This document shows positions 1 through 64,000 of a DNA stretch of 64,000 nt, one piece after another. Source of the DNA: Flagellimonas marinaquae. GTDB lineage: Bacteria; Bacteroidota; Bacteroidia; Flavobacteriales; Flavobacteriaceae. The DNA lies in assembly GCF_003992675.1 (NCBI RefSeq), contig NZ_RZMZ01000007.1, positions 186,001-250,000 on the forward strand. The letters are read 5' to 3'. The position numbers and the translations under genes are program-made. The notes beneath the pieces are model-generated. The model was not told where the DNA came from. It was given only the letters and a program-made list of their open reading frames with translations, and ran no database searches. Position 1 is the first letter of the stretch. Every line of letters starts with the position of its first letter.

Positions 1-2405
1 AGTCCTTTCGTGGGCTTCAATAGTGCAGCCCCTATGGATTGATAGCTAATGGTTACAATCGCTACGCCTAGCGCTATGAGTGCAGCCAAGGAAAATATTT
101 CCCAGCCTATGTTGATGTGGTATGCAAAGCCTTCCAACCACCGGTTCATCAAATACCATCCTATCGGAATTGCAATCCCAATGGAAATGACAACCAGCTT
201 TAAAAAGTCGAGGGTCAGCAATTGGTATATGTTCTTGAACGGTGCTCCCAAAACCCGGCGTATGCTGATTTCCTTTCTACGCTGCTCTACCATAAAGGCC
301 GAGAGGGCAAAAAGGCCCAAACAGGCCACAAGAATGGCGAACAAGGCAAAACTGTTGAAGATGCTGCCCATGCGTTGCACATCGGCATGCATTTGGGTGA
401 ACTCTTCCTCTAAAAAAGTATAATTCAATGCTTGGTTGGGAATAGTTCGGTTCCAAACCTGCTCCACCGAAGCAAGTGCTTCTGCAGGATTTCCTTTTTC
501 CAACTTTACGGAAACGGCCCCTACATCTTTACCAATGACCAGCGACAATGAAGAAATGTCCTCCTTTAAGGACTTAAAGTGAAAATCCTCGATTACCCCA
601 ATAATGGTAAATATTTGGCTGTTGTTGTCCAATTTCTTGCCGATGGGATCTTTCAATCCCAGTTCGGAGGCCATTTTGCTGTTGATTACAATGGAATTGA
701 TGGAATCATATGCAAACTCTTTGGAAAAACCTCTTCCTGCTTTAAGTTGAATGCCTAAGGTGTTGATATAATCGTAATCGACCCTCCATTTTTGCGCAGG
801 GACACCTCTTCCACCATCATCTTGACCGTCAACCATAAAAGTGTTACCATTTCTACTTCCCCCATCAATGGGCAAATAATTGGTGGCGGTTACGCTCTTT
901 ACTTGTGATAGTTCGGCCAATTGCTCCTTAAAGGCTTCCATTTTGTTCCCGAGGATGTTGGTTCCTTCCAACACGACCACACGCTCCTTATCATAGCCTA
1001 GCTCTTTGCTAACAATAAAATCCATCTGGCGATAAATGATCAAAGTGCCGATAATCAAAATGACAGAAGTGGTAAATTGAAATATGACCAATCCACTTCG
1101 CAACCTTCCGCTTTTACTTCCTACGCTCAAGGTTCCCTTTAACACATTTACAGGCCTAAAGGCCGACAGATAAAACGCTGGGTAGAGTCCTGCCAAAATC
1201 CCGACCAAAACCCCGGCAGCAAACAGAATGGGAAGAAACCACCATGCTGACAAGGGCAACTCCATGTTTTTAGCGGCGATTTGGTTAAAGGTTGGGAGCA
1301 GTGCCCAGGCCAAAACAACGCCCAATACAAACGAAATGATACTGAAAATAACCGATTCCGTGAGAAACTGCCCCACCAAATTGTTCCGAAAGGCCCCGAT
1401 GGTTTTACGCAATCCAACCTCCTTGGCCCGATTCGCTGATTTTGCCGTGGATAGGTTGATAAAGTTGATGACGGCCAACAACAGCACAAAAATGGCAATG
1501 GCCGCAAAAAGCCAAACAAACTTAATGTCACCATGCTTTAGACCATCCTGCATTTTCAGGTCGGATTTCAAATAAATATCGGTAACCGGTTGAAGCTTGT
1601 ATTCCGCCGTTCTTAGCACATCGATAAAGTCGGCCGAACGTCCCCTTTTTATTTGGGCTGGAATGATATATTTTTCAACGATCAAGGACATTTTCTGCTC
1701 CAACGCCGGGATATCCGTATTCGGATTTACCAGCACATAAGTAAAGTAATTCTGGTTGGTCCAATTTTGATTGGTGTCCTCAATGGGCAACAAAAAGTCA
1801 AAGTCCAAGTGCGAATTCTCTGGTACATCTTCCATAATTCCCGTAACCGTGTATGGCTTGGAAGTGTCATTGTCCAAAAAGATGGTCTGCTGCAACGCAT
1901 CTCCGTTTGGAAAGTATTTATCCGCCTTTGAGCGCGACATTACGATACTGCTGGGTCGTGACAGTGCGGTTTGAGGATTGCCCTCTTGCAACTGGATTTC
2001 CAAAATATCAAAGGTCTCTTGGTCCGCCAGAACAAAGTTCTCTTCAAAGGTGTTCTCTTTTTGTCCGTTCACACGCATTCCTCGTTTGCCCGCACCAAAA
2101 ATCTCAATGGTGTTTACCTTTCCCGCTTTGGTGATTTCCGGAAAATCGGATTGGAGCGCATCGGCAAAGGGCAATTGAAAGTGTGTGCTTTTCATCACCT
2201 CCCCTTGGACCTCTCCTTGAAAAACCACTCGGTAGATCTGGTCCTTATTCGCATAGTGCTCGTCATAACTGACTTCATTTCGGATAAAAAGAGCAATCAA
2301 AAGGCAGGCAGCAATACCTACGGCAAAGCCTCCAATCTTGATAAATGTGAAGAGCTTGTCCTTTTTAATGGTCCTCCAGGCAATATTTAGGTGGTTTTTG
2401 AACAT
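1..2405 (-). CDS. FtsX/MacB-like ABC transporter permease (3' end cut by window edge)
   Basis: This is the inner-membrane permease of an export ABC transporter. Reading the minus strand from ATG at 2405 gives about 800 residues, open to the window edge. A first membrane helix follows the start (FIKIGGFAVGIAACLLIALF), then a large periplasmic MacB-PCD region, three central helices, a second periplasmic region and three C-terminal helices, so both FtsX domains are present. The last residues seen (ALLKPTKGL) match the usual end of this family, so only a few are missing. It is the last gene of the operon with the ATPase, HlyD adaptor and TolC protein, and probably moves a peptide, lipid or drug outward. 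The substrate cannot be read from the sequence. Confidence 0.9.
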   Translation of the reverse strand, partial: MFKNHLNIAWRTIKKDKLFTFIKIGGFAVGIAACLLIALFIRNEVSYDEHYANKDQIYRVVFQGEVQGEVMKSTHFQLPFADALQSDFPEITKAGKVNTIEIFGAGKRGMRVNGQKENTFEENFVLADQETFDILEIQLQEGNPQTALSRPSSIVMSRSKADKYFPNGDALQQTIFLDNDTSKPYTVTGIMEDVPENSHLDFDFLLPIEDTNQNWTNQNYFTYVLVNPNTDIPALEQKMSLIVEKYIIPAQIKRGRSADFIDVLRTAEYKLQPVTDIYLKSDLKMQDGLKHGDIKFVWLFAAIAIFVLLLAVINFINLSTAKSANRAKEVGLRKTIGAFRNNLVGQFLTESVIFSIISFVLGVVLAWALLPTFNQIAAKNMELPLSAWWFLPILFAAGVLVGILAGLYPAFYLSAFRPVNVLKGTLSVGSKSGRLRSGLVIFQFTTSVILIIGTLIIYRQMDFIVSKELGYDKERVVVLEGTNILGNKMEAFKEQLAELSQVKSVTATNYLPIDGGSRNGNTFMVDGQDDGGRGVPAQKWRVDYDYINTLGIQLKAGRGFSKEFAYDSINSIVINSKMASELGLKDPIGKKLDNNSQIFTIIGVIEDFHFKSLKEDISSLSLVIGKDVGAVSVKLEKGNPAEALASVEQVWNRTIPNQALNYTFLEEEFTQMHADVQRMGSIFNSFALFAILVACLGLFALSAFMVEQRRKEISIRRVLGAPFKNIYQLLTLDFLKLVVISIGIAIPIGWYLMNRWLEGFAYHINIGWEIFSLAALIALGVAIVTISYQSIGAALLKPTKG

Positions 2406-2449
2406 GTGATTGATTTGATTGTTTTTTGATTGACCTTTTGCTTAGACTA

Positions 2450-2497
2450 CCTGCCTGCCGAAGGCGGGCGCTCAGCATAAACTTGCCCAAGGCAAGT
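2450..2497. repeat. Two short hairpins between ATPase and permease genes
   Basis: GCCTGCC (2453-2459), loop GAA, GGCGGGC (2463-2469) forms a 7-bp stem with one G-T wobble. ACTTGCC (2481-2487), loop CAA, GGCAAGT (2491-2497) forms a perfect 7-bp stem. No T run follows, so this looks more like a flavobacterial intergenic repeat or an mRNA-processing hairpin than a terminator. Confidence 0.6.
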
Positions 2498-2507
2498 GAA
2501 TAAACTC

Positions 2508-3203
2508 CTATACCATACTTTTCAATGGTTTGTTCTGGCTTTCCGTTACAATTTGCCCGTCAAACAGGTTGATGACCCTGTGGGCGTAATGCGAATCGTG
2601 GTCGGAGTGGGTCACCATAACAATGGTTGTTCCCTCTTGGTTGAGTTCCGTTAACAGGTTCATTACCTCGATACCGTTTTTGGAATCCAGGTTACCTGTA
2701 GGCTCATCCGCCAAGATCAGTTTTGGGTTGGTCACCACGGCTCTGGCAATGGCCACTCTCTGTTGTTGACCTCCAGATAGCTGTTGTGGAAAGTGCTTTT
2801 CCCTATGGGCGATCTTCATGCGCTCCAAAACTTTTTGCACTTTTTCCCTGCGCTCCGCCTTGTTCATTTTAAGGTAGATCAAGGGCAGTTCCACATTCTC
2901 GAATACCGTGAGCTCATCGATCAGGTTAAAGCTTTGGAACACAAAGCCCAAATTTCCTTTTCTCAGCTGGGTGCGTTGGCTCTCTTTGAGTCCGCCTACT
3001 TCGTGGCCAGCAAAATTGTAGCTGCCATCGGTCGGGTTGTCCAGCATGCCGATAATGTTCAACAAGGTGGATTTTCCGCAACCGGACGGTCCCATAATGG
3101 CCACGAATTCGCCTTCTTCCACTTTAAGGCTCACCCCGTTGAGGGCCAAGGTCTCTACCTCCTCGGTGCGGAAGCTTTTTTTAAGGTTTGTAATCTGTAT
3201 CAT
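2508..3203 (-). CDS. ABC transporter ATP-binding protein (MacB/LolD type)
   Basis: This is the cytoplasmic ATPase that powers the neighbouring permease. The 231-residue protein has a complete set of ABC motifs: Walker A GPSGCGKST near residue 39, Q-loop in FVFQSFNL, signature LSGGQQQRVAIARA, Walker B LILADEPTGNLDS and the H-loop in VTHSDHD. The TGNLDS and VTHS wording is typical of the MacB/LolD/FtsE subfamily, which works by mechanotransmission rather than classical substrate passage. It lies between the adaptor gene and the permease gene on the same strand, as in MacAB-TolC style operons. Confidence 0.93.
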   Translation of the reverse strand: MIQITNLKKSFRTEEVETLALNGVSLKVEEGEFVAIMGPSGCGKSTLLNIIGMLDNPTDGSYNFAGHEVGGLKESQRTQLRKGNLGFVFQSFNLIDELTVFENVELPLIYLKMNKAERREKVQKVLERMKIAHREKHFPQQLSGGQQQRVAIARAVVTNPKLILADEPTGNLDSKNGIEVMNLLTELNQEGTTIVMVTHSDHDSHYAHRVINLFDGQIVTESQNKPLKSMV

Positions 3204-3262
3204 TTTTTGATGGTTGTTTTATAAAGACTGTTCTGTTTTAAGGATTGTTACAATTGTACGGG

Positions 3263-4513
3263 TCATTGGAGTACGATCCGTTCCGCATCACCAAAACTGT
3301 CGTAGTTGCTGGTAATAACCTGTTCTCCGGGTTGAAGGCCCTCCAGGACCTCATAATATCTTGAGTTTTGCTTGCCCAAACGTACATTTCGTTTAATGGC
3401 CTCGTCCCCGTTGGGATTGACCACAAAGACCCATTGGCCCCCGGTACTCTGGAAAAATCCACCTTTTGGCAGCAATAAAGCGTCGTTGGATTCCCCCAGC
3501 TGCAGTCGAATGTTGTAACTCTGACCCGCACGGATGGTCTCGGGCCTATCGTCCACAAAAACCAGATCCACACGGAACCTACCGTTCCTTACTTCGGGGT
3601 AGACTTTGCGCAATCGCAATTTATATTCGTTGCCGTTGCGTTCCAAAACCGCCGAAAGGTCTCTTTTTACCCTATCGATATAATGCTCATCGATGTCGGC
3701 CTCGATCTTAAAATCAGTCAATACGTTGATCTGTCCAATACGTTGGCCTTGTGATATGTTTTGACCAATTTCTGCGTCCAAAAAGCCTAACTGTCCGTCT
3801 GCAGGGGCCCGAACGTTCAAGTGATCCAAACGCTCGTATACCATGGACAAGGTTTTTTGCATTCTATCCAAGTCGGCATCCAAGCCTTTGAGTGAGGTTT
3901 CCCGCAGCTCATCGTCCTGCTCGGTTTGCAGTTTCACAATTTCATATTGCTTTTTGGCCAGTTCATAGTTTTCCTTGGACAGTAGATAGGCCTCTTTGGA
4001 AATCAATTCGTCCTGGTACAGCTCTTCGTTCTGTTCGTAATTCCGCTTTAAACGCTGCAGATCGTACTCGGCTGTGGCCAAAGACCGTCTTCCCTCCACT
4101 TGTCGGGAATCGAAAGTAAGTTTAGTGGAACGCAAATCGTTCTGTTTAAGTGCCAAATTACTCTCACTCGCCAAAATCTGCTCATAAAGGGCCATGTTTT
4201 CCAGCTTGAGGATAATATCCCCTTTTTTGACCATTGATCCTTCCTCTATCAATTTTTCGGAGACCCTTCCGCCCTCGTAAGCATCCATATAAATGGTCGC
4301 AATCGGGGCCACATTCCCGTTGATGGTGATATAGTCATCAAACTTTCCGTCGGTCACCGTGGAAATCGACAAACGTTCCTTTTCCGTTCTGAAAGTGGAC
4401 ACCGAGCTGGCAAATATCAATTTGTAGCCCACAAACAACAGCAATATCCCTAGTGCGATATATCCATAATGTTTTGGTTGGAGTCCTTTTTTCTTTTCTA
4501 ATTGTATATCCAT
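3263..4513 (-). CDS. HlyD/MacA-type periplasmic adaptor of the efflux operon
   Basis: This membrane-fusion protein bridges the inner-membrane permease and the outer-membrane TolC channel. The 416-residue sequence has a cytoplasmic start, one N-terminal membrane helix (GYIALGILLLFVGYKLIFA), a lipoyl/barrel-sandwich half (GSMVKKGDIILKLEN), a long alpha-helical hairpin with coiled-coil character over about residues 110-230, the second lipoyl half (VRAPADGQLGFLDAEIGQ) and beta-barrel/membrane-proximal domains. It lies 8 bp after the TolC gene and 59 bp before the ATPase gene, so the four genes are probably co-transcribed. Confidence 0.92.
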   Translation of the reverse strand: MDIQLEKKKGLQPKHYGYIALGILLLFVGYKLIFASSVSTFRTEKERLSISTVTDGKFDDYITINGNVAPIATIYMDAYEGGRVSEKLIEEGSMVKKGDIILKLENMALYEQILASESNLALKQNDLRSTKLTFDSRQVEGRRSLATAEYDLQRLKRNYEQNEELYQDELISKEAYLLSKENYELAKKQYEIVKLQTEQDDELRETSLKGLDADLDRMQKTLSMVYERLDHLNVRAPADGQLGFLDAEIGQNISQGQRIGQINVLTDFKIEADIDEHYIDRVKRDLSAVLERNGNEYKLRLRKVYPEVRNGRFRVDLVFVDDRPETIRAGQSYNIRLQLGESNDALLLPKGGFFQSTGGQWVFVVNPNGDEAIKRNVRLGKQNSRYYEVLEGLQPGEQVITSNYDSFGDAERIVLQ

Positions 4514-4521
4514 GGTCGTTG

Positions 4522-5865
4522 TTAGTTGATATTAAATATGGGCAGGCCCCTATAAAAATCCAGTGTGCTGTTATTTACCCGTAATCGAAGCTGGGCCTGT
4601 AAATTTTGATTTTGTGCGGTTGCGAACAAGTTTTTGGACTGTCTAAGTTCGATGGCATTGATCATTCCTTTTTCATAGCGTTTTTGTGCTATGGCAAAGG
4701 CAAGGGCCTGCGACTCCATTCCTTTTTGCGTTTGTACCGTCTCTGCCATCAAAGCTTCGTGCTCTTGCACCAATTGTTGAATAATTTGATATAGCTCCTG
4801 CTCGGTGATTTTGGCATTGTTCTTTGCTCTTTCCAGCGCTATTTTCTGTTGCTTTACCCTGGATCGGCTGGCCCATCCACCAAATATGGGAACGTTAAGG
4901 GATGCCCCAATAAATTTGAAGGTGTTGTCGCGAATTTGGTCCCTAAAAGGGATGGTAGTTCCCAAGGAGTCCCTTATGGTCTCAAAATATCCGGTACCGA
5001 TACCGCCCTGCAAGCTAATGGAAGGGTAAAGGCCGCCTCGCGTTGCCGACAATTGTTTTGTTGCGGCCTTTACACGAAATTCTTGTGCTTTTATCGACGG
5101 CATAAAATCTTTGGCGGCAACAAATATGGAATCCGAAACCATTGCTTCAGTCTTTTCAAAAGAACCTGCCGCAATAAGTTCAGGCTGTAATGTGATATCA
5201 TTTTCGCCCTCAATGTTCATGGCTTGCAACAACGTAAGCTTTGCTGCCTTCAATCTATTTTCATTTTGGGTCAACGCTAAGCTGTCTGCATACAACAACG
5301 ATTCCGCCTCATATAAATCGGCCCCTGCCATGACCCCGAGTTCCACTTGTTTTTTGACCAAATCATAATTGGTCTGGGAAATTTGTACCTGTTCCTTCGC
5401 TATGTCGATAAGCCCTTGGATAAATTGGATATCATAATAGGCAGACATGACCCGAAAAGCCAATAAATACTTCTGCTGAAGACTTTCTTCCAGGGTCGCC
5501 TTGTACAAAAACTTCGAAGCCTTGATGTTGTTTATTTTTTGAAACCCCTGAAAAAGGTCGAAGGATGACTGTAGGGAGTAATTGTTGGAGAAGAACTCAG
5601 TATTTACAAAACTGTTGTTCTCTGGGTTGATCGATCGACCAAAATTTATGCTGTAATCGGCAAACCCATTGATTATGGGCAACATATTGCGGACAGATTG
5701 GCGATACGACTCCTTGTTTGAATCAGTGTTCAGCTCAAAGTCATTGATTTGGAGGTTGTTTTTTACTGCGTAGGCCACGCACTCATCCAGTGTCCAAACC
5801 TCCTGTGCCGATCCGGCCATCGATGCAAATAAAAGTAATGTTGTTATGTATGTTTTTAAATTCAT
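4522..5865 (-). CDS. TolC family outer-membrane efflux protein
   Basis: This is the outer-membrane channel of the efflux system. I chose the ATG at 5865 because it opens a clean signal peptide (TYITTLLLFASMAGSAQ) and has AGGAA 6 bp upstream; the frame stays open to 5895 but adds ten unlikely residues. The resulting 447-residue protein starts with EVWTLDECVAYAVKNNLQI, the usual opening of an OEP repeat, and has two OEP halves with long helices (SYRQSVRNMLP; KQLSATRGGLYPSISLQ). It is the first gene of the operon and is divergent from the sigma-54 regulator at 6069. Confidence 0.93.
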   Translation of the reverse strand: MNLKTYITTLLLFASMAGSAQEVWTLDECVAYAVKNNLQINDFELNTDSNKESYRQSVRNMLPIINGFADYSINFGRSINPENNSFVNTEFFSNNYSLQSSFDLFQGFQKINNIKASKFLYKATLEESLQQKYLLAFRVMSAYYDIQFIQGLIDIAKEQVQISQTNYDLVKKQVELGVMAGADLYEAESLLYADSLALTQNENRLKAAKLTLLQAMNIEGENDITLQPELIAAGSFEKTEAMVSDSIFVAAKDFMPSIKAQEFRVKAATKQLSATRGGLYPSISLQGGIGTGYFETIRDSLGTTIPFRDQIRDNTFKFIGASLNVPIFGGWASRSRVKQQKIALERAKNNAKITEQELYQIIQQLVQEHEALMAETVQTQKGMESQALAFAIAQKRYEKGMINAIELRQSKNLFATAQNQNLQAQLRLRVNNSTLDFYRGLPIFNIN

Positions 5866-5875
5866 AGTGATTTCC

Positions 5876-5907
5876 TGTGCCAAACTACTGTCCATTCTTG
5901 TGCCAAA
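5876..5907 (-). promoter_or_regulatory. Candidate sigma-54 (-24/-12) promoter or activator half-sites for the efflux operon
   Basis: On the minus strand TTTGGCACA occurs twice, at 5907-5899 and 5884-5876, 23 bp apart. TGGCAC is the -24 core of RpoN promoters. The distal copy is followed at the right distance by TGGA rather than TTGC, so the -12 box is imperfect. The position just before the TolC gene, and a sigma-54 activator gene starting 160 bp away in the other direction, favour a regulatory role. The exact promoter is uncertain. Confidence 0.35.
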
Positions 5908-6068
5908 TTATTTTATAGCTGATTATCAGAGTTTTATGATGTTTCTTTTGACAAAGAGCATCCATGGGTGTAAAAATTTTGTACAAAAAATGTCCAATTA
6001 TTTTACAGTGCGTTTAATCATATCGATACAATTAGTAGCTTTAGCCATCACCAAGAAGATAAACACCC

Positions 6069-7433
6069 ATGGTCGATGCCAATATTTTAGTGGTCGATGA
6101 TAATAAGAGTGTTCTGAGCGCTCTGGAAATTCTACTACAGTTTGAATACAAAAGTGTGCAAACGATTTTTAACCCCAATCAGATTTCCTCTTTTCCGCAT
6201 CTTGAGGATATCGATATTGTGCTGTTGGACATGAATTTTTCTGCCGGGGTGAATACTGGAAACGAAGGGTTGTACTGGCTCAACGAAATCAAGAAAAAAT
6301 CCCCAAATACGTCCGTGATCATGATGACCGCCTACGGAGCGGTCGACCTTGCCGTGCGGGCGCTGAAACAAGGAGCTTCCGATTTTGTACTGAAACCATG
6401 GAACAACGAACGTTTGATGACCACCGTAAAATCTGCTTACGAACTAAGAAAGTCCAAACAGGAAATCCACAACCTGAAGAAAAAGGAGAACAATTTAAAG
6501 CAAGTCATCAACGAGGATAGAAATTACATCATCGGCCAATCCAAAGCACTGACTTCCGTGCTCAACTTGGTGGCAAAAGTGGCAAAAACGGACGTCAATG
6601 TTTTGATCACGGGGGAAAACGGTACGGGAAAAGAATTGATTGCCCGGGAGCTACATCGTTTGTCGACCAGAAAAGATGAGGTATTTATTGGTGTAGATAT
6701 GGGTTCCATTGCCGAAAATCTATTCGAAAGTGAACTTTTTGGGCATACAAAAGGTTCCTTCACCGATGCCAAGGAGGATCGGGCGGGCAAATTTGAGGCC
6801 GCCCATCAAGGCAGTTTATTCTTGGATGAAATCGGGAACCTTTCCCTACAAATGCAGGCCAAACTCTTGTCCTCCATCCAAAATAAGTCCGTGGTGCGGG
6901 TTGGGTCGAACAAGCCCATCAACGTGGATATCCGTTTGATTTGTGCCACCAATTGCCATTTGGAGCAAATGGTTGCCGACGGATTGTTCCGGGAAGATTT
7001 GCTGTACCGCATCAACACCATACATATCGAAGTGCCTCCGCTACGGGAGCGAGATGATGATATTTTGGTGCTAGCCGATTTTTTCCTCAAAAAATTCGCC
7101 CATAAATATGATAAAGCCGGTTTGCGGATGAACCAATTGGCCCAAGAAAAACTGATGGAATATCCCTGGCCCGGAAACATAAGGGAATTGCAGCACACCA
7201 TGGAACGAGCCGTAATTCTCTCCGACGGTAGCGTGCTGAAGCCTTCTGATTTTTTATTGCACGCCAAGCCCATGCAATCGATGGACAATGAACCCATTAC
7301 CCTTAACGAAATGGAGCAACAGATGATTCTTAGGGCTTTGGAACAAAATGAGGGCAATTACAGTGCGGCAGCTGAACAATTGGGCATTTCGCGGCAGACC
7401 CTGTACAACAAGTTGAAGAAAAAGAACGACTGA
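6069..7433 (+). CDS. NtrC-family sigma-54-dependent response regulator
   Basis: This activator of RpoN promoters has 454 residues in the standard order: receiver domain (DD at 10-11, phosphoacceptor D54 in VLLDMNF), AAA+ sigma-54 interaction domain (Walker A GENGTGKE; Walker B GSLFLDEIGN) and a Fis-type HTH at the C-terminus (NYSAAAEQLGISRQTLYNKL). The sigma-54 contact loop reads GSFTDA instead of the canonical GAFTGA but keeps the key F and T. The gene is divergent from the efflux operon and overlaps the kinase gene by one base (TGATG), so kinase and regulator are translationally coupled. The efflux operon is the likely target, by inference from position. Confidence 0.93.
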   Translation: MVDANILVVDDNKSVLSALEILLQFEYKSVQTIFNPNQISSFPHLEDIDIVLLDMNFSAGVNTGNEGLYWLNEIKKKSPNTSVIMMTAYGAVDLAVRALKQGASDFVLKPWNNERLMTTVKSAYELRKSKQEIHNLKKKENNLKQVINEDRNYIIGQSKALTSVLNLVAKVAKTDVNVLITGENGTGKELIARELHRLSTRKDEVFIGVDMGSIAENLFESELFGHTKGSFTDAKEDRAGKFEAAHQGSLFLDEIGNLSLQMQAKLLSSIQNKSVVRVGSNKPINVDIRLICATNCHLEQMVADGLFREDLLYRINTIHIEVPPLRERDDDILVLADFFLKKFAHKYDKAGLRMNQLAQEKLMEYPWPGNIRELQHTMERAVILSDGSVLKPSDFLLHAKPMQSMDNEPITLNEMEQQMILRALEQNEGNYSAAAEQLGISRQTLYNKLKKKND

Positions 7434-8785
7434 TGGCGAGTAGAAATTTTTACATCCAGCTCATTGTCCGCGTGGTGTTTCTTGCACTTACAGCTACCGC
7501 CATGGCCTTTTCCTTGGCCTACCAATGGTATTTCACCATGGGTCTTTGTGCGCTAGCCCTAATCATACAGGTGTTTTCCTTGATAACCTTTATCAACAGT
7601 ACCAACAGAAAAATAGCCTATTTTTTTGATGCCATCAAGAACGAGGATTTCACCCTTCGCTTTCCAGAGGGAGTTACCATTGAATCCTTTAAGGAACTCA
7701 ACCGAAGCCTGAACCGGGTAAATGGCCTAATCCATGAGGTTCATTTGCAGTTGCAGATACGGGAACAGTACTATCAGGAAATATTGAAGCAGGCCAGTAT
7801 TGGCATCATGACCTTCAACTCGAAAGGTCATATACTTTTTGCCAACCCCACTTTGGAGCAATTGTTGGACTACACGCCCCTCAACCACATCAAACAGCTA
7901 AAGCAAGTGGATGAAAAGCTCTACGAGATCTTTAGGGATTTTAAACCTTTTCAGCGGAAGCTCTTCCAACTGGCCAACGAAAGGGAACAGACCCAATTGG
8001 CCTTGAAATCCTCGCCATTAAAACTGGATGGACAGGAACTTTTATTGGTGGTGGCCCAAGACATCCATAAAGAATTGGACGAAAAGGAAACCGAGTCGTG
8101 GGTGCGTCTTATCCGGGTGCTCACGCATGAAATTATGAACACCATCACCCCGATTACCTCGATATCGGATTCCATCATCAAATATTACAGGAAGGGAGGC
8201 AAGATCACGCCATTGGAGGAATTGGAAGAAAGCCAGATAAAAAACACGTTAAAAGGATTGGAGGTCATCAAAGAACAAGGTGGCGATTTAATGGATTTTG
8301 TGCAATCGTACCGTAGTCTGCTGCATGTGCCCGACCCCAACAAAAGTATTGTTAAGGGAAAAGCACTTTTGGAAAAAATCGATGTGCTCATGTCCGCTAG
8401 ACTTACCGAGGGAAGGAGGGAATTTAAGACGGCTTGCAGCCCAGCAAACCTTGAATTTTATATTGATGAGAAACAAATTTCCCAAGTATTGATCAATTTG
8501 GCCAAAAATGCATTGCAATCCGTGGAAAGTATTGAAAACGGTAGGGTGCTGATAGTGGCGGGCACCGATGAAAATGGCTCCAAATTTATTGATGTGACCG
8601 ACAATGGTCCAGGTATACCACCTGAAGTGATGGACGAAATTTTTGTTCCTTTCTTCACGACCAAAAGTGAAGGGACCGGTATTGGGCTGAGCCTATCCAA
8701 ACGGGTCATGCAACTCCATGGCGGAAATATTCAGGTACGTTCAATACCTCATCAAGAAACCGTTTTCCGACTTACCTTTGCCTAA
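7433..8785 (+). CDS. Membrane sensor histidine kinase, partner of the NtrC regulator at 6069
   Basis: The 450-residue kinase has two N-terminal membrane helices (residues about 10-60), a linker, a PAS-like segment (ILKQASIGIMTFNSKGHILFAN), an H-box in VLTHEIMNTITPI and a C-terminal HATPase domain (N box ISQVLINLAKNALQS; G1 DVTDNGPGIP; F box FVPFFTTK; G2 SEGTGIGLSLSK). The HEIMN form of the H-box is common in Bacteroidota NtrB-like kinases. There is almost no periplasmic loop, so the signal is probably sensed in or near the membrane. It should phosphorylate the regulator encoded immediately upstream. Confidence 0.92.
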   Translation: MASRNFYIQLIVRVVFLALTATAMAFSLAYQWYFTMGLCALALIIQVFSLITFINSTNRKIAYFFDAIKNEDFTLRFPEGVTIESFKELNRSLNRVNGLIHEVHLQLQIREQYYQEILKQASIGIMTFNSKGHILFANPTLEQLLDYTPLNHIKQLKQVDEKLYEIFRDFKPFQRKLFQLANEREQTQLALKSSPLKLDGQELLLVVAQDIHKELDEKETESWVRLIRVLTHEIMNTITPITSISDSIIKYYRKGGKITPLEELEESQIKNTLKGLEVIKEQGGDLMDFVQSYRSLLHVPDPNKSIVKGKALLEKIDVLMSARLTEGRREFKTACSPANLEFYIDEKQISQVLINLAKNALQSVESIENGRVLIVAGTDENGSKFIDVTDNGPGIPPEVMDEIFVPFFTTKSEGTGIGLSLSKRVMQLHGGNIQVRSIPHQETVFRLTFA

Positions 8786-8795
8786 TAGCAACGTG

Positions 8796-9239
8796 ATGAA
8801 AAAGGACCTTTTACAATTTTGTTGGAAACAGGTGGACGATAGGGCTGCCCGTCTCAAAAAGCAGAGCGATGAACTCCATGAATCACTGGATTCCGAAACC
8901 AAGAACACGGCAGGTGACAAACACGAAACGGGCAGGGCCATGGTGCAATTGGAACAGGAAAAATTGGGGCAGCAACTACAGGAAGTGGATGCCATTCGCG
9001 GCGTACTGCGGAAAATAGATATTGACAAACAAACGGACTACATTCGATTGGGTTCCTTGGTAAGGACCGATATGGCAAACTATTTTGTTGCCATCTCAAC
9101 CGGACTCTTTACCTATGGGGAGGAAAAGGTGTATTGTATTTCGGCTAATGCCCCGATAGCTCAAGCCTTGTGGGGCAAGAAAAAAGGTGATGCCTTTGTT
9201 TTTAATGATGCTGCCCATTCCATTTTGGAGGTCATCTGA
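8796..9239 (+). CDS. GreA/GreB-like small protein
   Basis: This protein of about 147 residues has an N-terminal coiled coil (residues about 10-75, rich in K, E, Q) and a C-terminal globular part with APIAQALWGKKKGDAFVFN, which resembles the SPLGKALLGKKVGD segment of the GreA/B C-terminal domain. I chose ATG 8796 because the longer frame from 8718 runs inside the kinase gene. Known GreA proteins bind RNA polymerase and rescue stalled complexes. Whether this shortened relative does so is not shown. It lies 10 bp after the kinase gene and may be co-transcribed. Confidence 0.7.
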   Translation: MKKDLLQFCWKQVDDRAARLKKQSDELHESLDSETKNTAGDKHETGRAMVQLEQEKLGQQLQEVDAIRGVLRKIDIDKQTDYIRLGSLVRTDMANYFVAISTGLFTYGEEKVYCISANAPIAQALWGKKKGDAFVFNDAAHSILEVI

Positions 9240-9246
9240 CGTTTTA

Positions 9247-9864
9247 CTAATCGTCTTCCACCCTTTCCATTTCTGGTCTATCCTTCTTAAAGACAATAAC
9301 CAGAAATAGGATTCCGATAATGATTAAAAACACAATTTCAATTGTCGAAAGCAATTGGTTCATGCCCAGCGATCTTTTGGATCGTTCCGTGAGTAATTTT
9401 CCTTCATCAATCTGTACTTCGGAAAGTGCATCCAAATTTTTACCAATGCGGTGCAATACGGTAAGCATGTCCTTTTTGGGCTCTGCATACTCCGTATAAT
9501 TGGCTTCCAAACCTTGTAGGGTCGTATAATTCTTCTTTAAGCTTTCCAAATACCGGGATTCTTCCAGCGTCAACTCTGTATTCCCAAAATCGGCCAAGAT
9601 ACTTTCGATGGTAGGTGTTTCCGGGATTTCTTGGTTCCCCAACTGACCATTTGCCAAAAACAGTTCTTTTTTGTGGAACAAATTGCTCAACCGATAAATG
9701 TATTCTTGGACAACCAATCGGTCTTCAAAAACAGAATCCACCCCGTGTTCTACCGCGGAAAAGTTTCTATTGTTCAATCGGTTGGAGGCCAAAACCAGCA
9801 AAAATGCTATTGCAAGTACAAAGCCGGCATGGATACGTTGTCTAATGGTTTTAATATTTGGCAT
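9247..9864 (-). CDS. Membrane protein with periplasmic four-helix-bundle (MCP-like) sensor domain
   Basis: The 205-residue protein has an N-terminal membrane helix (AGFVLAIAFLLVLAS), about 140 helical residues that look like a 4HB_MCP/CHASE3-type sensor bundle (conserved type E.Y...L in VVQEYIYRLSNLFHKKELF), a second membrane helix (TIEIVFLIIIGILFLVIVFK) and only a short charged cytoplasmic tail. It has no HAMP, kinase or methyl-accepting output, so it must signal through a partner or be structural. It is convergent with the GreA-like gene. Confidence 0.6.
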   Translation of the reverse strand: MPNIKTIRQRIHAGFVLAIAFLLVLASNRLNNRNFSAVEHGVDSVFEDRLVVQEYIYRLSNLFHKKELFLANGQLGNQEIPETPTIESILADFGNTELTLEESRYLESLKKNYTTLQGLEANYTEYAEPKKDMLTVLHRIGKNLDALSEVQIDEGKLLTERSKRSLGMNQLLSTIEIVFLIIIGILFLVIVFKKDRPEMERVEDD

Positions 9865-10107
9865 GATGTTAGGGTTTTATGGCCATATGCTCAGTTTGAT
9901 GCATCTGCCCAGCTGTAAGCTAACCATTCATTCATTAAGGAGCAAACCTCAATGCTTTTGACTGGGCGGAAATCATCATCAAATCAACTATAAAAACTTA
10001 ATTCTTCTTGTTCGATTACTTGGGTCACATCGACCTTTATGCGCCTAAGACCCACGTAAAAATGGTGTTCTCCTGGTGGAATTACCATTCATTTTTATAC
10101 TGTCGTT

Positions 10108-10503
10108 TCATAAATCCAAGCCGCACGCCAACTGATGTGATGGTGTTACCTTAACAATCCTAAAGGATTTCATATCGGATGGATTCCCCATTTTCACTTG
10201 ATCGTCCACGGCCAGTCCTACCAGGTTGGCCCCTAAAACACTCACTACGGAAACGGTGCCTTCCTTGGTGTTCCCCTTAGTCGAAGGGAGCAATTGGAAG
10301 GTTTGTCGAGATCCATTGATAAACTCCACGGTCACTTTGGAGTTTAGTCGTACCACATCGTCAGGAACATCGTTCGCATCTTCCACCAAAGCCTTTTCTA
10401 TCCGCTCCGCCAACTGCTCCAAAGCATCTTGATGCGCATAATCATCGTAATACCTATGAAAATTCAGTATTCTTTTCAGCGTTACGTAATCTTTTTTTTC
10501 CAT
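10108..10503 (-). CDS. GreA/Rnk-like regulator protein
   Basis: The protein has 131 residues from ATG 10503, which has GGAAG 9 bp upstream; an upstream extension to 10533 is possible but has no such site. The N-terminal half is helical (YVTLKRILNFHRYYDDYAH) and the C-terminal half contains VRLNSKVTVEFINGSRQTF and SVLGANLVGLAVDDQVKM, which resemble the Rnk/GreA C-terminal fold (SPLG.AL.G...GD). Rnk-type proteins bind RNA polymerase. The role here is inferred from fold resemblance only. The 243 bp between this gene and the 4HB gene, and the 225 bp up to the regulator gene, hold nothing I recognise. Confidence 0.65.
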   Translation of the reverse strand: MEKKDYVTLKRILNFHRYYDDYAHQDALEQLAERIEKALVEDANDVPDDVVRLNSKVTVEFINGSRQTFQLLPSTKGNTKEGTVSVVSVLGANLVGLAVDDQVKMGNPSDMKSFRIVKVTPSHQLACGLDL

Positions 10504-10728
10504 GATTAGGCTTCCGTATTTCATTTTCAGCATTTAACGGAAGGGACGCTCACCAATGGTCCCGTCATTTTTGTCTCAGTAAGGCAAATGCTGTGCCATA
10601 GAAAGTCATCCGTTAGAATACAAAGAAGCAACTGATTGATTTTCAGAAATTAAGCTTGGCTTTGAAATGAAAAGGTGCCGCAGAGGGACCGGGTGAGATT
10701 GTACCGGTCGGGTAAGTTTGTATCGCCT

Positions 10729-12063
10729 TTATTTGAGCTTTTCCCGTAAAGTTTTCCGGTTGATGCCCAAAATTTCGGCTGCCTTGGTCTTGTTGCCTCG
10801 GGTGGACAGCAGCACTTCTTCAATGTATTCCCTTTCCTTTTCCTGCAGTGTCTTGAATCCCTGTTTAGGGAATTCGATTTTGTACTTGAGCGTATCGGGG
10901 AGATGCTGCAATGTGATTTCGCCATCGCACATGATCACGGCCCGCTGCACCACATTTTCCAGTTCCCGGATATTGCCCGGCCACGAATAGCGTTTCAAAA
11001 CCTCTAAGGCTTCATCCGAAATCCGAACTAATCGGTCTTTGTACTCTACCCCGTACTTTTGGAGAAATTTCTCGACCAACAGGGGAATATCCGAGGGGCG
11101 CTCGCGCAGGGGCGGCACCTCAATGGACACCACCGACAACCGATAAAAAAGGTCTTCCCTAAAGGTCTTCTTTCGGATAAGTTCCTCCAAATCGCTATTG
11201 GTGGCAGCGATTACTCGGACTTCCAGTTTCTCCGCCATTTGGGAACCCACTTTGGTGACTTCCTTTTCTTGGAGTACGCGTAGCAAACGGTTTTGAACAC
11301 CCAAAGGGGCGTTCCCGATCTCATCCAAAAAAATGGTGCCTTGGTTTGCCGCTTGAAAAAAACCATCCCTGTTTTCATTGGCACCGGTAAAAGCGCCTTT
11401 GGTATAGCCGAAAAGTTCGGCTTCCAACAGGCCCTCTGGGATGGCCCCGCAGTTCACCGCAATAAAAGGCGCCCGTGCAAACTTGCCCGAATAATGTATG
11501 GCCCTTGCCACCAGTTCCTTTCCGGTTCCACTCTCGCCACTCACCAATACCGTGGCCCTGTTGTCCTTTACCCTTTCGATAATTTGGGTTACTTTTTGGA
11601 AGCTTTGTGAAGTCCCGATCATGCCATCGAACCCATTGGCCGCCTGGGTTGGTTTGGGTGGCCTCTTGAACGTTTGTCCGTTCGGCTTACTGGCAAATGC
11701 CTTTTTTACAGCAATTTCGAGCTCTGCCTTGGTAAAGGGCTTGGTCAAATAATCCGTTGCCCCATGTTTTATGACATTGGAAGCGTCTTCTACGGACGGA
11801 AAGCCCGTCACCACCAATTTGGGCATATCAGGATAATGTTCGGTCACATATTTGACCAATTCCAGCCCATCAATTTCTGGCATATTGATATCCGTTACCA
11901 ACAAATCGATTTCGGTATCCTTTAGGATATAGAGCGCTTCCTTTACCGAAACGGCCTTGTAAGTATGATAGTTCATGGATTTTAAATGACGCTGCAACAA
12001 CTCAAGAATATCGATATCGTCATCTACCAGCAATATGTTTTCCTTTTGCAACAAAGCGGTCAT
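10729..12063 (-). CDS. NtrC-family sigma-54-dependent response regulator (second pair)
   Basis: The 444-residue protein has a receiver domain (DDD at 14-16, phosphoacceptor D58 in LLVTDINMPE), a AAA+ domain with Walker A GESGTGKE, a canonical GAFTGA loop (TKGAFTGANENRDG) and Walker B GTIFLDEIGN, and a Fis-type HTH (NKTKAAEILGINRKTLREKL). It overlaps the upstream kinase gene by 4 bp (ATGA). The nearby 4HB membrane protein is a candidate signal input, but nothing in the sequence identifies the regulon. Confidence 0.93.
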   Translation of the reverse strand: MTALLQKENILLVDDDIDILELLQRHLKSMNYHTYKAVSVKEALYILKDTEIDLLVTDINMPEIDGLELVKYVTEHYPDMPKLVVTGFPSVEDASNVIKHGATDYLTKPFTKAELEIAVKKAFASKPNGQTFKRPPKPTQAANGFDGMIGTSQSFQKVTQIIERVKDNRATVLVSGESGTGKELVARAIHYSGKFARAPFIAVNCGAIPEGLLEAELFGYTKGAFTGANENRDGFFQAANQGTIFLDEIGNAPLGVQNRLLRVLQEKEVTKVGSQMAEKLEVRVIAATNSDLEELIRKKTFREDLFYRLSVVSIEVPPLRERPSDIPLLVEKFLQKYGVEYKDRLVRISDEALEVLKRYSWPGNIRELENVVQRAVIMCDGEITLQHLPDTLKYKIEFPKQGFKTLQEKEREYIEEVLLSTRGNKTKAAEILGINRKTLREKLK

Positions 12064-13151
12064 TTTTTAGGGAATTGCAAGGTAAAGATAGTACCTGTTG
12101 GCGTATTTGGGGCCACCTGAATACTTCCTTGATGGTTCTGTACAATGCCATGCACGACACTCAGTCCCAATCCCGAACCTTCCCCAACGGGCTTGGTGGT
12201 AAAAAAGGGGTCAAAAATATGGGTTATGGCTTCCTTTGGGATGCCCGGGCCTTCATCTGCAATGCTTAATACCACCTTATCCGTATCGGATTCCAAGAGA
12301 ACGGAAATGGTGCGCTGAGGCGGCGAAAAGTAAATAGCGTTCATAATCAGATTAAACACCACTTGGGTGAGCTGGATTTTATCGATACGCAGCTCCAAGA
12401 TGTCCTCCGAATGCTCAAATGTGCAGCTCACTTGGTTCTGGCGGAGGGTGGTTCGGAGCATGTGGATGGCCTCCTCGATGACGTCCACCGCATTGATGAC
12501 TTCGCGGGTTTCGGGCATTTCACAGGCAAAAAACATCAATTTTTTGACCACTTCGCGCGAAAATATGGCATTGGTCATGATTTTGTCCAAATCTTTGAGT
12601 GCCTGTGTATCATCGCCGATACGTTCCTGCAACAACTCGGTAAAGCCCAAAATATTGGCAAGCGGGGTGTTCAACTCGTGGGCAATCCCCGCCGTAATCT
12701 CGCCTAAGATGCGGAGCCTATCGGATTGTTCCACCTGACGGCGTATCTGCTCTTCCTTTTCCTTGATTTCCTTCCGCTCCAACAAGTTGCCCACCTTTAG
12801 GCAAACATTGTCCAACAGCTGCTGCTCCTCATCCAAAAAGTCCTTGAGCTGGTATTTGGGCGAGGGATACCCGACCTTGATAACGCCCTTAGGTTTATTG
12901 AACGCGGTGATGGCGGACTCCAAAAACACATAGTCTTCTCCTTTTTCCTTTGTTTTGATGTGGTATTCGGGGGTGGATAGCTGCACATAGGTATCAGTAT
13001 CAAACTGCCAGGCCCGTTCCAGGCATTGTACGATTCCGAGCAGGGCCGTTTCCATGTCATCATAATCACAGTTGACGATAAGCGAGGTCACCTCGTACAG
13101 ACAAGTCAGTTCCTTGATGCGTTCCTTGAGTTTTTGCTCGGTGGTGAACAT
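12060..13151 (-). CDS. Soluble sensor histidine kinase, partner of the NtrC regulator at 10729
   Basis: The 363-residue kinase has no membrane helix. An N-terminal GAF-like region (residues about 1-125) is followed by a coiled coil, the H-box GEITAGIAHELNTPLANILG, and HATPase motifs (N box VVFNLIMNAIYFS; G1 SIADEGPGIPKE; F FFTTKPVGEGSG; LGLSVVHGIV). It is the first gene of the pair and lies 206 bp from the divergent hsdM gene. It probably senses an intracellular cue or a membrane partner and phosphorylates the downstream regulator. Confidence 0.9.
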   Translation of the reverse strand: MFTTEQKLKERIKELTCLYEVTSLIVNCDYDDMETALLGIVQCLERAWQFDTDTYVQLSTPEYHIKTKEKGEDYVFLESAITAFNKPKGVIKVGYPSPKYQLKDFLDEEQQLLDNVCLKVGNLLERKEIKEKEEQIRRQVEQSDRLRILGEITAGIAHELNTPLANILGFTELLQERIGDDTQALKDLDKIMTNAIFSREVVKKLMFFACEMPETREVINAVDVIEEAIHMLRTTLRQNQVSCTFEHSEDILELRIDKIQLTQVVFNLIMNAIYFSPPQRTISVLLESDTDKVVLSIADEGPGIPKEAITHIFDPFFTTKPVGEGSGLGLSVVHGIVQNHQGSIQVAPNTPTGTIFTLQFPKK

Positions 13152-13356
13152 GCGTTGGTCCTTTGTAGCAAATTAGTGAATTCTTGGGATTTGGGGGTTG
13201 CCTCGGCAACTTTGGCAAAAAATTCTAGCGATACTATTCCCACATTTTTTGTAATATTGATTTCCCTCCGCTAAACTCATTTTAATATGGGAATTTTTCT
13301 TTCGTTTCCGGAAGAGAAAGGCTCCACGAATTACATGATTTGAATAGATACACCTA

Positions 13357-14916
13357 ATGGCAAAGACAACTACTGAAGAACCTTTAGAAAAACAACTCTG
13401 GAAATCGGCTGACAAGCTGAGAAAAAATATTGATGCTGCGGAATACAAACACGTAGTACTCGGACTAATATTCCTGAAATACATCTCAGATGCGTTTGAA
13501 GAACTCTACGACAAACTAAAAGCAGGAGTAGGCGAATATGCAGGTGCTGACCCTGAGGACAAAGACGAATACAAAGCCGAGAATGTTTTCTTCGTGCCAG
13601 AGAAAGCCCGTTGGTCTTACCTACTCTCACAAGCCAAGCAACCCACTATTGGCAAATCAGTTGATGAAGCCATGGACTTCATCGAAAAGGAAAACGTTTC
13701 GCTGAAAGGTGTTTTGCCTAAGGTGTACGCAAGACAAAACCTTGACCCAACCAGTTTGGGTGAACTCATAGACATGATTGGAAACATTGCCTTGGGTGAT
13801 GCCAAAGCCCGAAGTGCAGATATTCTGGGTCATGTGTTTGAATACTTTTTAGGTGAATTTGCTTTGGCAGAAGGTAAAAAGGGCGGACAGTTCTACACGC
13901 CAAGAAGCGTTGTTGAGCTTTTGGTAGAAATGCTCGAACCCTACAAAGGCCGAGTATTTGACCCTTGCTGTGGCTCTGGTGGAATGTTTGTGCAGTCTGA
14001 GGAATTTGTAACTGAACACCAAGGGAAAATCAACGACATTTCTATTTACGGACAGGAAAGCAATCAAACCACGTGGCGACTGGCGAAAATGAACTTAGCC
14101 ATTAGAGGTATTGACAGCTCGCAGGTGAAATGGAACAGCGAAGGCTCGTTTTTAAATGACGCCCACAAAGACCTGAAAGCGGATTACATCATTGCCAACC
14201 CACCGTTTAATGTGAGCGATTGGAGCGGTGATTTACTGCGTACCGATGGTCGTTGGAAATACGGCACACCCCCCACCGGAAATGCCAACTACGCTTGGAT
14301 ACAACATTTTATGTACCACTTGGCACCCAGCGGACAAGCGGGTTTTGTATTGGCAAAAGGAGCTTTGACATCTAAAAGTGGCGGTGAAGGCGACATCAGA
14401 AAAGAACTGGTGGAAGCCGATTTGATTGACTGCATTGTAAACCTGCCTGCCAAATTGTTTTTGAATACCCAAATTCCTGCTTCGCTGTGGTTTATGAGCC
14501 GCAGTAAAGCCGCTTTGACAAGCGTCTCAGGTCAGAAACTCCGTAACCGCGCAGGCGAAATTCTCTTTATTGATGCCCGCAACTTGGGACATTTGATAAA
14601 CCGTAGAACCAAAGAGCTTGCGAAAGAAGATATTGACCAAATTACGAGTACCTACCATAACTGGCGTAACACCGATGGTAACTACGAAGATGTAAAAGGC
14701 TTTTGTGCTTCCGCCAGCAAAGAACGGGTAGCCGAACTGGACTATGTACTCACCCCGGGCCGCTATGTGGGTCTGGCCGTGGAAGAGGATGACTTTGACT
14801 TTGCCGAACGATTTACCAGCCTAAAAGCGGAGTTTGAAGCCCAACTCAAAGAAGAAGCCGAACTCAACGAACGCATTGCGAAGAACCTTGCTAAAATTGA
14901 GCTGAAAAATGAGTAA
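13357..14916 (+). CDS. hsdM: Type I restriction-modification methyltransferase subunit HsdM (system 1)
   Basis: The 519-residue adenine methyltransferase subunit has an N-terminal helical HsdM domain, the SAM motif [11 protein letters not shown], the catalytic motif IV NPPF ([15 protein letters not shown]) and a C-terminal region that contacts HsdS. With two HsdM and one HsdS it makes the modification enzyme. The gene starts a same-strand operon with a KilA-N gene, hsdS, a small transposase-like gene and hsdR, and overlaps the KilA-N gene by 8 bp. Confidence 0.96.
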
Positions 14917-15751
14917 AAAGAATAAAACCATTGCCGTTAAAGGACATGAAATAACAATCTTTAATGATAAGGAACAAGATTTCATCTCCTTAACCGATAT
15001 TGCCAAACATAAATCTGATGAGCCCAGTGCTGTCATAGCAAATTGGATGCGCAATAGAAATACCATAGAATTTTTAGGCATTTGGGAATCACTTTACAAC
15101 CCCGACTTTAAACCCCTCGAATTCGAGGGGTTTAGAAAACAGGCAGGGTTAAATGCATTTACCCTTTCGCCAAAAAAATGGGCAGAAGCCACCAATGCAC
15201 TAGGGATAATCGTTAAATCTGGCAGATATGGAGGGACCTATGCACACAAAGACATAGCGTTTAAATTTGCCAGTTGGATATCCGTTGAGTTTGAACTCTA
15301 TGTGGTCAAAGAATTCCAACGCCTAAAAGAGGCAGAATCGAAAGACTTGGAATGGAATGTAAAAAGACAACTCACCAAAATAAACTACCGCATCCATACC
15401 GATGCCATTAAAGAAAACCTCATTCCTCAAGGTCTTACCGCCCAGCAGATTTCCTATGTATATGCCAATGAAGCCGATGTGCTGAACGTAGCTTTATTTG
15501 GTAAAACCGCTAAACAATGGCGAGACGAAAATCCCGACAAGAAGGGAAACATCCGCGACTATGCCAATGTCTCGCAGCTGGTCTGCTTGGCCAATTTAGA
15601 AAACCTCAATGCCGTTTTGATTGGTGACGACATACCTCAAAGCGAACGACTCCTAAAACTGAACCAAATCGCCATTGGCCAGATGCAAATTTTGCTGCAA
15701 CAGCCTAGCCCCAACCTATTGAATAACACAAAAAGTGAAGATGATGAGTGA
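14909..15751 (+). CDS. KilA-N domain protein inside the hsd operon
   Basis: The 280-residue protein has an N-terminal KilA-N DNA-binding domain ([62 protein letters not shown]), known from phage antirepressors. The C-terminal half contains [18 protein letters not shown] and [11 protein letters not shown], a segment seen in KilA-N/Rha-like proteins of bacterial restriction loci. It overlaps hsdM by 8 bp and hsdS by several bases, so it is translated as part of the system. A regulatory or phage-sensing role is an inference from position. Confidence 0.88.
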
Positions 15752-16922
15752 GTGGAAAGAAGTTGAGCTTTCCGAACTTATTAATTTCGGAAATGGAAAG
15801 AAAAAACCTGAGTCTGAAGGTGACATTCCAATCTATGGTGGAAATGGAATTTTGGGGTTTTCTGCTGATTCAAACTATGAAGATGAGACGATAATTATTG
15901 GACGCGTTGGTGCTTATTGTGGGTCAGTTTATTATGAAAACAAGCCTATTTGGGTATCGGATAATGCTTTAGCGGCAAAGGCAAAAAATGGTAATTCAAC
16001 AAAATTTCTCTATTACTTTTTAAAGAATGCAAACTTGAATCAACATGCAGGAGGTTCAAGTCACCCATTGGTAACCCAAACATTACTCAATTCTCTCGAA
16101 TATGAAGTTTGCATTGATGAAACTGAACAAAACTCTATAGCAGAAGTCCTTTCCAGCTTAGACGACAAAATAGACCTGCTGCACCGCCAAAACCAAACCC
16201 TGGAGCAAATGGCCGAGACGCTGTTTCGGCAGTGGTTTGTGGAGGAAGCGGAATTTGTTTCAGATAGACAACTTATAATTGGGGACTTAATAGAATCAGT
16301 TTCAATAACTCATAAATTCCCAAACAAAGAAATTGTGTTCCTTAACACTTCGGATATTTATTTAGGAGATGTTCTAACCCATTCAACAACCGAAGTTATA
16401 GGGCTTCCTGGTCAGGCAAAAAAAACAATCAAAAAAGGCGATATTCTATTCAGTGAAATACGTCCTGCTAATGGACGTTACGCTTTCATTGATTTCGAAG
16501 CTGAGAATTATGTGGTTTCGACTAAGTTAATGGTCTTAAGAAATAAAAATGTTGTTAGCCAAGAATTTATCTATTTCTATTTGATTAATCCTAAGACAAT
16601 TCAGGAACTACAATTAATTGCCGAGTCTCGCTCTGGAACTTTTCCCCAAATAACATTTGACAATCTAAAAGACTTTAGAGTTAATGTACCTTCTGATGAA
16701 AAACTATTAGAAGCAGAGTCTTTTTGCAAGGAAGTGATTAAAAAAATCAAATCCAACCAAACCCAAATCCGCACCCTTACCGCCCTGCGCGATACGCTGC
16801 TGCCGAAGTTGATGAACGGGGAGGTGAGGGTGCAGTCCCAGCGGGACGAAACCTTTGTAGAAAAACAAACCACCACCAACCCCAGTTCCGTAGGAGCGAT
16901 ACAAAATGAAAACCATGGCTAA
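15741..16922 (+). CDS. hsdS: Type I restriction-modification specificity subunit HsdS (system 1)
   Basis: This subunit recognises the bipartite DNA target. The roughly 393-residue protein has two target-recognition domains (WKEVELSELINFGNGKK; and the second from about residue 178) separated and followed by conserved helices (LSSLDDKIDLLHRQNQTLEQ; LRTLTALRDTLLPKLMNGEV). GTG 15735, ATG 15741 and ATG 15744 are all possible starts. I prefer an ATG just inside the KilA-N gene end, in coupled translation. The DNA of the target domains is more AT-rich than the conserved helices, as usual for exchangeable HsdS modules. Confidence 0.94.
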   Translation: MMSEWKEVELSELINFGNGKKKPESEGDIPIYGGNGILGFSADSNYEDETIIIGRVGAYCGSVYYENKPIWVSDNALAAKAKNGNSTKFLYYFLKNANLNQHAGGSSHPLVTQTLLNSLEYEVCIDETEQNSIAEVLSSLDDKIDLLHRQNQTLEQMAETLFRQWFVEEAEFVSDRQLIIGDLIESVSITHKFPNKEIVFLNTSDIYLGDVLTHSTTEVIGLPGQAKKTIKKGDILFSEIRPANGRYAFIDFEAENYVVSTKLMVLRNKNVVSQEFIYFYLINPKTIQELQLIAESRSGTFPQITFDNLKDFRVNVPSDEKLLEAESFCKEVIKKIKSNQTQIRTLTALRDTLLPKLMNGEVRVQSQRDETFVEKQTTTNPSSVGAIQNENHG

Positions 16923-17376
16923 TACCTACACCCAAATATTGGTTCAAATCGTATTTGCGGTAAAAGGTCGCCAAAACCTGATAACGGAAAAACACCGTGA
17001 GCAGGTAGAAAAATACATCTGCGGCATTGTTAACAATAAAAAATCCAAAGCCCTTGCCATCTATTGCAACCCAGACCATTGCCATATTTTGATGGGTTTA
17101 CATCCTTCCGTTTCCATCTCAGAAATGGCACGCGACATTAAAGCCAATTCATCCAAATGGATAAATGAGAACAAATGGGTAATGGGCAAATTTGCCTGGC
17201 AAGAGGGCTATGGCGCATTTACCTACAGCCGTTCACAATTAAATAAGGTTGTGCAATACATACGAAATCAACCCGAACACCACAAGAAGAAAACATTTAA
17301 GGAGGAATACATAGACTTCTTAGAAAAATTTGACATTCAATATGATGATAAATATATGTTTGAATTCAACGATTAA
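16915..17376 (+). CDS. IS200/REP-associated Y1-HUH transposase-like protein
   Basis: The 153-residue protein carries the HUH motif in PDHCHILMGL and a C-terminal candidate nucleophile tyrosine in VVQYIRNQPEHH, the pattern of Y1 transposases of the IS200 and REP-associated (RAYT) type. I prefer ATG 16915 (MANTYTQI), overlapping hsdS by 8 bp; ATG 16906 is also possible. It sits between hsdS and hsdR in the same direction and is followed by several palindromes, which are plausible substrates. Y1 enzymes cut and rejoin single-stranded DNA at hairpins. Retention in an hsd operon suggests either domestication or a recent passenger. Confidence 0.88.
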   Translation: MANTYTQILVQIVFAVKGRQNLITEKHREQVEKYICGIVNNKKSKALAIYCNPDHCHILMGLHPSVSISEMARDIKANSSKWINENKWVMGKFAWQEGYGAFTYSRSQLNKVVQYIRNQPEHHKKKTFKEEYIDFLEKFDIQYDDKYMFEFND

Positions 17377-17377
17377 A

Positions 17378-17550
17378 GGTGTCACCCCTACGGGGCTTGG
17401 TATTTTTATATATGCCAAAGGCTACAAAGATTTTGCTCCTACGGAGCTATTAAAGAATCTAAAGGACTTTTTTAAAGACAATATTTCCTTTACTTTAATT
17501 ATCACAGGAGTTGAATCCTGTAAAGGACATTTTAAAGGACAATTTGTCCT
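17378..17550. repeat. Cluster of four short palindromes after the HUH transposase-like gene
   Basis: Four hairpin-forming sites lie in the 184 bp between the transposase-like gene and hsdR: CCCC-TAC-GGGG (17385-17395), GCTCC-TAC-GGAGC (17435-17447), CAGGA...TCCTG (17505-17520) and AGGACA-ATT-TGTCCT (17536-17550). The first two share the centre CTAC and look like one repeat family. The set resembles REP-like palindromes that accompany RAYT genes. Confidence 0.7.
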
Positions 17551-17560
17551 ATAGGAGATT

Positions 17561-20500
17561 ATGACAAGAATAACCGAACATAGTATAGAAGATTTTGCCA
17601 TCAAATTATTGGAGCATTTAGGCTATGAATACATTTATGCCCCAAGCATTGCTCATGATGGCGAAAACCCAGAGCGTAGTTCGTACGAAGAAATCCTGCT
17701 CACCCATCGCATGGCAGAAGCAGTGCGAAGAATTAACCCTAGCGTGCCACCTGCTGCACAGGAGGAAGCCATCAAAGAGATTCAACGTATCCATTCGCCA
17801 GAATTATTGACCAATAATGAAAGCTTTCATCGCTTATTGACCGAAGGCATCAAAGTCAGCTATCAAAAAGATGGCCAGCAAAGAGGTGATTTAGTTTGGT
17901 TAGTCGACTTCAACACACCCGAAAACAACGATTTTATTGTTGCTAATCAGTTTACAGTGGTAGAAGATGGCGTAAACAAACGCCCAGATGTCATTCTCTT
18001 TGTCAACGGTATTCCTTTGGTGGTCATCGAACTCAAAAATGCAGCAGATGAAAACGCCACCATCAAATCAGCTTTCCGCCAGATAGAAACCTACAAAGCA
18101 GTTATTCCAAGTTTGTTTACTTACAATGCGTTTACGATTATCTCAGACGGATTGGAAGCAAGAGCAGGAACGCTTTCATCGGGAATGAGCCGTTTTATGG
18201 CTTGGAAATCGGCAGACGGCAAAGAAGAAGCATCGCACTTGGTGAGCCAAATGGAAACGCTCATTAATGGAATGCTCAACAAAGAAACCTTGCTGGATTT
18301 AATTCGGCATTTTATTGTGTTTGAAAAATCGAAAAAGGAAGATGCGAAAACAGGCGTTACCACCATTTCAACGGTTAAAAAATTAGCCGCTTATCATCAG
18401 TACTATGCCGTAAACCGAGCGGTGGAATCCGCCATGAGAGCAACGGGTTACACGGTAGAAAAAAGCCTGTCCCGACCTGGCGGGAAAACCCCGACAAGTA
18501 TGGTGATGGAATCACCAGAAAGCTACGGTGTGGCTGGTGTAAAATCACAACCTAAAGGAGACCGAAAAGGTGGTGTGGTTTGGCATACCCAAGGAAGCGG
18601 TAAATCCCTTTCCATGGTGTTCTTCACGGGTAAAATCGTGTTGGCTTTGGACAATCCCACCGTTGTAGTTATCACCGACCGTAACGATTTGGACGACCAA
18701 CTCTTTGACACGTTTGCTTCTTCCACTCAGTTGCTAAGGCAGGAACCAAAACAGATTGAAAACCGAAACGATTTAAAAGAAAAACTAAAAGTGGCTTCTG
18801 GCGGTGTGATTTTTACCACCATTCAAAAATTCTCACCCGAAGAAGGCAATGTATATGAAACGCTTTCTGAACGTGAAAACATTGTGGTGATTGCTGATGA
18901 AGCGCACCGAACCCAATACGGTTTCAAAGCCAAAACAGTGGATGACAAAGACGAGCATGGCAATGTGATTGGAAAGAAAACCGTGTACGGCTTTGCCAAG
19001 TACATGCGTGATGCTTTGCCAAACGCCACTTATATCGGTTTTACAGGAACACCCATTGAAAGCACCGATGTGAATACTCCTGCCGTTTTTGGGAACTACA
19101 TTGATGTCTATGACATTGCTCAAGCGGTAGAAGATGGGGCAACCGTTCGCATTTACTACGAAAGCCGTTTGGCGAAAGTGAACCTGAGCGAAGAGGGGAA
19201 AAAGCTGGTGGAGGAACTGGATGATGAGCTGGACGGAGAAGAACTCACCGAAACCCAAAAGGCTAAAGCCAAATGGACACAGTTGGAAGCCTTAATCGGA
19301 AGTGAAAACCGCATTAAGAATGTAGCCAACGACATCATTCAGCATTTTGGTCAACGCCAAGAAGTATTTGAAGGCAAAGGCATGATTGTCGCTATGTCTA
19401 GAAGAATTGCCGCTGACTTGTACGATGAAATCATCAAACTAAAACCTGAATGGCATTCAGACGATTTGGATAAAGGTGTGATTAAAGTCGTGATGACTTC
19501 ATCCTCTTCAGATGGACCAAAAATTGCCAAACATCATACCACTAAGCAACAGAGAAGAACCCTTGCCGACCGAATGAAAGACCCAGACGATGAATTGAAA
19601 CTGGTGATTGTTCGGGATATGTGGCTCACAGGCTTTGATGCTCCAAGTATGCACACGCTTTACATCGACAAACCGATGAAAGGCCACAACCTGATGCAAG
19701 CCATTGCACGGGTAAACCGAGTGTATAAAGACAAGCCAGGTGGATTGGTGGTAGATTATTTGGGAATTGCTTCTGATTTGAAAAAAGCACTGTCGTTCTA
19801 TTCCGATGCAGGTGGAAAAGGCGACCCAACCATTGCTCAAGCACAAGCCGTAGAGTTGATGCTGGAAAAACTGGAAGTGGTTTCGCAAATGTACAGCGGT
19901 TTTCCATATGAAGATTACTTCCAAGCAGAAACAGGACAAAAACTTTCCATGATTCTGGCAGCCGAAGAACACATTCTCGGTTTAGAAGATGGTAAGAAAC
20001 GATACATTAATGAGGTAACCGCTTTGTCCAAAGCCTTTGCGATTGCCGTTCCGCATGAGCAAGCGATGGACGTGAAAGATGAAGTTTCATTTTTTCAAGC
20101 AGTTAAAGCACGTTTAGCCAAGTTTGACAGTACAGGTTCAGGAAGAACCGATGAAGAAATTGAGACGACCATTCGCCAAGTCATAGACCAAGCTTTGGTT
20201 TCGGAGCAAGTGATTGACGTTTTTGATGCCGCAGGAATCAAGAAACCCGATATTTCCATTCTATCCGAAGACTTCCTGATGGAGCTCAAAGGAATGGAAC
20301 ACAAGAACGTAGCTCTGGAAGTTTTGAAAAAGCTACTGAATGACGAAATAAAAGCACGTTCCAAAAAGAACTTGGTCAAGAGTAAGTCGCTTAAAGAGAT
20401 GTTGGAAAATTCTATCAAGAAATACCACAACAAGATTTTGACAGCTGCTGAAGTGATGGACGAACTCATTAAGCTGAGTAAGGAAATCGTAAACATGGAC

Positions 20501-20809
20501 AGTGAAGCCAAAAAACTTGGATTGACTGATTTTGAGTATGCTTTCTACACCGCAGTGGCCAATAATGATTCAGCGAAACAACTCATGCAGCAAGACAAGC
20601 TGAGAGAACTGGCTGTGATTTTAACCGAACGTGTAAAGAAAAACGCATCCATCGACTGGACAATCAAGGAAAGCGTTAGAGCAAAACTGAAAGTAATCAT
20701 CAAGCGGACTTTAAGACAATACGGCTATCCACCAGACATGCAAAAACTGGCGACAGAAACTGTATTGAAACAAGCGGAAATGATTGCGAAGGAGTTGACT
20801 GGGATTTAG
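17561..20809 (+). CDS. hsdR: Type I restriction endonuclease subunit HsdR (system 1)
   Basis: The 1082-residue subunit cuts DNA after ATP-driven translocation. It has an N-terminal PD-(D/E)XK nuclease (RPDVILFVNGIPLVVIELKN, D and E-x-K visible), a superfamily 2 helicase with Walker A VVWHTQGSGKSLSM, DEAH box IADEAHRTQYG and motif III GFTGTP, motif VI in QAIARVNRVY, and a helical C-terminal HsdR domain. Upstream of Walker A there is an odd Gly/Pro segment (SLSRPGGKTPTS) encoded by a small GC-rich repeat-like sequence. The gene ends the system 1 operon and is followed by a terminator. Confidence 0.95.
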   Translation: MTRITEHSIEDFAIKLLEHLGYEYIYAPSIAHDGENPERSSYEEILLTHRMAEAVRRINPSVPPAAQEEAIKEIQRIHSPELLTNNESFHRLLTEGIKVSYQKDGQQRGDLVWLVDFNTPENNDFIVANQFTVVEDGVNKRPDVILFVNGIPLVVIELKNAADENATIKSAFRQIETYKAVIPSLFTYNAFTIISDGLEARAGTLSSGMSRFMAWKSADGKEEASHLVSQMETLINGMLNKETLLDLIRHFIVFEKSKKEDAKTGVTTISTVKKLAAYHQYYAVNRAVESAMRATGYTVEKSLSRPGGKTPTSMVMESPESYGVAGVKSQPKGDRKGGVVWHTQGSGKSLSMVFFTGKIVLALDNPTVVVITDRNDLDDQLFDTFASSTQLLRQEPKQIENRNDLKEKLKVASGGVIFTTIQKFSPEEGNVYETLSERENIVVIADEAHRTQYGFKAKTVDDKDEHGNVIGKKTVYGFAKYMRDALPNATYIGFTGTPIESTDVNTPAVFGNYIDVYDIAQAVEDGATVRIYYESRLAKVNLSEEGKKLVEELDDELDGEELTETQKAKAKWTQLEALIGSENRIKNVANDIIQHFGQRQEVFEGKGMIVAMSRRIAADLYDEIIKLKPEWHSDDLDKGVIKVVMTSSSSDGPKIAKHHTTKQQRRTLADRMKDPDDELKLVIVRDMWLTGFDAPSMHTLYIDKPMKGHNLMQAIARVNRVYKDKPGGLVVDYLGIASDLKKALSFYSDAGGKGDPTIAQAQAVELMLEKLEVVSQMYSGFPYEDYFQAETGQKLSMILAAEEHILGLEDGKKRYINEVTALSKAFAIAVPHEQAMDVKDEVSFFQAVKARLAKFDSTGSGRTDEEIETTIRQVIDQALVSEQVIDVFDAAGIKKPDISILSEDFLMELKGMEHKNVALEVLKKLLNDEIKARSKKNLVKSKSLKEMLENSIKKYHNKILTAAEVMDELIKLSKEIVNMDSEAKKLGLTDFEYAFYTAVANNDSAKQLMQQDKLRELAVILTERVKKNASIDWTIKESVRAKLKVIIKRTLRQYGYPPDMQKLATETVLKQAEMIAKELTGI

Positions 20810-20835
20810 AAAAGATTCTTTCTTGCTTAGAGCAA

Positions 20836-20867
20836 AAAAACCCGTACTTAATCAGCACGGGCTTTTT
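20836..20867. terminator. Bidirectional rho-independent terminator after hsdR
   Basis: CCCGT (20841-20845) and ACGGG (20857-20861) form a stem extended by A5/T5 flanks, with A-rich sequence on one side and T-rich on the other. It can end hsdR on the plus strand and transcripts coming from the tRNA side on the minus strand. Confidence 0.75.
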
Positions 20868-20874
20868 AAATGAT

Positions 20875-20917
20875 GTGGTCCCACCTGGGCTCGAACCAGG
20901 GACCACCTGATTATGAG
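20875..20917. other. Left attachment site: duplicated 3' half of the CAU tRNA gene
   Basis: These 43 bp match 49149-49191 with one mismatch (A at 20905, C at 49179). The segment covers the tRNA from anticodon loop to acceptor end, the usual tyrosine-integrase target. It is the displaced end of the original tRNA gene and marks the left border of the integrated element. The integrase gene starts 150 bp further in. Confidence 0.9.
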
Positions 20918-21033
20918 CAGCTTTTTTTAGCTGTCATAAATTTTCATTTGGTTTCTTATGTGTTGATTATCAATATTTTATGAAATTTTTCTTTTCATTT
21001 AGATGCATCAATACTACCTTTAAATGACCATTT

Positions 21034-21052
21034 GTTGTACCTATGTTGTACC
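21034..21052. repeat. Tandem GTTGTACC site, left end of element
   Basis: GTTGTACC occurs at 21034-21041 and 21045-21052, an 11-bp period that puts both on the same DNA face. An identical pair in the same orientation lies near the right end (49078-49096). This fits arm-type binding sites of the integrase or a binding site of an excision factor. Confidence 0.65.
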
Positions 21053-21068
21053 CAAAATACCGCTGAAA

Positions 21069-22280
21069 ATGATCAATGTACGAACGGTTTTAAGAAAAAA
21101 ACAGCTTTCCGATGGAACTTATCCGGTATGCCTTCGTGTGACCAAAGACAGGCGATCCAAATACTTCAAGACCATCTACAATGTATCTCCCAAAGAATGG
21201 GACGAACGCACTGGCTCCTTCAATAAGAACCATAGCAATTTTATTCAGGACAATCGGTTATTGTTGAAGTTTCGGGACAGGGCATTAAAAGTAATCGCAG
21301 AGTTGGAAATGGAGAAAGACGATTTCTCTTTGAGGGAATTTGAACATAATTTTAGGCTGGCATTCAATCCTGTTAGAAGAAACGTTTTTGACTTTTGGGA
21401 TGAAATAGTGGAGGAGTTGAAACTAGCTGGCAGAATGGGCAATGCCCGTTTCCACAACGATACCAGTAAATCCGTCCTTAGATATTTAAAGTTTGACAAA
21501 GACCTTTCCTTTACGGACATTACCCCTGCATTTCTAGAAAAGTATGAGGCCTATCTGCGTTCACGAGGTGGCACAGATGGCGGTATTGGCGTGAGGATGC
21601 GCTCCATAAGGGCGTTGTACAACCATGCCATCAGAAGAAATATCGTAAAGGAATCCCTTTATCCCTTTCGCGTATACAAAGTATCGAGATTGAAAGGAAG
21701 GGGTGCCAAAAGGGCACTTACCTTTGAAGAGGTAAAACAAATAATCAATGTTGACCTATCTGAAAATCCAGAGCTTTTGAACAGCAAAAGCTATTTTGTT
21801 TTTAGCTTCTACACCCGAGGGATGAACTTTGCCGATATGATGAAATTGAAATGGAAAGACATCAAAGGGGGAAACATATATTATACCCGTTCCAAGACCA
21901 AGGGAAACTTCACCATTAAAATCCTCCCTCCGGTTCAGGAAATCTTGGATTATTATCGTAAAAATTCATTGGGCACGAAATATGTCTTTCCCATTTTGCT
22001 CCATGACGAGCTTACCCCGAACCAGATTGAAAACCGCAAAACAAAAGTGCTCAAAAACTATAATAAGGATTTAAAGGCTATCGCTGAATTGGCCGAAATC
22101 GAAAAATCTGTGACCAGTTATGTGGCTCGGCATAGTTTTGCCAATTGCCTTAAGCAAAAAGGTGTGGCAACGGATGTAATCAGCGAATCATTGGGCCATC
22201 AAAACATGGCCATCACTCAAGCTTATTTGAAAGAATTGGATTCATCTGTTGTTGATAAAGCCATAGAAGTATTACTCTAA
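21069..22280 (+). CDS. Tyrosine recombinase/integrase of the tRNA-integrated element
   Basis: This enzyme inserts and excises the element at the tRNA gene. The 403-residue protein has an N-terminal arm-binding domain, a SAM-like core-binding domain (residues about 100-195) and a catalytic domain with R in FYTRGMNFADMMKLKW, H-x-x-R-equivalent region VARHSFANCLKQKG, second H in SLGHQNMAITQ and nucleophile Y in TQAYLKELD. I chose ATG 21069 (MINVRTVLRKKQ), the usual start of this Bacteroidota integrase type; the longer frame from 21024 runs over the tandem repeat. Confidence 0.94.
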   Translation: MINVRTVLRKKQLSDGTYPVCLRVTKDRRSKYFKTIYNVSPKEWDERTGSFNKNHSNFIQDNRLLLKFRDRALKVIAELEMEKDDFSLREFEHNFRLAFNPVRRNVFDFWDEIVEELKLAGRMGNARFHNDTSKSVLRYLKFDKDLSFTDITPAFLEKYEAYLRSRGGTDGGIGVRMRSIRALYNHAIRRNIVKESLYPFRVYKVSRLKGRGAKRALTFEEVKQIINVDLSENPELLNSKSYFVFSFYTRGMNFADMMKLKWKDIKGGNIYYTRSKTKGNFTIKILPPVQEILDYYRKNSLGTKYVFPILLHDELTPNQIENRKTKVLKNYNKDLKAIAELAEIEKSVTSYVARHSFANCLKQKGVATDVISESLGHQNMAITQAYLKELDSSVVDKAIEVLL

Positions 22281-23363
22281 ATCTGATTTTCCTAGAATTG
22301 GGTCTTCAAATTCAGTTAAAGGGTCTAACCAATCCGCCTTTTGGTTCGCCCATTTCAGATAAACTTGATTTTCTTCATTTAAAGCAGATTTATCCAGTTT
22401 TACTTTTTTCTTATAGGCACTCAGGTAGTTTCTTATTTGTTTGGCCTTATACCAGTTCTCTGAATCTGAGATAAGTTGCCTGAATTTGGATTTTTCCTCT
22501 GCTATTTTTTTTAGTTTTTCTTTCTCTTTTATCAGTTCTTGTTCCCTCCTCCTTTTTTGCTCTGCTTGTTGCGCCCGTAAATCATGCCAATACTTGCAAT
22601 CTTTTTCAATCCAAGCTACGATTTGTGGAAGGTATTCTTCTAAACGGATAGTTTTTCTATCTATCCAATTTTTTTGATTAAAGGAAGGTCCGACCTGAAA
22701 TTCTAGCTTATCGCTTTTCTCCCATGATTCCCTACTCCAGCCAGACTTATCTTTCTCCCGTATTCTATGGTACTTCTGGCGAAGATTTATTTCTGTTTTT
22801 TGACCAAACATCTGTATATGGCAACGGCTATACTCAAAGATGATTTTTCCACTCATGGCCTCTATTGCCAAAATCAGTGTATTCATAAATCTAAATGCCC
22901 TGGGCCTCATTTTAGTGTCGGTATGGATGGGTAATATTTCATGCTCTTGAGATAACTCCCAAAATCCGACATCTTTGCTCTCATCTAATTGCTCCAATAG
23001 TTTTTTGCTCTTCCTTATTGTTGGATGATATTGCACAATCCTCTTGGGTACTTTAAAGTTTAAGTTGCTTTGCTGCTCCAGTTCATATGCTCTTTTATGG
23101 TAATCCGTTTTAAATTTTTTGGGGGCTAAGGCCAAGTTTATCTTAATATTTCTATTTCCCATTTTAGGCAGAGGTGTTTTGATTATTTCTTTATTGAACC
23201 TAACCTTTGTCCAATGACCTCGTTTGGGCAATGGGATATTGTATTCTTGACAAACATCTTTCAATCGCTGTTGCGTTACCTCAAGCTGCTCCGACAAATC
23301 ATTCAAAGATTGCTCCCATACCAAACTATATAACTCTTCTCTTGTAAAAGTTACTTCTTGCAT
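22272..23363 (-). CDS. Uncharacterised charged protein with N-terminal HTH-like motif
   Basis: I do not recognise a characterised family for this 363-residue protein. The N-terminus (FTREELYSLVWEQSLNDLSE, then VTQQRLKDVCQEYNIPLPKRGHW) resembles a motif found in many hypothetical proteins of mobile elements and may be a helix-turn-helix. Residues about 255-300 are a highly charged coiled coil (EQKRRREQELIKEKEKLKK). It is convergent with the integrase and overlaps its 3' end by 9 bp. The gene stands alone, with a 226-bp gap up to the next minus-strand gene. Confidence 0.65.
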   Translation of the reverse strand: MQEVTFTREELYSLVWEQSLNDLSEQLEVTQQRLKDVCQEYNIPLPKRGHWTKVRFNKEIIKTPLPKMGNRNIKINLALAPKKFKTDYHKRAYELEQQSNLNFKVPKRIVQYHPTIRKSKKLLEQLDESKDVGFWELSQEHEILPIHTDTKMRPRAFRFMNTLILAIEAMSGKIIFEYSRCHIQMFGQKTEINLRQKYHRIREKDKSGWSRESWEKSDKLEFQVGPSFNQKNWIDRKTIRLEEYLPQIVAWIEKDCKYWHDLRAQQAEQKRRREQELIKEKEKLKKIAEEKSKFRQLISDSENWYKAKQIRNYLSAYKKKVKLDKSALNEENQVYLKWANQKADWLDPLTEFEDPILGKSDLE

Positions 23364-23589
23364 TCAATCAAAATTTCTTAGTAAAAATTCGAGTTTATCA
23401 CCAAAAAATGGTGATTATCTCGAAAAAATACTAAAGTGGAAACGCCGGACAGAGTATACCACACTTGCCGGATTAAATTGAGCACCATCCAAACTAACAC
23501 AAAAACCAGACTTTCATATGACTAAAATCAAATAGTGGGTTGCTCAAATCTTCCGTTTTTGGTGGTCTCCGCTATCCTGCTCATTCATC

Positions 23590-24045
23590 TTAAATACTGC
23601 TTTCCGGTAATCTCTCCGCTTTATCCAGATTACTGTTTAGCTCTCTTAAATGATTTGCTGAAATAGTTGTCCAGATTCCCCTATATGATTTTCGCTTTCT
23701 ATCCTTTAAGAATTTGTTGATATACTTTCCAGGACCATTGTACAAAACCTCAAGTTCCCCATTTGGTTCAATGTGAACTGCGATAAAATGCTCCAAGTCT
23801 AAATTATAGGGGTAACTGAAGTAATAAGCCATACTGGCTTTTATTTGAACCTTCTTGCCCGTAGGTCTGTGAAATCCATCATATTTATGTTCATTTTTAC
23901 CATAAAGTTCTATATCAAACTTTTCACTCACCAAAGCTTCTCCTATATCACCTACCAATCTACCATCTAAAGAGAAGTCCAGTTTACCTTCATATTGCCT
24001 CTTCAATGATTTAGTGATATCCAATAACTGTTGAATTTCTTTCAT
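23590..24045 (-). CDS. PD-(D/E)XK-like small protein (DUF6998-like), third gene of ATPase/HNH operon
   Basis: The 151-residue protein contains GDIGEALVSEKFDIELYG, then YDGFHRPTGKKVQIKAS. The order E ... D ... Q-x-K within about 35 residues is a typical PD-(D/E)XK nuclease core, so it may be a small DNase. I recall similar proteins filed as DUF6998, but this needs checking. It starts 4 bp after the HNH gene and is surely in the same operon as the AAA ATPase. Its association with a Septu-like pair suggests a third effector or accessory subunit. Confidence 0.6.
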   Translation of the reverse strand: MKEIQQLLDITKSLKRQYEGKLDFSLDGRLVGDIGEALVSEKFDIELYGKNEHKYDGFHRPTGKKVQIKASMAYYFSYPYNLDLEHFIAVHIEPNGELEVLYNGPGKYINKFLKDRKRKSYRGIWTTISANHLRELNSNLDKAERLPESSI

Positions 24046-24049
24046 AGAT

Positions 24050-25048
24050 TCAAGATTTACCAGTCACACTTATCAGTTTATCTATAATATCCTTTTTGAA
24101 CTTACTGAACGGTCTTTTATGGTATTGCTCTTCATCGATTTCTACACCAAAAATCAATCTATATTTATCAATCTTTGACACTTCCAGATGATTAAAGGTC
24201 CTATTCAACAGAATATCTAAATAATTCTCGGAGTATTTATACCGAAGGTCTATTAAATCTTGAAGCTCCTTTTTCGAATGGCCTTTATATAGAAGCTTTG
24301 TTTCCAAAATATCTAATGTGTTTTCAGATTTATTGTCCTCCATTCTTAGATTAATACAATTAACTTGGTATTCTGAAGGGGATATAGCTATATAATCAAA
24401 TTTAAATGACCTTGAGATATCTCTGTCCACATATGGATGTAAATGTTCATCCAAATTCATTGCTACAGTTGACTTTATAGAACTGTTACAAATTGAACAA
24501 GAAGGAATCAAATTATAAAATGAGAGTGCAAGTAATGGGTGCTCACCTTTTGACAACCAATGATCAAATTGGGGCACCATACACTTCTCTCCGCCTGGTT
24601 TTCGCATAACTAAAGTATACTGGCGATTACAATAAGTACATGTATGGATATCCAACCACTCAGCAAGCTTATAATTGAGATTTGTATAAAAAAACCCTTC
24701 ATATCCAGATTTCACAAAGAGCTTTTTGCACTGCTCTTTAAATTCCTCTTCACTATGCCCAAGGTTCATATACATTGTTCGAATGACACCTTCAAAAAGT
24801 ATTAATAGTCCTGGTTTATATGATACTATTCTGCTTAATTTTCCGTCATTTAAAATCCTAATGAAATCTGGACATAGGTCTGTCCTATTTTGTATTTTCT
24901 TTGAACAAACAGGACAATTTTCCTTATCACATGAATAACCTGTTGGATTCGCCACTGAATACCTTCCCTGTAGTTTTATATTTAACCAGCATAAAATTAT
25001 TTCACTGTACTTTTTTAAAGCTTCCTCTTGTTCTCCTAAAAAAATCAT
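24050..25048 (-). CDS. HNH endonuclease (PtuB-like) coupled to AAA ATPase
   Basis: The 332-residue protein has several CxxC zinc knuckles (DKENCPVCSKKIQ; HTCTYCNRQYTL; PSCSICNSSI) around an HNH core with VPQFDHWLSK and FYNLIPSC, where D-H and N are the catalytic positions. This arrangement is typical of the HNH nuclease PtuB of Septu defence. Its start overlaps the ATPase stop by one base (TAATG), showing translational coupling. The HNH domain is central, with long N- and C-terminal extensions of unknown role. Confidence 0.85.
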   Translation of the reverse strand: MIFLGEQEEALKKYSEIILCWLNIKLQGRYSVANPTGYSCDKENCPVCSKKIQNRTDLCPDFIRILNDGKLSRIVSYKPGLLILFEGVIRTMYMNLGHSEEEFKEQCKKLFVKSGYEGFFYTNLNYKLAEWLDIHTCTYCNRQYTLVMRKPGGEKCMVPQFDHWLSKGEHPLLALSFYNLIPSCSICNSSIKSTVAMNLDEHLHPYVDRDISRSFKFDYIAISPSEYQVNCINLRMEDNKSENTLDILETKLLYKGHSKKELQDLIDLRYKYSENYLDILLNRTFNHLEVSKIDKYRLIFGVEIDEEQYHKRPFSKFKKDIIDKLISVTGKS

Positions 25049-26994
25049 TACCGGTTAAAGTTTATATCATTAATACCCAATCGAATTGCAATATTTTTTA
25101 AATAGGCGATTTTTTCACTTTCATCAAAATCGTCCTGTACAGCTTCAAAATACATTTCCTCTAAATTAGCACGGAGAATTGGTTCATCAACAAGAGAAAT
25201 AATTCGTTCATGCTGCTGCCTTTTATCCATATCCCTGGCTTCATTTCTCAACCAATCAATAGTAACTTGAATTTTTTCCTTTGCAAAGTCTCCCATAAGA
25301 GAGTCATTTAAAAAGAAGGAGTCTGCCAACAAATCGGTTAAATTGGCTCCAAATGAATGTTTTGGTCTGTTTTGGTCTGAATTTGAGATAATCGTTCTTC
25401 CTGAATTATCAGAAGATTTGTTGATATAAACCACATTATTTGAAGGCAAATCACTTAGTGTCAATGGATCATGAGTGGTAAATATTATTTGAACCTTAAT
25501 TCCAAGTTGGGAGAAAAATTTGGAACAAAAATCAATCATTGTTTTGACAAAACCTTTCTTCCATGTCGGGTGAAAACCTAAATCTGCTTCATCCAATAAT
25601 AATAGGTAAAAACCATACTTTCTGTCTACAAGAATTTTGTCTATGTTATTGTCAAAATACTCATGAATTCGGCTAAACAGGTTAAGCATGGCAGTTTCAC
25701 CCGAACTTAAACTTCTTCTTGAGGGCTGAATATTTATATAATGCGGTATTTCTTCCACTACCTCATACTTTATTTTTCCATTGGTATCATTGACAGCATA
25801 ATACTTGGCTAAGCAATTAATCAAACTTTGTTCCAGTTTATATAGTTCATCTAACTGCTTTGATGAAACAAAAATTGATTTTAAACTCCAATCAAAAAAT
25901 TCGGAACCCCTGATAGTCTTGTCATAGACTATGCTGTCTATATAATCAAATAAGTGTTTTAATAGACTTAAAACTTCTTCATCTGGTAAGTTTTTTCGTT
26001 TCCCTAGGGTATAGTAATAATCCTTAAACCAAAGTTTAAAGAGACTCAGTGCATCAAATTTTTCAAAAATGTTATCTGAATGTTTATATTTAATACTTTC
26101 AAAATGCCCCTCCCTGAGATAAGTATTATGAATTTCCATCAGTCTATGAAGAATACAAAACACGTCCAATAAGATGTAGTTTTTCATTAAATTCTTTTGA
26201 AGAATGAATTGATCTTCTTCAGTATCTCTTTTGGAGTTTCTAATGGCATCCGCTTCTTCTTCTATCTTCTGATAAAGTCGCTCTAAAAACCACCGAAAAT
26301 CCGTAGGAGTATTCTCAAAGCTCACGTTTTTTCGATTAGCGTCAATTCGGTACCGCGTAAAAGTTATGCGATGGAAATCGTCATCGGGAAAATCGAACAT
26401 TTCTTTTATCGATTCAGCTAGATTTGAAGTTTTTAAGTTTCGAATCCTCTTAAAATTGGCTTGTCTCAGAATCTCTGCAGGACTTGTAGTATGGGATTGA
26501 GGTTCGAAATCAAAGATGGTTTCCAAATCCTTAGCTAAAATTGTATCGAAACTAAGATCTATTCCCTTCAATTTAGGTTTGAAATCGAGAAAAGGACTAT
26601 AATAAATAGTGCTTATATCAATATCTTTGACAACTTTCTCTCCAAGATTTCCAAAATCAATTGATTTTCCCGTTCGCATGAAGTTGTGCAGGTATATTTT
26701 TTCTCCTTCTTCGAAAATTATAACATTGTTTTCCTGATTATTAATTACAGATTCAATAATCTCATACATTAATGTAGTTTTACCCGCCCCATTGGCACCC
26801 ACAATAGAAGAGATGTTTAGAAGTGTTCCAGTATCGTCAAAAAATTCTTCTATAAATTTATCATTGAGCTTCCTTCTAAATGTAATTTCACTAGGAGTTT
26901 CTTGAACATCATAAATGTATTTACCACCAAAATTTAGTGTAAATGAATTTTCAAACAAATAGTGGTCAAAAAAGTAAATGGCAGCTAAATTCAT
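25048..26994 (-). CDS. AAA/ABC-type ATPase (PtuA-like) of a defence operon
   Basis: The 648-residue protein belongs to the OLD/SMC-like ATPases. Walker A GANGAGKTTLMYEI lies near residue 65, the ABC signature RRSLSSGETAMLNLFSRI near 430, and Walker B LLLLDEADLGFHPTWKKG near 470, followed by the H-switch TTHDPLTLSDLPS. The middle is long and helical. No TOPRIM domain is visible. With the HNH gene directly downstream this is the Septu PtuA/PtuB layout; the ATPase probably senses phage and controls the nuclease. The DNA is clearly AT-rich compared with the core genes. Confidence 0.88.
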   Translation of the reverse strand: MNLAAIYFFDHYLFENSFTLNFGGKYIYDVQETPSEITFRRKLNDKFIEEFFDDTGTLLNISSIVGANGAGKTTLMYEIIESVINNQENNVIIFEEGEKIYLHNFMRTGKSIDFGNLGEKVVKDIDISTIYYSPFLDFKPKLKGIDLSFDTILAKDLETIFDFEPQSHTTSPAEILRQANFKRIRNLKTSNLAESIKEMFDFPDDDFHRITFTRYRIDANRKNVSFENTPTDFRWFLERLYQKIEEEADAIRNSKRDTEEDQFILQKNLMKNYILLDVFCILHRLMEIHNTYLREGHFESIKYKHSDNIFEKFDALSLFKLWFKDYYYTLGKRKNLPDEEVLSLLKHLFDYIDSIVYDKTIRGSEFFDWSLKSIFVSSKQLDELYKLEQSLINCLAKYYAVNDTNGKIKYEVVEEIPHYINIQPSRRSLSSGETAMLNLFSRIHEYFDNNIDKILVDRKYGFYLLLLDEADLGFHPTWKKGFVKTMIDFCSKFFSQLGIKVQIIFTTHDPLTLSDLPSNNVVYINKSSDNSGRTIISNSDQNRPKHSFGANLTDLLADSFFLNDSLMGDFAKEKIQVTIDWLRNEARDMDKRQQHERIISLVDEPILRANLEEMYFEAVQDDFDESEKIAYLKNIAIRLGINDINFNR

Positions 26995-27011
26995 TTATAT
27001 GATTATAGTTG

Positions 27012-27181
27012 TTATTTGGCCGACACTTTGTTGGGTGGCTTTTCAATCTCCTCCAACAACGCCCTGGCGTTCCCATCTGTGGACAACTGTTCCACCTGTA
27101 TTTATACAAAGGACTTCTGCAATATGGTTTGGAGGAGCTATCTATTTTTAGCTCGAGGATTTCGCTGTATCCATTAATTGC
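27012..27181 (-). pseudogene. Remnant of an hsdS 3' end (frameshift and stop)
   Basis: Read on the minus strand, this gap encodes GYSEILELKIDSS in one frame, then LLQTILQKSFV, a stop, and QVEQLSTDGNARALLEEIEK in another, ending at TAA 27012. This is the same pattern as the C-terminus of the intact HsdS at 29207 (GYSVLKSKIDNLPQAVLHK ... GDGDAKELLEEIE). It is therefore a broken, divergent copy of an hsdS tail, now separated from the intact gene by the deaminase gene. Confidence 0.75.
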
Positions 27182-27209
27182 TAAGTTTCATTCATTAGCT
27201 TAATACCAA

Positions 27210-29207
27210 TTAATTGTCCTTAGACAATATGCTAAGTATTTCTTCTTGCTTCTTTTTATCATCAGTTAGCTTTTCTACTTTAGATTTTACATTTTCACTT
27301 GGTTTTAAGGCAATTCTGATATTAAGTTCGTCCTTGTAAGCCATGAAAGGTTCAAACAGCTTATGAAAAGCTTTACCCACGGCTCCTTGAAACATTAAAA
27401 GTGTAGGTCTAACGTCAACTTCTTTACTGTTTTTTAAAATATGTTGTGTAGCTATACCGGGATATGGGTCTATATAATAAATTCTTTTTACTCCCAGTTG
27501 AAAAGCTTTTTTTGAGCATAGTTCACATGGACTGGCGGTAGTAAATAAGTTTCCGTTTTTTAACCCTTGACCACCATATTTAGTAATTTGCAACATTGCA
27601 TTCTCTTCCGCATGTAAAGATCTAGTGTGTACTTGATTTTTCTCGCCCTCATATGCATTATGAAAAGTTTTAAAGCAAAATGAGCAATTTCTTCCTTCTA
27701 GTGCACTTAATTTTTGCTTTACCTCATCAAAATCCTTTGTGATCTTGGTTTTAAATGTTTTACCGTCTTCATAATTTCCATCTTCGCCCTTCTCAAAATC
27801 ACTAAAATGGTTTTTGTTTTTACCCGAAATAAGATCACGGGCATTTCGTAAGCTACACGGTATTTGAAATCTTGGAATATCATTCCACCCAACTGCTTTT
27901 ATTGAAAAACTTTGATCTGTAACAACGGCACCAACTTGTCTAGAAATACATCCTGAATTTAATTTTGCATTATAGGCAATTTGCATAATGCGTTCGTGGG
28001 CGGTAGGCATTATGATTCCAGGCTGCTGTATCAATGCCATAAGTTTAACAAGCTGATGCATTATACTTAAATCTGGATAGGATTCAAGTTCCTTAACCAA
28101 TTGTTTCCTTTGCATGGAATTCAAATTTTCAGAGCCGTCAATAGCTTCTTTATCTAGATCTCTATCATCTTTGATATAATTTGAGAAAAAAACATGGTAG
28201 TCACTTTTTTGAATACAATTTTCAATATCCGGAGAAGAGAAATTGCCTTTATTAACTTCATTACCTTTGTACTCTGTACTGCTTAAGGTCAAAAGATTTT
28301 CCACATGTTCTTGAGCAAAATCAGCACCATATTTTTCTTTGATTTTGTCATACAAATAGCCTTTTCTTTCGATATCAGACTTATTGGTTGCAATAGTATA
28401 AAACGCTGAATATTTCTCTTTAAAAAACATTAGCTCAAGGCTGTTCTTTAAAGAGTCTATAACAATTTTGTTTTTAGGGTTTCCCTGATGTCTTTTCCAG
28501 TTTTTTATTAATCTATTTATTGTTTCTGCAACCGTGTAGATATGTTGAAGATCATTAGTTTCTTCACTATATTTCGTAAAACCGGATTGACGTAGATTAT
28601 TTGCCAAATCATGTGTAAGGGTCAATCTTTTGGTTAAATCATATTCATTAATCAAATCAAAAAAGCCCTGAGATAATTTTTCAAACCCCTCACCAAAATA
28701 AAATCCGTTTAATTCAGAACAATCTTTTTTATCCGAGAGACATTCTTTAAGAGTTGCACAGGTTAGGTTTTCCTTTAGGTAATCATACCATTCACTTTCT
28801 CGTAGATATTTAGTTAATTTGTCCAATATCACTGAGTCTTTATCACTTAGCCTATTAAGTTTATAACCCATACCTCCCCATTGAGTTATATTGGTGATTA
28901 TGTACTCAATCGCAGTCTTTTTATCCTCTGTAAATTTAGTTGCCTCATAAAACAGATGAAACAATAGAACATCTTTATAGTGAAGGACTTTAAATTCACT
29001 CCAATTATTATCGTTTTGGAGATACTTAACACAAATGTTCAGTTTTAACTGATCTGTATCGGATGTTTCTTCAATAATCAAATCATTCAATGATTTGTTG
29101 AAATTGGGATTTGAAAGCAACTTTGCTATCTGTGAACATCCGGCTCCTGTTTTGCCAGTCAACCCAAGTATTGTAAAATCTTTGCGTAATGAGTATAATT
29201 CTTTCAT
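27210..29207 (-). CDS. AvcD-like anti-phage dCTP/dCMP deaminase with N-terminal P-loop domain
   Basis: The 665-residue protein has an N-terminal nucleotide-kinase-like domain with P-loop GLTGKTGAGCS (residues 15-25) and a C-terminal zinc deaminase: H532 and E534 in LHAEENAM, C561 and C564 in SPCELC, as in dCMP deaminases. This two-domain layout is that of AvcD/DCD proteins, which deplete cytosine deoxynucleotides during phage infection. Known AvcD genes are preceded by the inhibitory RNA AvcI. Here the gene overlaps hsdS by one base, so there is no room for a separate upstream RNA gene. It is the last gene of the hsdR-M-S unit. Confidence 0.87.
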   Translation of the reverse strand: MKELYSLRKDFTILGLTGKTGAGCSQIAKLLSNPNFNKSLNDLIIEETSDTDQLKLNICVKYLQNDNNWSEFKVLHYKDVLLFHLFYEATKFTEDKKTAIEYIITNITQWGGMGYKLNRLSDKDSVILDKLTKYLRESEWYDYLKENLTCATLKECLSDKKDCSELNGFYFGEGFEKLSQGFFDLINEYDLTKRLTLTHDLANNLRQSGFTKYSEETNDLQHIYTVAETINRLIKNWKRHQGNPKNKIVIDSLKNSLELMFFKEKYSAFYTIATNKSDIERKGYLYDKIKEKYGADFAQEHVENLLTLSSTEYKGNEVNKGNFSSPDIENCIQKSDYHVFFSNYIKDDRDLDKEAIDGSENLNSMQRKQLVKELESYPDLSIMHQLVKLMALIQQPGIIMPTAHERIMQIAYNAKLNSGCISRQVGAVVTDQSFSIKAVGWNDIPRFQIPCSLRNARDLISGKNKNHFSDFEKGEDGNYEDGKTFKTKITKDFDEVKQKLSALEGRNCSFCFKTFHNAYEGEKNQVHTRSLHAEENAMLQITKYGGQGLKNGNLFTTASPCELCSKKAFQLGVKRIYYIDPYPGIATQHILKNSKEVDVRPTLLMFQGAVGKAFHKLFEPFMAYKDELNIRIALKPSENVKSKVEKLTDDKKKQEEILSILSKDN

Positions 29208-30631
29208 TAAGGTATTTTTAGATTTTCTATCTCTTCCAACAACTCCTTGGCATCCCCATCGCCGGGTAATGGCTCGACGAGCTCTCCTTTAAATGCTTTA
29301 TGTAAAACAGCTTGGGGAAGGTTGTCTATTTTGCTTTTTAAGACACTGTATCCTTCCTCTATTTGATCAGCTTTTTTTAAGAGACTTTCTGTTTGTTTTA
29401 CAATTTGAATTTGCTCTGTCTCACTTGGCAGATATACAGGTAATGTTTTAATTCTTCCAAGAGCCAACTTTCCTTGGGCAGCTGATTTAATTGATTCTTG
29501 AATATTATTTTGACAGATATCACTTCTTAACCAGATATCAAGGTATTTTGGCACGACTCCTTCTTCCAACTCGGTTAGTTTGTTTGCATTCTCTGTAAGG
29601 TTAGCTCCGTCCATACTTTTCGGAACAATGCCTGCGTCTCCAATTTTCGCTCCTACAACTGTGATGTATAAATCATTTTCCTTAACGATATATCTTTTGA
29701 TAATTTGTTGTGTCTCTGGTTCTAGAAATAAAAGATTGTCCACTAACACAGTCCCTTCTTTTAAGTCCCTTGCCCTTATGTAGGGAAAACCAGTATTCTG
29801 TTCTGTCAGAGAATGTCCTTTGGGTACTCTTTTGCCCCCTTTTACAGATGCAATATTTTCTATAACTGTATGGACCCATGTTTGTGGTATAGAGTCCAAC
29901 TGAAAATTATCATTTTTAAATTCCTTATGAATATTTGACAAATTTTTCCCGACCCTCCAATCCTCAGTCAACTTCCCAGTAACAGCTCGGGACAATATCT
30001 GCTGCCTAAAATCATTAAGCAATTGAGGAATGCGCTCCAAGCTTTTTTGCATTGTTTCCACCTGTGCCATTAAAATATCCACTTTAGTAACAATACGGTC
30101 CTGCTCTGGACGGGGAGGAAGAGGGATTTGAATGGTTTCAAATTCCTTGAATTTCAAGTTTCTTAAATTATTGCTTCCGCCTTGATAATTTATAATCTGT
30201 CCAGTATCATAGAAAAGTTGTAGATAAAGTTGAATGAATTTTGAATTTAACACTGGGTAAAAGCGCATTAATCTTAAAAAGTTTGTACAAACTGATGGAA
30301 GGTCTTTTTCATTCTTCAGGCTTTCTTCATCAATGTAAATAGTTCGACCTACCGGTTGTTCTGGTCCTCCCCCAGAAATTTCAACAACCACATCTCCTGG
30401 AAACAAAGTCCTTTTTTCTAAACTTGTTTTTTTAATCAATCGCTCTACTGCAGTCGATGACTTATTTATATTCCAGTTTTTGATTTCACTCCCACGAATA
30501 CAGATTGCCAATTCATATTCATTACCATTAAATTTTAATGGGTCCTTGCCCCAATCTCCACCTAAGACAAATGATAATAGACTTTTAATTGAATAACTTG
30601 TCCAATGTTTTGGAAGCTGTCTCTTATCCAT
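29207..30631 (-). CDS. hsdS: Type I restriction-modification specificity subunit HsdS (system 2)
   Basis: The 474-residue protein has two target-recognition domains (from WTSYSIKSLLSFVLGGDWG and from WVHTVIENIASVKGGKRVP) and two conserved helical spacers (LPPRPEQDRIVTKVDILMAQ; LPSETEQIQIVKQTESLLKK). The C-terminal tail LPQAVLHKAFKGELVEP is conserved in this subfamily. It overlaps hsdM by 8 bp and the deaminase gene by one base. A divergent remnant of the same tail is found at 27012-27181. Confidence 0.95.
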   Translation of the reverse strand: MDKRQLPKHWTSYSIKSLLSFVLGGDWGKDPLKFNGNEYELAICIRGSEIKNWNINKSSTAVERLIKKTSLEKRTLFPGDVVVEISGGGPEQPVGRTIYIDEESLKNEKDLPSVCTNFLRLMRFYPVLNSKFIQLYLQLFYDTGQIINYQGGSNNLRNLKFKEFETIQIPLPPRPEQDRIVTKVDILMAQVETMQKSLERIPQLLNDFRQQILSRAVTGKLTEDWRVGKNLSNIHKEFKNDNFQLDSIPQTWVHTVIENIASVKGGKRVPKGHSLTEQNTGFPYIRARDLKEGTVLVDNLLFLEPETQQIIKRYIVKENDLYITVVGAKIGDAGIVPKSMDGANLTENANKLTELEEGVVPKYLDIWLRSDICQNNIQESIKSAAQGKLALGRIKTLPVYLPSETEQIQIVKQTESLLKKADQIEEGYSVLKSKIDNLPQAVLHKAFKGELVEPLPGDGDAKELLEEIENLKIP

Positions 30632-32093
30632 TATCCAATTCCTTTATCATTTCCTTTAATTGCATTACTACAGAATCCAATTCAATTAAAGCTTCTTTAG
30701 CAATTTCAATGGGTTCCCCTAGATTATCCCCATTACCAAAACTTTCATCGGCAATCAAACCTAAATCCAAAGAATCATTATTTTTATTGGCTATGGTTTG
30801 CCTATCAATATAATTCCACCGTTCATTGTTTATTTTTTTGCGCGCTGATTCATCTATAACCCCTTCAAAATCTTTAGCTAACTTTTCTGGGGATATTCCT
30901 CCGGTATACGCTTCAATAAACTCATTAAAGGCTTCTCTTGTAAATGGGGTTCGCTTACCATAGTTAGGCACATTGGTCCGCATATCGAAATACCATATCC
31001 CTCTGGTATTTCCTGTTTCCGTGGTGCCACGGGTAAAAAAGAGTACGTTGGTCTTTACTCCTGCTGCATAAAAAATTCCGGTGGGCAAGCGCAAAATGGT
31101 ATGCAAATTACATTTGTCCATTAAGTCACGACGTATTTTTTGACCATCTCCATCCTCGAACAAAACATTATCTGGCAATACAACAGCTGCTCTTGCCTTG
31201 CCATCCTTTTTTAAACTTCGGTATATATGTTGTAAAAAGTTTAGCTGTTTGTTACTAGTTGGGTAGGTAAAATCATCCCTAGTAGGACGTTCTCCACCTT
31301 TTTTGGTGCCAAAAGGCGGGTTGGCTAGTACCCCATCAAAGTTTTTAAGCTCCTTGCCCATTTCGGTCAAGGTATCGCCCAAAATAATGCTACTTTCCAT
31401 ACCATGGAGACGGGCGTTCATCAAGGCTAATCTATGGGCATCGCCTACCAATTCCACTCCACTAAAAGCCTTTTCTATTTGAAATGTGCGCTCCTTTTCA
31501 TCAAGGTCAAAATAATTGTCGTGCTTGTTGCGCAAGTATTCGTCAGCAGAAATCATAAACCCAAAAGTCCCCGCTGCAGGATCGTTCCACTTTTCGCCCA
31601 ATTTTGGTGAAAGCAGCTCAACCATCACATTGATCAAAGGACGTGGAGTAAAATACTGCCCAGCCCCACTTTTCTTTTCCCCTGCATTCTTTTCCAATAG
31701 GCTTTCATAAATATCGCCCATCATATCCCGGTCGCTTTCCTCGTACCAGTCCAAATCGTCAATAGCCTGTACCAAGGTGTTAAAGTTTACAGGCTTGCGC
31801 AAACTGGTGGAGGCATTGGCATAAATTTCGGTGATGCTCGCACTGGTAGTTTCATTACTGATTTCTGCCAAAAAGGTCCTGTACCGCTGAAAAGCTTCTG
31901 CATTATCCGGTTCATTTACAAAATAACTCCAGCGATACAGCTCAGGAATATGCTCTTCAAAACCCTTGACCTCACTTAATTTTAAAAACAAAATGTACGT
32001 AAGTTCATTCAGGTATTGGTGATAAGTAACACCGTCATCGCGCAACACGTTACAAAGGTTCCACAATTTATTTGCTATTTCATCTGCACTCAT
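30624..32093 (-). CDS. hsdM: Type I restriction-modification methyltransferase subunit HsdM (system 2)
   Basis: The 489-residue N6-adenine methyltransferase has a helical N-terminal domain, the SAM-binding motif NDPAAGTFGFMISADEY (a variant of D-P-A-C-G-T-G-G with F for the second G) and catalytic motif IV LANPPFGTKKGG. It is distinct in sequence from HsdM of system 1, and belongs to the family whose HsdR carries DUF4145. It follows hsdR by 15 bp and overlaps hsdS by 8 bp. Confidence 0.95.
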   Translation of the reverse strand: MSADEIANKLWNLCNVLRDDGVTYHQYLNELTYILFLKLSEVKGFEEHIPELYRWSYFVNEPDNAEAFQRYRTFLAEISNETTSASITEIYANASTSLRKPVNFNTLVQAIDDLDWYEESDRDMMGDIYESLLEKNAGEKKSGAGQYFTPRPLINVMVELLSPKLGEKWNDPAAGTFGFMISADEYLRNKHDNYFDLDEKERTFQIEKAFSGVELVGDAHRLALMNARLHGMESSIILGDTLTEMGKELKNFDGVLANPPFGTKKGGERPTRDDFTYPTSNKQLNFLQHIYRSLKKDGKARAAVVLPDNVLFEDGDGQKIRRDLMDKCNLHTILRLPTGIFYAAGVKTNVLFFTRGTTETGNTRGIWYFDMRTNVPNYGKRTPFTREAFNEFIEAYTGGISPEKLAKDFEGVIDESARKKINNERWNYIDRQTIANKNNDSLDLGLIADESFGNGDNLGEPIEIAKEALIELDSVVMQLKEMIKELDNG

Positions 32094-32108
32094 ATATTCA
32101 TGGTCGTT

Positions 32109-35100
32109 TTAGGCAACATACATATTTTCATTGATGGTTTCCAACACATCGTCCAATTGGTTTTCAAATTGTTTATTGATCCTTGCATAACCACCTTCAC
32201 TTTTAAATGGTTCCTGATCCAAGTCCTCCTTTTTCAAAATGGTTTCGGCCAATAATTGTTTTTGAAACCGGGTTAACCATTTTTGCTGGATTTTGTTCCA
32301 GTCCTTCATGGCAAATACCTTCTCAAAAGCTGTGTTCACCCGGTCCTCATGGCCTATCAAGTCCACATTCAATGTCAGGGTTCGGATGTAGGCGATAATA
32401 TCCGCTGCAATATCCTGGTTTTTCGCATCATGCCAAGCGGTGTTCAAGGTTTTGGCATTAAAACCTTCCTGGTCCAACATCAGCCGTAATTCCTTTAGCG
32501 ATTTACGATCCAAACTACTGGGTTTGGTAACGATAACTTTTAAGGCTGCAATTTTGTTTTGATTTTCTTCCAGGAACTTTTTAAAGTTCTCGATATAATC
32601 TTCGGGTTTTTTGGTATTGCCGTAATCACGCTCCGTACTTAAATATTCGTCCCTGTGTTCAGAAACCAATTGATGCTTTAGACGATATACCTTTTTGTCC
32701 AAATAGTTCCAAAGCCCCTTAAATTCCTTGATGATGGCCGCGATTTCCTGCGATTTTGCTCCTTGAATGGCCTTAATCACTTCTTGAGGATCCTTACCGC
32801 CGGCCATATAAATGAATTCTTCCAGATTGTTTTCCTCAATTTTTCGTCTCTTGCGTTGGAGTTTGGCTATGATTTGCTCTCCTTGGACTTTCACGCGTTC
32901 TTCAGAGTCAATAGCATCCAGTTCGTTGACCAATTGAGAGAAGCTGGTGGATGGATTGGACACGGGTTTCATTTGGGTGTAATCCTGCAAGGCTTCGTGT
33001 ACGCGAACGGCATCAAATATTCTAAAGTCCTCTTTACCGATTTCAGGACACAAACGGGTGGCTCGACCAATCATTTGTTCGTACAAAATTCGGGAACCTA
33101 CACGGCGCATAAAAACCAAATTGCAAATTTGTGGCACATCGATTCCTGTGGTCAATAAATCTACCGTAACGGCTATATTCGGAAACTTTTCGTTTTTATA
33201 TTCTTTGGTGAGTTGTTCAGGGTCGTAAGCGGCTCCGGTTATTTTTTGAATGGCATGTTGCGGCACATCAAGCCCAATGAGTTCAAATTCTTCAAAAAGC
33301 ATATCCACAATCATATCGGCGTGGGAATCGCGAACGGCAAAAATCAATGTTTTCTCCTCGCTATCCGGGTCTAGGTGTTTTACCAATTCCTTAATGACCA
33401 CCCTGTTGAATTCAGGTGTAATCACCAATTTGTTGAATTGTTCGATTTCCACCAAAAGGTCGTCCTCCAATTCTGCCAGTTCTTCAATTTTATTGGTCTC
33501 CGGATTGAACACCTTGGGGCGTTCGCCCTTTTTCCAAAGAATACCTTCTTCGCTTAATCGTGTTTTGATTCGGTATGGCGGTTCATGGTCCGACAAAAAG
33601 CCATCGATAACGGCCTGGCGATAAGAATAGGAAAACACGGGTTTGCCAAATATTTCAGAGGTGTGAAACGCCGGTGTCGCCGTAAGCCCGATAATATAGG
33701 CGTTGAAATACTCAATCACCTTTTTATATTGACTTACATAATCGTCCTGGTTTTTGAATTCCAGTTCATCTTCATCGAGTTCCTTGTCCAGGTTATACCC
33801 TCGGTGTGCCTCGTCGATGATGATACAGTCATAGGTGTCAATCGAAAGCCCTTCATTTTCCCCATAGAACAATCTTTTGACCATACTCTGGACTGTTGCG
33901 AAATGGAGACGAGTTTCGGAATCGGGAATAATGGTTTTGACATAATCGATTTGGTATACCTCAGAAAACGTGTTGATGCCCTCCACTTTGTTGTCCTGAT
34001 AGTTGCCAAAAGCCTGTTTGGCCAAAAGTCTGCGGTCGGTCAAGAACAAAATGCGCTTAAACCGATTGGCCTTGATTAATCGATAAGATAGGCCAATTAC
34101 GGTTCTGGTCTTCCCTGTTCCCGTAGCCATGACCAATAAAGAGCGGTTTTCATCGTAGTTGTTTCGAATATTTTTCTCCACACTTTTTATTGCCTCTATT
34201 TGATAATCACGTAGGCTCAACCCATTCGGGTCTTGCAAGTAATCATAATCACTCAGCTCCAGTTTTCGATTTTCCGCTTCTACATCACTTTCAAACAGTT
34301 CAACTAGTCCTTTGGGAGAAAACCATCCTCTAAGGGGGTAGGCATGGTTGCGTTTCTTGCGAACATCGAGAAACCAAATTCCACTTTTGGTCTTGATTTG
34401 TTCTAGAAAATCACGTCCGTTTGTCGAGAACAAAAAAGGAACTTTATACCCTTGCCATTCTCCTAAAGTTTCAAATTCATCGTTTTCAACAACACGTTTT
34501 GCGTAGATATCAGATTGCCTTAAATCGGTGGATATATCACTAGCGTATTTTTTGGCCTCAACGATACCATAAAGCTTTGTTCCAACAAAAAGCGCATAAT
34601 CTGCCCATTTACCATCGCAAGGCCATTCGGCAATTGCCATATTTCTGCCTTTTTGCGGCAGGGTTTTATTGGTTCTAAAATTTAAATTTAAGGTGTCACA
34701 TTCCCAACCGGCTTCAACAAGTTTCGGGTCAATTAAAGTAAGCCGGGTATCTTCTTCACTTAAATCTAGATTTTTGGCACGAACATAGCTGCGTTGTTTA
34801 CGGGCAGCAACTTCCTCCTTACTTTTATTGAGTACTGCAATTTTACTTTTATAATCAGTAAGTTCTTGGGAAAGTTTTTCAAGCTTATCGGTAAGTTCAT
34901 CTGGAACTGTATTTTCCTTTTCTGGCAGGGTATATGATAAACTTCCGAGATAATCCTGTTCGTAGGTTTCATAAAACCACTTTGCGAGCTGAAAGCATTT
35001 TTTTAATATGAAATGCGCTTCTTGAAATGAACCTGTACCATCATGGCTTGCTTTATTTCCCGACTTTCTGACCGTATGCAGGATATTGATAATAATGTCT

Positions 35101-35324
35101 GGAACTATATTGGAGCCTGAAAGTTGATAAATCCTATCATTTTGAGAACCCAAAAATTCACCCATTTCTTCAAACTCCCAAACAAGTTGACTTAGCTTTT
35201 CAGCAAACAGCCTGGATTTGGCCAATGACGAGCTTGGATCTAAGTAGATTAACTTTTCAGTAAGCTCACTTATGGCAAATAAGTTGTTGTACCGGTCTTG
35301 AAGGAAGCTAAAACTGGAAATCAT
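32109..35324 (-). CDS. hsdR: Type I restriction endonuclease subunit HsdR with N-terminal DUF4145 (system 2)
   Basis: The 1071-residue protein begins with a DUF4145-like helical domain (residues about 1-130, including NKASHDGTGSFQEAHFILKK), followed by a nuclease domain (ALFVGTKLYGIVEAKKYA, with E-x-K), a superfamily 2 helicase (LLVMATGTGKTRTVIGL; IIIDEAHRGYNLD; GLTATPAF; QMIGRATRL) and a C-terminal coiled region. It is the first gene of hsdR-M-S-avcD. Its start lies 220 bp from the divergent fic gene, and the shared upstream region holds a four-site operator. Confidence 0.95.
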   Translation of the reverse strand: MISSFSFLQDRYNNLFAISELTEKLIYLDPSSSLAKSRLFAEKLSQLVWEFEEMGEFLGSQNDRIYQLSGSNIVPDIIINILHTVRKSGNKASHDGTGSFQEAHFILKKCFQLAKWFYETYEQDYLGSLSYTLPEKENTVPDELTDKLEKLSQELTDYKSKIAVLNKSKEEVAARKQRSYVRAKNLDLSEEDTRLTLIDPKLVEAGWECDTLNLNFRTNKTLPQKGRNMAIAEWPCDGKWADYALFVGTKLYGIVEAKKYASDISTDLRQSDIYAKRVVENDEFETLGEWQGYKVPFLFSTNGRDFLEQIKTKSGIWFLDVRKKRNHAYPLRGWFSPKGLVELFESDVEAENRKLELSDYDYLQDPNGLSLRDYQIEAIKSVEKNIRNNYDENRSLLVMATGTGKTRTVIGLSYRLIKANRFKRILFLTDRRLLAKQAFGNYQDNKVEGINTFSEVYQIDYVKTIIPDSETRLHFATVQSMVKRLFYGENEGLSIDTYDCIIIDEAHRGYNLDKELDEDELEFKNQDDYVSQYKKVIEYFNAYIIGLTATPAFHTSEIFGKPVFSYSYRQAVIDGFLSDHEPPYRIKTRLSEEGILWKKGERPKVFNPETNKIEELAELEDDLLVEIEQFNKLVITPEFNRVVIKELVKHLDPDSEEKTLIFAVRDSHADMIVDMLFEEFELIGLDVPQHAIQKITGAAYDPEQLTKEYKNEKFPNIAVTVDLLTTGIDVPQICNLVFMRRVGSRILYEQMIGRATRLCPEIGKEDFRIFDAVRVHEALQDYTQMKPVSNPSTSFSQLVNELDAIDSEERVKVQGEQIIAKLQRKRRKIEENNLEEFIYMAGGKDPQEVIKAIQGAKSQEIAAIIKEFKGLWNYLDKKVYRLKHQLVSEHRDEYLSTERDYGNTKKPEDYIENFKKFLEENQNKIAALKVIVTKPSSLDRKSLKELRLMLDQEGFNAKTLNTAWHDAKNQDIAADIIAYIRTLTLNVDLIGHEDRVNTAFEKVFAMKDWNKIQQKWLTRFQKQLLAETILKKEDLDQEPFKSEGGYARINKQFENQLDDVLETINENMYVA

Positions 35325-35447
35325 TTAGTTGATAACAATGGTTAGTTTTGTGAGAATAAATATACAACTCTAAGTTTAACAAAACTGTGTTCCCATAGTC
35401 TGTCTTAGAAACAACGACATCAAAATCATCAACTAATGGTTACAGAT

Positions 35448-35543
35448 TTTGTGTCTCATAAGTTATATATAAAAAAGTTTGCGCCTCATATTTTTGTACA
35501 TTTGAGACACAAAATGATTTATAGCCCATACATAAGACACAAA
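35448..35543. promoter_or_regulatory. Symmetric four-half-site operator between hsdR and fic
   Basis: Four copies of TTTGTGTCTCATA-like sequence occur: forward at 35448-35460 and 35478-35490, inverted at 35501-35513 and 35531-35543. Copies in each pair are 30 bp apart (about three helical turns) and the whole array is symmetric about 35495/35496. The outer left and inner right copies share a perfect 12-bp arm. It covers the divergent promoter region and abuts the fic start codon, so a dimeric or tetrameric regulator probably controls both directions. Confidence 0.65.
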
Positions 35544-35544
35544 A

Positions 35545-36636
35545 ATGATTCCATATCAACCAAAACCACTACCCTTAAAAAACATTGACTGGGACCAACT
35601 CATCGATTTGATGGGCAAAGCCAATCGATATATTGCCCGCTATGATGGTTTGCTGCAATCTGTTATAAATCCTGATGTGCTTCTGTCTCCCCTTCGTACG
35701 CAAGAGGCCGTGTTGTCCTCAAAAATTGAAGGAACACAGGCCACTTTAGAGGAAGTTTTGGAGTATGAGGCAGATGAGCACGCGGATGATTATATTAAAG
35801 GAGATATTTTTGAGGTTCTCAATTATCGTATTGCTTTAAAACAAGGGCGCGATAGTATGAAGGAACGTCCATTGACACTTAATACCATAAAGAAAATGCA
35901 CGCTGTCCTGATGTGGGGAGTGCGTGGAGACAGTAAAGACCCAGGGAATTTTCGTAGAATACAGAACTTTATCGGCTCTCCCGGCTCTACAATTGAAAAT
36001 GCCCGTTTTGTGCCTCCTTCCGTTCCCGTGATGCTAGAGGCTTTGGATAATTGGGAAAAGTACATTCACTTTGAGGATAAGGATGTCCTAGTCCAATTGG
36101 CAGTTGTTCATGCCCAATTTGAAATCATACACCCGTTTCTGGACGGAAATGGAAGGATGGGAAGGATTTTGATACCTTTGTTCTTGTACCATAAAGAGAT
36201 AATTCAAGAGCCTGTATTCTATTTAAGTGACTATTTGGAAAGCCACCGTTCCGATTATTATGACGCCCTAAAAGAAATAACCGATAGCGGTCAATGGACC
36301 AATTGGATTCGATTTTTTTTAAATGCAATTGTTGTCCAATCAGAAAAAAATATAAAAAAGACAAGAGAAATCATCAATTTATATGAAACTGTAAAGCGTG
36401 AAATAGTTGATAGCACACATTCACAATTTGCAATACAATGTTTGGATTCCTTATTTGTACAACCAATTTTTTCATCCCGAAATTTTGAAAAAAATTCAAA
36501 CATCCCAAGGTCGAGTGTTGCCAGGTTATTGAGCACTTTGGTGGATAACGGAATTATTGCAATAGCTCAGAAAGGGGCGGGGAGAAGACCTACCACATAT
36601 GCTTTTCGAAGGCTGTTAAAAATTGTAAACCAGTAA
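35545..36636 (+). CDS. Fic family AMPylase with N-terminal inhibitory helix and C-terminal winged helix
   Basis: The 363-residue protein has a full Fic motif HPFLDGNGRMGR near residue 196, which transfers AMP to a target hydroxyl. The segment SSKIEGTQATLEEVLEYEA near residue 53 matches the (S/T)xxxE(G/N) inhibitory helix of class II Fic enzymes, so activity is probably restrained. The C-terminus (SSRNFEKNSNIPRSSVARLL) looks like a winged helix that could bind DNA, perhaps the operator directly upstream. It is divergent from the type I system 2 operon. Confidence 0.9.
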   Translation: MIPYQPKPLPLKNIDWDQLIDLMGKANRYIARYDGLLQSVINPDVLLSPLRTQEAVLSSKIEGTQATLEEVLEYEADEHADDYIKGDIFEVLNYRIALKQGRDSMKERPLTLNTIKKMHAVLMWGVRGDSKDPGNFRRIQNFIGSPGSTIENARFVPPSVPVMLEALDNWEKYIHFEDKDVLVQLAVVHAQFEIIHPFLDGNGRMGRILIPLFLYHKEIIQEPVFYLSDYLESHRSDYYDALKEITDSGQWTNWIRFFLNAIVVQSEKNIKKTREIINLYETVKREIVDSTHSQFAIQCLDSLFVQPIFSSRNFEKNSNIPRSSVARLLSTLVDNGIIAIAQKGAGRRPTTYAFRRLLKIVNQ

Positions 36637-36970
36637 ACTTAAGGGCGTAGGTGACCGCTCTAAATTTAAGCTTCCTGAAATTCAAGCAATAATGGTATAG
36701 GTAAATCATAGTCTTGGATTGCCATAGAAGAATGTAATCTATTTTAAATTATTTGTAATTAATTTAGGCTATAAAGATTACAAATGGTCAAATAGAAAGT
36801 TGTTTGGATGCCCAACAAAGAATTGAACTACTGTTTTATGGTAAAAAAGGATTGTTAGTAATCATTGCCAATAACCTCCTATATGTACTAAAAACAAACG
36901 CCTATTGAAATACCGTGATTTTTAGTTTTTACTGGCCAACCTGAATTGAAAACTTAACCGGGTAAGAGAT
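36637..36970. other. Intergenic region between convergent fic and HEPN operon, no gene seen
   Basis: These 334 bp hold no convincing ORF, RNA gene or strong terminator. They are AT-rich and lie between the 3' ends of two convergent transcription units. Confidence 0.6.
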
Positions 36971-37297
36971 TTACGACTTCTCTTTATTCAATAGTCGGTT
37001 TACCTCATCCAAGAACTCACCTTCATCAAAAGGCAAAAGTTGTGTGGCCAGTTCCAAGGTCTTGCGTATATCCTCCCCTGGATGTTTTACATGCGGTGGA
37101 GAATATGGGTCCCCTTGGGTCGCTAAGATGCATACATTAATCAATGCTTCTATCGTGACAAAGAGATCCAGATAGCCATCCAACATCACAAAAGTTGGTC
37201 TAAACTTATTCTTTTGAATCTTGGAAGAGCCAAGAACAACCAACTTGTTCCTTGCTGATTTCTTTAATTTTTTCAATTCCTTTTTGCTCTTTTTCAT
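36971..37297 (-). CDS. Uncharacterised 108-residue protein sharing the HEPN-operon C-terminal module
   Basis: The very basic N-terminus (KKSKKELKKLKKSARNKL) is followed by a roughly 75-residue helical module (IEALINVCILATQGD ... LLPFDEGEFLDEVNRLLNK). The same module ends the two upstream proteins: pattern (I)xxLLxVCxxA followed about 35 residues later by (I/L)P..E..F(L/M)D....L. It overlaps the upstream gene by 4 bp. I recognise no known family. Three diverged copies in one operon suggest duplication and physical association of the products. Confidence 0.6.
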   Translation of the reverse strand: MKKSKKELKKLKKSARNKLVVLGSSKIQKNKFRPTFVMLDGYLDLFVTIEALINVCILATQGDPYSPPHVKHPGEDIRKTLELATQLLPFDEGEFLDEVNRLLNKEKS

Positions 37298-37665
37298 TGC
37301 TGCTCTTTTATTTTTTGTTTTCCCTTTTCAAGTTTCGATAGCTTTTCGTCCAGTTTGTCCATAAAGTACATCTGGCTATCGGGAAGGATGGAAAGCACCA
37401 TTTCCAATACTTGGGTCACACTATCCTCTTTGGATGCATTTTGGTTGGTAGGGAACAACATCATCCCATCCCCATCCATAGCGAATACACAGACTTCCAA
37501 AAGGCATTTGATCTGCATGAAAAGCTGGTTGTTGTCCCTGACCTCAAAGTGAACATAGTTTCCATTGGAGTCAATAGAGTTTTCGTTGCCCAATAATCCC
37601 GAGAGATTGTTCCTCAACTGTTGAATCTCTTCCAAGGTCTTTAACCTTTGCTTCTTTGATTTCAT
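37294..37665 (-). CDS. Uncharacterised 123-residue protein sharing the HEPN-operon C-terminal module
   Basis: The N-terminus is a short coiled coil (QRLKTLEEIQQLRNNLSGLL), followed by the shared module (IKCLLEVCVFAMDGDG ... ILPDSQMYFMDKLDEKLSKL). It lies 10 bp after the 403-residue HEPN gene and overlaps the 108-residue gene by 4 bp (ATGA), so the three are translated together. The family is not recognised. The role is probably as a partner or regulator of the HEPN protein, by inference from operon structure. Confidence 0.6.
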   Translation of the reverse strand: MKSKKQRLKTLEEIQQLRNNLSGLLGNENSIDSNGNYVHFEVRDNNQLFMQIKCLLEVCVFAMDGDGMMLFPTNQNASKEDSVTQVLEMVLSILPDSQMYFMDKLDEKLSKLEKGKQKIKEQQ

Positions 37666-37675
37666 GTCAATGGTT

Positions 37676-38887
37676 TTATTTAGTTGTTGCTGCCTTTTGT
37701 TCTGACAGGAGTTTTCTCACCTTGTCCAAGAATTCCATTTCATCATGGGGTATCAGATCTAGTATATATCTGAGAACCTCGCTTATGTTGTAGTGGGGTT
37801 GGGGAACGGAACGTGTCGAGAAATTTTCGTTTTCCAAAGCAGTGATACAGACCTTAATAAGGTCGGAGATCATAAAGGAGGTTTCTTGGTATCCCTTGGT
37901 AATAAGCTCTAAGCTATAGAGTCCCTTTTCGGGGATATAGGGTTTCAAAGCATGGTAATGCATTTTTTCCAATTCCTTCAATTGTCCTAATAGGGATGAT
38001 TCATCATTGTTTTCAACGCTCTTGGTTTCTTTTGGGAATGCTTTCTCAAAATCCTTTTCGTTTCCTTCAATATGGTCTTTGCACTGGTCAAGGTGCCTAT
38101 TGAAAATGGATTCAACCTCTTGAATGAATTCCTTCATCTTTGATTGTATGGTCTTAGCCTGCACCTTTGTAATCTCAAACTCATTGCCATATCGGGCAAC
38201 GCTATAGGCATGCTCCAACAGAAGCAACAGTTCATTACTTTTTAACTCAGAGGACTCTAAAAAGGGTTGTAGAGAGGGAAAGAACTGTTTGCAATAGTTA
38301 ATATGACTGATGATACTGTGGGTCACCATGCTCCGTCCTATGCACATCTGTTCGATGAACCGGAACGAAAGTTCAAATGCCTGGTGCATGTTGAAGGTGG
38401 CAATGGCATAATCCCCTTCTTTTATCAAGATGTCCGCAGTATTGGCAAAGGCATTTACTTTTCCAATTTCCGATTTATGATATCGAATGGCCCTTTTGAT
38501 AAGGGTCTCATATGCCATTGTGGGGTAATCCATAATGTTTCCTCCTTTTAAGCGAGCAAAAACATTCTCTCCCAGACAGCAATGTTCCAAAAAATAAAGT
38601 GATCCCCTTTCAAGACCTGTTTCGGATTGGTTCTCCGTGTAGACCCTAATCCTGAAATCCGGATGCTTCTTTCCCTTTTTTGTAATTAGCGAACGGATTT
38701 CATTGGGAAGTGGATCATTGTTGACATCCACAAAAAGGGTAAGAAAATAATATTCGGTATTGCCCTCTTTCTGTTTTTTAGACAAAAAGGCACTGTCAAT
38801 GGTTATGATGTTCAAGATACTATCGAGCAGTTCGGACAGCTCTTCCGCTTTTTCAAAGTTTTCCGGTATGTTTGTGTCATGTTTCAT
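37676..38887 (-). CDS. Protein with nucleotidyltransferase-like and HEPN domains plus shared C-terminal module
   Basis: Of 403 residues, the N-terminal part (about 15-125) resembles a degenerate nucleotidyltransferase (ITIDSAFLSKKQKEG; YFLTLFVDVN). Residues about 140-255 look like an HEPN domain (IKEGDYAIATFNMHQAFELS ... EHAYSVARYGNEFEIT). I do not see a clean R-x4-6-H RNase motif, so catalysis is doubtful. A linker of acidic residues follows, then the shared module at about 325-395. It is divergent from an XRE regulator at 39032 that probably controls it. HEPN/NTase pairs are often toxin-antitoxin systems. Confidence 0.6.
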   Translation of the reverse strand: MKHDTNIPENFEKAEELSELLDSILNIITIDSAFLSKKQKEGNTEYYFLTLFVDVNNDPLPNEIRSLITKKGKKHPDFRIRVYTENQSETGLERGSLYFLEHCCLGENVFARLKGGNIMDYPTMAYETLIKRAIRYHKSEIGKVNAFANTADILIKEGDYAIATFNMHQAFELSFRFIEQMCIGRSMVTHSIISHINYCKQFFPSLQPFLESSELKSNELLLLLEHAYSVARYGNEFEITKVQAKTIQSKMKEFIQEVESIFNRHLDQCKDHIEGNEKDFEKAFPKETKSVENNDESSLLGQLKELEKMHYHALKPYIPEKGLYSLELITKGYQETSFMISDLIKVCITALENENFSTRSVPQPHYNISEVLRYILDLIPHDEMEFLDKVRKLLSEQKAATTK

Positions 38888-38940
38888 AAGATTGTGGTTT
38901 AAAGGGTTCGAGAATCACAGACCATATTAAGGCCACATTC

Positions 38941-38968
38941 CCATGTACCGCACCATGTACACTTGTAC
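38941..38968. promoter_or_regulatory. Candidate operator between HEPN operon and XRE gene
   Basis: CCATGTAC occurs twice 12 bp apart (38941-38948, 38953-38960), and GTACA-CT-TGTAC at 38957-38968 forms a small dyad. The site sits in the 144-bp divergent intergenic region, a likely place for the XRE protein to bind. Support is by pattern and position only. Confidence 0.4.
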
Positions 38969-39031
38969 TTTATTGAAACTGTTTTGTATTTTACAATCGG
39001 ATTATTGTGGGAAACACCCTATATTTGAGTT

Positions 39032-39433
39032 ATGGAGACAAAAACCAAGAACAACCATATAGGCAGAAAGATCAGTAGGATCAGGGAACTACGTGGAATG
39101 AAACAAGAGACCCTTGCCGAGGAATTGGGCATTAGTCAACAGGCCGTTTCCAACATTGAGAACAGTGAAAAGGTGGATGATGCCAAATTGGAAGAAATTG
39201 CACGGGCTTTGGGGGTTACCAAAGAGGGAATAGAGAATTTCTCTGAAGAAGCAATCTTGAATATTATAGGTAACACTTACCACGTAGATAACTCTTCAGC
39301 CGTTAATTATGGTTGCACCTTCAATCCACTAGACAAGTTGATTGATGCGTATGATGAAAATAAGAAGCTTTACGAGCGTTTATTACAGGCAGAAAAGGAC
39401 AAAGTTGCTTATTTAGAAAAGCTGGTCAAATAG
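39032..39433 (+). CDS. XRE-family HTH transcriptional regulator
   Basis: The 133-residue protein has an N-terminal HTH_3 domain (residues about 10-65; ETLAEELGISQQAVSNIENS) and a C-terminal helical tail ending in a leucine-rich coiled coil (YERLLQAEKDKVAYLEKLV) for dimerisation. Promoter-proximal dyads lie upstream. It is divergent from the HEPN operon, so autoregulation and control of that operon are likely. The fold and size are typical of element-borne XRE repressors. Confidence 0.88.
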   Translation: METKTKNNHIGRKISRIRELRGMKQETLAEELGISQQAVSNIENSEKVDDAKLEEIARALGVTKEGIENFSEEAILNIIGNTYHVDNSSAVNYGCTFNPLDKLIDAYDENKKLYERLLQAEKDKVAYLEKLVK

Positions 39434-39612
39434 AATCCTTACCTCGCTCACTAGTATTAGTTAAGGGATTTGGGGCTTATAGCACTTCGCTTTCTCTTAA
39501 GGATTTTCATTTCAAACAGGAAAATTAATTCTGTCTTTACATCAATAAATAAACATTCCAGAAACATATATAAACCTACTTAAGCAGGTTTGCATTTAAT
39601 TTTAAAGAAGAT

Positions 39613-40197
39613 TTGAAATCTAATAAAATCCTATATCTGACTTTTATCTGTTTTTCAATTATTGCCTGTAACGAAGGAAATAATAGAAAGGATAATCTAG
39701 AACAAGTAAGAATTTGTCTCAAAGCAAAAGAAATCACCTCAAGGTTATTTAATCAAAGGAACAAACCTCTCGCTGAACTGGTCGCCGAAGCCAAAATTGA
39801 TAAATATGGTATTGATAAATCACGGTTTGCCAATATTGATTCTTTGACAACTGATTTATCTTCGGAAATAAAACATTACATTCAATTGATTGAAACAAAA
39901 TCTGAAAATGTCAATGACATTGAATTTTACAAAGCAACTGAAAAATACCTGAAAATAATCTTGGATCTTGAATCCAGCATTTCTCCATTTCTACAAACGT
40001 TAAAAGATACCATTAAAGGAAATGAAGAAGTATTATCTGTCGAGGTAAAAGAAAAGGCTCTCGGTATAAATGCCGCTACACGAGAGTGGGAAGATGCTGA
40101 ATCCTCATTCTTCGAAAGATATGAAATAAAACAAGCTACGATTGATTCTATTGTGAAAAGATTAAAAAGAACAAATGTTAATACTGGCAATGAATAA
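39613..40197 (+). CDS. Putative lipoprotein of unknown function (TTG start)
   Basis: The protein has 194 residues from TTG 39613, preceded by AAAGAAG. A hydrophobic signal ends in the lipobox FSIIAC, so Cys19 should be lipidated and the protein exported. The rest is helical and charged with no recognised domain (repeating E/K pattern, e.g. EIKHYIQLIETKSENVNDIE). It heads a row of three plus-strand genes of unknown function, the other two being membrane proteins. Confidence 0.6.
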   Translation: MKSNKILYLTFICFSIIACNEGNNRKDNLEQVRICLKAKEITSRLFNQRNKPLAELVAEAKIDKYGIDKSRFANIDSLTTDLSSEIKHYIQLIETKSENVNDIEFYKATEKYLKIILDLESSISPFLQTLKDTIKGNEEVLSVEVKEKALGINAATREWEDAESSFFERYEIKQATIDSIVKRLKRTNVNTGNE

Positions 40198-40275
40198 AAT
40201 AAATTGTAATTAACATTTCAAAACAAAGGATTCAGGTAAAATATAAGACCCTTCAAATTTTCAAAAATTGAAAGA

Positions 40276-40767
40276 ATGATTTTATTTCATGGGATACATA
40301 AGTTTGCCTCACCAGAACCATCCATTTTAGATTATGGTGAACTAGCAATTGGGGCGGGAACATTTTTACTTGGTATTGTTGTTGCCATATCAACTGGTTA
40401 TACGGCAAGAAGAAGTAGGAGGATTCATGTTGCAGATAAACGTATGGAATGGGTTACAGATTTCCGCAACACCATTTCAGAACTTATTTCGGTAGCTCAT
40501 ATGGCATCTCCACCTAGACCTGACAATGCTAACGAGCTCTTGGAAAGATTTATCACCCTAAGAAACAAGATAGCATTGATGGGACTTTCAGAAGAAGGTA
40601 AAATTATGGACGCCGAGCACATTAGTTATGACATTAATAGGTTGGAACTCTACGCAACCGGGGATGACGTGACATCGAGCTTTGAACGATTACAGTGGGA
40701 TATTCTCAACAAAAGCCAAAGTATTATTAATGAGAAATGGGATAAAATAAAAGGACTAAAAAAATAA
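40276..40767 (+). CDS. Single-pass membrane protein of unknown function
   Basis: The 163-residue protein has one membrane helix (IGAGTFLLGIVVAISTGYTA) followed by a basic stop-transfer ARRSRR and a helical cytoplasmic domain (MEWVTDFRNTISELISVA). The topology of an N-terminal anchor and a helical inner domain with DKRMEWV.DFR resembles small membrane proteins of mobile elements, but I cannot name a family. It lies 78 bp after the lipoprotein gene. Confidence 0.55.
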   Translation: MILFHGIHKFASPEPSILDYGELAIGAGTFLLGIVVAISTGYTARRSRRIHVADKRMEWVTDFRNTISELISVAHMASPPRPDNANELLERFITLRNKIALMGLSEEGKIMDAEHISYDINRLELYATGDDVTSSFERLQWDILNKSQSIINEKWDKIKGLKK

Positions 40768-40827
40768 CAATACAGAAAAATAAGGAAAGGTATTTTTTAA
40801 TAGGTGATTAAATTAAATATGGGGTAA

Positions 40828-41091
40828 ATGAATCTGGAAACCATATTTTGGGGATATCTCCCGATTATCATCGCACTAATTGAAATTCTAATTTCACTTA
40901 AGTTAAGTGTTCTTGTGCGAACTATTGATCAGTGGACTTTTACCGTGTTGATTAGTGGATTGAATGTCTTATCAATATATATTCTGGTAGTTATTTTACT
41001 TGGCGCTTGGCCTAATTATATGCCGCATATTGGGATATTGATTTCTACCGTTTTATTGGTAGGTCAATATTTAACAAACAGGAAAAATTAA
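40828..41091 (+). CDS. Small membrane protein with three predicted helices
   Basis: The 87-residue protein is almost wholly hydrophobic, with helices at about residues 8-28, 37-60 and 66-82. It is too small to assign. It is the last plus-strand gene before the mobilisation region. Small multi-helix proteins in defence-rich elements can be effectors, holin-like or immunity proteins; nothing in the sequence decides between these. Confidence 0.5.
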   Translation: MNLETIFWGYLPIIIALIEILISLKLSVLVRTIDQWTFTVLISGLNVLSIYILVVILLGAWPNYMPHIGILISTVLLVGQYLTNRKN

Positions 41092-41152
41092 AATAAAGGG
41101 TAATCAAAACGTGGTTTTGCGCTGCAAACGTCCCAAATTCTTACCCCAACTT

Positions 41153-41226
41153 TTGCGCATGGATCCTGTCGGGTTTTTGTAGCGTTCCGGTAGATAAGCG
41201 TAAAACAAAAACCCGAAAGGGCGCAA
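41153..41226. repeat. Nested inverted repeats downstream of relaxase gene
   Basis: CGGGTTTTTGT (41170-41180) and ACAAAAACCCG (41205-41215) form a perfect 11-bp stem, nested inside TTGCGC (41153-41158) and GCGCAA (41221-41226). It lies between convergent genes, so a terminator is possible, but without a T run. TTGCGCAT at 41153 recurs at 43055 in the candidate oriT. Confidence 0.6.
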
Positions 41227-41241
41227 CCTACTTTTTGGATT

Positions 41242-42264
41242 TCAATACCCCATGTCCTCACCTGTGCCCCTTGCCTTATCAATACCCCTTCCAAGGGCTT
41301 TGATGATTTTGACCGCTATCTGTACTTTATTGGTCGGGATACTGGGAGCTTTTACACCCATCGTTTTAAGTAGTTTAAAGGCCATGTCCTTTTCCTTGGT
41401 GGGAAGTCCCATGACCTTGGCAAAGAACTTTCCCGGTTCCTTGGCATGTGCCTTCCTCCCTACATAGGATTCCACATAGTTTCTTTTGAAGCCCGTTGTC
41501 CTGTCAAAGGTCTTCTCGGCTGCTTGGTAAAACTTGTCCCTGTCAAACCCTCTCTTTACCGTCTTTCCGTTCAATTCCACTTCTGAGGCCTTGTGCTTGG
41601 CCATCGGGGAAAGTGTATAGGTGTTGGTTACGTCCCTTCTGCTGACTATGATATGTATATGGGTCTGTGGCCCCTCTTTCTTCATCCCTGCGGCCACCAA
41701 CTGTCCGTTCTGTTTGTGTGGGGCCAATCTTGTTTGCTCTGCAATCTTTTTTTCAAGCTCATTGACATTTCCTATGGATTCGCCCCGTTCCACTTTCCGT
41801 ATCTCGTTCCTTAGCCTTGCTATCTCACCTCGGTAGGGTGCATTTTCCTGAACCTGTTTGTCAAAGCCCCGATAGGTGCGTTCATGTTCGATTTTGGCAT
41901 AGTATTTCAGGTTCTCGGCCTTGACCTCTTGGTTCCTATGGAAACTCTTGGCATAGTCCTCCATGAGCTTCCTTGTATATTCCCTGAGTATATTTGGGTC
42001 ATTTCCGATGGCCTTCAGTTCCCTTTTATTGGGACTGACCACTATGGAATAGAATTTCGGGTCTTTCTGCCTCAGTTTGGCCGTATTGGCATCTATTTCA
42101 TCGATGACCGTTTGAGGGCTTACGCTATCGTTCTCTTGGTCAAAGAATTCCTCTCTTTGTCCGGGCAACCTATCCTCGTTCTCCTTTTCCAGATAGTCCA
42201 CATAGTTCCCTACACTGGAGTTGTAGGTGCTGCCCATTTTCTGTGCTGAGATGGTAAGGTACAT
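41242..42264 (-). CDS. Mobilisation relaxase (MobB/DUF5712-like)
   Basis: The 340-residue protein has the HUH-type metal-binding segment THIHIIVSRRD near residue 206 and an N-terminal start MYLTISAQKMG typical of Bacteroidota DUF5712 mobilisation proteins. Candidate nucleophile tyrosines lie in the N-terminal 30 residues (NYVDYLEKENE). The C-terminal part is basic. It nicks the transfer origin and pilots the DNA strand using a conjugation machine supplied by another element. It follows the BfmA-like gene by 5 bp. Confidence 0.85.
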   Translation of the reverse strand: MYLTISAQKMGSTYNSSVGNYVDYLEKENEDRLPGQREEFFDQENDSVSPQTVIDEIDANTAKLRQKDPKFYSIVVSPNKRELKAIGNDPNILREYTRKLMEDYAKSFHRNQEVKAENLKYYAKIEHERTYRGFDKQVQENAPYRGEIARLRNEIRKVERGESIGNVNELEKKIAEQTRLAPHKQNGQLVAAGMKKEGPQTHIHIIVSRRDVTNTYTLSPMAKHKASEVELNGKTVKRGFDRDKFYQAAEKTFDRTTGFKRNYVESYVGRKAHAKEPGKFFAKVMGLPTKEKDMAFKLLKTMGVKAPSIPTNKVQIAVKIIKALGRGIDKARGTGEDMGY

Positions 42265-42269
42265 AAGCG

Positions 42270-42854
42270 TTATTTTAATTGATATTTCAGGCTTTCAAAA
42301 TCCCCGATGCCCATATTTAGTTTGAGATACGGCTTTCCCATCATTGGCTCAACCTTCTCGACATTATGGAGGATTTCATTGCAATGCTTTTTATATTCTT
42401 TGAATTCTTGCAATATTCTATCGTGCTCCACTTTTGGAACGGTGTTTCTAGGCTCCAAAAAGTCCATTCGCTCTTCCTGTATCTTGACTGGCTCCGGTTT
42501 GAGTTTCTTACCATCTTTTACATAGGCCTCGTAAAGAATGAGCACCATTTCATAGGTGGGCCGGATACTTGTCTTTTCCATGTTCTTGATAATGGCAATG
42601 ATCCTATCGAATTTTTTCATCATCTGACGCTCCAATTTTTTGATGCTGTCGAGAATGATCTTTGTTCCCTCTCCAAAAGGGTCAAGCTTGTTCTCCTTGA
42701 AGTATTGTATCATTCCATCCAAAACCTCGCTATGGGGTTTATTGAACCTTTTTGAATAGTTGCGAAAACGTAAGGCCGTTTCTTTCTTTACGGTGATATT
42801 TGAATAACCACCTGTCCCTTTCTTTGTTCTGTCATTTGTTTTTTGCTTTTCCAT
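42270..42854 (-). CDS. BfmA/BtgA-family mobilisation accessory protein
   Basis: The 194-residue protein begins with a basic ribbon-helix-helix-like part (ITVKKETALRFRNYSKRFNK; SEVLDGMIQYFKENKLDPFG), as in BfmA/BtgA proteins of Bacteroides mobilisable elements, and continues as a helical region (DSIKKLERQMMKKFDRIIAI). Such proteins bind oriT and help the relaxase. The gene lies directly upstream of the relaxase gene and downstream of the hairpin-rich candidate oriT. Confidence 0.85.
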   Translation of the reverse strand: MEKQKTNDRTKKGTGGYSNITVKKETALRFRNYSKRFNKPHSEVLDGMIQYFKENKLDPFGEGTKIILDSIKKLERQMMKKFDRIIAIIKNMEKTSIRPTYEMVLILYEAYVKDGKKLKPEPVKIQEERMDFLEPRNTVPKVEHDRILQEFKEYKKHCNEILHNVEKVEPMMGKPYLKLNMGIGDFESLKYQLK

Positions 42855-42934
42855 AGGTGCGATTTTGTTTTTTAGTGAAATTGCGTCAATTTTTGCGTCA
42901 AAAATTTCCAGTGTTTATAGGGCTTCCCAAAGGG

Positions 42935-43101
42935 TTTACTGTAGATTTCGGAAAAGTCTACTGTAGCCCCAGATTTTGTACAGTATTTCAAAATCTGTTC
43001 AATTCACTGGTTTTCAACTTGTTGAAGACCCGAAAACAACCGTGATGGCGCAATTTGCGCATCACCCTCTTGCTATTCGTTTTTTCACGCACGCGTGAAA
43101 A
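42935..43101. other. Candidate origin of transfer (oriT), hairpin-rich region upstream of mobilisation genes
   Basis: In 167 bp without a gene I see: direct repeats TACTGTAG (42937-42944 and 42959-42966), an inverted pair GTAGA/TCTAC (42941/42957), AGATTTTG/CAAAATCT (42971-42996), TTCAAC/GTTGAA (43013-43026), GTGAT-GCGCA/TGCGC-ATCAC with one bulge (43042-43065) and a perfect TTTTCACGC/GCGTGAAAA (43082-43101). Such density of dyads just upstream of a BfmA-relaxase pair is typical of oriT. The nick site cannot be read. Confidence 0.5.
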
Positions 43102-43140
43102 CCCAAATACTTTTCATTGGAGTAAAGAGCATCAATAAAC

Positions 43141-43434
43141 TCAGTGGTTTTTGTTCCTTTGAAGCTGTTGATTGAACTTCTCTTCCAGAAACTCATCGGA
43201 TAGGTTGGGGTCGCCCATTAGCCATTTATCTATCGTATCCTTGTCAAAGAATATTTGTCGGATATGTTTGTTGTTGCTCATAGGGATAAGCTTTAAGGAG
43301 GTAAGCTTGTAAATCTTGCTTTTGGAAAGTCCTGTGTATGCGGCAAGATCTTCCACGTTCATAACCTTCTTCTGATGGCCAAGAATGGTTTTGATTTCTT
43401 TGAGTAATGTCAACACATTCTGTTGCTCTTCCAT
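43141..43434 (-). CDS. Helix-turn-helix/excisionase-type DNA-binding protein
   Basis: The 97-residue protein starts at ATG 43434 (GAAG 3 bp upstream); the frame is open to 43500 but the extra residues look non-coding. A short helix is followed by a MerR-like HTH_17 motif (VMNVEDLAAYTGLSKSKIYK; DKDTIDKWLMG). Such proteins act as recombination directionality factors or regulators in Bacteroidota elements. Position next to the mobilisation region supports a role in excision or transfer control. Confidence 0.8.
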   Translation of the reverse strand: MEEQQNVLTLLKEIKTILGHQKKVMNVEDLAAYTGLSKSKIYKLTSLKLIPMSNNKHIRQIFFDKDTIDKWLMGDPNLSDEFLEEKFNQQLQRNKNH

Positions 43435-43588
43435 AACTTCTGATTTTTGGAATTTGAGAATATGTAAACGGCCGCTTACTTTTTTGTACGGGACAAACAT
43501 ATATCACCTGATGCAAGTGAAAAATAGAGAAATGATGATTGCGCTTTAATTGCCTTTTGTTTTCGGGATTTGGGCAAAAAATCTATAA

Positions 43589-44272
43589 TTAATTGGAAAG
43601 GCCCAGTGCTTTGGCTATAGTTTTTCGAGTATCATCGTAGCCCCCTTCTTTGGTCTTCTGCGACCATTTGGAGTAACTGGATGCAAATGTGTTCTCGTTG
43701 ATTTGGGAACCATCGAAGGAAAATCTTTTTTGAACCAATCTGGAAAGTGAGTCTCTCGATTTCATTCCCATACCTTGAATACCCCCTTCAATTATATGAT
43801 CTAAAAATGAAAAAAGAAATCTAAGATTCCCAGATTGCTTATTCTTCGGCACTTCTCTGATTACTATCCTATGTTTGGAAGGCAAATGATTTGTCAAAAG
43901 CTCTAAATTTTCAATATCGGATTCATCAAACCCAAAATATTCTTTGTCGATTTTTTTAAATGATAGCTCTATAAATGAGAAGCCTTCTACATCGGCATTT
44001 GCCATTTCTTTGGCCTTGAACCACCCAATTACCACCACAAGGACCAAGATAAAAAGCAGTACTACTAAAAGATAGCTTGCAATAATCTGTGTCCAGTAAT
44101 AATCATCATGGGCAATGATAAAAAAGGTGGTCAGTGGTAATAACCCAAAAAGGATTATGACAAGGGAGGAGAGTTGATTTAGAGAAAGGTGGTTGAGCCA
44201 GGAATTAGTCCTTTTGAGCATGGACCGTTGTCCGTGTATCCACATTGCCAACATATTCCCTAACTTTTCCAT
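43589..44272 (-). CDS. Membrane protein of unknown function with two helices and a cytoplasmic domain
   Basis: The 227-residue protein has two hydrophobic segments (SSLVIILFGLLPLTTFFIIA; ASYLLVVLLFILVLVVVIGW) followed by a soluble domain. The C-terminal segment (FASSYSKWSQKTKEGGYDDTRKT) looks like a small helical DNA- or protein-binding domain but is not recognised. It is on the same strand as the ubiquitin-like operon and lies 174 bp after DUF6527, so it may be a fourth member, though the gap makes this uncertain. Confidence 0.5.
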   Translation of the reverse strand: MEKLGNMLAMWIHGQRSMLKRTNSWLNHLSLNQLSSLVIILFGLLPLTTFFIIAHDDYYWTQIIASYLLVVLLFILVLVVVIGWFKAKEMANADVEGFSFIELSFKKIDKEYFGFDESDIENLELLTNHLPSKHRIVIREVPKNKQSGNLRFLFSFLDHIIEGGIQGMGMKSRDSLSRLVQKRFSFDGSQINENTFASSYSKWSQKTKEGGYDDTRKTIAKALGLSN

Positions 44273-44446
44273 ATTCTAAGATAAGAACAAATGTATTTTT
44301 TTGGGTTTTTCACACTATTTAGTGTTCGTTTAAAAAAAGGAGACAACCTCAAATCGATTGAGATACTCATTTCTGATAACATTGCCCTGGAGCTACAGCG
44401 ATTTAGGTTAGTAAGGTTCTTTATAGTCAGAACTATGGTAAGGTTT

Positions 44447-44782
44447 TCACGCCCAGACCACTTTACCATTTTTTAACCAAAAATGACTCCTGCATTTTTT
44501 TGTTCTCCAGATTGAAGGATAAATCGAAAATCGCTTTTTATTAAAGTATATTTTCCAACTTGGCTTACAATCTTCAATCAGGTTTAGCATTATTGTGCCC
44601 CCGCAACCGCAGGGACACTTAAATAACGCATACCAATAATCTTCAACATGAGCATTACCTTCTATATAAACTATGTCGTTCTGTGGATTCTTTGGCAGCT
44701 CAGAAACAATTCTGTATGAAAAAATCTTATGCCCAAACCCAAACAGGTTAAGAAACCAATTTATCATCTTCCTCATTGACAT
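44447..44782 (-). CDS. DUF6527 family protein of the ubiquitin-like operon
   Basis: The 111-residue protein has a zinc-knuckle-like CPCGCGGTIMLNL at about residue 54 and a conserved end (PSIWRTKKCRSHFWLKNGKV), the pattern of DUF6527. These proteins are found beside multi-ubiquitin, E2 and E1-like genes. The role is not established; a zinc-binding adaptor or E3-like factor is possible. The gene overlaps the E1 gene by 35 bp; later starts at 44776 or 44767 would shorten the overlap. Confidence 0.75.
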   Translation of the reverse strand: MSMRKMINWFLNLFGFGHKIFSYRIVSELPKNPQNDIVYIEGNAHVEDYWYALFKCPCGCGGTIMLNLIEDCKPSWKIYFNKKRFSIYPSIWRTKKCRSHFWLKNGKVVWA

Positions 44783-46151
44783 AAATTATTAATTCAGGTT
44801 CGATATTTCCCATGCCTATATTATTGATTACAGATTTGGAGTTACTTTGTTTCTCGGGCCATGTGTTTATATCCCAGTCAGAAAAATTTATCGAGGTTTG
44901 AGAAAAACTACGATTGTCTTTATATCTAAAAGGATGTATTCTTCCTAACATCTCATTTACACCAAAAGAAGCACAGGCCATATTGATGCTAATGACCGCG
45001 GGGCTTTCAACTTCTATATTGTTGAAATACGCTCTTCTCTTTTCATATTCACTAGGCGAAACCCTCTTCATACTTTCCGCCGCTAATTGTTCCGATGTAA
45101 AGACCTTTCTTTCTAAGAGCGTTTCTGACCCGGGGGAAACATAGTGAATATTTCCGTTAATGGAATCTATTCCTCCTAGCCCATCTGCTACTAATTTTAC
45201 ACCTATATCAATCAACGGCACTAAGTAGTATGTAGAAATCATATTCAAATAGTGCCTGCCTTCAACAGAATCAACGCAACCAAATACAAAATCACAACTA
45301 GCTAAAGAATCTATAGCTGCTCTGCTTTCTTGAAGCAATACAGGATGAGTTATAACCTTAGTTTCTAACCCCATAGCTTGAATATGCTCTTTGAGAACAT
45401 CTACTTTGAGCTTTTTCAAATCCGCATCAGCAGAAGTGGAACCCAATATCCTGTTGAGATTTTTGCTCTCCACTGAATCCGAATCAATCAGTACAAGTGC
45501 TCCAACACCCAATCTTGCCAATTGCTCAATTACTGGACTCCCGGTTCCCGAACAGCCAACAACTCCAACCTTTAAACCTTTGAGCAATTCTGTCGTCTTA
45601 GAACCAAACGCTTGTTGATTTCTTACGAAAGCTTCATTAGTTTCGCCTATTTGAACATTCCTGCGGTATTCTTTCAGCGTACTCCCTATCACAGAAATTC
45701 TAGGTAAGTCAAAAAAATCAAGGTTACCCCCAATTACTCGGCCTTTCATCGAACCGTCTGGATACATGACGATACTTGCATGAGGCAAATCAGTATTTGA
45801 CCAACCATATACGGCTTCAAAAAAAGACTTGTCAGAGACATCATCCAGTTCAGAAAAGTCGGAGTTAGCAACAAAATGGGAATGTATCTTAACAATTGCA
45901 AAACCTTTTTCCGCTTTCTCAAGAAGATGTTCAATATGTTCAGTTTTCCAACTAACATAATTTACATCTCTTTCACAATTTTCATAGGGCATAAGAAAAA
46001 CCTCGTGGGCAAGCAGCAAATTATCTTCATTGTGGTTTAAGCGGCCACAAACTACAAATGCAAGAGCTTCCAAACCATCTCCACAATGGAGATGGTTCTT
46101 CAACTCTTGGCACATCTTATCTGTTATTTTAAAATGTACCATATCAATCAA
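44748..46151 (-). CDS. JAB/JAMM protease fused to ThiF/E1-like adenylyltransferase
   Basis: The 467-residue protein has an N-terminal JAB domain with E28, H90-S-H92, seven residues, S100 and D103, a complete JAMM metalloprotease motif (HSH-x7-S-x2-D). From about residue 160 there is an E1/ThiF domain with the ATP loop GVVGCSGTGSPV (196-207), D223 and D225 in LIDSDSVESKNLNR, and the D in GCVDSVEGR. The E1 part should activate the C-terminus of a ubiquitin-like protein, the JAB part should process or remove it. No obvious CxxC zinc pair is seen where many ThiF proteins have one. It overlaps the MUB-E2 gene by 4 bp. Confidence 0.9.
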   Translation of the reverse strand: MIDMVHFKITDKMCQELKNHLHCGDGLEALAFVVCGRLNHNEDNLLLAHEVFLMPYENCERDVNYVSWKTEHIEHLLEKAEKGFAIVKIHSHFVANSDFSELDDVSDKSFFEAVYGWSNTDLPHASIVMYPDGSMKGRVIGGNLDFFDLPRISVIGSTLKEYRRNVQIGETNEAFVRNQQAFGSKTTELLKGLKVGVVGCSGTGSPVIEQLARLGVGALVLIDSDSVESKNLNRILGSTSADADLKKLKVDVLKEHIQAMGLETKVITHPVLLQESRAAIDSLASCDFVFGCVDSVEGRHYLNMISTYYLVPLIDIGVKLVADGLGGIDSINGNIHYVSPGSETLLERKVFTSEQLAAESMKRVSPSEYEKRRAYFNNIEVESPAVISINMACASFGVNEMLGRIHPFRYKDNRSFSQTSINFSDWDINTWPEKQSNSKSVINNIGMGNIEPELIIYVNEEDDKLVS

Positions 46152-47110
46152 CGTTTATCAAATTCCGCAATTAAACAACTTACCATTAAATCAACATGAG
46201 ATTCAATATTGTCAATTTCTGGATTCCATTTGTTGGCCGCCGTACGGTGCCTAGACCATCGTTGATACCTTTTACCTTCAATTGATTGATTAGATAGCGC
46301 TCCAATTGGAGCGCTATCTTTTCTTGCCAACGGTGGATAAAAGTACATCATGTCCAACCTAGTGGTAGGGTAATGGGGTGGCAATAGGATGGCCAAATCA
46401 GCCGTTTCTACATTATATCCTTTAGGAATCTTGAACTCTCTAAAGATTATCCATCTTTTATTACCTTCAACAATGGTGTCAATGATATACGGAGATGATT
46501 TTAAATATTGGAAATCCTCCTCTGGCAACTTAAATGGATTATCAGAGATAAAGCCCTCGGTGCAATCTAAGGGTTCAGCAACAAACCTTTCTACCCCACA
46601 TTCGGTAAGGTCAATTATTTGGTCTGGCTTTATAATTACCTTTCCTTTCTTAGTAAACATCCTTAATCTGTGAGACTTTGGATTTTTATTTGCTAAGGCA
46701 AGGATTTCAGCACCGGTAAGCTTCTCCTTTTCCACCTTATATTTATCCCCGTTTATTTTCAAGAGATACTGAAAGGTAATAATTGGAGTGGACCCCTCGC
46801 AGAAGCAATTCTCTAAATCAATAACCTCTTGTTCGTATGGTAGAATGATAAATCTTTCAATACCGCAATCGGTTAAATCAACTTTGATTAAGGGGCCAAT
46901 TTCAACTTTACCCTTTTTTACAACCATTCTAATAAAATGGGTTTCAGAAGAGGTTCCTGCAAGTTCATGCAAGTCGTTGCCTGTTATTACTTGCTTTCTT
47001 GTTGAGTATTCTTTTTCATTGATTCTGAAGGAATACTCGTAGGCTATTTCTGGCTTTACACCATTACAATAGCACTCATGTAAATCGACTTTTTTATTTT
47101 TTAGAGTCAT
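46148..47110 (-). CDS. Two multi-ubiquitin (MUB) domains fused to a Prok-E2_E-like domain
   Basis: The 320-residue protein has two tandem ubiquitin-like repeats, about residues 9-89 and 98-178, each starting with DL-x2-C-x-C and ending with GIERF or GVERF (inner motif ITGNDLHELA / LTGAEILALA), which is the MUB pattern. Residues about 190-318 match the E2 family E type (FKIPKGYNVETADLAILLPP; YQRWSRHRTA). The place where a classical E2 carries its catalytic cysteine (TTRLDMMYFYPPL) has none. It starts the operon with JAB-E1 and DUF6527. It is probably a self-contained tagging or substrate module. Confidence 0.87.
   Translation of the reverse strand: MTLKNKKVDLHECYCNGVKPEIAYEYSFRINEKEYSTRKQVITGNDLHELAGTSSETHFIRMVVKKGKVEIGPLIKVDLTDCGIERFIILPYEQEVIDLENCFCEGSTPIITFQYLLKINGDKYKVEKEKLTGAEILALANKNPKSHRLRMFTKKGKVIIKPDQIIDLTECGVERFVAEPLDCTEGFISDNPFKLPEEDFQYLKSSPYIIDTIVEGNKRWIIFREFKIPKGYNVETADLAILLPPHYPTTRLDMMYFYPPLARKDSAPIGALSNQSIEGKRYQRWSRHRTAANKWNPEIDNIESHVDLMVSCLIAEFDKR
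46292..46319. repeat. 28-bp perfect palindrome inside the MUB-E2 gene
   Basis: The half AGATAGCGCTCCAA is followed at once by its exact complement, centred at 46305/46306, with no spacer. It encodes residues 264-273 (KDSAPIGALS) of the E2 part. It could be a chance result of the codons of a conserved IGALS stretch, or a protein-binding or recombination site. Confidence 0.8.
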
Positions 47111-47309
47111 TTTACTATCGTTTTAAGTTAAAAACATTTTTTAGCTACGATAATGAAGACCCATTCACACTCCAAACATCTTGTTTGTTGTTAGAGGGAT
47201 TTGGCAATCTAGTAGCTATAGATTACCCGTTTATCCGAATGAAAAACAAATAGTAAGGCGACTTAAATACTTTAAAAATTATTGAATAATCAGGCAGAAA
47301 AAGCAACCA
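47111..47309. other. Upstream region of the ubiquitin-like operon, no gene seen
   Basis: About 200 AT-rich bp hold no ORF. They should contain the minus-strand promoter of the MUB-E2 operon, but I cannot point to a clear one. ATCAGGCAGAAAA at 47289-47301 is the exact inverse of part of the terminator at 47417-47429. Confidence 0.5.
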
Positions 47310-47341
47310 TTTGGTATTTTAAAGAAGAATGCATACCTTTG
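47310..47341 (+). promoter_or_regulatory. Bacteroidota-type promoter for a candidate small RNA
   Basis: TTTG at 47310-47313 and TACCTTTG at 47334-47341 match the Bacteroidota -33 (TTTG) and -7 (TAnnTTTG) boxes exactly, with 20 bp between. Transcription would start near 47347. Confidence 0.65.
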
Positions 47342-47346
47342 CAGTG

Positions 47347-47437
47347 AACAAAATCAAAGGTTTACTCGGGTTCGCAGCCCTTGTAAATTCAAACTTTTAA
47401 GACCAAAATCAGGTAGTTTTCTGCCTGATTTTTTTGT
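47347..47437 (+). ncRNA. Candidate orphan small RNA of about 90 nt
   Basis: A consensus promoter upstream and a strong terminator at the end bound a short transcript with no ORF of coding appearance. Inside, GGGTT-CGC-AGCCC (47368-47380) can fold into a 5-bp stem with one wobble. It lies between the divergent ubiquitin-like operon and the ImmA gene. It does not match tRNA or any RNA family I can recognise. Confidence 0.5.
47405..47435 (+). terminator. Rho-independent terminator of the candidate small RNA
   Basis: AAAATCAGGTAG (47405-47416), loop TTTT, CTGCCTGATTTT (47421-47432) gives a 12-bp stem with one G-U wobble, followed by a T run. Confidence 0.85.
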
Positions 47438-47492
47438 TTCAGACAACCTGAACTTTGTCAAAGATAACAAATATAATTAAATGTGAAAATTG

Positions 47493-47588
47493 AATATAAC
47501 CAAAATGGTAAAACATAAAAATCATATTTAACCATATAAGTAAAAAACATAAAATTATTTGCGAATTTTACCAAAAAGGTTATATTTA
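47493..47588 (+). promoter_or_regulatory. Promoter with inverted operator sites upstream of ImmA/IrrE gene
   Basis: AATATAACC-N4-TGGTAAAA (47493-47513) and its inverse TTTTACCA-N4-GGTTATATT (47566-47586) form a spaced inverted repeat. The right copy lies between TTTG (47558-47561) and TATATTTA (47581-47588), a near-consensus Bacteroidota promoter with 19-bp spacing. An HTH repressor bound here would block transcription of the gene at 47698. Confidence 0.5.
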
Positions 47589-47697
47589 CAATATAGATTC
47601 CATATCCCAAAGCAAAGATTTCTGACGATATAATTTTCAATAGATTATTATCTATTGTAATGATGTGAATACTTGCAACATACTTCAAACAAGCTTT

Positions 47698-48828
47698 ATG
47701 ACTAACAAGACCATTGATGATTTTCAAACCCCAGGTCAAGCTTTAAAATATTTTTTGTCTTCTTACGAGTGGACTCAGGATGATTTAGCCCACATATTAA
47801 CCATTTCATTAAAACACACCAACGAAATAATTAAGGACAAAAAGCCCATATCAATTGATATTGCAAGGTTACTTGAAAAGGTATTTGACTGGAAAGCTTA
47901 TGAGTGGATAATGTTAGACACGAATTATCAGCTTTCAAAAAAGATTGAAGAAACTAAGGAGCAATTAGTTGAACGCCAAGTTGAAGTATATAAATATCTT
48001 CCAATTAATGAATTGTTGAAAAAAGGTTGGTTAAAGCCATACGATAGTATTGAAGGTTTAAACAAACAATTACACTCATTTTGGAATGTTCCAAAAAACA
48101 AACAACTAGATTTCTCTATTTTAGAGTCCAATAAGATTAATATAGAATATAGGAAATCTGATGCTTACAAAAATCCAACTAATGAAATAAATGCTAGGGC
48201 TTGGTATCAAATGGCCCTTAATCATTCACAAAGGCTAAATGTTTGCCCATATGATAAGAATGGTTTGGAAGAACTACTGTCCAAACTTCACACTTATACC
48301 ATTTTGAAAAATGGAATTAGCAAATTCTTGAATGACCTAGGAAAAGTTGGAGTTAAATTTGTTTTTCTTTCTCACTTATCAAAAACTTACTTGGATGGTG
48401 CTGCTTTTGCATCAGAAACTGGACCAGTTATTACTTTGACAGGAAGGTATGACCGAGTTGATAATTTTTGGTTTAATATGGCCCATGAAGCATCTCACGT
48501 GCTACTTCATTTACCTAAAAAGAACCATAATAATATGGTTTTCATGGATGATTCCACAAGTAGCATAACTTCAAAAAAAGAAAAAGAGGCAAATGAAATG
48601 GCTGAAAAGGTTTTATTGCAAGATGAGATTTTAGAGTTTTTTGATGAGTATATTGGATACATAACAGAAGAAAAGGTCACGGAGTTTTCTCTTTCAAAAA
48701 AAATTCATCCATCAATAGTAGTAGGTATCTTAGCCTTTAATGAAAAAGTATCTTATTCTACACTGCATAGATTTAAAGAGTCTGTTAGAGATAAAATACC
48801 CAATAAATACAGGGCCGAAAAAGCGTAG
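47698..48828 (+). CDS. HTH plus ImmA/IrrE-type metallopeptidase
   Basis: The 376-residue protein begins with a HigA-like HTH (TPGQALKYFLSSYEWTQDDL; LTISLKHTNEIIKDKKPISI) and ends with an ImmA/IrrE zinc peptidase domain carrying HEASH in NMAHEASHVLLHLP near residue 267. I chose ATG 47698; a GTG at 47665 is possible. This COG2856-type fusion of antitoxin HTH and peptidase typically acts as a stress-responsive regulator or antitoxin that cleaves a partner repressor. No HigB-type toxin gene is seen upstream, where instead the candidate small RNA lies. Confidence 0.87.
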   Translation: MTNKTIDDFQTPGQALKYFLSSYEWTQDDLAHILTISLKHTNEIIKDKKPISIDIARLLEKVFDWKAYEWIMLDTNYQLSKKIEETKEQLVERQVEVYKYLPINELLKKGWLKPYDSIEGLNKQLHSFWNVPKNKQLDFSILESNKINIEYRKSDAYKNPTNEINARAWYQMALNHSQRLNVCPYDKNGLEELLSKLHTYTILKNGISKFLNDLGKVGVKFVFLSHLSKTYLDGAAFASETGPVITLTGRYDRVDNFWFNMAHEASHVLLHLPKKNHNNMVFMDDSTSSITSKKEKEANEMAEKVLLQDEILEFFDEYIGYITEEKVTEFSLSKKIHPSIVVGILAFNEKVSYSTLHRFKESVRDKIPNKYRAEKA

Positions 48829-49077
48829 GTGTTTTAATGAACCTCCTCAAAATTTACATACATGTACTACCATACAAAACCTGTGTTGTAGCCTACCCCC
48901 TTTAGAACATCACTATAATCGTAAAGCTATCATTAAGAATTATAGGTTTTGAGGAAAAGTTCTTATGCTTTAATCACAAAAATACTCAACCAATGGATTA
49001 AGAGGTTTTAACTTATACTTCTAGATTTTATAATGGTAAAGTGTAGCTGACAAGGAATTAAATAGCTGTTTTGAAAT
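48829..49077. other. Right end of the element, no gene seen
   Basis: About 250 AT-rich bp after the ImmA gene hold no convincing ORF. Together with the tandem repeat at 49078 this is the right terminal region of the integrated element. Confidence 0.6.
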
Positions 49078-49096
49078 GTTGTACCTATGTTGTACC
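49078..49096. repeat. Tandem GTTGTACC site, right end of element
   Basis: GTTGTACC at 49078-49085 and 49089-49096 repeats the left-end pair at 21034-21052 in the same orientation, with the same 11-bp period and shared flanks (T before, CA after). Confidence 0.65.
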
Positions 49097-49148
49097 CATA
49101 TAAAAAAGAAAAACCTCCCAATTGCTTGAAAGGTTTATCTTTGTTGAG

Positions 49149-49191
49149 GTGGTCCCACCTGGGCTCGAACCAGGGACCCCCTGATTATGAG
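49149..49191. other. Right attachment site within the intact CAU tRNA gene
   Basis: This segment is the partner of 20875-20917 (42 of 43 identical). It runs from the tRNA anticodon loop to one base past the acceptor end, so insertion leaves an intact tRNA here and the duplicated 3' half at the far end. Confidence 0.9.
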
Positions 49192-49223
49192 TCAGGTGCT
49201 CTAACCAACTGAGCTATAGGACC
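49150..49223 (-). tRNA. tRNA with CAU anticodon (elongator Met or Ile2)
   Basis: The 74-nt minus-strand gene folds fully: acceptor GGTCCTA/TGGGACC, D arm GCTC/GAGC, anticodon stem CCTGA/TCAGG with loop CTCATAA (anticodon CAT), T arm CCTGG/CCAGG with TTCGAGC, discriminator A. CCA is not encoded. G1-C72 pairing excludes an initiator of the usual C1-A72 type. CAU is read as Met, or as Ile if the C is lysidinylated; sequence alone does not settle which. It is the integration target of the element. Confidence 0.95.
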
Positions 49224-49279
49224 GCATTTTGCGGATGCAATATTAGTGTTTATTTTTCTACAGCGCAAGATTTTCCCCG

Positions 49280-49687
49280 CTAGCCCTCTTTTATTTCTTG
49301 GCATAGCTCCACCAAAACGCCATTCGTACCCTTGGGGTGCAAAAAAGCCACCAGCTTGTTGTCAGCCCCTTTCTTGGGCGTTTCGTTCAAAACCACAAAG
49401 CCTTCTCCCTTCAATCGCTCCAGTTCCGATACAATATCTTCCACCGCAAAAGCAATATGATGAATGCCTTCCCCTTTTTTCTCCACAAACTTGGCAATGG
49501 GACTATCGGGTTTTGTGGCCTCCAACAATTCAATTTTATTGGGGCCCGATTTAAAAAAAGAGGTCTTTACCCCTTCCGAGACCACTTCTTCCACTTTATA
49601 GTGCGGTACACCAAAAAGTTTGGCAAACAGGGCGTTGGAAGCCTCCAAATCCTTTACAGCGATTCCGATGTGTTCAATTTTGTCCAT
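49280..49687 (-). CDS. mce: Methylmalonyl-CoA epimerase
   Basis: The 135-residue enzyme of the glyoxalase/VOC fold interconverts R- and S-methylmalonyl-CoA in propionate metabolism. Metal ligands are visible in EHIGIAVKDL (H near residue 5), GIHHIAFAVEDI and VLVELCQE. ATG 49687 (MDKIEHIGIAV) is the family start; the frame is open 13 codons further. It is the first core gene beyond the tRNA on the right side of the element. Confidence 0.92.
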   Translation of the reverse strand: MDKIEHIGIAVKDLEASNALFAKLFGVPHYKVEEVVSEGVKTSFFKSGPNKIELLEATKPDSPIAKFVEKKGEGIHHIAFAVEDIVSELERLKGEGFVVLNETPKKGADNKLVAFLHPKGTNGVLVELCQEIKEG

Positions 49688-49788
49688 ACAAGTATCCATA
49701 TCTTTAAAATACGCAGCTTTTTTCAAAATTACGCACTGTAAATGGTTAATCCTGTGACGTTAGTCATTAATTCGCTTATTTTTGCAGT

Positions 49789-50184
49789 ATGGAGGAAACA
49801 CAAAGACAGAAAAAAATAGCGGGAATCATTCAAAAAGATTTGGCCGATATCCTGCAACGTGCCGCTACCGATGGTGGTCTTAAGGGAACTTTGATCTCTG
49901 TGTCCAAGGTTTCCGTCACCGTAGACTTGTCCTTGGCCAAAGTATATGTGAGCATTTTTCCGAACAAAGGCGCAAAAGAGCTGTTGGCAGGTATCAAAGA
50001 AAGCCAGGTGGCCATCCGTTATGAACTGGCGCAACGTACCAAACACCAACTACGGCGCGTGCCGGAACTGAATTTTTATCTGGACGATTCGCTGGAGTAC
50101 ATCGAAAAAATCGAGAAATCCCTTAAGCGAGAAGAGAACCCTATCGAGAACAGGGACTTGCTCGACAAACGCAAGAAATCCTGA
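49789..50184 (+). CDS. rbfA: 30S ribosome-binding factor RbfA
   Basis: The 131-residue protein binds 16S rRNA late in 30S maturation. It begins ETQRQKKIAGIIQKDLADIL and contains the KH-like strand-helix pattern VSVTVDLSLAKVYVSIFP and the conserved RTKHQLRRVPELNFYLD (R-x-P-x-L-x-F). Its stop lies 2 bp before the permease start, a conserved pairing in Flavobacteriaceae. Confidence 0.96.
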   Translation: MEETQRQKKIAGIIQKDLADILQRAATDGGLKGTLISVSKVSVTVDLSLAKVYVSIFPNKGAKELLAGIKESQVAIRYELAQRTKHQLRRVPELNFYLDDSLEYIEKIEKSLKREENPIENRDLLDKRKKS

Positions 50185-50186
50185 TT

Positions 50187-51392
50187 TTGAACTTTCCCTT
50201 TTATATCGCAAAGCGTTACTTACGTTCCAAAAGCAGCCAAAATGCGGTAAACATTATCAATTTCATCACTTTTTTGGTGATTGTGATCGGTTCCGCGGCA
50301 CTTTTTATCGTGCTTTCCGCATTTGCAGGACTCCGAACATTCAGCCTTTCTTTTTCTAACACCTTTGATCCCGACCTAAAAGCTTCGCCGACCCTCGGGA
50401 AACATTTTACCGTTTCCGCAGATGAAGAATTGGCCCTTGCCAAAATCGAGGGACTGGCCAACTATGCCAAAGAATTGGAGGAGCGGGCCTACCTTACCTA
50501 TAAAGAGAAAAGTACCATTGCCTATATTAAGGGAGTGGATGAAAACTACCGAGCTGTTACGGGGGTCGATAGCACCTTGATTTTTGGGAATTGGGGTTCA
50601 GATCTCTACAACGGTGTTATCGGTATTGGTATCTATAATTTGCTTGGCGTTCCCATGAACAACCGAACGGCCATGGAGGTCCTAGTGCCCAAACCGGGCG
50701 AGGGCTCCTTTTCTCAACAAGGCCTCAATGCCAAGCCGTATGATGATCTGGCCCTGGTGGTGAGCGGCGTATATGCCGTAGAGGAAAGCCTAGATAAAAA
50801 ATATGTGTTTGCCCAACTCCCCATCGTACAACAACTATTGCAAAAGGACAGTGCAGAGGTTTCCGGCATCAATTTTAAATTGATGGAAAAAGCCTCTGCC
50901 GACGATGTCCGAAATGCCATTGCGGATGTGTTGGGCGATAAAGTGTCCATTTTAACGCGTAGGGAGCAGAACACCTCGCTCTACCGGATGTTGAACACCG
51001 AAAATTTAGCCACCTATTTGATTTTTACGCTTGTACTAATCATAGCCCTGTTCAATGTGGTCGGAGCCATTATCATGATGATTTTGGACAAACAACAGAA
51101 CTCCAAAACGCTGTACAGTTTGGGTACTACCATAAAAGAATTACGCCGTATCTATTTTATCCAAGGGATATTGGTCACGTCGTTTGGTGGATTCATCGGG
51201 GTGTTGATCGGTATGTTGCTGATCGGTTCCCAATTGGCATTCGGATGGTTAAAGATTACACCGACCCTGGCTTATCCCGTAGAGTTCAATGTCGTTAACG
51301 TGTTGATTGTTATCGGAACGATTATGGTATTGGGCTTTATCTCCTCAAAAATCGCGAGCAGCCGAATCAACGAAAAATTGATTTCCGCTTAA
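50187..51392 (+). CDS. FtsX-like ABC permease (LolC/E type)
   Basis: The protein has 401 residues from TTG 50187, 2 bp after rbfA. One N-terminal helix (INFITFLVIVIGSAALFIVL), a large periplasmic domain and three C-terminal helices (TYLIFTLVLIIALFNVVGAI; GILVTSFGGFIGVLIGMLLI; VLIVIGTIMVLGFI) give the LolC/E topology for lipoprotein release from the inner membrane. No ATPase gene is adjacent. It is convergent with dusB, overlapping by 4 bp. Confidence 0.9.
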   Translation: MNFPFYIAKRYLRSKSSQNAVNIINFITFLVIVIGSAALFIVLSAFAGLRTFSLSFSNTFDPDLKASPTLGKHFTVSADEELALAKIEGLANYAKELEERAYLTYKEKSTIAYIKGVDENYRAVTGVDSTLIFGNWGSDLYNGVIGIGIYNLLGVPMNNRTAMEVLVPKPGEGSFSQQGLNAKPYDDLALVVSGVYAVEESLDKKYVFAQLPIVQQLLQKDSAEVSGINFKLMEKASADDVRNAIADVLGDKVSILTRREQNTSLYRMLNTENLATYLIFTLVLIIALFNVVGAIIMMILDKQQNSKTLYSLGTTIKELRRIYFIQGILVTSFGGFIGVLIGMLLIGSQLAFGWLKITPTLAYPVEFNVVNVLIVIGTIMVLGFISSKIASSRINEKLISA

Positions 51393-52381
51393 GCAAACTG
51401 GAAATCGCCGAACTTCTCCTCTACCTCATCAAAAGCGGCAAAAACATCGGCAGCATCATCACTGGTCACCATTTTCATGCGGTATTCCTTAAAGTGTGGA
51501 ATGCCCTTAAAATAATTGGTGTAGTGCCTTCGGGTTTCAAAAACACCTAGTTTTTCCCCTTTCCAATCTATGGCCATTTGTAAGTGCCTGCGGGCGGCAT
51601 CCACCCGTTCCTGCATGGAGGGAGGTGCCAAATGCTCCCCTGTTTTAAAGTAGTGTTTCACCTCATTGAAGAACCAAGGATAGCCAATGCTTGCCCTGCC
51701 GATCATGGCTCCATCCAATCCAAATTCGTCGCGCATTTTCACTGCGGCTTCGGGCGTATCCACGTCCCCGTTGCCAAATACCGGAATATGCATCCGTTGG
51801 TTGTTCTTTACATCGGCAATGGGTTTCCAATCAGCTTCGCCCTTGTACATCTGCACACGGGTACGTCCGTGAATGGAAATGGCCTTTATCCCAACATCCT
51901 GTAAGCGCTCTGCCACCTCAACAATTTTGATGGAATTGTTGTCCCAACCCAAGCGTGTTTTCACGGTAACGGGCAATTGGGTGCGCTTCACAATTTCTTC
52001 GGTGAGCTTGACCATCAAAGGAATGTCGCGCAAAATACCGGCTCCTGCATTTTTGCAGACCACCTTTTTTACGGGACAGCCAAAATTGATGTCGATGATG
52101 TCGGGGTTTGATTTTTCCACAATATCCACCGCCTGAAGCATCGAATCCAATTCAGCACCAAAAATTTGGATACCTACCGGCCGCTCTTTTTCGTAAATGT
52201 CCAGTTTGATGACACTTTTGGCAGCATCCCTGATCAATCCTTCCGAAGAGATAAACTCCGTATAGACCACATCGGCACCCTGCTCCTTGCACAATTTTCG
52301 AAAAGGAGGGTCACTCACATCTTCCATCGGAGCTAGAAGAAGCGGAAAATCAGGAAGTTCTATGTTTCCAATTTTTGGCAA
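51389..52381 (-). CDS. dusB: tRNA-dihydrouridine synthase DusB
   Basis: The 330-residue flavin enzyme reduces uridines in the tRNA D-loop. Visible are the N-terminal LLLAPMEDVSDPPFRKLC, the active-site cysteine in FGCPVKKVVCKNAGAGIL, SIHGRTRVQMYKG and the FMN phosphate-binding GNGDV. The C-terminal helical domain ends near FKEYRMKMVTSDDAAD. The length is normal for the family. Confidence 0.95.
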   Translation of the reverse strand: MPKIGNIELPDFPLLLAPMEDVSDPPFRKLCKEQGADVVYTEFISSEGLIRDAAKSVIKLDIYEKERPVGIQIFGAELDSMLQAVDIVEKSNPDIIDINFGCPVKKVVCKNAGAGILRDIPLMVKLTEEIVKRTQLPVTVKTRLGWDNNSIKIVEVAERLQDVGIKAISIHGRTRVQMYKGEADWKPIADVKNNQRMHIPVFGNGDVDTPEAAVKMRDEFGLDGAMIGRASIGYPWFFNEVKHYFKTGEHLAPPSMQERVDAARRHLQMAIDWKGEKLGVFETRRHYTNYFKGIPHFKEYRMKMVTSDDAADVFAAFDEVEEKFGDFQFA

Positions 52382-52432
52382 ATCCGTTGTTTTTTGGACT
52401 GCAAAAGTACAAAATAGCTGACAAAACCAAAG

Positions 52433-54853
52433 CTAGTTCTGCGATTGTAGTCGGTCACGTTCATTTTTATCAATGCCCCTTTCGTTGTCCTCTAATCTAA
52501 AGTTCCCAAAATTATAGGTAAATCCAAAGCGGATAAACTGCGTTTCGGGGCGTCTGCGGTAAAAATTGTCCTGATTGAGGTATTGCGAACGATAGGTGGG
52601 CACATACTGCTCCAAGATATCTTCCGCGGCAAGTGAAAGTACTATCTTATTGTCGAACAAGGTTTTGCGAAGGCCAAGTGTCAAATTAAATTGTTCGTCG
52701 GACACGTAAGAGCCAAAGAGAAATTGTGATACGTAGGTGGCAGCGACTTCTCCGGTAAACGTTCCGTCCTTGGAGAGGGTCAAGTAGTTGCCCAAATAGG
52801 CATAGACCCCGTTGACCTCGTTGGTAAAGGGTACATTGCCGCTTTCCTCGGCCAAGAACGTTTCCTCTTCATGGAACAGGGAAGTATAGGCATACAAGAA
52901 CCACGGATTCAAAATGGACTTGCTCAAGGTGAAGTCCAGCCCGTAGGATTTACTTTCCAGCACGTTCTGCTTCAGCTCTACCAAAGTTTGATTGTCATTG
53001 TCCTGAAACACCAAATAGGCGATGTTCCGGCCATTATCACGATAATACACATCAAAGAAATACTCGCTGTTGAGCGTGTAGTTGAAGTTAAAGTTATTGC
53101 TAAAACTTGGCCTCAGCCCTGGATTTCCTTCCTCAAAGTCGTTTTCGTTGTAAAAAAACCGGAAGGGGTTCAGATCGTCGTATTTGGGTCGGTTGATATT
53201 TCGTCCGTAATCAAACGAAAAGCTATGCTTGTCCGAAGGCGAATAGAGGACGTACAGGGAAGGGAAGGGCTCAAAAAAGTCCTGTGTGTTCACCTGATCT
53301 AAGGTCTCCGAAATACCTTTGGCTTTTGTCAACTCTCCGCGTACTCCCAACTTCATGGACCATTTTTCCCAATTCTTCACAAAGCTCATGTAGGCCGCAT
53401 AAACTTTCTCGTCGTAGGTATACTCGTCCGATAGGGACGCATCAACTGTATTGCTCGAACCGTTGAAATTGAAAAAATCGAGATTGTTTTCGGAATATAT
53501 GGACGAATATTTCACCCCAGATTCAAAAGATGCATTTCCAATGGGTGTGGAGTAGTCTACTTGCCCCGTAAAGATTTGAATGTTTTGGTCGGTTTCCGAA
53601 TCAAAGCCAAAATCCCTTAAAAAATTGCCGTCCGCATCAAAATAATCGGAGGCCAATCGCTGGAACGTCTCCCCGTTAAAATAGGTGTAGTGCCCATTGG
53701 CGAGGATTTGGGCGCCGGGCTTTTTTAATTTGTGCACATAGGTAAGGTCAAAGGCCAAGTTGGTATGGTCCATATTGGCATTGTTCTGTGTGGTAAAGGT
53801 GGAATCCAATTGGGCCTGTGCGTTTCTAATTTCGTTGGAAAGCAAGGTTTGCTGCTCTTGGTCCAGATTGAACAATAGATTGGAGGTCACATTGAGACTA
53901 TTGCGGTCATCAAAATCATAATCCAGGATAAAACTGGCATTTTGGGATTGCGACCGGTCCGTTTGATTGTAATCCGTATCCCAAACGGAAAATATCGAAT
54001 TGGTATCATCAATAAAATTGATGCCCTTTTTGGTTTTATTGACTCTTTTTTGCGGGTTGATGGTATAGTTGGCAAACAGATTGAGCTTGTCCGTTTTATA
54101 ATAATGACTGGTCCCGATACTGTACTTGGGGAATACCGCCTGTGTGAAGGTTCCGTTCACACTGCCCTTGTAGCCTGGGATAATGTTCTTGCTGGTGACG
54201 ATATTCAGAATTGGCCCACCCTCGGCATCATAACGGGCAGGGGGGTTGGAAATTACTTCCACCGATTTGATGTTGTTTCCCGAAAGCCCCTGTAGCAAAT
54301 CCTGCACTTCCTGTCCCGAAAGCTGTACTTTTCTGTCGTTGAGGTACACGGTGGCATTTTGGCCCCGTATCATTAAATTATCCTGATTGACGATAACGCC
54401 CGGCGTATTTTTAAGAATATCCCACGAGGTTCCTTGCGAAACCACGGTGTTTTCCACAGAAAAGACCAGTCTGTCCGGTAACCGTTGGAGTTTTGGCCGC
54501 TGTGCCGTGACCACCACCTCATCCAATTCATTGCTCTCCATGGGAATGATCAGGGCTCCAAGGGATAAGTCCTTTTTAATGTCCAATGCTCTGGGTTCGG
54601 AACCCCGACCTACATAACTTGCTTGCAAAAGATATAGATTCGGCTCCACTTCCAAAAGTTCAAAAAAGCCTTCCTCATTGGCTGAACTTCCCTGAACAAA
54701 GGTGGAATCTGTGGCCTTCAACAGCAAAATATTGGCATAAGGAATCACCTGATTCTGCTCGTCCACCACCTTTCCTGTAATCTTAAAGGTTTGGCCGTAT
54801 GTGCCACTTATGGGTAAAAGCACCAATAAAAGAATGGTGGCGAGGTTCTTCAT
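52433..54853 (-). CDS. TonB-dependent outer-membrane receptor-like protein
   Basis: The 806-residue protein has a signal peptide (ATILLLVLLPISGTYGQ), a carboxypeptidase-regulatory-like domain (ITGKVVDEQNQVIPYANILL), a plug region (LPDRLVFSVENTVVSQGTSW; VIRGQN-type DNLMIRGQNATVYLNDR) and an outer-membrane beta-barrel of the OMP_b-brl_3 type ending in aromatic-rich strands (RFGFTYNFGNFRLEDNERG). It probably takes up a large substrate. No SusD partner is adjacent, so glycan uptake is not supported. Confidence 0.9.
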   Translation of the reverse strand: MKNLATILLLVLLPISGTYGQTFKITGKVVDEQNQVIPYANILLLKATDSTFVQGSSANEEGFFELLEVEPNLYLLQASYVGRGSEPRALDIKKDLSLGALIIPMESNELDEVVVTAQRPKLQRLPDRLVFSVENTVVSQGTSWDILKNTPGVIVNQDNLMIRGQNATVYLNDRKVQLSGQEVQDLLQGLSGNNIKSVEVISNPPARYDAEGGPILNIVTSKNIIPGYKGSVNGTFTQAVFPKYSIGTSHYYKTDKLNLFANYTINPQKRVNKTKKGINFIDDTNSIFSVWDTDYNQTDRSQSQNASFILDYDFDDRNSLNVTSNLLFNLDQEQQTLLSNEIRNAQAQLDSTFTTQNNANMDHTNLAFDLTYVHKLKKPGAQILANGHYTYFNGETFQRLASDYFDADGNFLRDFGFDSETDQNIQIFTGQVDYSTPIGNASFESGVKYSSIYSENNLDFFNFNGSSNTVDASLSDEYTYDEKVYAAYMSFVKNWEKWSMKLGVRGELTKAKGISETLDQVNTQDFFEPFPSLYVLYSPSDKHSFSFDYGRNINRPKYDDLNPFRFFYNENDFEEGNPGLRPSFSNNFNFNYTLNSEYFFDVYYRDNGRNIAYLVFQDNDNQTLVELKQNVLESKSYGLDFTLSKSILNPWFLYAYTSLFHEEETFLAEESGNVPFTNEVNGVYAYLGNYLTLSKDGTFTGEVAATYVSQFLFGSYVSDEQFNLTLGLRKTLFDNKIVLSLAAEDILEQYVPTYRSQYLNQDNFYRRRPETQFIRFGFTYNFGNFRLEDNERGIDKNERDRLQSQN

Positions 54854-54955
54854 TAGAGGTTTGGGTTGAACCTCAAATCTAAGAAATTATTTTTGAGCGA
54901 AATAGCTGCTGATTTTCTTATTGATAAAAAACACTTTATGGGTATTTAAAACAAT

Positions 54956-54963
54956 TATATTTG
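54956..54963 (+). promoter_or_regulatory. Candidate -7 box for lepA
   Basis: TATATTTG matches the Bacteroidota -7 consensus TAnnTTTG, 41 bp before the lepA start. A matching -33 box is weak. Confidence 0.4.
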
Positions 54964-55004
54964 CAGTTGATAAAGTCCCTTTTTTAGGGTATGTTATTGT
55001 TGTT

Positions 55005-56801
55005 ATGGAGAAGATTAGGAATTTTTGCATCATTGCACATATTGATCACGGTAAAAGTACCTTGGCAGATCGCTTGTTGGACTTTACCGGTTCGGTGACC
55101 GAACGCGAAAAGCAAGACCAGTTGCTGGACAGCATGGACCTAGAGCGTGAGCGCGGTATTACCATTAAAAGTCACGCCATTCAAATGGATTATGTCCATA
55201 ATGGCGAAAAATATGTGCTCAATCTGATCGATACTCCCGGACACGTCGATTTCTCATACGAAGTTTCACGATCCATTGCTGCCTGCGAAGGAGCGCTTTT
55301 GGTGGTTGACGCCGCTCAGAGCATTCAAGCACAGACGATTTCCAACCTATATTTGGCGCTGGAAAACGACTTGGAGATTATCCCTGTGCTCAATAAAGTG
55401 GACCTTCCCAGCGCAAACCCAGAAGAAGTTACCGATGATATTGTGGACCTATTGGGCTGTAAGCCCGAAGAGGTCATTCCCGCTAGTGCAAAAACAGGAT
55501 TGGGTATTCAAGAAATCCTAACAGCGATCATAGATCGTATTCCGCCTCCGAAAGGAAACCGTGACGAGCCTTTACAAGCGCTTGTTTTTGATTCCGTTTA
55601 TAATCCATTTCGAGGGGTTGAGACCTACTTTAGGATAATGAACGGGGAAATCACAAAGGGACAAAAAATCAAGTTTGTGGCAACGGGAAAATCCTACGAA
55701 GCAGACGAAATAGGCACTCTTAAACTCACCCAGCACCCCAAAAACAAGATTTCTACGGGAGATGTAGGTTATCTAATCACCGGAATAAAAGATGCACGCG
55801 AGGTAAAAGTGGGCGATACCATTACCGATTCGGCCAACCCCACCAAAAACCCGATCAGTGGTTTTGAGGATGTAAAGCCGATGGTATTTGCCGGTATCTA
55901 CCCCGTGGATACGGAAGATTTTGAAGACTTGCGATCCTCTATGGAAAAATTGCAGCTGAATGATGCTTCGCTGGTCTTTACCCCAGAAAGCAGTGCTGCT
56001 CTGGGCTTCGGTTTTAGATGCGGTTTCTTGGGCATGTTGCACATGGAAATCATTCAAGAGCGTTTGGAGCGTGAGTTCGATATGACCGTGATCACCACGG
56101 TGCCCAACGTAAGCTACCACGCCTACACCACCAAAGGTGATGAAAAGCCCATTATCGTAAACAACCCATCCGACCTTCCCGACCCGTCGACCATTGATCG
56201 GGTGGAGGAACCCTATATTAAGGCGACCATTATCACCAAGGCCGATTTTGTGGGTAATGTGATGTCGCTCTGTATCGAAAAACGAGGGCAAATCGTTAAC
56301 CAAACCTATTTGACCACCGAGCGGGTCGAGTTGATTTTTGATATGCCTTTGGCTGAAATCGTTTTTGATTTTTATGACCGTTTAAAGACGGTTTCCAAAG
56401 GATATGCCTCTTTTGACTATTCGCCCATTGGCATGCGCACCTCCAAATTGGTTCGTGTGGACATCCTGTTGAATGCACAACCTGTTGATGCACTTTCTGC
56501 CTTGGTTCACTTTGACAACGCCTACCACATTGGTAAAAAAATGTGCGAAAAACTGAAGGAACTGATTCCGAGACAACAGTTCGATATCCCGATCCAGGCC
56601 GCCATCGGCTCCAAGATCATTTCTAGGGAAACCATCAAAGCCTTGAGAAAGGACGTGACCGCAAAGTGTTACGGAGGGGATATTTCGCGGAAACGTAAGC
56701 TTTTGGAAAAGCAGAAAAAGGGTAAAAAGCGGATGCGCCAAGTGGGCAATGTGGAAATACCACAGCAAGCCTTTATGGCCGTTCTTAAATTGAACGATTA
56801 G
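55005..56801 (+). CDS. lepA: Elongation factor 4 (LepA)
   Basis: The 598-residue translational GTPase back-translocates or helps in initiation. G motifs are visible: HIDHGKST (with [10 protein letters not shown]), [12 protein letters not shown] and SAKTG. The specific C-terminal LepA domain ([20 protein letters not shown] ... PQQAFMAVL) is complete. I chose ATG 55005 ([12 protein letters not shown]), the family start; the frame is open back to 54921 but that overlaps the promoter. It is convergent with the antiporter gene, overlapping by 4 bp. Confidence 0.97.
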
Positions 56802-58654
56802 TCCTCTGTAGGTTCTTCTACATCTTCTTCCTCGGTTTCCAATATTTTACCCAGGTATACCAGCTTGTACCCATCTCCTTTTGGCGTAAAATCCTTGCTG
56901 TTTGCAGGGATGATTTCTATGCTGCCATCAGGTGATTTGGTAAATAAGGGCACAATATCCCGTTCTTCATAGGTAATATCGATAAGCTTGTCGTAATGTT
57001 CCTTATCCTCCAATTCGATTTCATGGATGGTAGGATGTTTGCGAACCGTGTCCATTAATTGGATAAAGTCATCCGTGTGCGAAAACAGCCCTTCCTTGGG
57101 ATTGTTGTCAGGGTCGTTCACCTCCTCGGTGTTGACCAAACGGAAAGCTCCGTTCTCACCAAATTGTTTTTGGAATTTTTTGATGGCAAATTTGTTGATG
57201 TCCGAATTGCCGGTCAATGCCATCAAATAGCCCATGTCGTTCAATTCGATGTTGTCCGTTAGGCTATCGGAAAAAATATTGGCCGTTATGGCTTCCAATC
57301 CTAGTTTTTTGGCCTTGTCCACATTGTTTTGGTTGTTATCGATCAAAACGACGTGCCTGTTGTTCTTTCTGAGATAGTTCCCTATCAATCGGGATAATCT
57401 AGAGGCCCCGATAATCAATATACCTTCGGATTTCTTCAAAAATACCCCTACTAATTTGGCAAATACACGTGCCGTGGTTGCATTCAACAATACTGTTCCC
57501 AACACGATCATAAACACCAATGGGGTAATATACTCAGCACCAGGCTCTCCGCGTAGCATCAGTTTTGAACCAAAAAGTGAAGCGATACCGGCAGCGACGA
57601 TTCCTCGAGGTCCCACCCAACCGATAAAAAGTTTTTCGTTGAATTTTAAATTGGACCCCTGTGAACTCAGGAACACCCCTATCGGCCTTATGAGAAAAAC
57701 GATGATTGCAAAAAGGATGACCGTGTTCCAATTGTAGATCAACTCCATATCGCTGACATTGATGTTGGCCGCCAACAGGATAAAAAGTATGGAAATTAAA
57801 AGTACGCTCAATGATTCCTTAAAGTAGAGCAGCTCTTTAAGGTTTGGTAGGTTCATGTTGCCCATGACCATACCCATGACCACAACGGCCAACAATCCCG
57901 ATTCATGTGCAAATAAATCCGATTCCACATACACCAAAAGCACTGTGGACAAGGAGACCACGTTCAACAAATAATGTGGAATAAAATCCCTTTTTATAGC
58001 GAAGGCCAGTGCGTGTGCAAAGGTGAACCCGAAGGTGGTCCCAAAAAGGATAATCTTTCCAAACTCGATCAAAGCGGTCTGGGTAAAAGCTTGCCCCTCT
58101 CCCACACTGATAAACTCGAACACCAATACGGCAACCAAGGCACCTATGGGGTCGATCAGGATTCCCTCCCATTTTAAAACGGCTGAGACATCTTTTTTTA
58201 AGGGAATGTTCCTTAAAATGGGTGTGATTACGGTCGGGCCTGTCACAATGATCAACCCCGAGAACAAAAAGGAAATCTGCCAAGAGAGCCCAAATGTGTA
58301 ATGTGCCGCAACACCTGCCCCAAAAAAGGTGACAATGGTGCCAACAGTAATCAATTTGGTGATTACCGGGCCCACATTGGATATTTCAGCTCTCTTGAGC
58401 GTTAGGCCCCCTTCAAAAAGGATAACACTAATCGCCAGCGAGACAAAAGAATAAAGCCCTTCTCCCGGGAACAACCCTTTTTCGCCGTTCCAGATAGGTT
58501 CTATTAGTTTTGATCCGTCTTCCGTATATAGTGTGGCAATGGGTCCCACCAACAACCCTATCAATATCAAGGGTAAAATTGCCGGCAATTTGAATCGCCA
58601 AGCCACCCATTGTGCAATAATACCAAGAATTATGATTCCTGCAAGTTCGAGCAT
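56798..58654 (-). CDS. Cation:proton antiporter with C-terminal RCK_N domain
   Basis: The 618-residue membrane protein starts [20 protein letters not shown] and has about 12 helices of the CPA1/CPA2 exchanger type, including the core [11 protein letters not shown] and [20 protein letters not shown] Rossmann RCK/TrkA-N domain follows ([25 protein letters not shown]), which suggests gating by NAD(H) or another nucleotide. The C-terminus is acidic. It exchanges Na+ or K+ for protons. Confidence 0.9.
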
Positions 58655-58872
58655 GGTCTTAGTTTTGTGGAAATTTACTGCTTTTCTTTTAGATATTCCC
58701 CCTTTCGGCTACGCTCAAGTATTTCGAACTGCCAATCGTGTAAACAATTTAAACGCTATACCGTTTTTACACTTTGCTGGTCGCTTTTTTGTTAAATTAC
58801 GGCCAATATCTCCTTATTTTTTCGGCATTTGGGGCGTGCTTTTCTTATTTTGCAGCCCATTTTACTTTCAGA

Positions 58873-59739
58873 ATGACAATTTATCCCATTGAGACCGGTA
58901 ATTTTAAGTTGGATGGCGGGGCCATGTTCGGTGTTGTGCCCAAATCCATTTGGAACAGGACCAATCCTGCCGACCAAAACAATATGATCGATCTTGCTGC
59001 CCGATGCCTTTTGATTGAGGATGGCGATCGGCTAATTTTGATCGATAATGGCCTTGGCAACAAACAATCGGAAAAGTTTTTTAGCTATTACTATCTCTGG
59101 GGAGATCATACTTTGGACAAATCTTTGGAAAAAGCAGGGTTCCACCGCGATGATGTTACCGATGTTTTTTTGACCCACCTGCATTTTGATCACTGTGGAG
59201 GCAGTATCCAATGGAACAAGGACCGAACGGGTTATGAGCCCGCCTTTAAAAATGCCAAATTTTGGACCAATAAGGACCACTGGGAATGGGCCACAAAACC
59301 CAATGCACGTGAAAAGGCCTCTTTTTTAAAAGAGAACCTTTTGCCCATACAGGAGAGCGGACAGCTCCATTTTGTGGACCGAAATGATAGTTCATTCGTA
59401 GAAAAATCCGAACTCGGATTTGGCATTCACTTTGTGGATGGGCATACGGACAAGCAAATGTTACCGCACCTCCAATATCAGGGTAAATCCCTTGTTTTTG
59501 TCGCCGATTTGATTCCAACCGTCGGACATATCCCGCTGCCCTATGTCATGGGATACGATACCCGTCCGTTGTTGACATTAGAGGAGAAAAACCAATTTTT
59601 GAATCAAGCGGTTGAAAATGACTGGTTGTTGCTTTTTGAGCACGATGCCCATAATCAAATCTGCTCCTTGAAGCAAACAGAAAAAGGTGCGCGTTTGGAC
59701 CAGATCTATACTTACCAAGAATTATTCAATACACCATAA
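58873..59739 (+). CDS. MBL-fold metallo-hydrolase
   Basis: The 288-residue protein has a metallo-beta-lactamase fold: the metal motif HLHFDHCGG (H-x-H-x-D-H), further ligands in FVDGHTDKQMLPH and LLLFEHDAHNQ. ATG 58873 (MTIYPIETGNFKLDGGAMFG) is the family start; the upstream frame from 58774 is an artefact. The substrate is unknown; relatives include lactonases and thiol-conjugate hydrolases. Confidence 0.92.
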   Translation: MTIYPIETGNFKLDGGAMFGVVPKSIWNRTNPADQNNMIDLAARCLLIEDGDRLILIDNGLGNKQSEKFFSYYYLWGDHTLDKSLEKAGFHRDDVTDVFLTHLHFDHCGGSIQWNKDRTGYEPAFKNAKFWTNKDHWEWATKPNAREKASFLKENLLPIQESGQLHFVDRNDSSFVEKSELGFGIHFVDGHTDKQMLPHLQYQGKSLVFVADLIPTVGHIPLPYVMGYDTRPLLTLEEKNQFLNQAVENDWLLLFEHDAHNQICSLKQTEKGARLDQIYTYQELFNTP

Positions 59740-59763
59740 CACTCATTTATTTCAAAAACATTT

Positions 59764-61413
59764 ATGAATTGCACATATAACAAACTATCGATCCTTACGC
59801 TTTCCGCAGCTCTTTTTTTGGTGGGTTGTGGATCTACCACCCTGGTATCCACGCCTGTGGAGAACATCGATGCCGTTCCGCTAAAGATTTCAGAGCTTAC
59901 CGAAGCAGAGAAAAAACATTGGGGGCACCTCGATCTTATCCAAGATACCATTCCCGGCATGAGCGTAGACCGGGCCTACAGTGAAATCATCAAAAACAAA
60001 AAAGGAAAAACCGTGGTGGTCGCCGTTTTGGACTCTGGAATGGATCTGGATCACGAAGACCTAAAAACTGTCCTTTGGACCAATTCCGATGAAATTCCCA
60101 ACAACGGAAAAGACGATGACGGCAATGGTTATGTAGATGACATTCACGGATACAATTTTCTTGGCGACTCCTATAACGAGCAATTGGAATATGTTCGGAT
60201 GCTTCGCTTGAATATTGGGGATGCTTCACAGAGAGCAGAGGCCAGACTTCTTTTGGACAAAAAATATCCAGAAGCCGTTCAGAACAAACAACAGTACGAA
60301 CAAATTTTCCAAGTGGTAAAAGGAGCCGACCAACTCGTCAAGGACGAACTGGGCAAAGACACCTATACCAAGGAGGATTTGCTTTCCATAGAGCCCAAAA
60401 CGGCCCAAATGGAACAAAGTGTTGCCGTGTTGACGCAGATGTTCACCTACGGAGATAGTATTTCCGAGGTGTTGGACGAGCTTGAAGAAGGGATTACCTA
60501 TTTTACGGAGCAAGTCAATTATAATCTCAATAAAGACTTTAATGGTAGGACCCCTGTTGGCGATGATCCCTACGATATTACCGATGTGCCTTATGGAAAT
60601 GGGAACCCAAACAATATGGTGGAGACCGAAAGCCATGGAACGCATGTGGCTGGAATCATTGCCGCACAGCGCAACAACGGAATCGGTGTGGATGGTGTAG
60701 CCAAAAATGTAGAGCTTATGAGCATCCGTGCGGTACCAAACGGTGACGAATACGATAAGGACATTGCTTTGGGTATCCGATACGCGGTGGACAATGGTGC
60801 TTCCATCATCAACTGTAGTTTTGGAAAATCCTTTTCCCCAAAAGCAGAATGGGTCTATGAGGCCATAAAATACGCCGCCTCCAAGGATGTATTGATTGTT
60901 CATGCTGCCGGTAACGATGGTGAGGACTTGGAACTGCCAGAAAACAGAAATTATCCCAATGACGATATGGACACGGAAACGGAGTTTGTGGACAATTTGA
61001 TTACCGTAGGTGCCTTGACCAGTAGTTATGGTTCCGAAATGATCGCTTCTTTTTCCAACTATGGAAGTCAACGTGTGGACGTTTTTGCTCCTGGCGCAGA
61101 GATTTATTCCACCATGCCCAATAGTGCATATGAATTTCAGGGAGGAACTTCCATGGCAGCACCTGCTGTGGCCGGTGTAGCTGCGTTGATTCGCTCCTAT
61201 TATCCAGACCTATCGGCTTCACAAGTAAAAAACATTATCATGGAATCCGGTCTAAGGACCAAAACATCTGTGATTGTTGCCGGTGACGAAACCAAAGCCA
61301 CGATTTTTGATAAAATCTCCAGATCGGGCAAAATGGTGAATGCCTACAATGCCTTAATTTTAGCGAACAACGTGTCAAACGGAAAAATGACCTTGGACAG
61401 TAATTCAAAATAG
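59764..61413 (+). CDS. S8 (subtilisin-like) serine protease, lipoprotein
   Basis: The 549-residue protease has a lipobox ending at Cys22 (ALFLVGC), so it is anchored to a membrane outside the cytoplasm. The triad is complete: D90 in VAVLDSGMDL, H291 in SHGTHVAGII and S463 in GGTSMAAPA. About 200 residues separate D and H, far more than the roughly 30 in subtilisin, so a helical domain (about 130-270) is inserted there. It lies 3 bp from the M1 peptidase gene and is likely co-transcribed. Confidence 0.94.
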   Translation: MNCTYNKLSILTLSAALFLVGCGSTTLVSTPVENIDAVPLKISELTEAEKKHWGHLDLIQDTIPGMSVDRAYSEIIKNKKGKTVVVAVLDSGMDLDHEDLKTVLWTNSDEIPNNGKDDDGNGYVDDIHGYNFLGDSYNEQLEYVRMLRLNIGDASQRAEARLLLDKKYPEAVQNKQQYEQIFQVVKGADQLVKDELGKDTYTKEDLLSIEPKTAQMEQSVAVLTQMFTYGDSISEVLDELEEGITYFTEQVNYNLNKDFNGRTPVGDDPYDITDVPYGNGNPNNMVETESHGTHVAGIIAAQRNNGIGVDGVAKNVELMSIRAVPNGDEYDKDIALGIRYAVDNGASIINCSFGKSFSPKAEWVYEAIKYAASKDVLIVHAAGNDGEDLELPENRNYPNDDMDTETEFVDNLITVGALTSSYGSEMIASFSNYGSQRVDVFAPGAEIYSTMPNSAYEFQGGTSMAAPAVAGVAALIRSYYPDLSASQVKNIIMESGLRTKTSVIVAGDETKATIFDKISRSGKMVNAYNALILANNVSNGKMTLDSNSK

Positions 61414-61416
61414 TAT

Positions 61417-63270
61417 ATGAAACGTTTACGATTATTCTTTTTTTCAGCCTTTTTAGGTAGCAGTCTTTTTTTAAGTGCCCAAAATGTGGGCTACTGGCAA
61501 CAACACGTAGATTACACCATGGATGTGGAAATGGATGTGGAAACCTACCAGTACAAAGGGACCCAAAAATTGGTCTACACCAATAACTCCCCCGATCAGC
61601 TGGACCGTGTTTTCTATCATTTGTACTACAATGCCTTTCAGCCTGGTAGCGAAATGGACATTAGGCTGCAAAACATCAAAGACCCCGATAAAAGAATGAT
61701 GGAAGATGGCAAGAGCCGAATTGCTTCGCTTTCCGAAAGTGAAATGGGCTATCTGCACGCTACATCCCTCACCCAAGACGGAAAACCCGTTACTTTTATG
61801 GAAGAAGGGACCATTTTGGTGGTGGATTTGGCACAACCCATCCCTCCCGGCGGAAAAACTACTTTTGATATGACTTTTGAAGGTCAGGTTCCGTTGCAAA
61901 TCAGACGTTCTGGAAGAAACAGCAGGGAAAATGTAGCGCTATCCATGAGCCAATGGTATCCCAAACTTTCCGAATATGATTTTGAGGGGTGGCATCCCAA
62001 CCCTTACATTGCCCGTGAGTTCCATGGGGTTTGGGGCGATTTTGATGTCAAAATTACCTTGGACAAGGACTATACTGTAGGAGGTACGGGCTATCTTCAA
62101 AATCCCCAAGAAATCGGTCACGGCTATGAAGCCCCCGGTACCAAGGTGAAGACCAAAGGAAAAACATTGACCTGGCACTTTAAAGCCCCAAATGTCCATG
62201 ACTTTATGTGGGGGGCCGACCCAGAGTACATTCACGATACTTATGAAATGGAAGATGGTCCTACCTTACATTTCTTTTATAAGGACAATCCAGAGTTCAA
62301 TGAAAACTGGAAAAACCTTCAGCCCAAAACTGCTGCGGCCATGAAGTTTTTTAGCGACAACGTTGGGAAATACCCCTACGAACAGTACTCGGTGGTGCAA
62401 GGAGGCGATGGCGGTATGGAATATGCCATGAGCACCTTGATTACCGGTGAACGTGAATTTGGCAGCTTGGTTGGGGTAATGGTGCACGAAATGGCGCACT
62501 CTTGGTTCCAGCACGTACTAGCTACCAATGAGTCTGAACACGAATGGATGGATGAAGGTTTCACTTCGTTCATCAGTAGTTTGTGTATGAACCAGATAAT
62601 GGAACAGAACAAGGAAAATCCGTTTGAAGGTTCTTATAGAGGGTATTACGCTTTGGTAAACTCTGGCCTCGAAATGCCTCAAGCCACACACGCGGACAGA
62701 TATACCACTAATTTTGCCTATGGCGTTTCGGCTTATAGCAAAGGATCTATCTTCCTTTCTCAGTTAGGCTATGTAATCGGTCAAGACAAGCTCATGGAGA
62801 CCATTCAAAAATACTTTGAGGACTTCAAGTTCAAGCACCCTGTGCCCAACGACATCAAAAGGACCGCAGAAAAAGTATCGGGAATGGAGCTCAATTGGTA
62901 CCTTAAAGATTGGACGCAGACTACCAATACCATTGATTATGGAATCAAAAGTGTGGAAGCCGATGGTGAAGGCACCAAAGTGACCATGGAACGCATTGGC
63001 GAAATGCCCATGCCGTTGGATATTTTGGTGGTGGGCAAGGACGGAACCCAACAGACTCTTTATGTTCCGTTGCGTATGATGTTTGGAGAAAAGGACAACC
63101 CATACCCTAACTTAAAGCGCACTGTTTTGGAGGATTGGCCATGGGCATATCCTACCTATGAGTTTACCTTGGACATGCCATTGGACAACGTACAGGCCAT
63201 TATGATCGACCCATCCCAACTGATGGCCGATGTTAATGGAGAAAACAACGTTTACCAAGCAGAGGAGTAA
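61417..63270 (+). CDS. M1 family aminopeptidase
   Basis: The 617-residue protein has a signal peptide (FFFSAFLGSSLFLSA), an N-terminal beta-sandwich (YTMDVEMDVETYQYKGTQKL), and the gluzincin site H357-E-M-A-H361 with E380 in EWMDEG. The exopeptidase motif (GGMEYAMSTLI) lies before the zinc site. It trims peptides in the periplasm or outside. It sits 3 bp after the S8 protease gene, so the two probably degrade protein together. A perfect terminator follows. Confidence 0.95.
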   Translation: MKRLRLFFFSAFLGSSLFLSAQNVGYWQQHVDYTMDVEMDVETYQYKGTQKLVYTNNSPDQLDRVFYHLYYNAFQPGSEMDIRLQNIKDPDKRMMEDGKSRIASLSESEMGYLHATSLTQDGKPVTFMEEGTILVVDLAQPIPPGGKTTFDMTFEGQVPLQIRRSGRNSRENVALSMSQWYPKLSEYDFEGWHPNPYIAREFHGVWGDFDVKITLDKDYTVGGTGYLQNPQEIGHGYEAPGTKVKTKGKTLTWHFKAPNVHDFMWGADPEYIHDTYEMEDGPTLHFFYKDNPEFNENWKNLQPKTAAAMKFFSDNVGKYPYEQYSVVQGGDGGMEYAMSTLITGEREFGSLVGVMVHEMAHSWFQHVLATNESEHEWMDEGFTSFISSLCMNQIMEQNKENPFEGSYRGYYALVNSGLEMPQATHADRYTTNFAYGVSAYSKGSIFLSQLGYVIGQDKLMETIQKYFEDFKFKHPVPNDIKRTAEKVSGMELNWYLKDWTQTTNTIDYGIKSVEADGEGTKVTMERIGEMPMPLDILVVGKDGTQQTLYVPLRMMFGEKDNPYPNLKRTVLEDWPWAYPTYEFTLDMPLDNVQAIMIDPSQLMADVNGENNVYQAEE

Positions 63271-63294
63271 GGGGCTCTCGAAGATAAGATTTGC

Positions 63295-63326
63295 AAAGGG
63301 CGGCCATTGTGCCGCCCTTTTTTTTT
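63295..63326 (+). terminator. Rho-independent terminator after M1 peptidase
   Basis: AAAGGGCGGC (63295-63304), 6-nt loop, GCCGCCCTTT (63311-63320) gives a perfect 10-bp stem, then six T. Confidence 0.92.
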
Positions 63327-63343
63327 GAATTATCATGAAAAAC

Positions 63344-63372
63344 TGTCCCCTCGAGGGGACCTTAGGGGTGTT
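63344..63372. repeat. Left copy of 29-bp inverted repeat flanking the DUF559 ORF
   Basis: It contains the perfect 16-bp palindrome GTCCCCTCGAGGGGAC and a tail TTAGGGGTGTT. It is the inverse of 63801-63829 with 2 mismatches. Confidence 0.9.
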
Positions 63373-63411
63373 ACTTGACCAATTATTCTTGATATATTTA
63401 GGTTACTTCGT

Positions 63412-64000
63412 ATGAAAAACAAGATTATTCCATATAACCCTGCGTTAAAAGAATTTGCAAGGCAACTGCGTAAAAACAGTACGCTCTCCGAGGTTCTTCT
63501 TTGGGAAAAACTAAAGCAACGTTCAATGGGGGTTCAATTTCATCGACAGGTTCCTTTACTTGAGTATATTGTTGATTTTTATTGCCATGAATTACAGCTT
63601 GCCATAGAAATTGACGGGGTATCGCACGATTTCAAATATGACAAGGACCAACAAAGAGAGCATCAACTAGAAAAAGTCGGCGTACATTTGCTCAGGTTGC
63701 AGGATCAGGAAGTTAAAAACAATATGTTCAGTGTTTTGATGAGCATAAAAGAAACGATAGCTCAAATGCAATACAAAGACCCTAATTTGAATGCAGAAAA
63801 AACACCCCTAAAGTCCCCTCAAGGGGACAATTCCTTCCCCAAAAAGGAAAAGCTCACCAATAGAACCGTTTTTGAAAAGCTTTTTTCCGAAGGAAAAACT
63901 TTGCGAGCGTTTCCCATCAAACTGATATATCTCAACACATCTTTTACCGATAACGTGCCCATAAAAGTGGCCGTGGTCGCCCCAAAGAAAAAATTTAAAA
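63412..64000 (+). CDS. rnpA: DUF559 nuclease domain reading in frame into RNase P protein RnpA (partial at window edge)
   Basis: The frame from ATG 63412 is open to the window edge (196 codons). Residues about 1-120 are a DUF559/Vsr-like PD-(D/E)XK domain (LRKNSTLSEVLLWEKLKQRS; FHRQVPLLEYIVDFYC; LAIEIDGVSHD). A linker TPLKSPQGDNS, encoded by the right inverted repeat, leads straight into FPKKEKLTNRTVFEKLFSEG and VPIKVAVVAPKKKFK, the start of RnpA. No ATG lies just before FPKKEKL; inner starts would be ATG 63766 or TTG 63787. So either a fusion protein is made or RnpA starts inside. DUF559 function is unproven; RnpA assists tRNA 5' processing. Confidence 0.85.
   Translation, partial: MKNKIIPYNPALKEFARQLRKNSTLSEVLLWEKLKQRSMGVQFHRQVPLLEYIVDFYCHELQLAIEIDGVSHDFKYDKDQQREHQLEKVGVHLLRLQDQEVKNNMFSVLMSIKETIAQMQYKDPNLNAEKTPLKSPQGDNSFPKKEKLTNRTVFEKLFSEGKTLRAFPIKLIYLNTSFTDNVPIKVAVVAPKKKFK
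63801..63829. repeat. Right copy of 29-bp inverted repeat, inside the DUF559-RnpA frame
   Basis: It is the inverse of 63344-63372 (27 of 29) and holds the near-palindrome GTCCCCTCAAGGGGAC. It encodes the linker between the nuclease and RnpA parts. Confidence 0.9.

Follow-up and report, generated by a model that had tools for sequence, protein, structure and literature searches.

An in-frame DUF559 nuclease gene with palindromic ends at rnpA of Flagellimonas marinaquae, a probable member of a homing-type family of selfish elements

Introduction

How does a nuclease gene come to run, without a stop codon, into the gene for the RNase P protein, and is such an arrangement peculiar to a single locus? 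The question is raised by the end of a 64,000-nucleotide stretch of the Flagellimonas marinaquae genome (contig NZ_RZMZ01000007.1, positions 186,001–250,000), which is referred to in its entirety as the window. An initial annotation of this DNA proposed that a DUF559 nuclease gene and its flanking repeats form a mobile cassette that landed at the 5′ end of rnpA, creating an unusual fusion or a new leader. Homing endonucleases, as described in an excerpt of one account, invade and persist in conserved genes by riding self-splicing introns or inteins (PMC3943268). The comparisons presented below suggest that the feature in the window is probably a member of a homing-type family of selfish elements that needs neither. 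The unit consists of a DUF559 gene of ~330 bp (Vsr/EDxHD fold) between inverted GC-rich palindromic repeats, ~450–490 bp in total.

The Nuclease Frame Open into rnpA

At positions 63344–64000 of the window a DUF559 nuclease ORF continues in a single frame, with no intervening stop, into rnpA. The nuclease ORF begins with an ATG and spans 63412–63834 (+), and the frame from ATG 63412 to its own stop beyond the window encodes 265 amino acids (locus L007), the last residue of RnpA falling at window position 64206 (G000:C7:250206). Profile searches of the window identify DUF559 (PF04480; E 2.5e-28, 98.6 bits against a gathering cut-off of 20.6) at 63433–63759 (+), with the residues invariant in alignment A1 present (E20, D48, E59, D61, H65, D72, and others). 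The beginning of RnpA is matched as well (PF00825; E 1.5e-4), at 22.2 bits where the cut-off is 22.3; only half of RnpA lies inside the window, and its body (FPKKEKL...; 63835–64000, +) runs on past it. The two matches and the 265-residue frame bear out the initial annotation that nuclease and RnpA share one frame. A frameshift or assembly error at the junction, which would have undone that claim, is very unlikely, as rnpA is matched in all 71 genomes of the genus and an open nuclease fusion of the same type is found in nine of them. The predicted structure of the RnpA fusion is uninformative (pLDDT 45.6).

The nuclease gene lies between two terminal repeats, and DUF559 is the sole frame listed between them on the + strand. 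The left repeat (63344–63372, +) is REP-like, with a C-arm/G-arm/G-arm plan (TGTCCCCT-CG-AGGGGAC-CTT-AGGGGTGTT), and contains a perfect 16-bp palindrome (GTCCCCTCGAGGGGAC; 63345–63360, +). The right repeat (63801–63829, −) is the left copy inverted, identical to it at 27 of 29 bases and translated in frame as TPLKSPQGDN; shuffles of the window yielded no match equal to this 29-bp inverted pair. The inverted repeat within the junction, as first described, is therefore upheld. The 16-bp palindrome ascribed to each copy is perfect on the left, while on the right the two central bases are unpaired (stem of 7, loop TG). Just outside the element lies a terminator-like GC hairpin with a T-run of the upstream gene (63299–63328, +; by eye), and a similar hairpin, again judged by eye, precedes rnpA in two genomes with no trace of the unit (G002 and G033). 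Two patterns searched for the 29-bp repeat in the F. marinaquae genome recovered the window pair alone, and dispersal of the repeat within this genome is thereby ruled out.

Nuclease Domain and Fold

The structure predicted for the nuclease (pLDDT 86.9) has its best fold match in 3hrl, an endonuclease-like protein of Neisseria gonorrhoeae, followed by the catalytic domain of I-Bth0305I (3r3p; Foldseek E 2.6e-5, TM 0.70); the match to Vsr is weaker. Profile searches matched 3hrl at E 2.4e-31 and 3r3p at E 3.3e-7. The window nuclease is thus predicted to share the fold of the EDxHD homing endonuclease I-Bth0305I. Thirteen residues are invariant in 43 domains (E20, W24, F36, I46, D48, F49, E59, D61, G62, H65, D72, L79, and G83). 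One study, in a section that deals with genes bearing inteins, counts a DUF559 gene among the EDxHD homing endonucleases (PMC9403480).

The rnpA Locus across the Genus

Examination of 42 of the 71 rnpA loci shows a range of states. An intact unit is present at nine; a broken nuclease with one or more repeats at four (G032, G015, G056, and G068); a scar alone at 13, in the form of the translated right repeat (TPLKSPQGD-like) within an N-terminal extension of RnpA; degenerate remnants, recognized by eye, at four (G007, G048, G028, and G043); and an unsure state at three (G050, G046, and G004). The remaining nine have no trace of the unit that could be found. Had the same fusion been conserved without repeats in all relatives, the cassette reading would have failed; the mixture of intact, decayed, scarred and apparently empty loci points the other way, and supports the reading of the nuclease unit as a mobile cassette, situated at the 5′ end of rnpA, to which it gives a new leader. 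On a host tree built from neighboring genes and the RnpA core, intact copies stand beside relatives with scars or with none, the four genomes with degenerate remnants being labeled "none" on this tree because those remnants were recognized only afterwards. At two of the rnpA loci with a broken nuclease (L098 and L099, in G056 and G015) a second, different palindrome (~GCCTGCCTGCCGCAGGCAGG) is nested in the left repeat.

Synonymous divergence of the nuclease can be set beside that of RnpA. Between G025 and G012 nuclease dS is 0.014 and RnpA dS 0.687, and in the five further pairs that fall within one or other main group the nuclease value is also the lower (0.03–0.53 vs. 0.17–1.11). The nine pairs between the two groups show no clear difference (0.78–1.01 vs. 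0.94–1.30), and the 21 pairs that involve G044, G053, or G026 lie too far apart for a judgment. The insertion at rnpA looks old in the genus and not like a fresh arrival.

The unit immediately precedes the gene body; RnpA would be made either as a fusion or from a start inside the nuclease. In eight of the nine fusions the 15 codons that lead up to the RnpA body include no in-frame ATG, GTG, or TTG; the ninth (G053) has a GTG there. The nearest ATG of the window copy (63766–63768, +) lies in the 3′ end of the nuclease, 23 codons before the body, and is a possible internal start for RnpA. In scar genomes RnpA opens with an ATG at the matching place, and in six of them (G037, G042, G036, G017, G001, and G057) an ATG 23–26 codons before the body is the sole in-frame start. 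Since eight fusions and six scar genomes lack another in-frame start near the body, the original start of rnpA is probably gone, and one supplied by the element is used in its place. In G007 (L039) and G048 (L033) RnpA may, following an internal deletion, begin in the region where the nuclease itself starts (upstream peptides MKNNMVPDTPK, and KNDNDPYNFK beside MKNKIIPYN).

A Class of In-frame Units in Many Genes

The arrangement is not confined to rnpA. The F. marinaquae genome holds two more DUF559 units of this kind, one in recG and one stand-alone with a palindrome behind it, and the suggested search of this genome for further copies therefore yielded units and, under the two patterns, no additional copy of the 29-bp repeat. 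A fourth DUF559 match, which is partial, we take to be Vsr-like. Beyond this genome, in-frame units are found in rnpA, recG, leuS, ileS, metH (two sites), hemD, hisD, hsdR, and the gene of a PALP enzyme, and Pfam identifies the hisD, ileS, hsdR, hemD, metH, and PALP hosts. What had seemed a lone oddity is thus one case of a widespread class, which occupies ten or more sites spread over nine genes. The metH units lie before the B12-binding domain and at a second site, those of hemD at the N-terminus, and those of hisD at the C-terminus. Outside the Flavobacteriaceae, hsdR inserts occur in two Candidatus Scalindua records and in one Brocadiaceae bacterium (confirmed by Pfam for the latter). A DUF559 match (E ≤ 1e-20) is present in 142 of the 397 family genomes drawn. 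The 101 units analyzed are those fetched, picked partly for long open frames, so that their division into 69 in host frames and 32 "alone" is no estimate of frequency; two of the latter (L038 and L099) are decayed rnpA copies.

Units of the rnpA type also occur elsewhere. At five loci, four in Winogradskyella and one in a Flavobacteriaceae MAG, such a unit is fused ahead of the PALP enzyme (Pfam was run on three of the five), and stand-alone units with the same repeat are found in Flavobacterium sp. LMO8 (L354) and Flavobacteria bacterium BAL38 (L380). Of the 30 uninterrupted metH loci fetched, 29 have a clean linker of 11 residues; G063, and also the separately fetched G013, have a variant of 16 residues, and the unit is present in G047 and G019. 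The leuS insertion region is presumably CP1. Four genomes have leuS inserts with dS of 0.26–0.60 against 1.03–1.50 for LeuS, and that of G047 is more diverged than its own LeuS. The same leuS loop (L208–L219, L176, L179, and L184) also holds other REP-like families in frame with no nuclease, reading LDAERSRSDQ, VTSSAVEK, and MLKQVQHDD; it looks like a generally tolerant spot and a sink for palindromic elements.

In the inserts examined, including those of recG, leuS, and metH, the frame stays open throughout. An intein is rejected on this ground and on size, as the recG insert has 150 codons, 108 of them DUF559, and thus no room for a splicing domain; this sets it apart from the Thermosynechococcus DUF559/EDxHD endonuclease, likewise a DUF559 gene, which the section of PMC9403480 mentioned above reports with inteins. 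A known RNA intron is rejected as well, Rfam at the gathering score yielding a tRNA only at 10 loci. At the recG and metH junctions no target-site duplication was seen by eye. Searches with the recG-type domain matched 39 of 72,556 plasmid records, all below 60% identity. Carriage by phages is rejected, as two of 50,697 phage records gave a match, both below 60%.

A tree of 101 domains requires 11 changes of host-site label, where the minimum is 9 and the mean after shuffling 61.4, with none of 200 shuffles as low. The tree groups nuclease lineages by insertion site, with the qualification that it rests on 111 columns with modest support and that leuS, metH, and stand-alone units do not each form one clade. 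Some placements cross sites: two copies in a single metH ORF of G285 are each other's nearest relatives (SH-aLRT 87), the units of ileS group with those of recG, and the units of hisD and hemD are placed among some of those of leuS. Together with the PALP and stand-alone units of the rnpA type, these placements suggest that the unit may at times have jumped to new sites.

Occupied, Empty, and Remnant Sites in recG

The clearest contrasts between occupied and empty sites come from recG. In F. marinaquae (G000) the unit lies in frame within a recG ORF of 881 aa. The insert, present in six of the 71 genus genomes, measures 450 nt where clean loci have 15 nt. Across the 71 genomes recG is uninterrupted in 59, split in nine, partial in one, and without a match in two (G036 and G048). 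The clean site reads SKLW-HKNQTPP-H or near it in 30 of 30 fetched uninterrupted loci, and in G034, G035, G058, G024, G056, and G007 it holds 30–51 nt that resemble remnants of unit ends. Sister species have clean empty sites at both recG and metH. Presence of the recG insert amounts to six changes on a host tree of 42 genomes.

Flanks of recG were examined in 39 of the 71 genomes. The insert is present in G041 and absent from its sister G040; the two recG genes are 98.5% identical beyond 460 nt of the site, with 90-base windows at 89–100%. Differences occupy 48 of 920 sites within 460 nt of the insert vs. 19 of 1273 beyond (p 9e-7), the 460-nt cut having been picked after the differences were viewed; a cut at 300 nt gives p 1e-4. 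Such a divergent patch is what a co-conversion tract would look like, and a donor for it was looked for and not found. Four sister pairs without a full insert (G018–G031, G002–G033, G007–G056, and G015–G068) show no gradient in recG. A weak gradient is seen in G042–G032 (insert vs. clean) and in G034–G058 (both with remnants), and no tract in G030–G002 (insert vs. clean).

The inserts are in several pairs far more alike than the genes that carry them. Insert and flank dS are 0.23 and 1.69 for G041–G046, 0.29 and 4.1 for G041–G062, 0.25 and 0.88 for G062–G046, 0.63 and 1.41 for G000–G046, and 0.77 and 1.70 for G000–G062. In G000–G041 the two are equal (0.49 and 0.48), and synonymous sites of the insert are therefore not frozen. 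Pairs with G042 have similar insert and flank dS, and most pairs with G030 are not computable. Since in five pairs the inserts differ far less than the genes that house them, and sister genomes have clean sites, horizontal movement of the unit into one recG codon is strongly suggested. The behavior that would be expected of homing, namely a site occupied or empty in close relatives and an insert closer than its flanks, is found in five contrast pairs at recG and again at leuS in four genomes and in one clear rnpA pair.

Ordinary interspecies recombination of host-gene alleles, carrying an inert insert along with no need for nuclease action, would likewise yield a low insert dS and a divergent patch at the site. 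We regard it as highly improbable, as the G041 patch is centered on the insert, the four sister pairs without a full insert have none, and inserts with a lower dS than their hosts are seen repeatedly, at recG, at leuS, and in one rnpA pair.

The recG inserts are under purifying selection (dN/dS 0.03–0.14; 12 of 15 pairs computable). The same values could be read as domestication, in which the nuclease domain would serve the host protein in repair, defense, or regulation and be kept for that service. Such a reading would also accommodate the intact set of invariant residues in inserted copies and the occurrence of DUF559 within a restriction enzyme (HsdR) of two phyla. The patchy presence of units beside clean sisters, their decay to scars at rnpA and recG, the unrelated functions of the hosts, and the signs of horizontal spread of the insert make it improbable.

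Terminal Repeats and Their Dispersal

The ends of the units are in many cases palindromic. GC-rich hairpins (stem ≥6) lie within 120 nt on both sides of 56 of the 101 units, as against 1.0% of shuffles and none of 205 control windows; no unit of metH (0/10), ileS (0/2), or hisD (0/2) has them on both sides. The inverted match of left and right ends exceeds the 95th percentile of controls (150 ORFs, from which DUF559 ORFs had not been removed) in 44 of 101 units, with the best in rnpA and hsdR, and beats all 10 of the unit's own shuffles in 47 of 101. The idea that every group has matched ends is rejected for recG, where the inverted score is 16.6 and that of the shuffles 16.8. Over all units the direct end match scores 23.3 and the inverted 26.5, as palindromes would give. 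The ends follow a plan of one C-rich and two G-rich arms; the palindrome takes the outermost position in units of rnpA, hemD, and hsdR, and the innermost in those of recG and leuS (by eye, among the ends listed). In the frames seen, unit ends read as linkers rich in Pro, Gly, and Ser.

The likeliest rival holds that the palindromes are the mobile part, moved in trans by a RAYT or another transposase, with the DUF559 gene as a passenger. Copies of the rnpA-type repeat are indeed dispersed: 28 of the 71 genus genomes carry it, and 26 of these have copies away from rnpA as well, with up to 16 copies per genome where a control pattern has none. The 43 repeat loci fetched away from rnpA (three of them fetched twice) have no DUF559 within ~1–1.5 kb and are for this reason regarded as solo copies. 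The passenger reading would also fit the REP-like inserts without a nuclease at the leuS loop and the proposal, in part of a study of other bacteria, that RAYTs move REPs (PMC3733652). Repeat type, on the other hand, tracks nuclease type: the rnpA-type repeat stands on both flanks of 36 of the 67 distinct nucleases that are ≥60% identical to that of the window and of none of the 30 that are less so, and it bounds related units in other genera as well. Among 397 family genomes the repeat is present in 22 of 31 with the nuclease (E ≤ 1e-40) vs. 20 of 366 without (Fisher p 9e-18), the latter being again as a passenger would allow. At E ≤ 1e-30 it is present in 23 of 47 vs. 19 of 350 (p 2e-13), so that the nuclease is missing from 19 of the 42 genomes with the repeat, and the repeat from 24 of the 47 with the nuclease; these p values ignore kinship, and 1e-40 is one of the two cuts tried. 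Arrival at a single exact codon, accompanied by divergent flanks, resembles homing, and the recG nuclease is, as noted, under purifying selection. On balance the passenger reading is unlikely.

Several arrangements of the repeat deserve description. Tandem arrays occur at G404:C1:1788778-1790472, G204:C1:218817-219267, and G415:C1:217767-219136, regularly spaced at ~188, 141, and 174 bases, respectively, and those of G404 and G415 surround a close relative of the nuclease. Two complete units (repeat, nuclease, inverted repeat) adjoin at G414:C42:527478-528537. A repeat copy lies ~3.4–7.5 kb from metH in nine genomes (G001, G007, G015, G032, G034, G035, G040, G042, and G068), perhaps as one old insertion.

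A Homing-type Interpretation and Known Systems

At the level of sequence, units of this type lie in frame at the same codons of several housekeeping genes and leave palindromic scars as they decay. As a homing-type selfish element, the unit would spread by its nuclease cutting the empty allele, with the break repaired from the occupied one. Through its terminal repeats the unit may on rare occasions jump to new genes, and the repeats may spread as solo copies; the host protein would tolerate the insert because the repeats, in the frames seen, read as linkers rich in Pro, Gly, and Ser.

The unit shares features with several known systems. I-Bth0305I, a long multi-domain protein listed among the group I intron homing endonucleases in an excerpt of PMC3943268, is alike in the fold of the catalytic domain, and the DUF559 unit resembles homing endonucleases in its spread to one site in conserved genes; unlike I-Bth0305I, it has no intron or intein that was found, keeps the frame, and has palindromic ends. 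Rickettsia palindromic elements, portrayed in a portion of PMC10969869 as ~150 bp long with a conserved peptide ORF, are likewise selfish palindromic DNA in frame in protein genes, whereas DUF559 units encode a nuclease domain and are found repeatedly at the same codons. The REPtrons and REPINs of REP/RAYT systems are likewise composed of a gene between REP palindromes, with more REPs elsewhere; in the sections of PMC3733652 that describe them, the RAYT is an HUH-domain tyrosine transposase whose REPs carry a GTAG tag. The DUF559 unit has the corresponding inverted flanks (at the 36 of 67 above) and repeats elsewhere (in the 26 of 71 genomes). It is no REPtron by its gene, which is DUF559 and not an HUH tyrosine transposase, and it differs in its repeat, its few copies, and its in-frame insertion. 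A literature search confined to open-licence papers found no description of a palindrome-bounded DUF559 element.

Implications

A nuclease of homing-endonuclease fold is found here unspliced in conserved genes, recurring at fixed codons. A broader proposal, which we advance tentatively, is that such units form a separate mobile class, with a homing nuclease, REP-like termini that serve both as DNA ends and as linkers, and no splicing. Such a class may drive solo palindromes across the Bacteroidota and be a RAYT-independent origin of REPs. The units described here in any case offer DUF559 proteins a candidate function, and REP-like palindromes a possible source outside RAYT systems that can be tested. 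LeuRS, IleRS, RecG, MetH, and RnpA would provide a natural set of tolerated domain insertions, and the presence of these units would account for the odd extensions and insertions in these enzymes.
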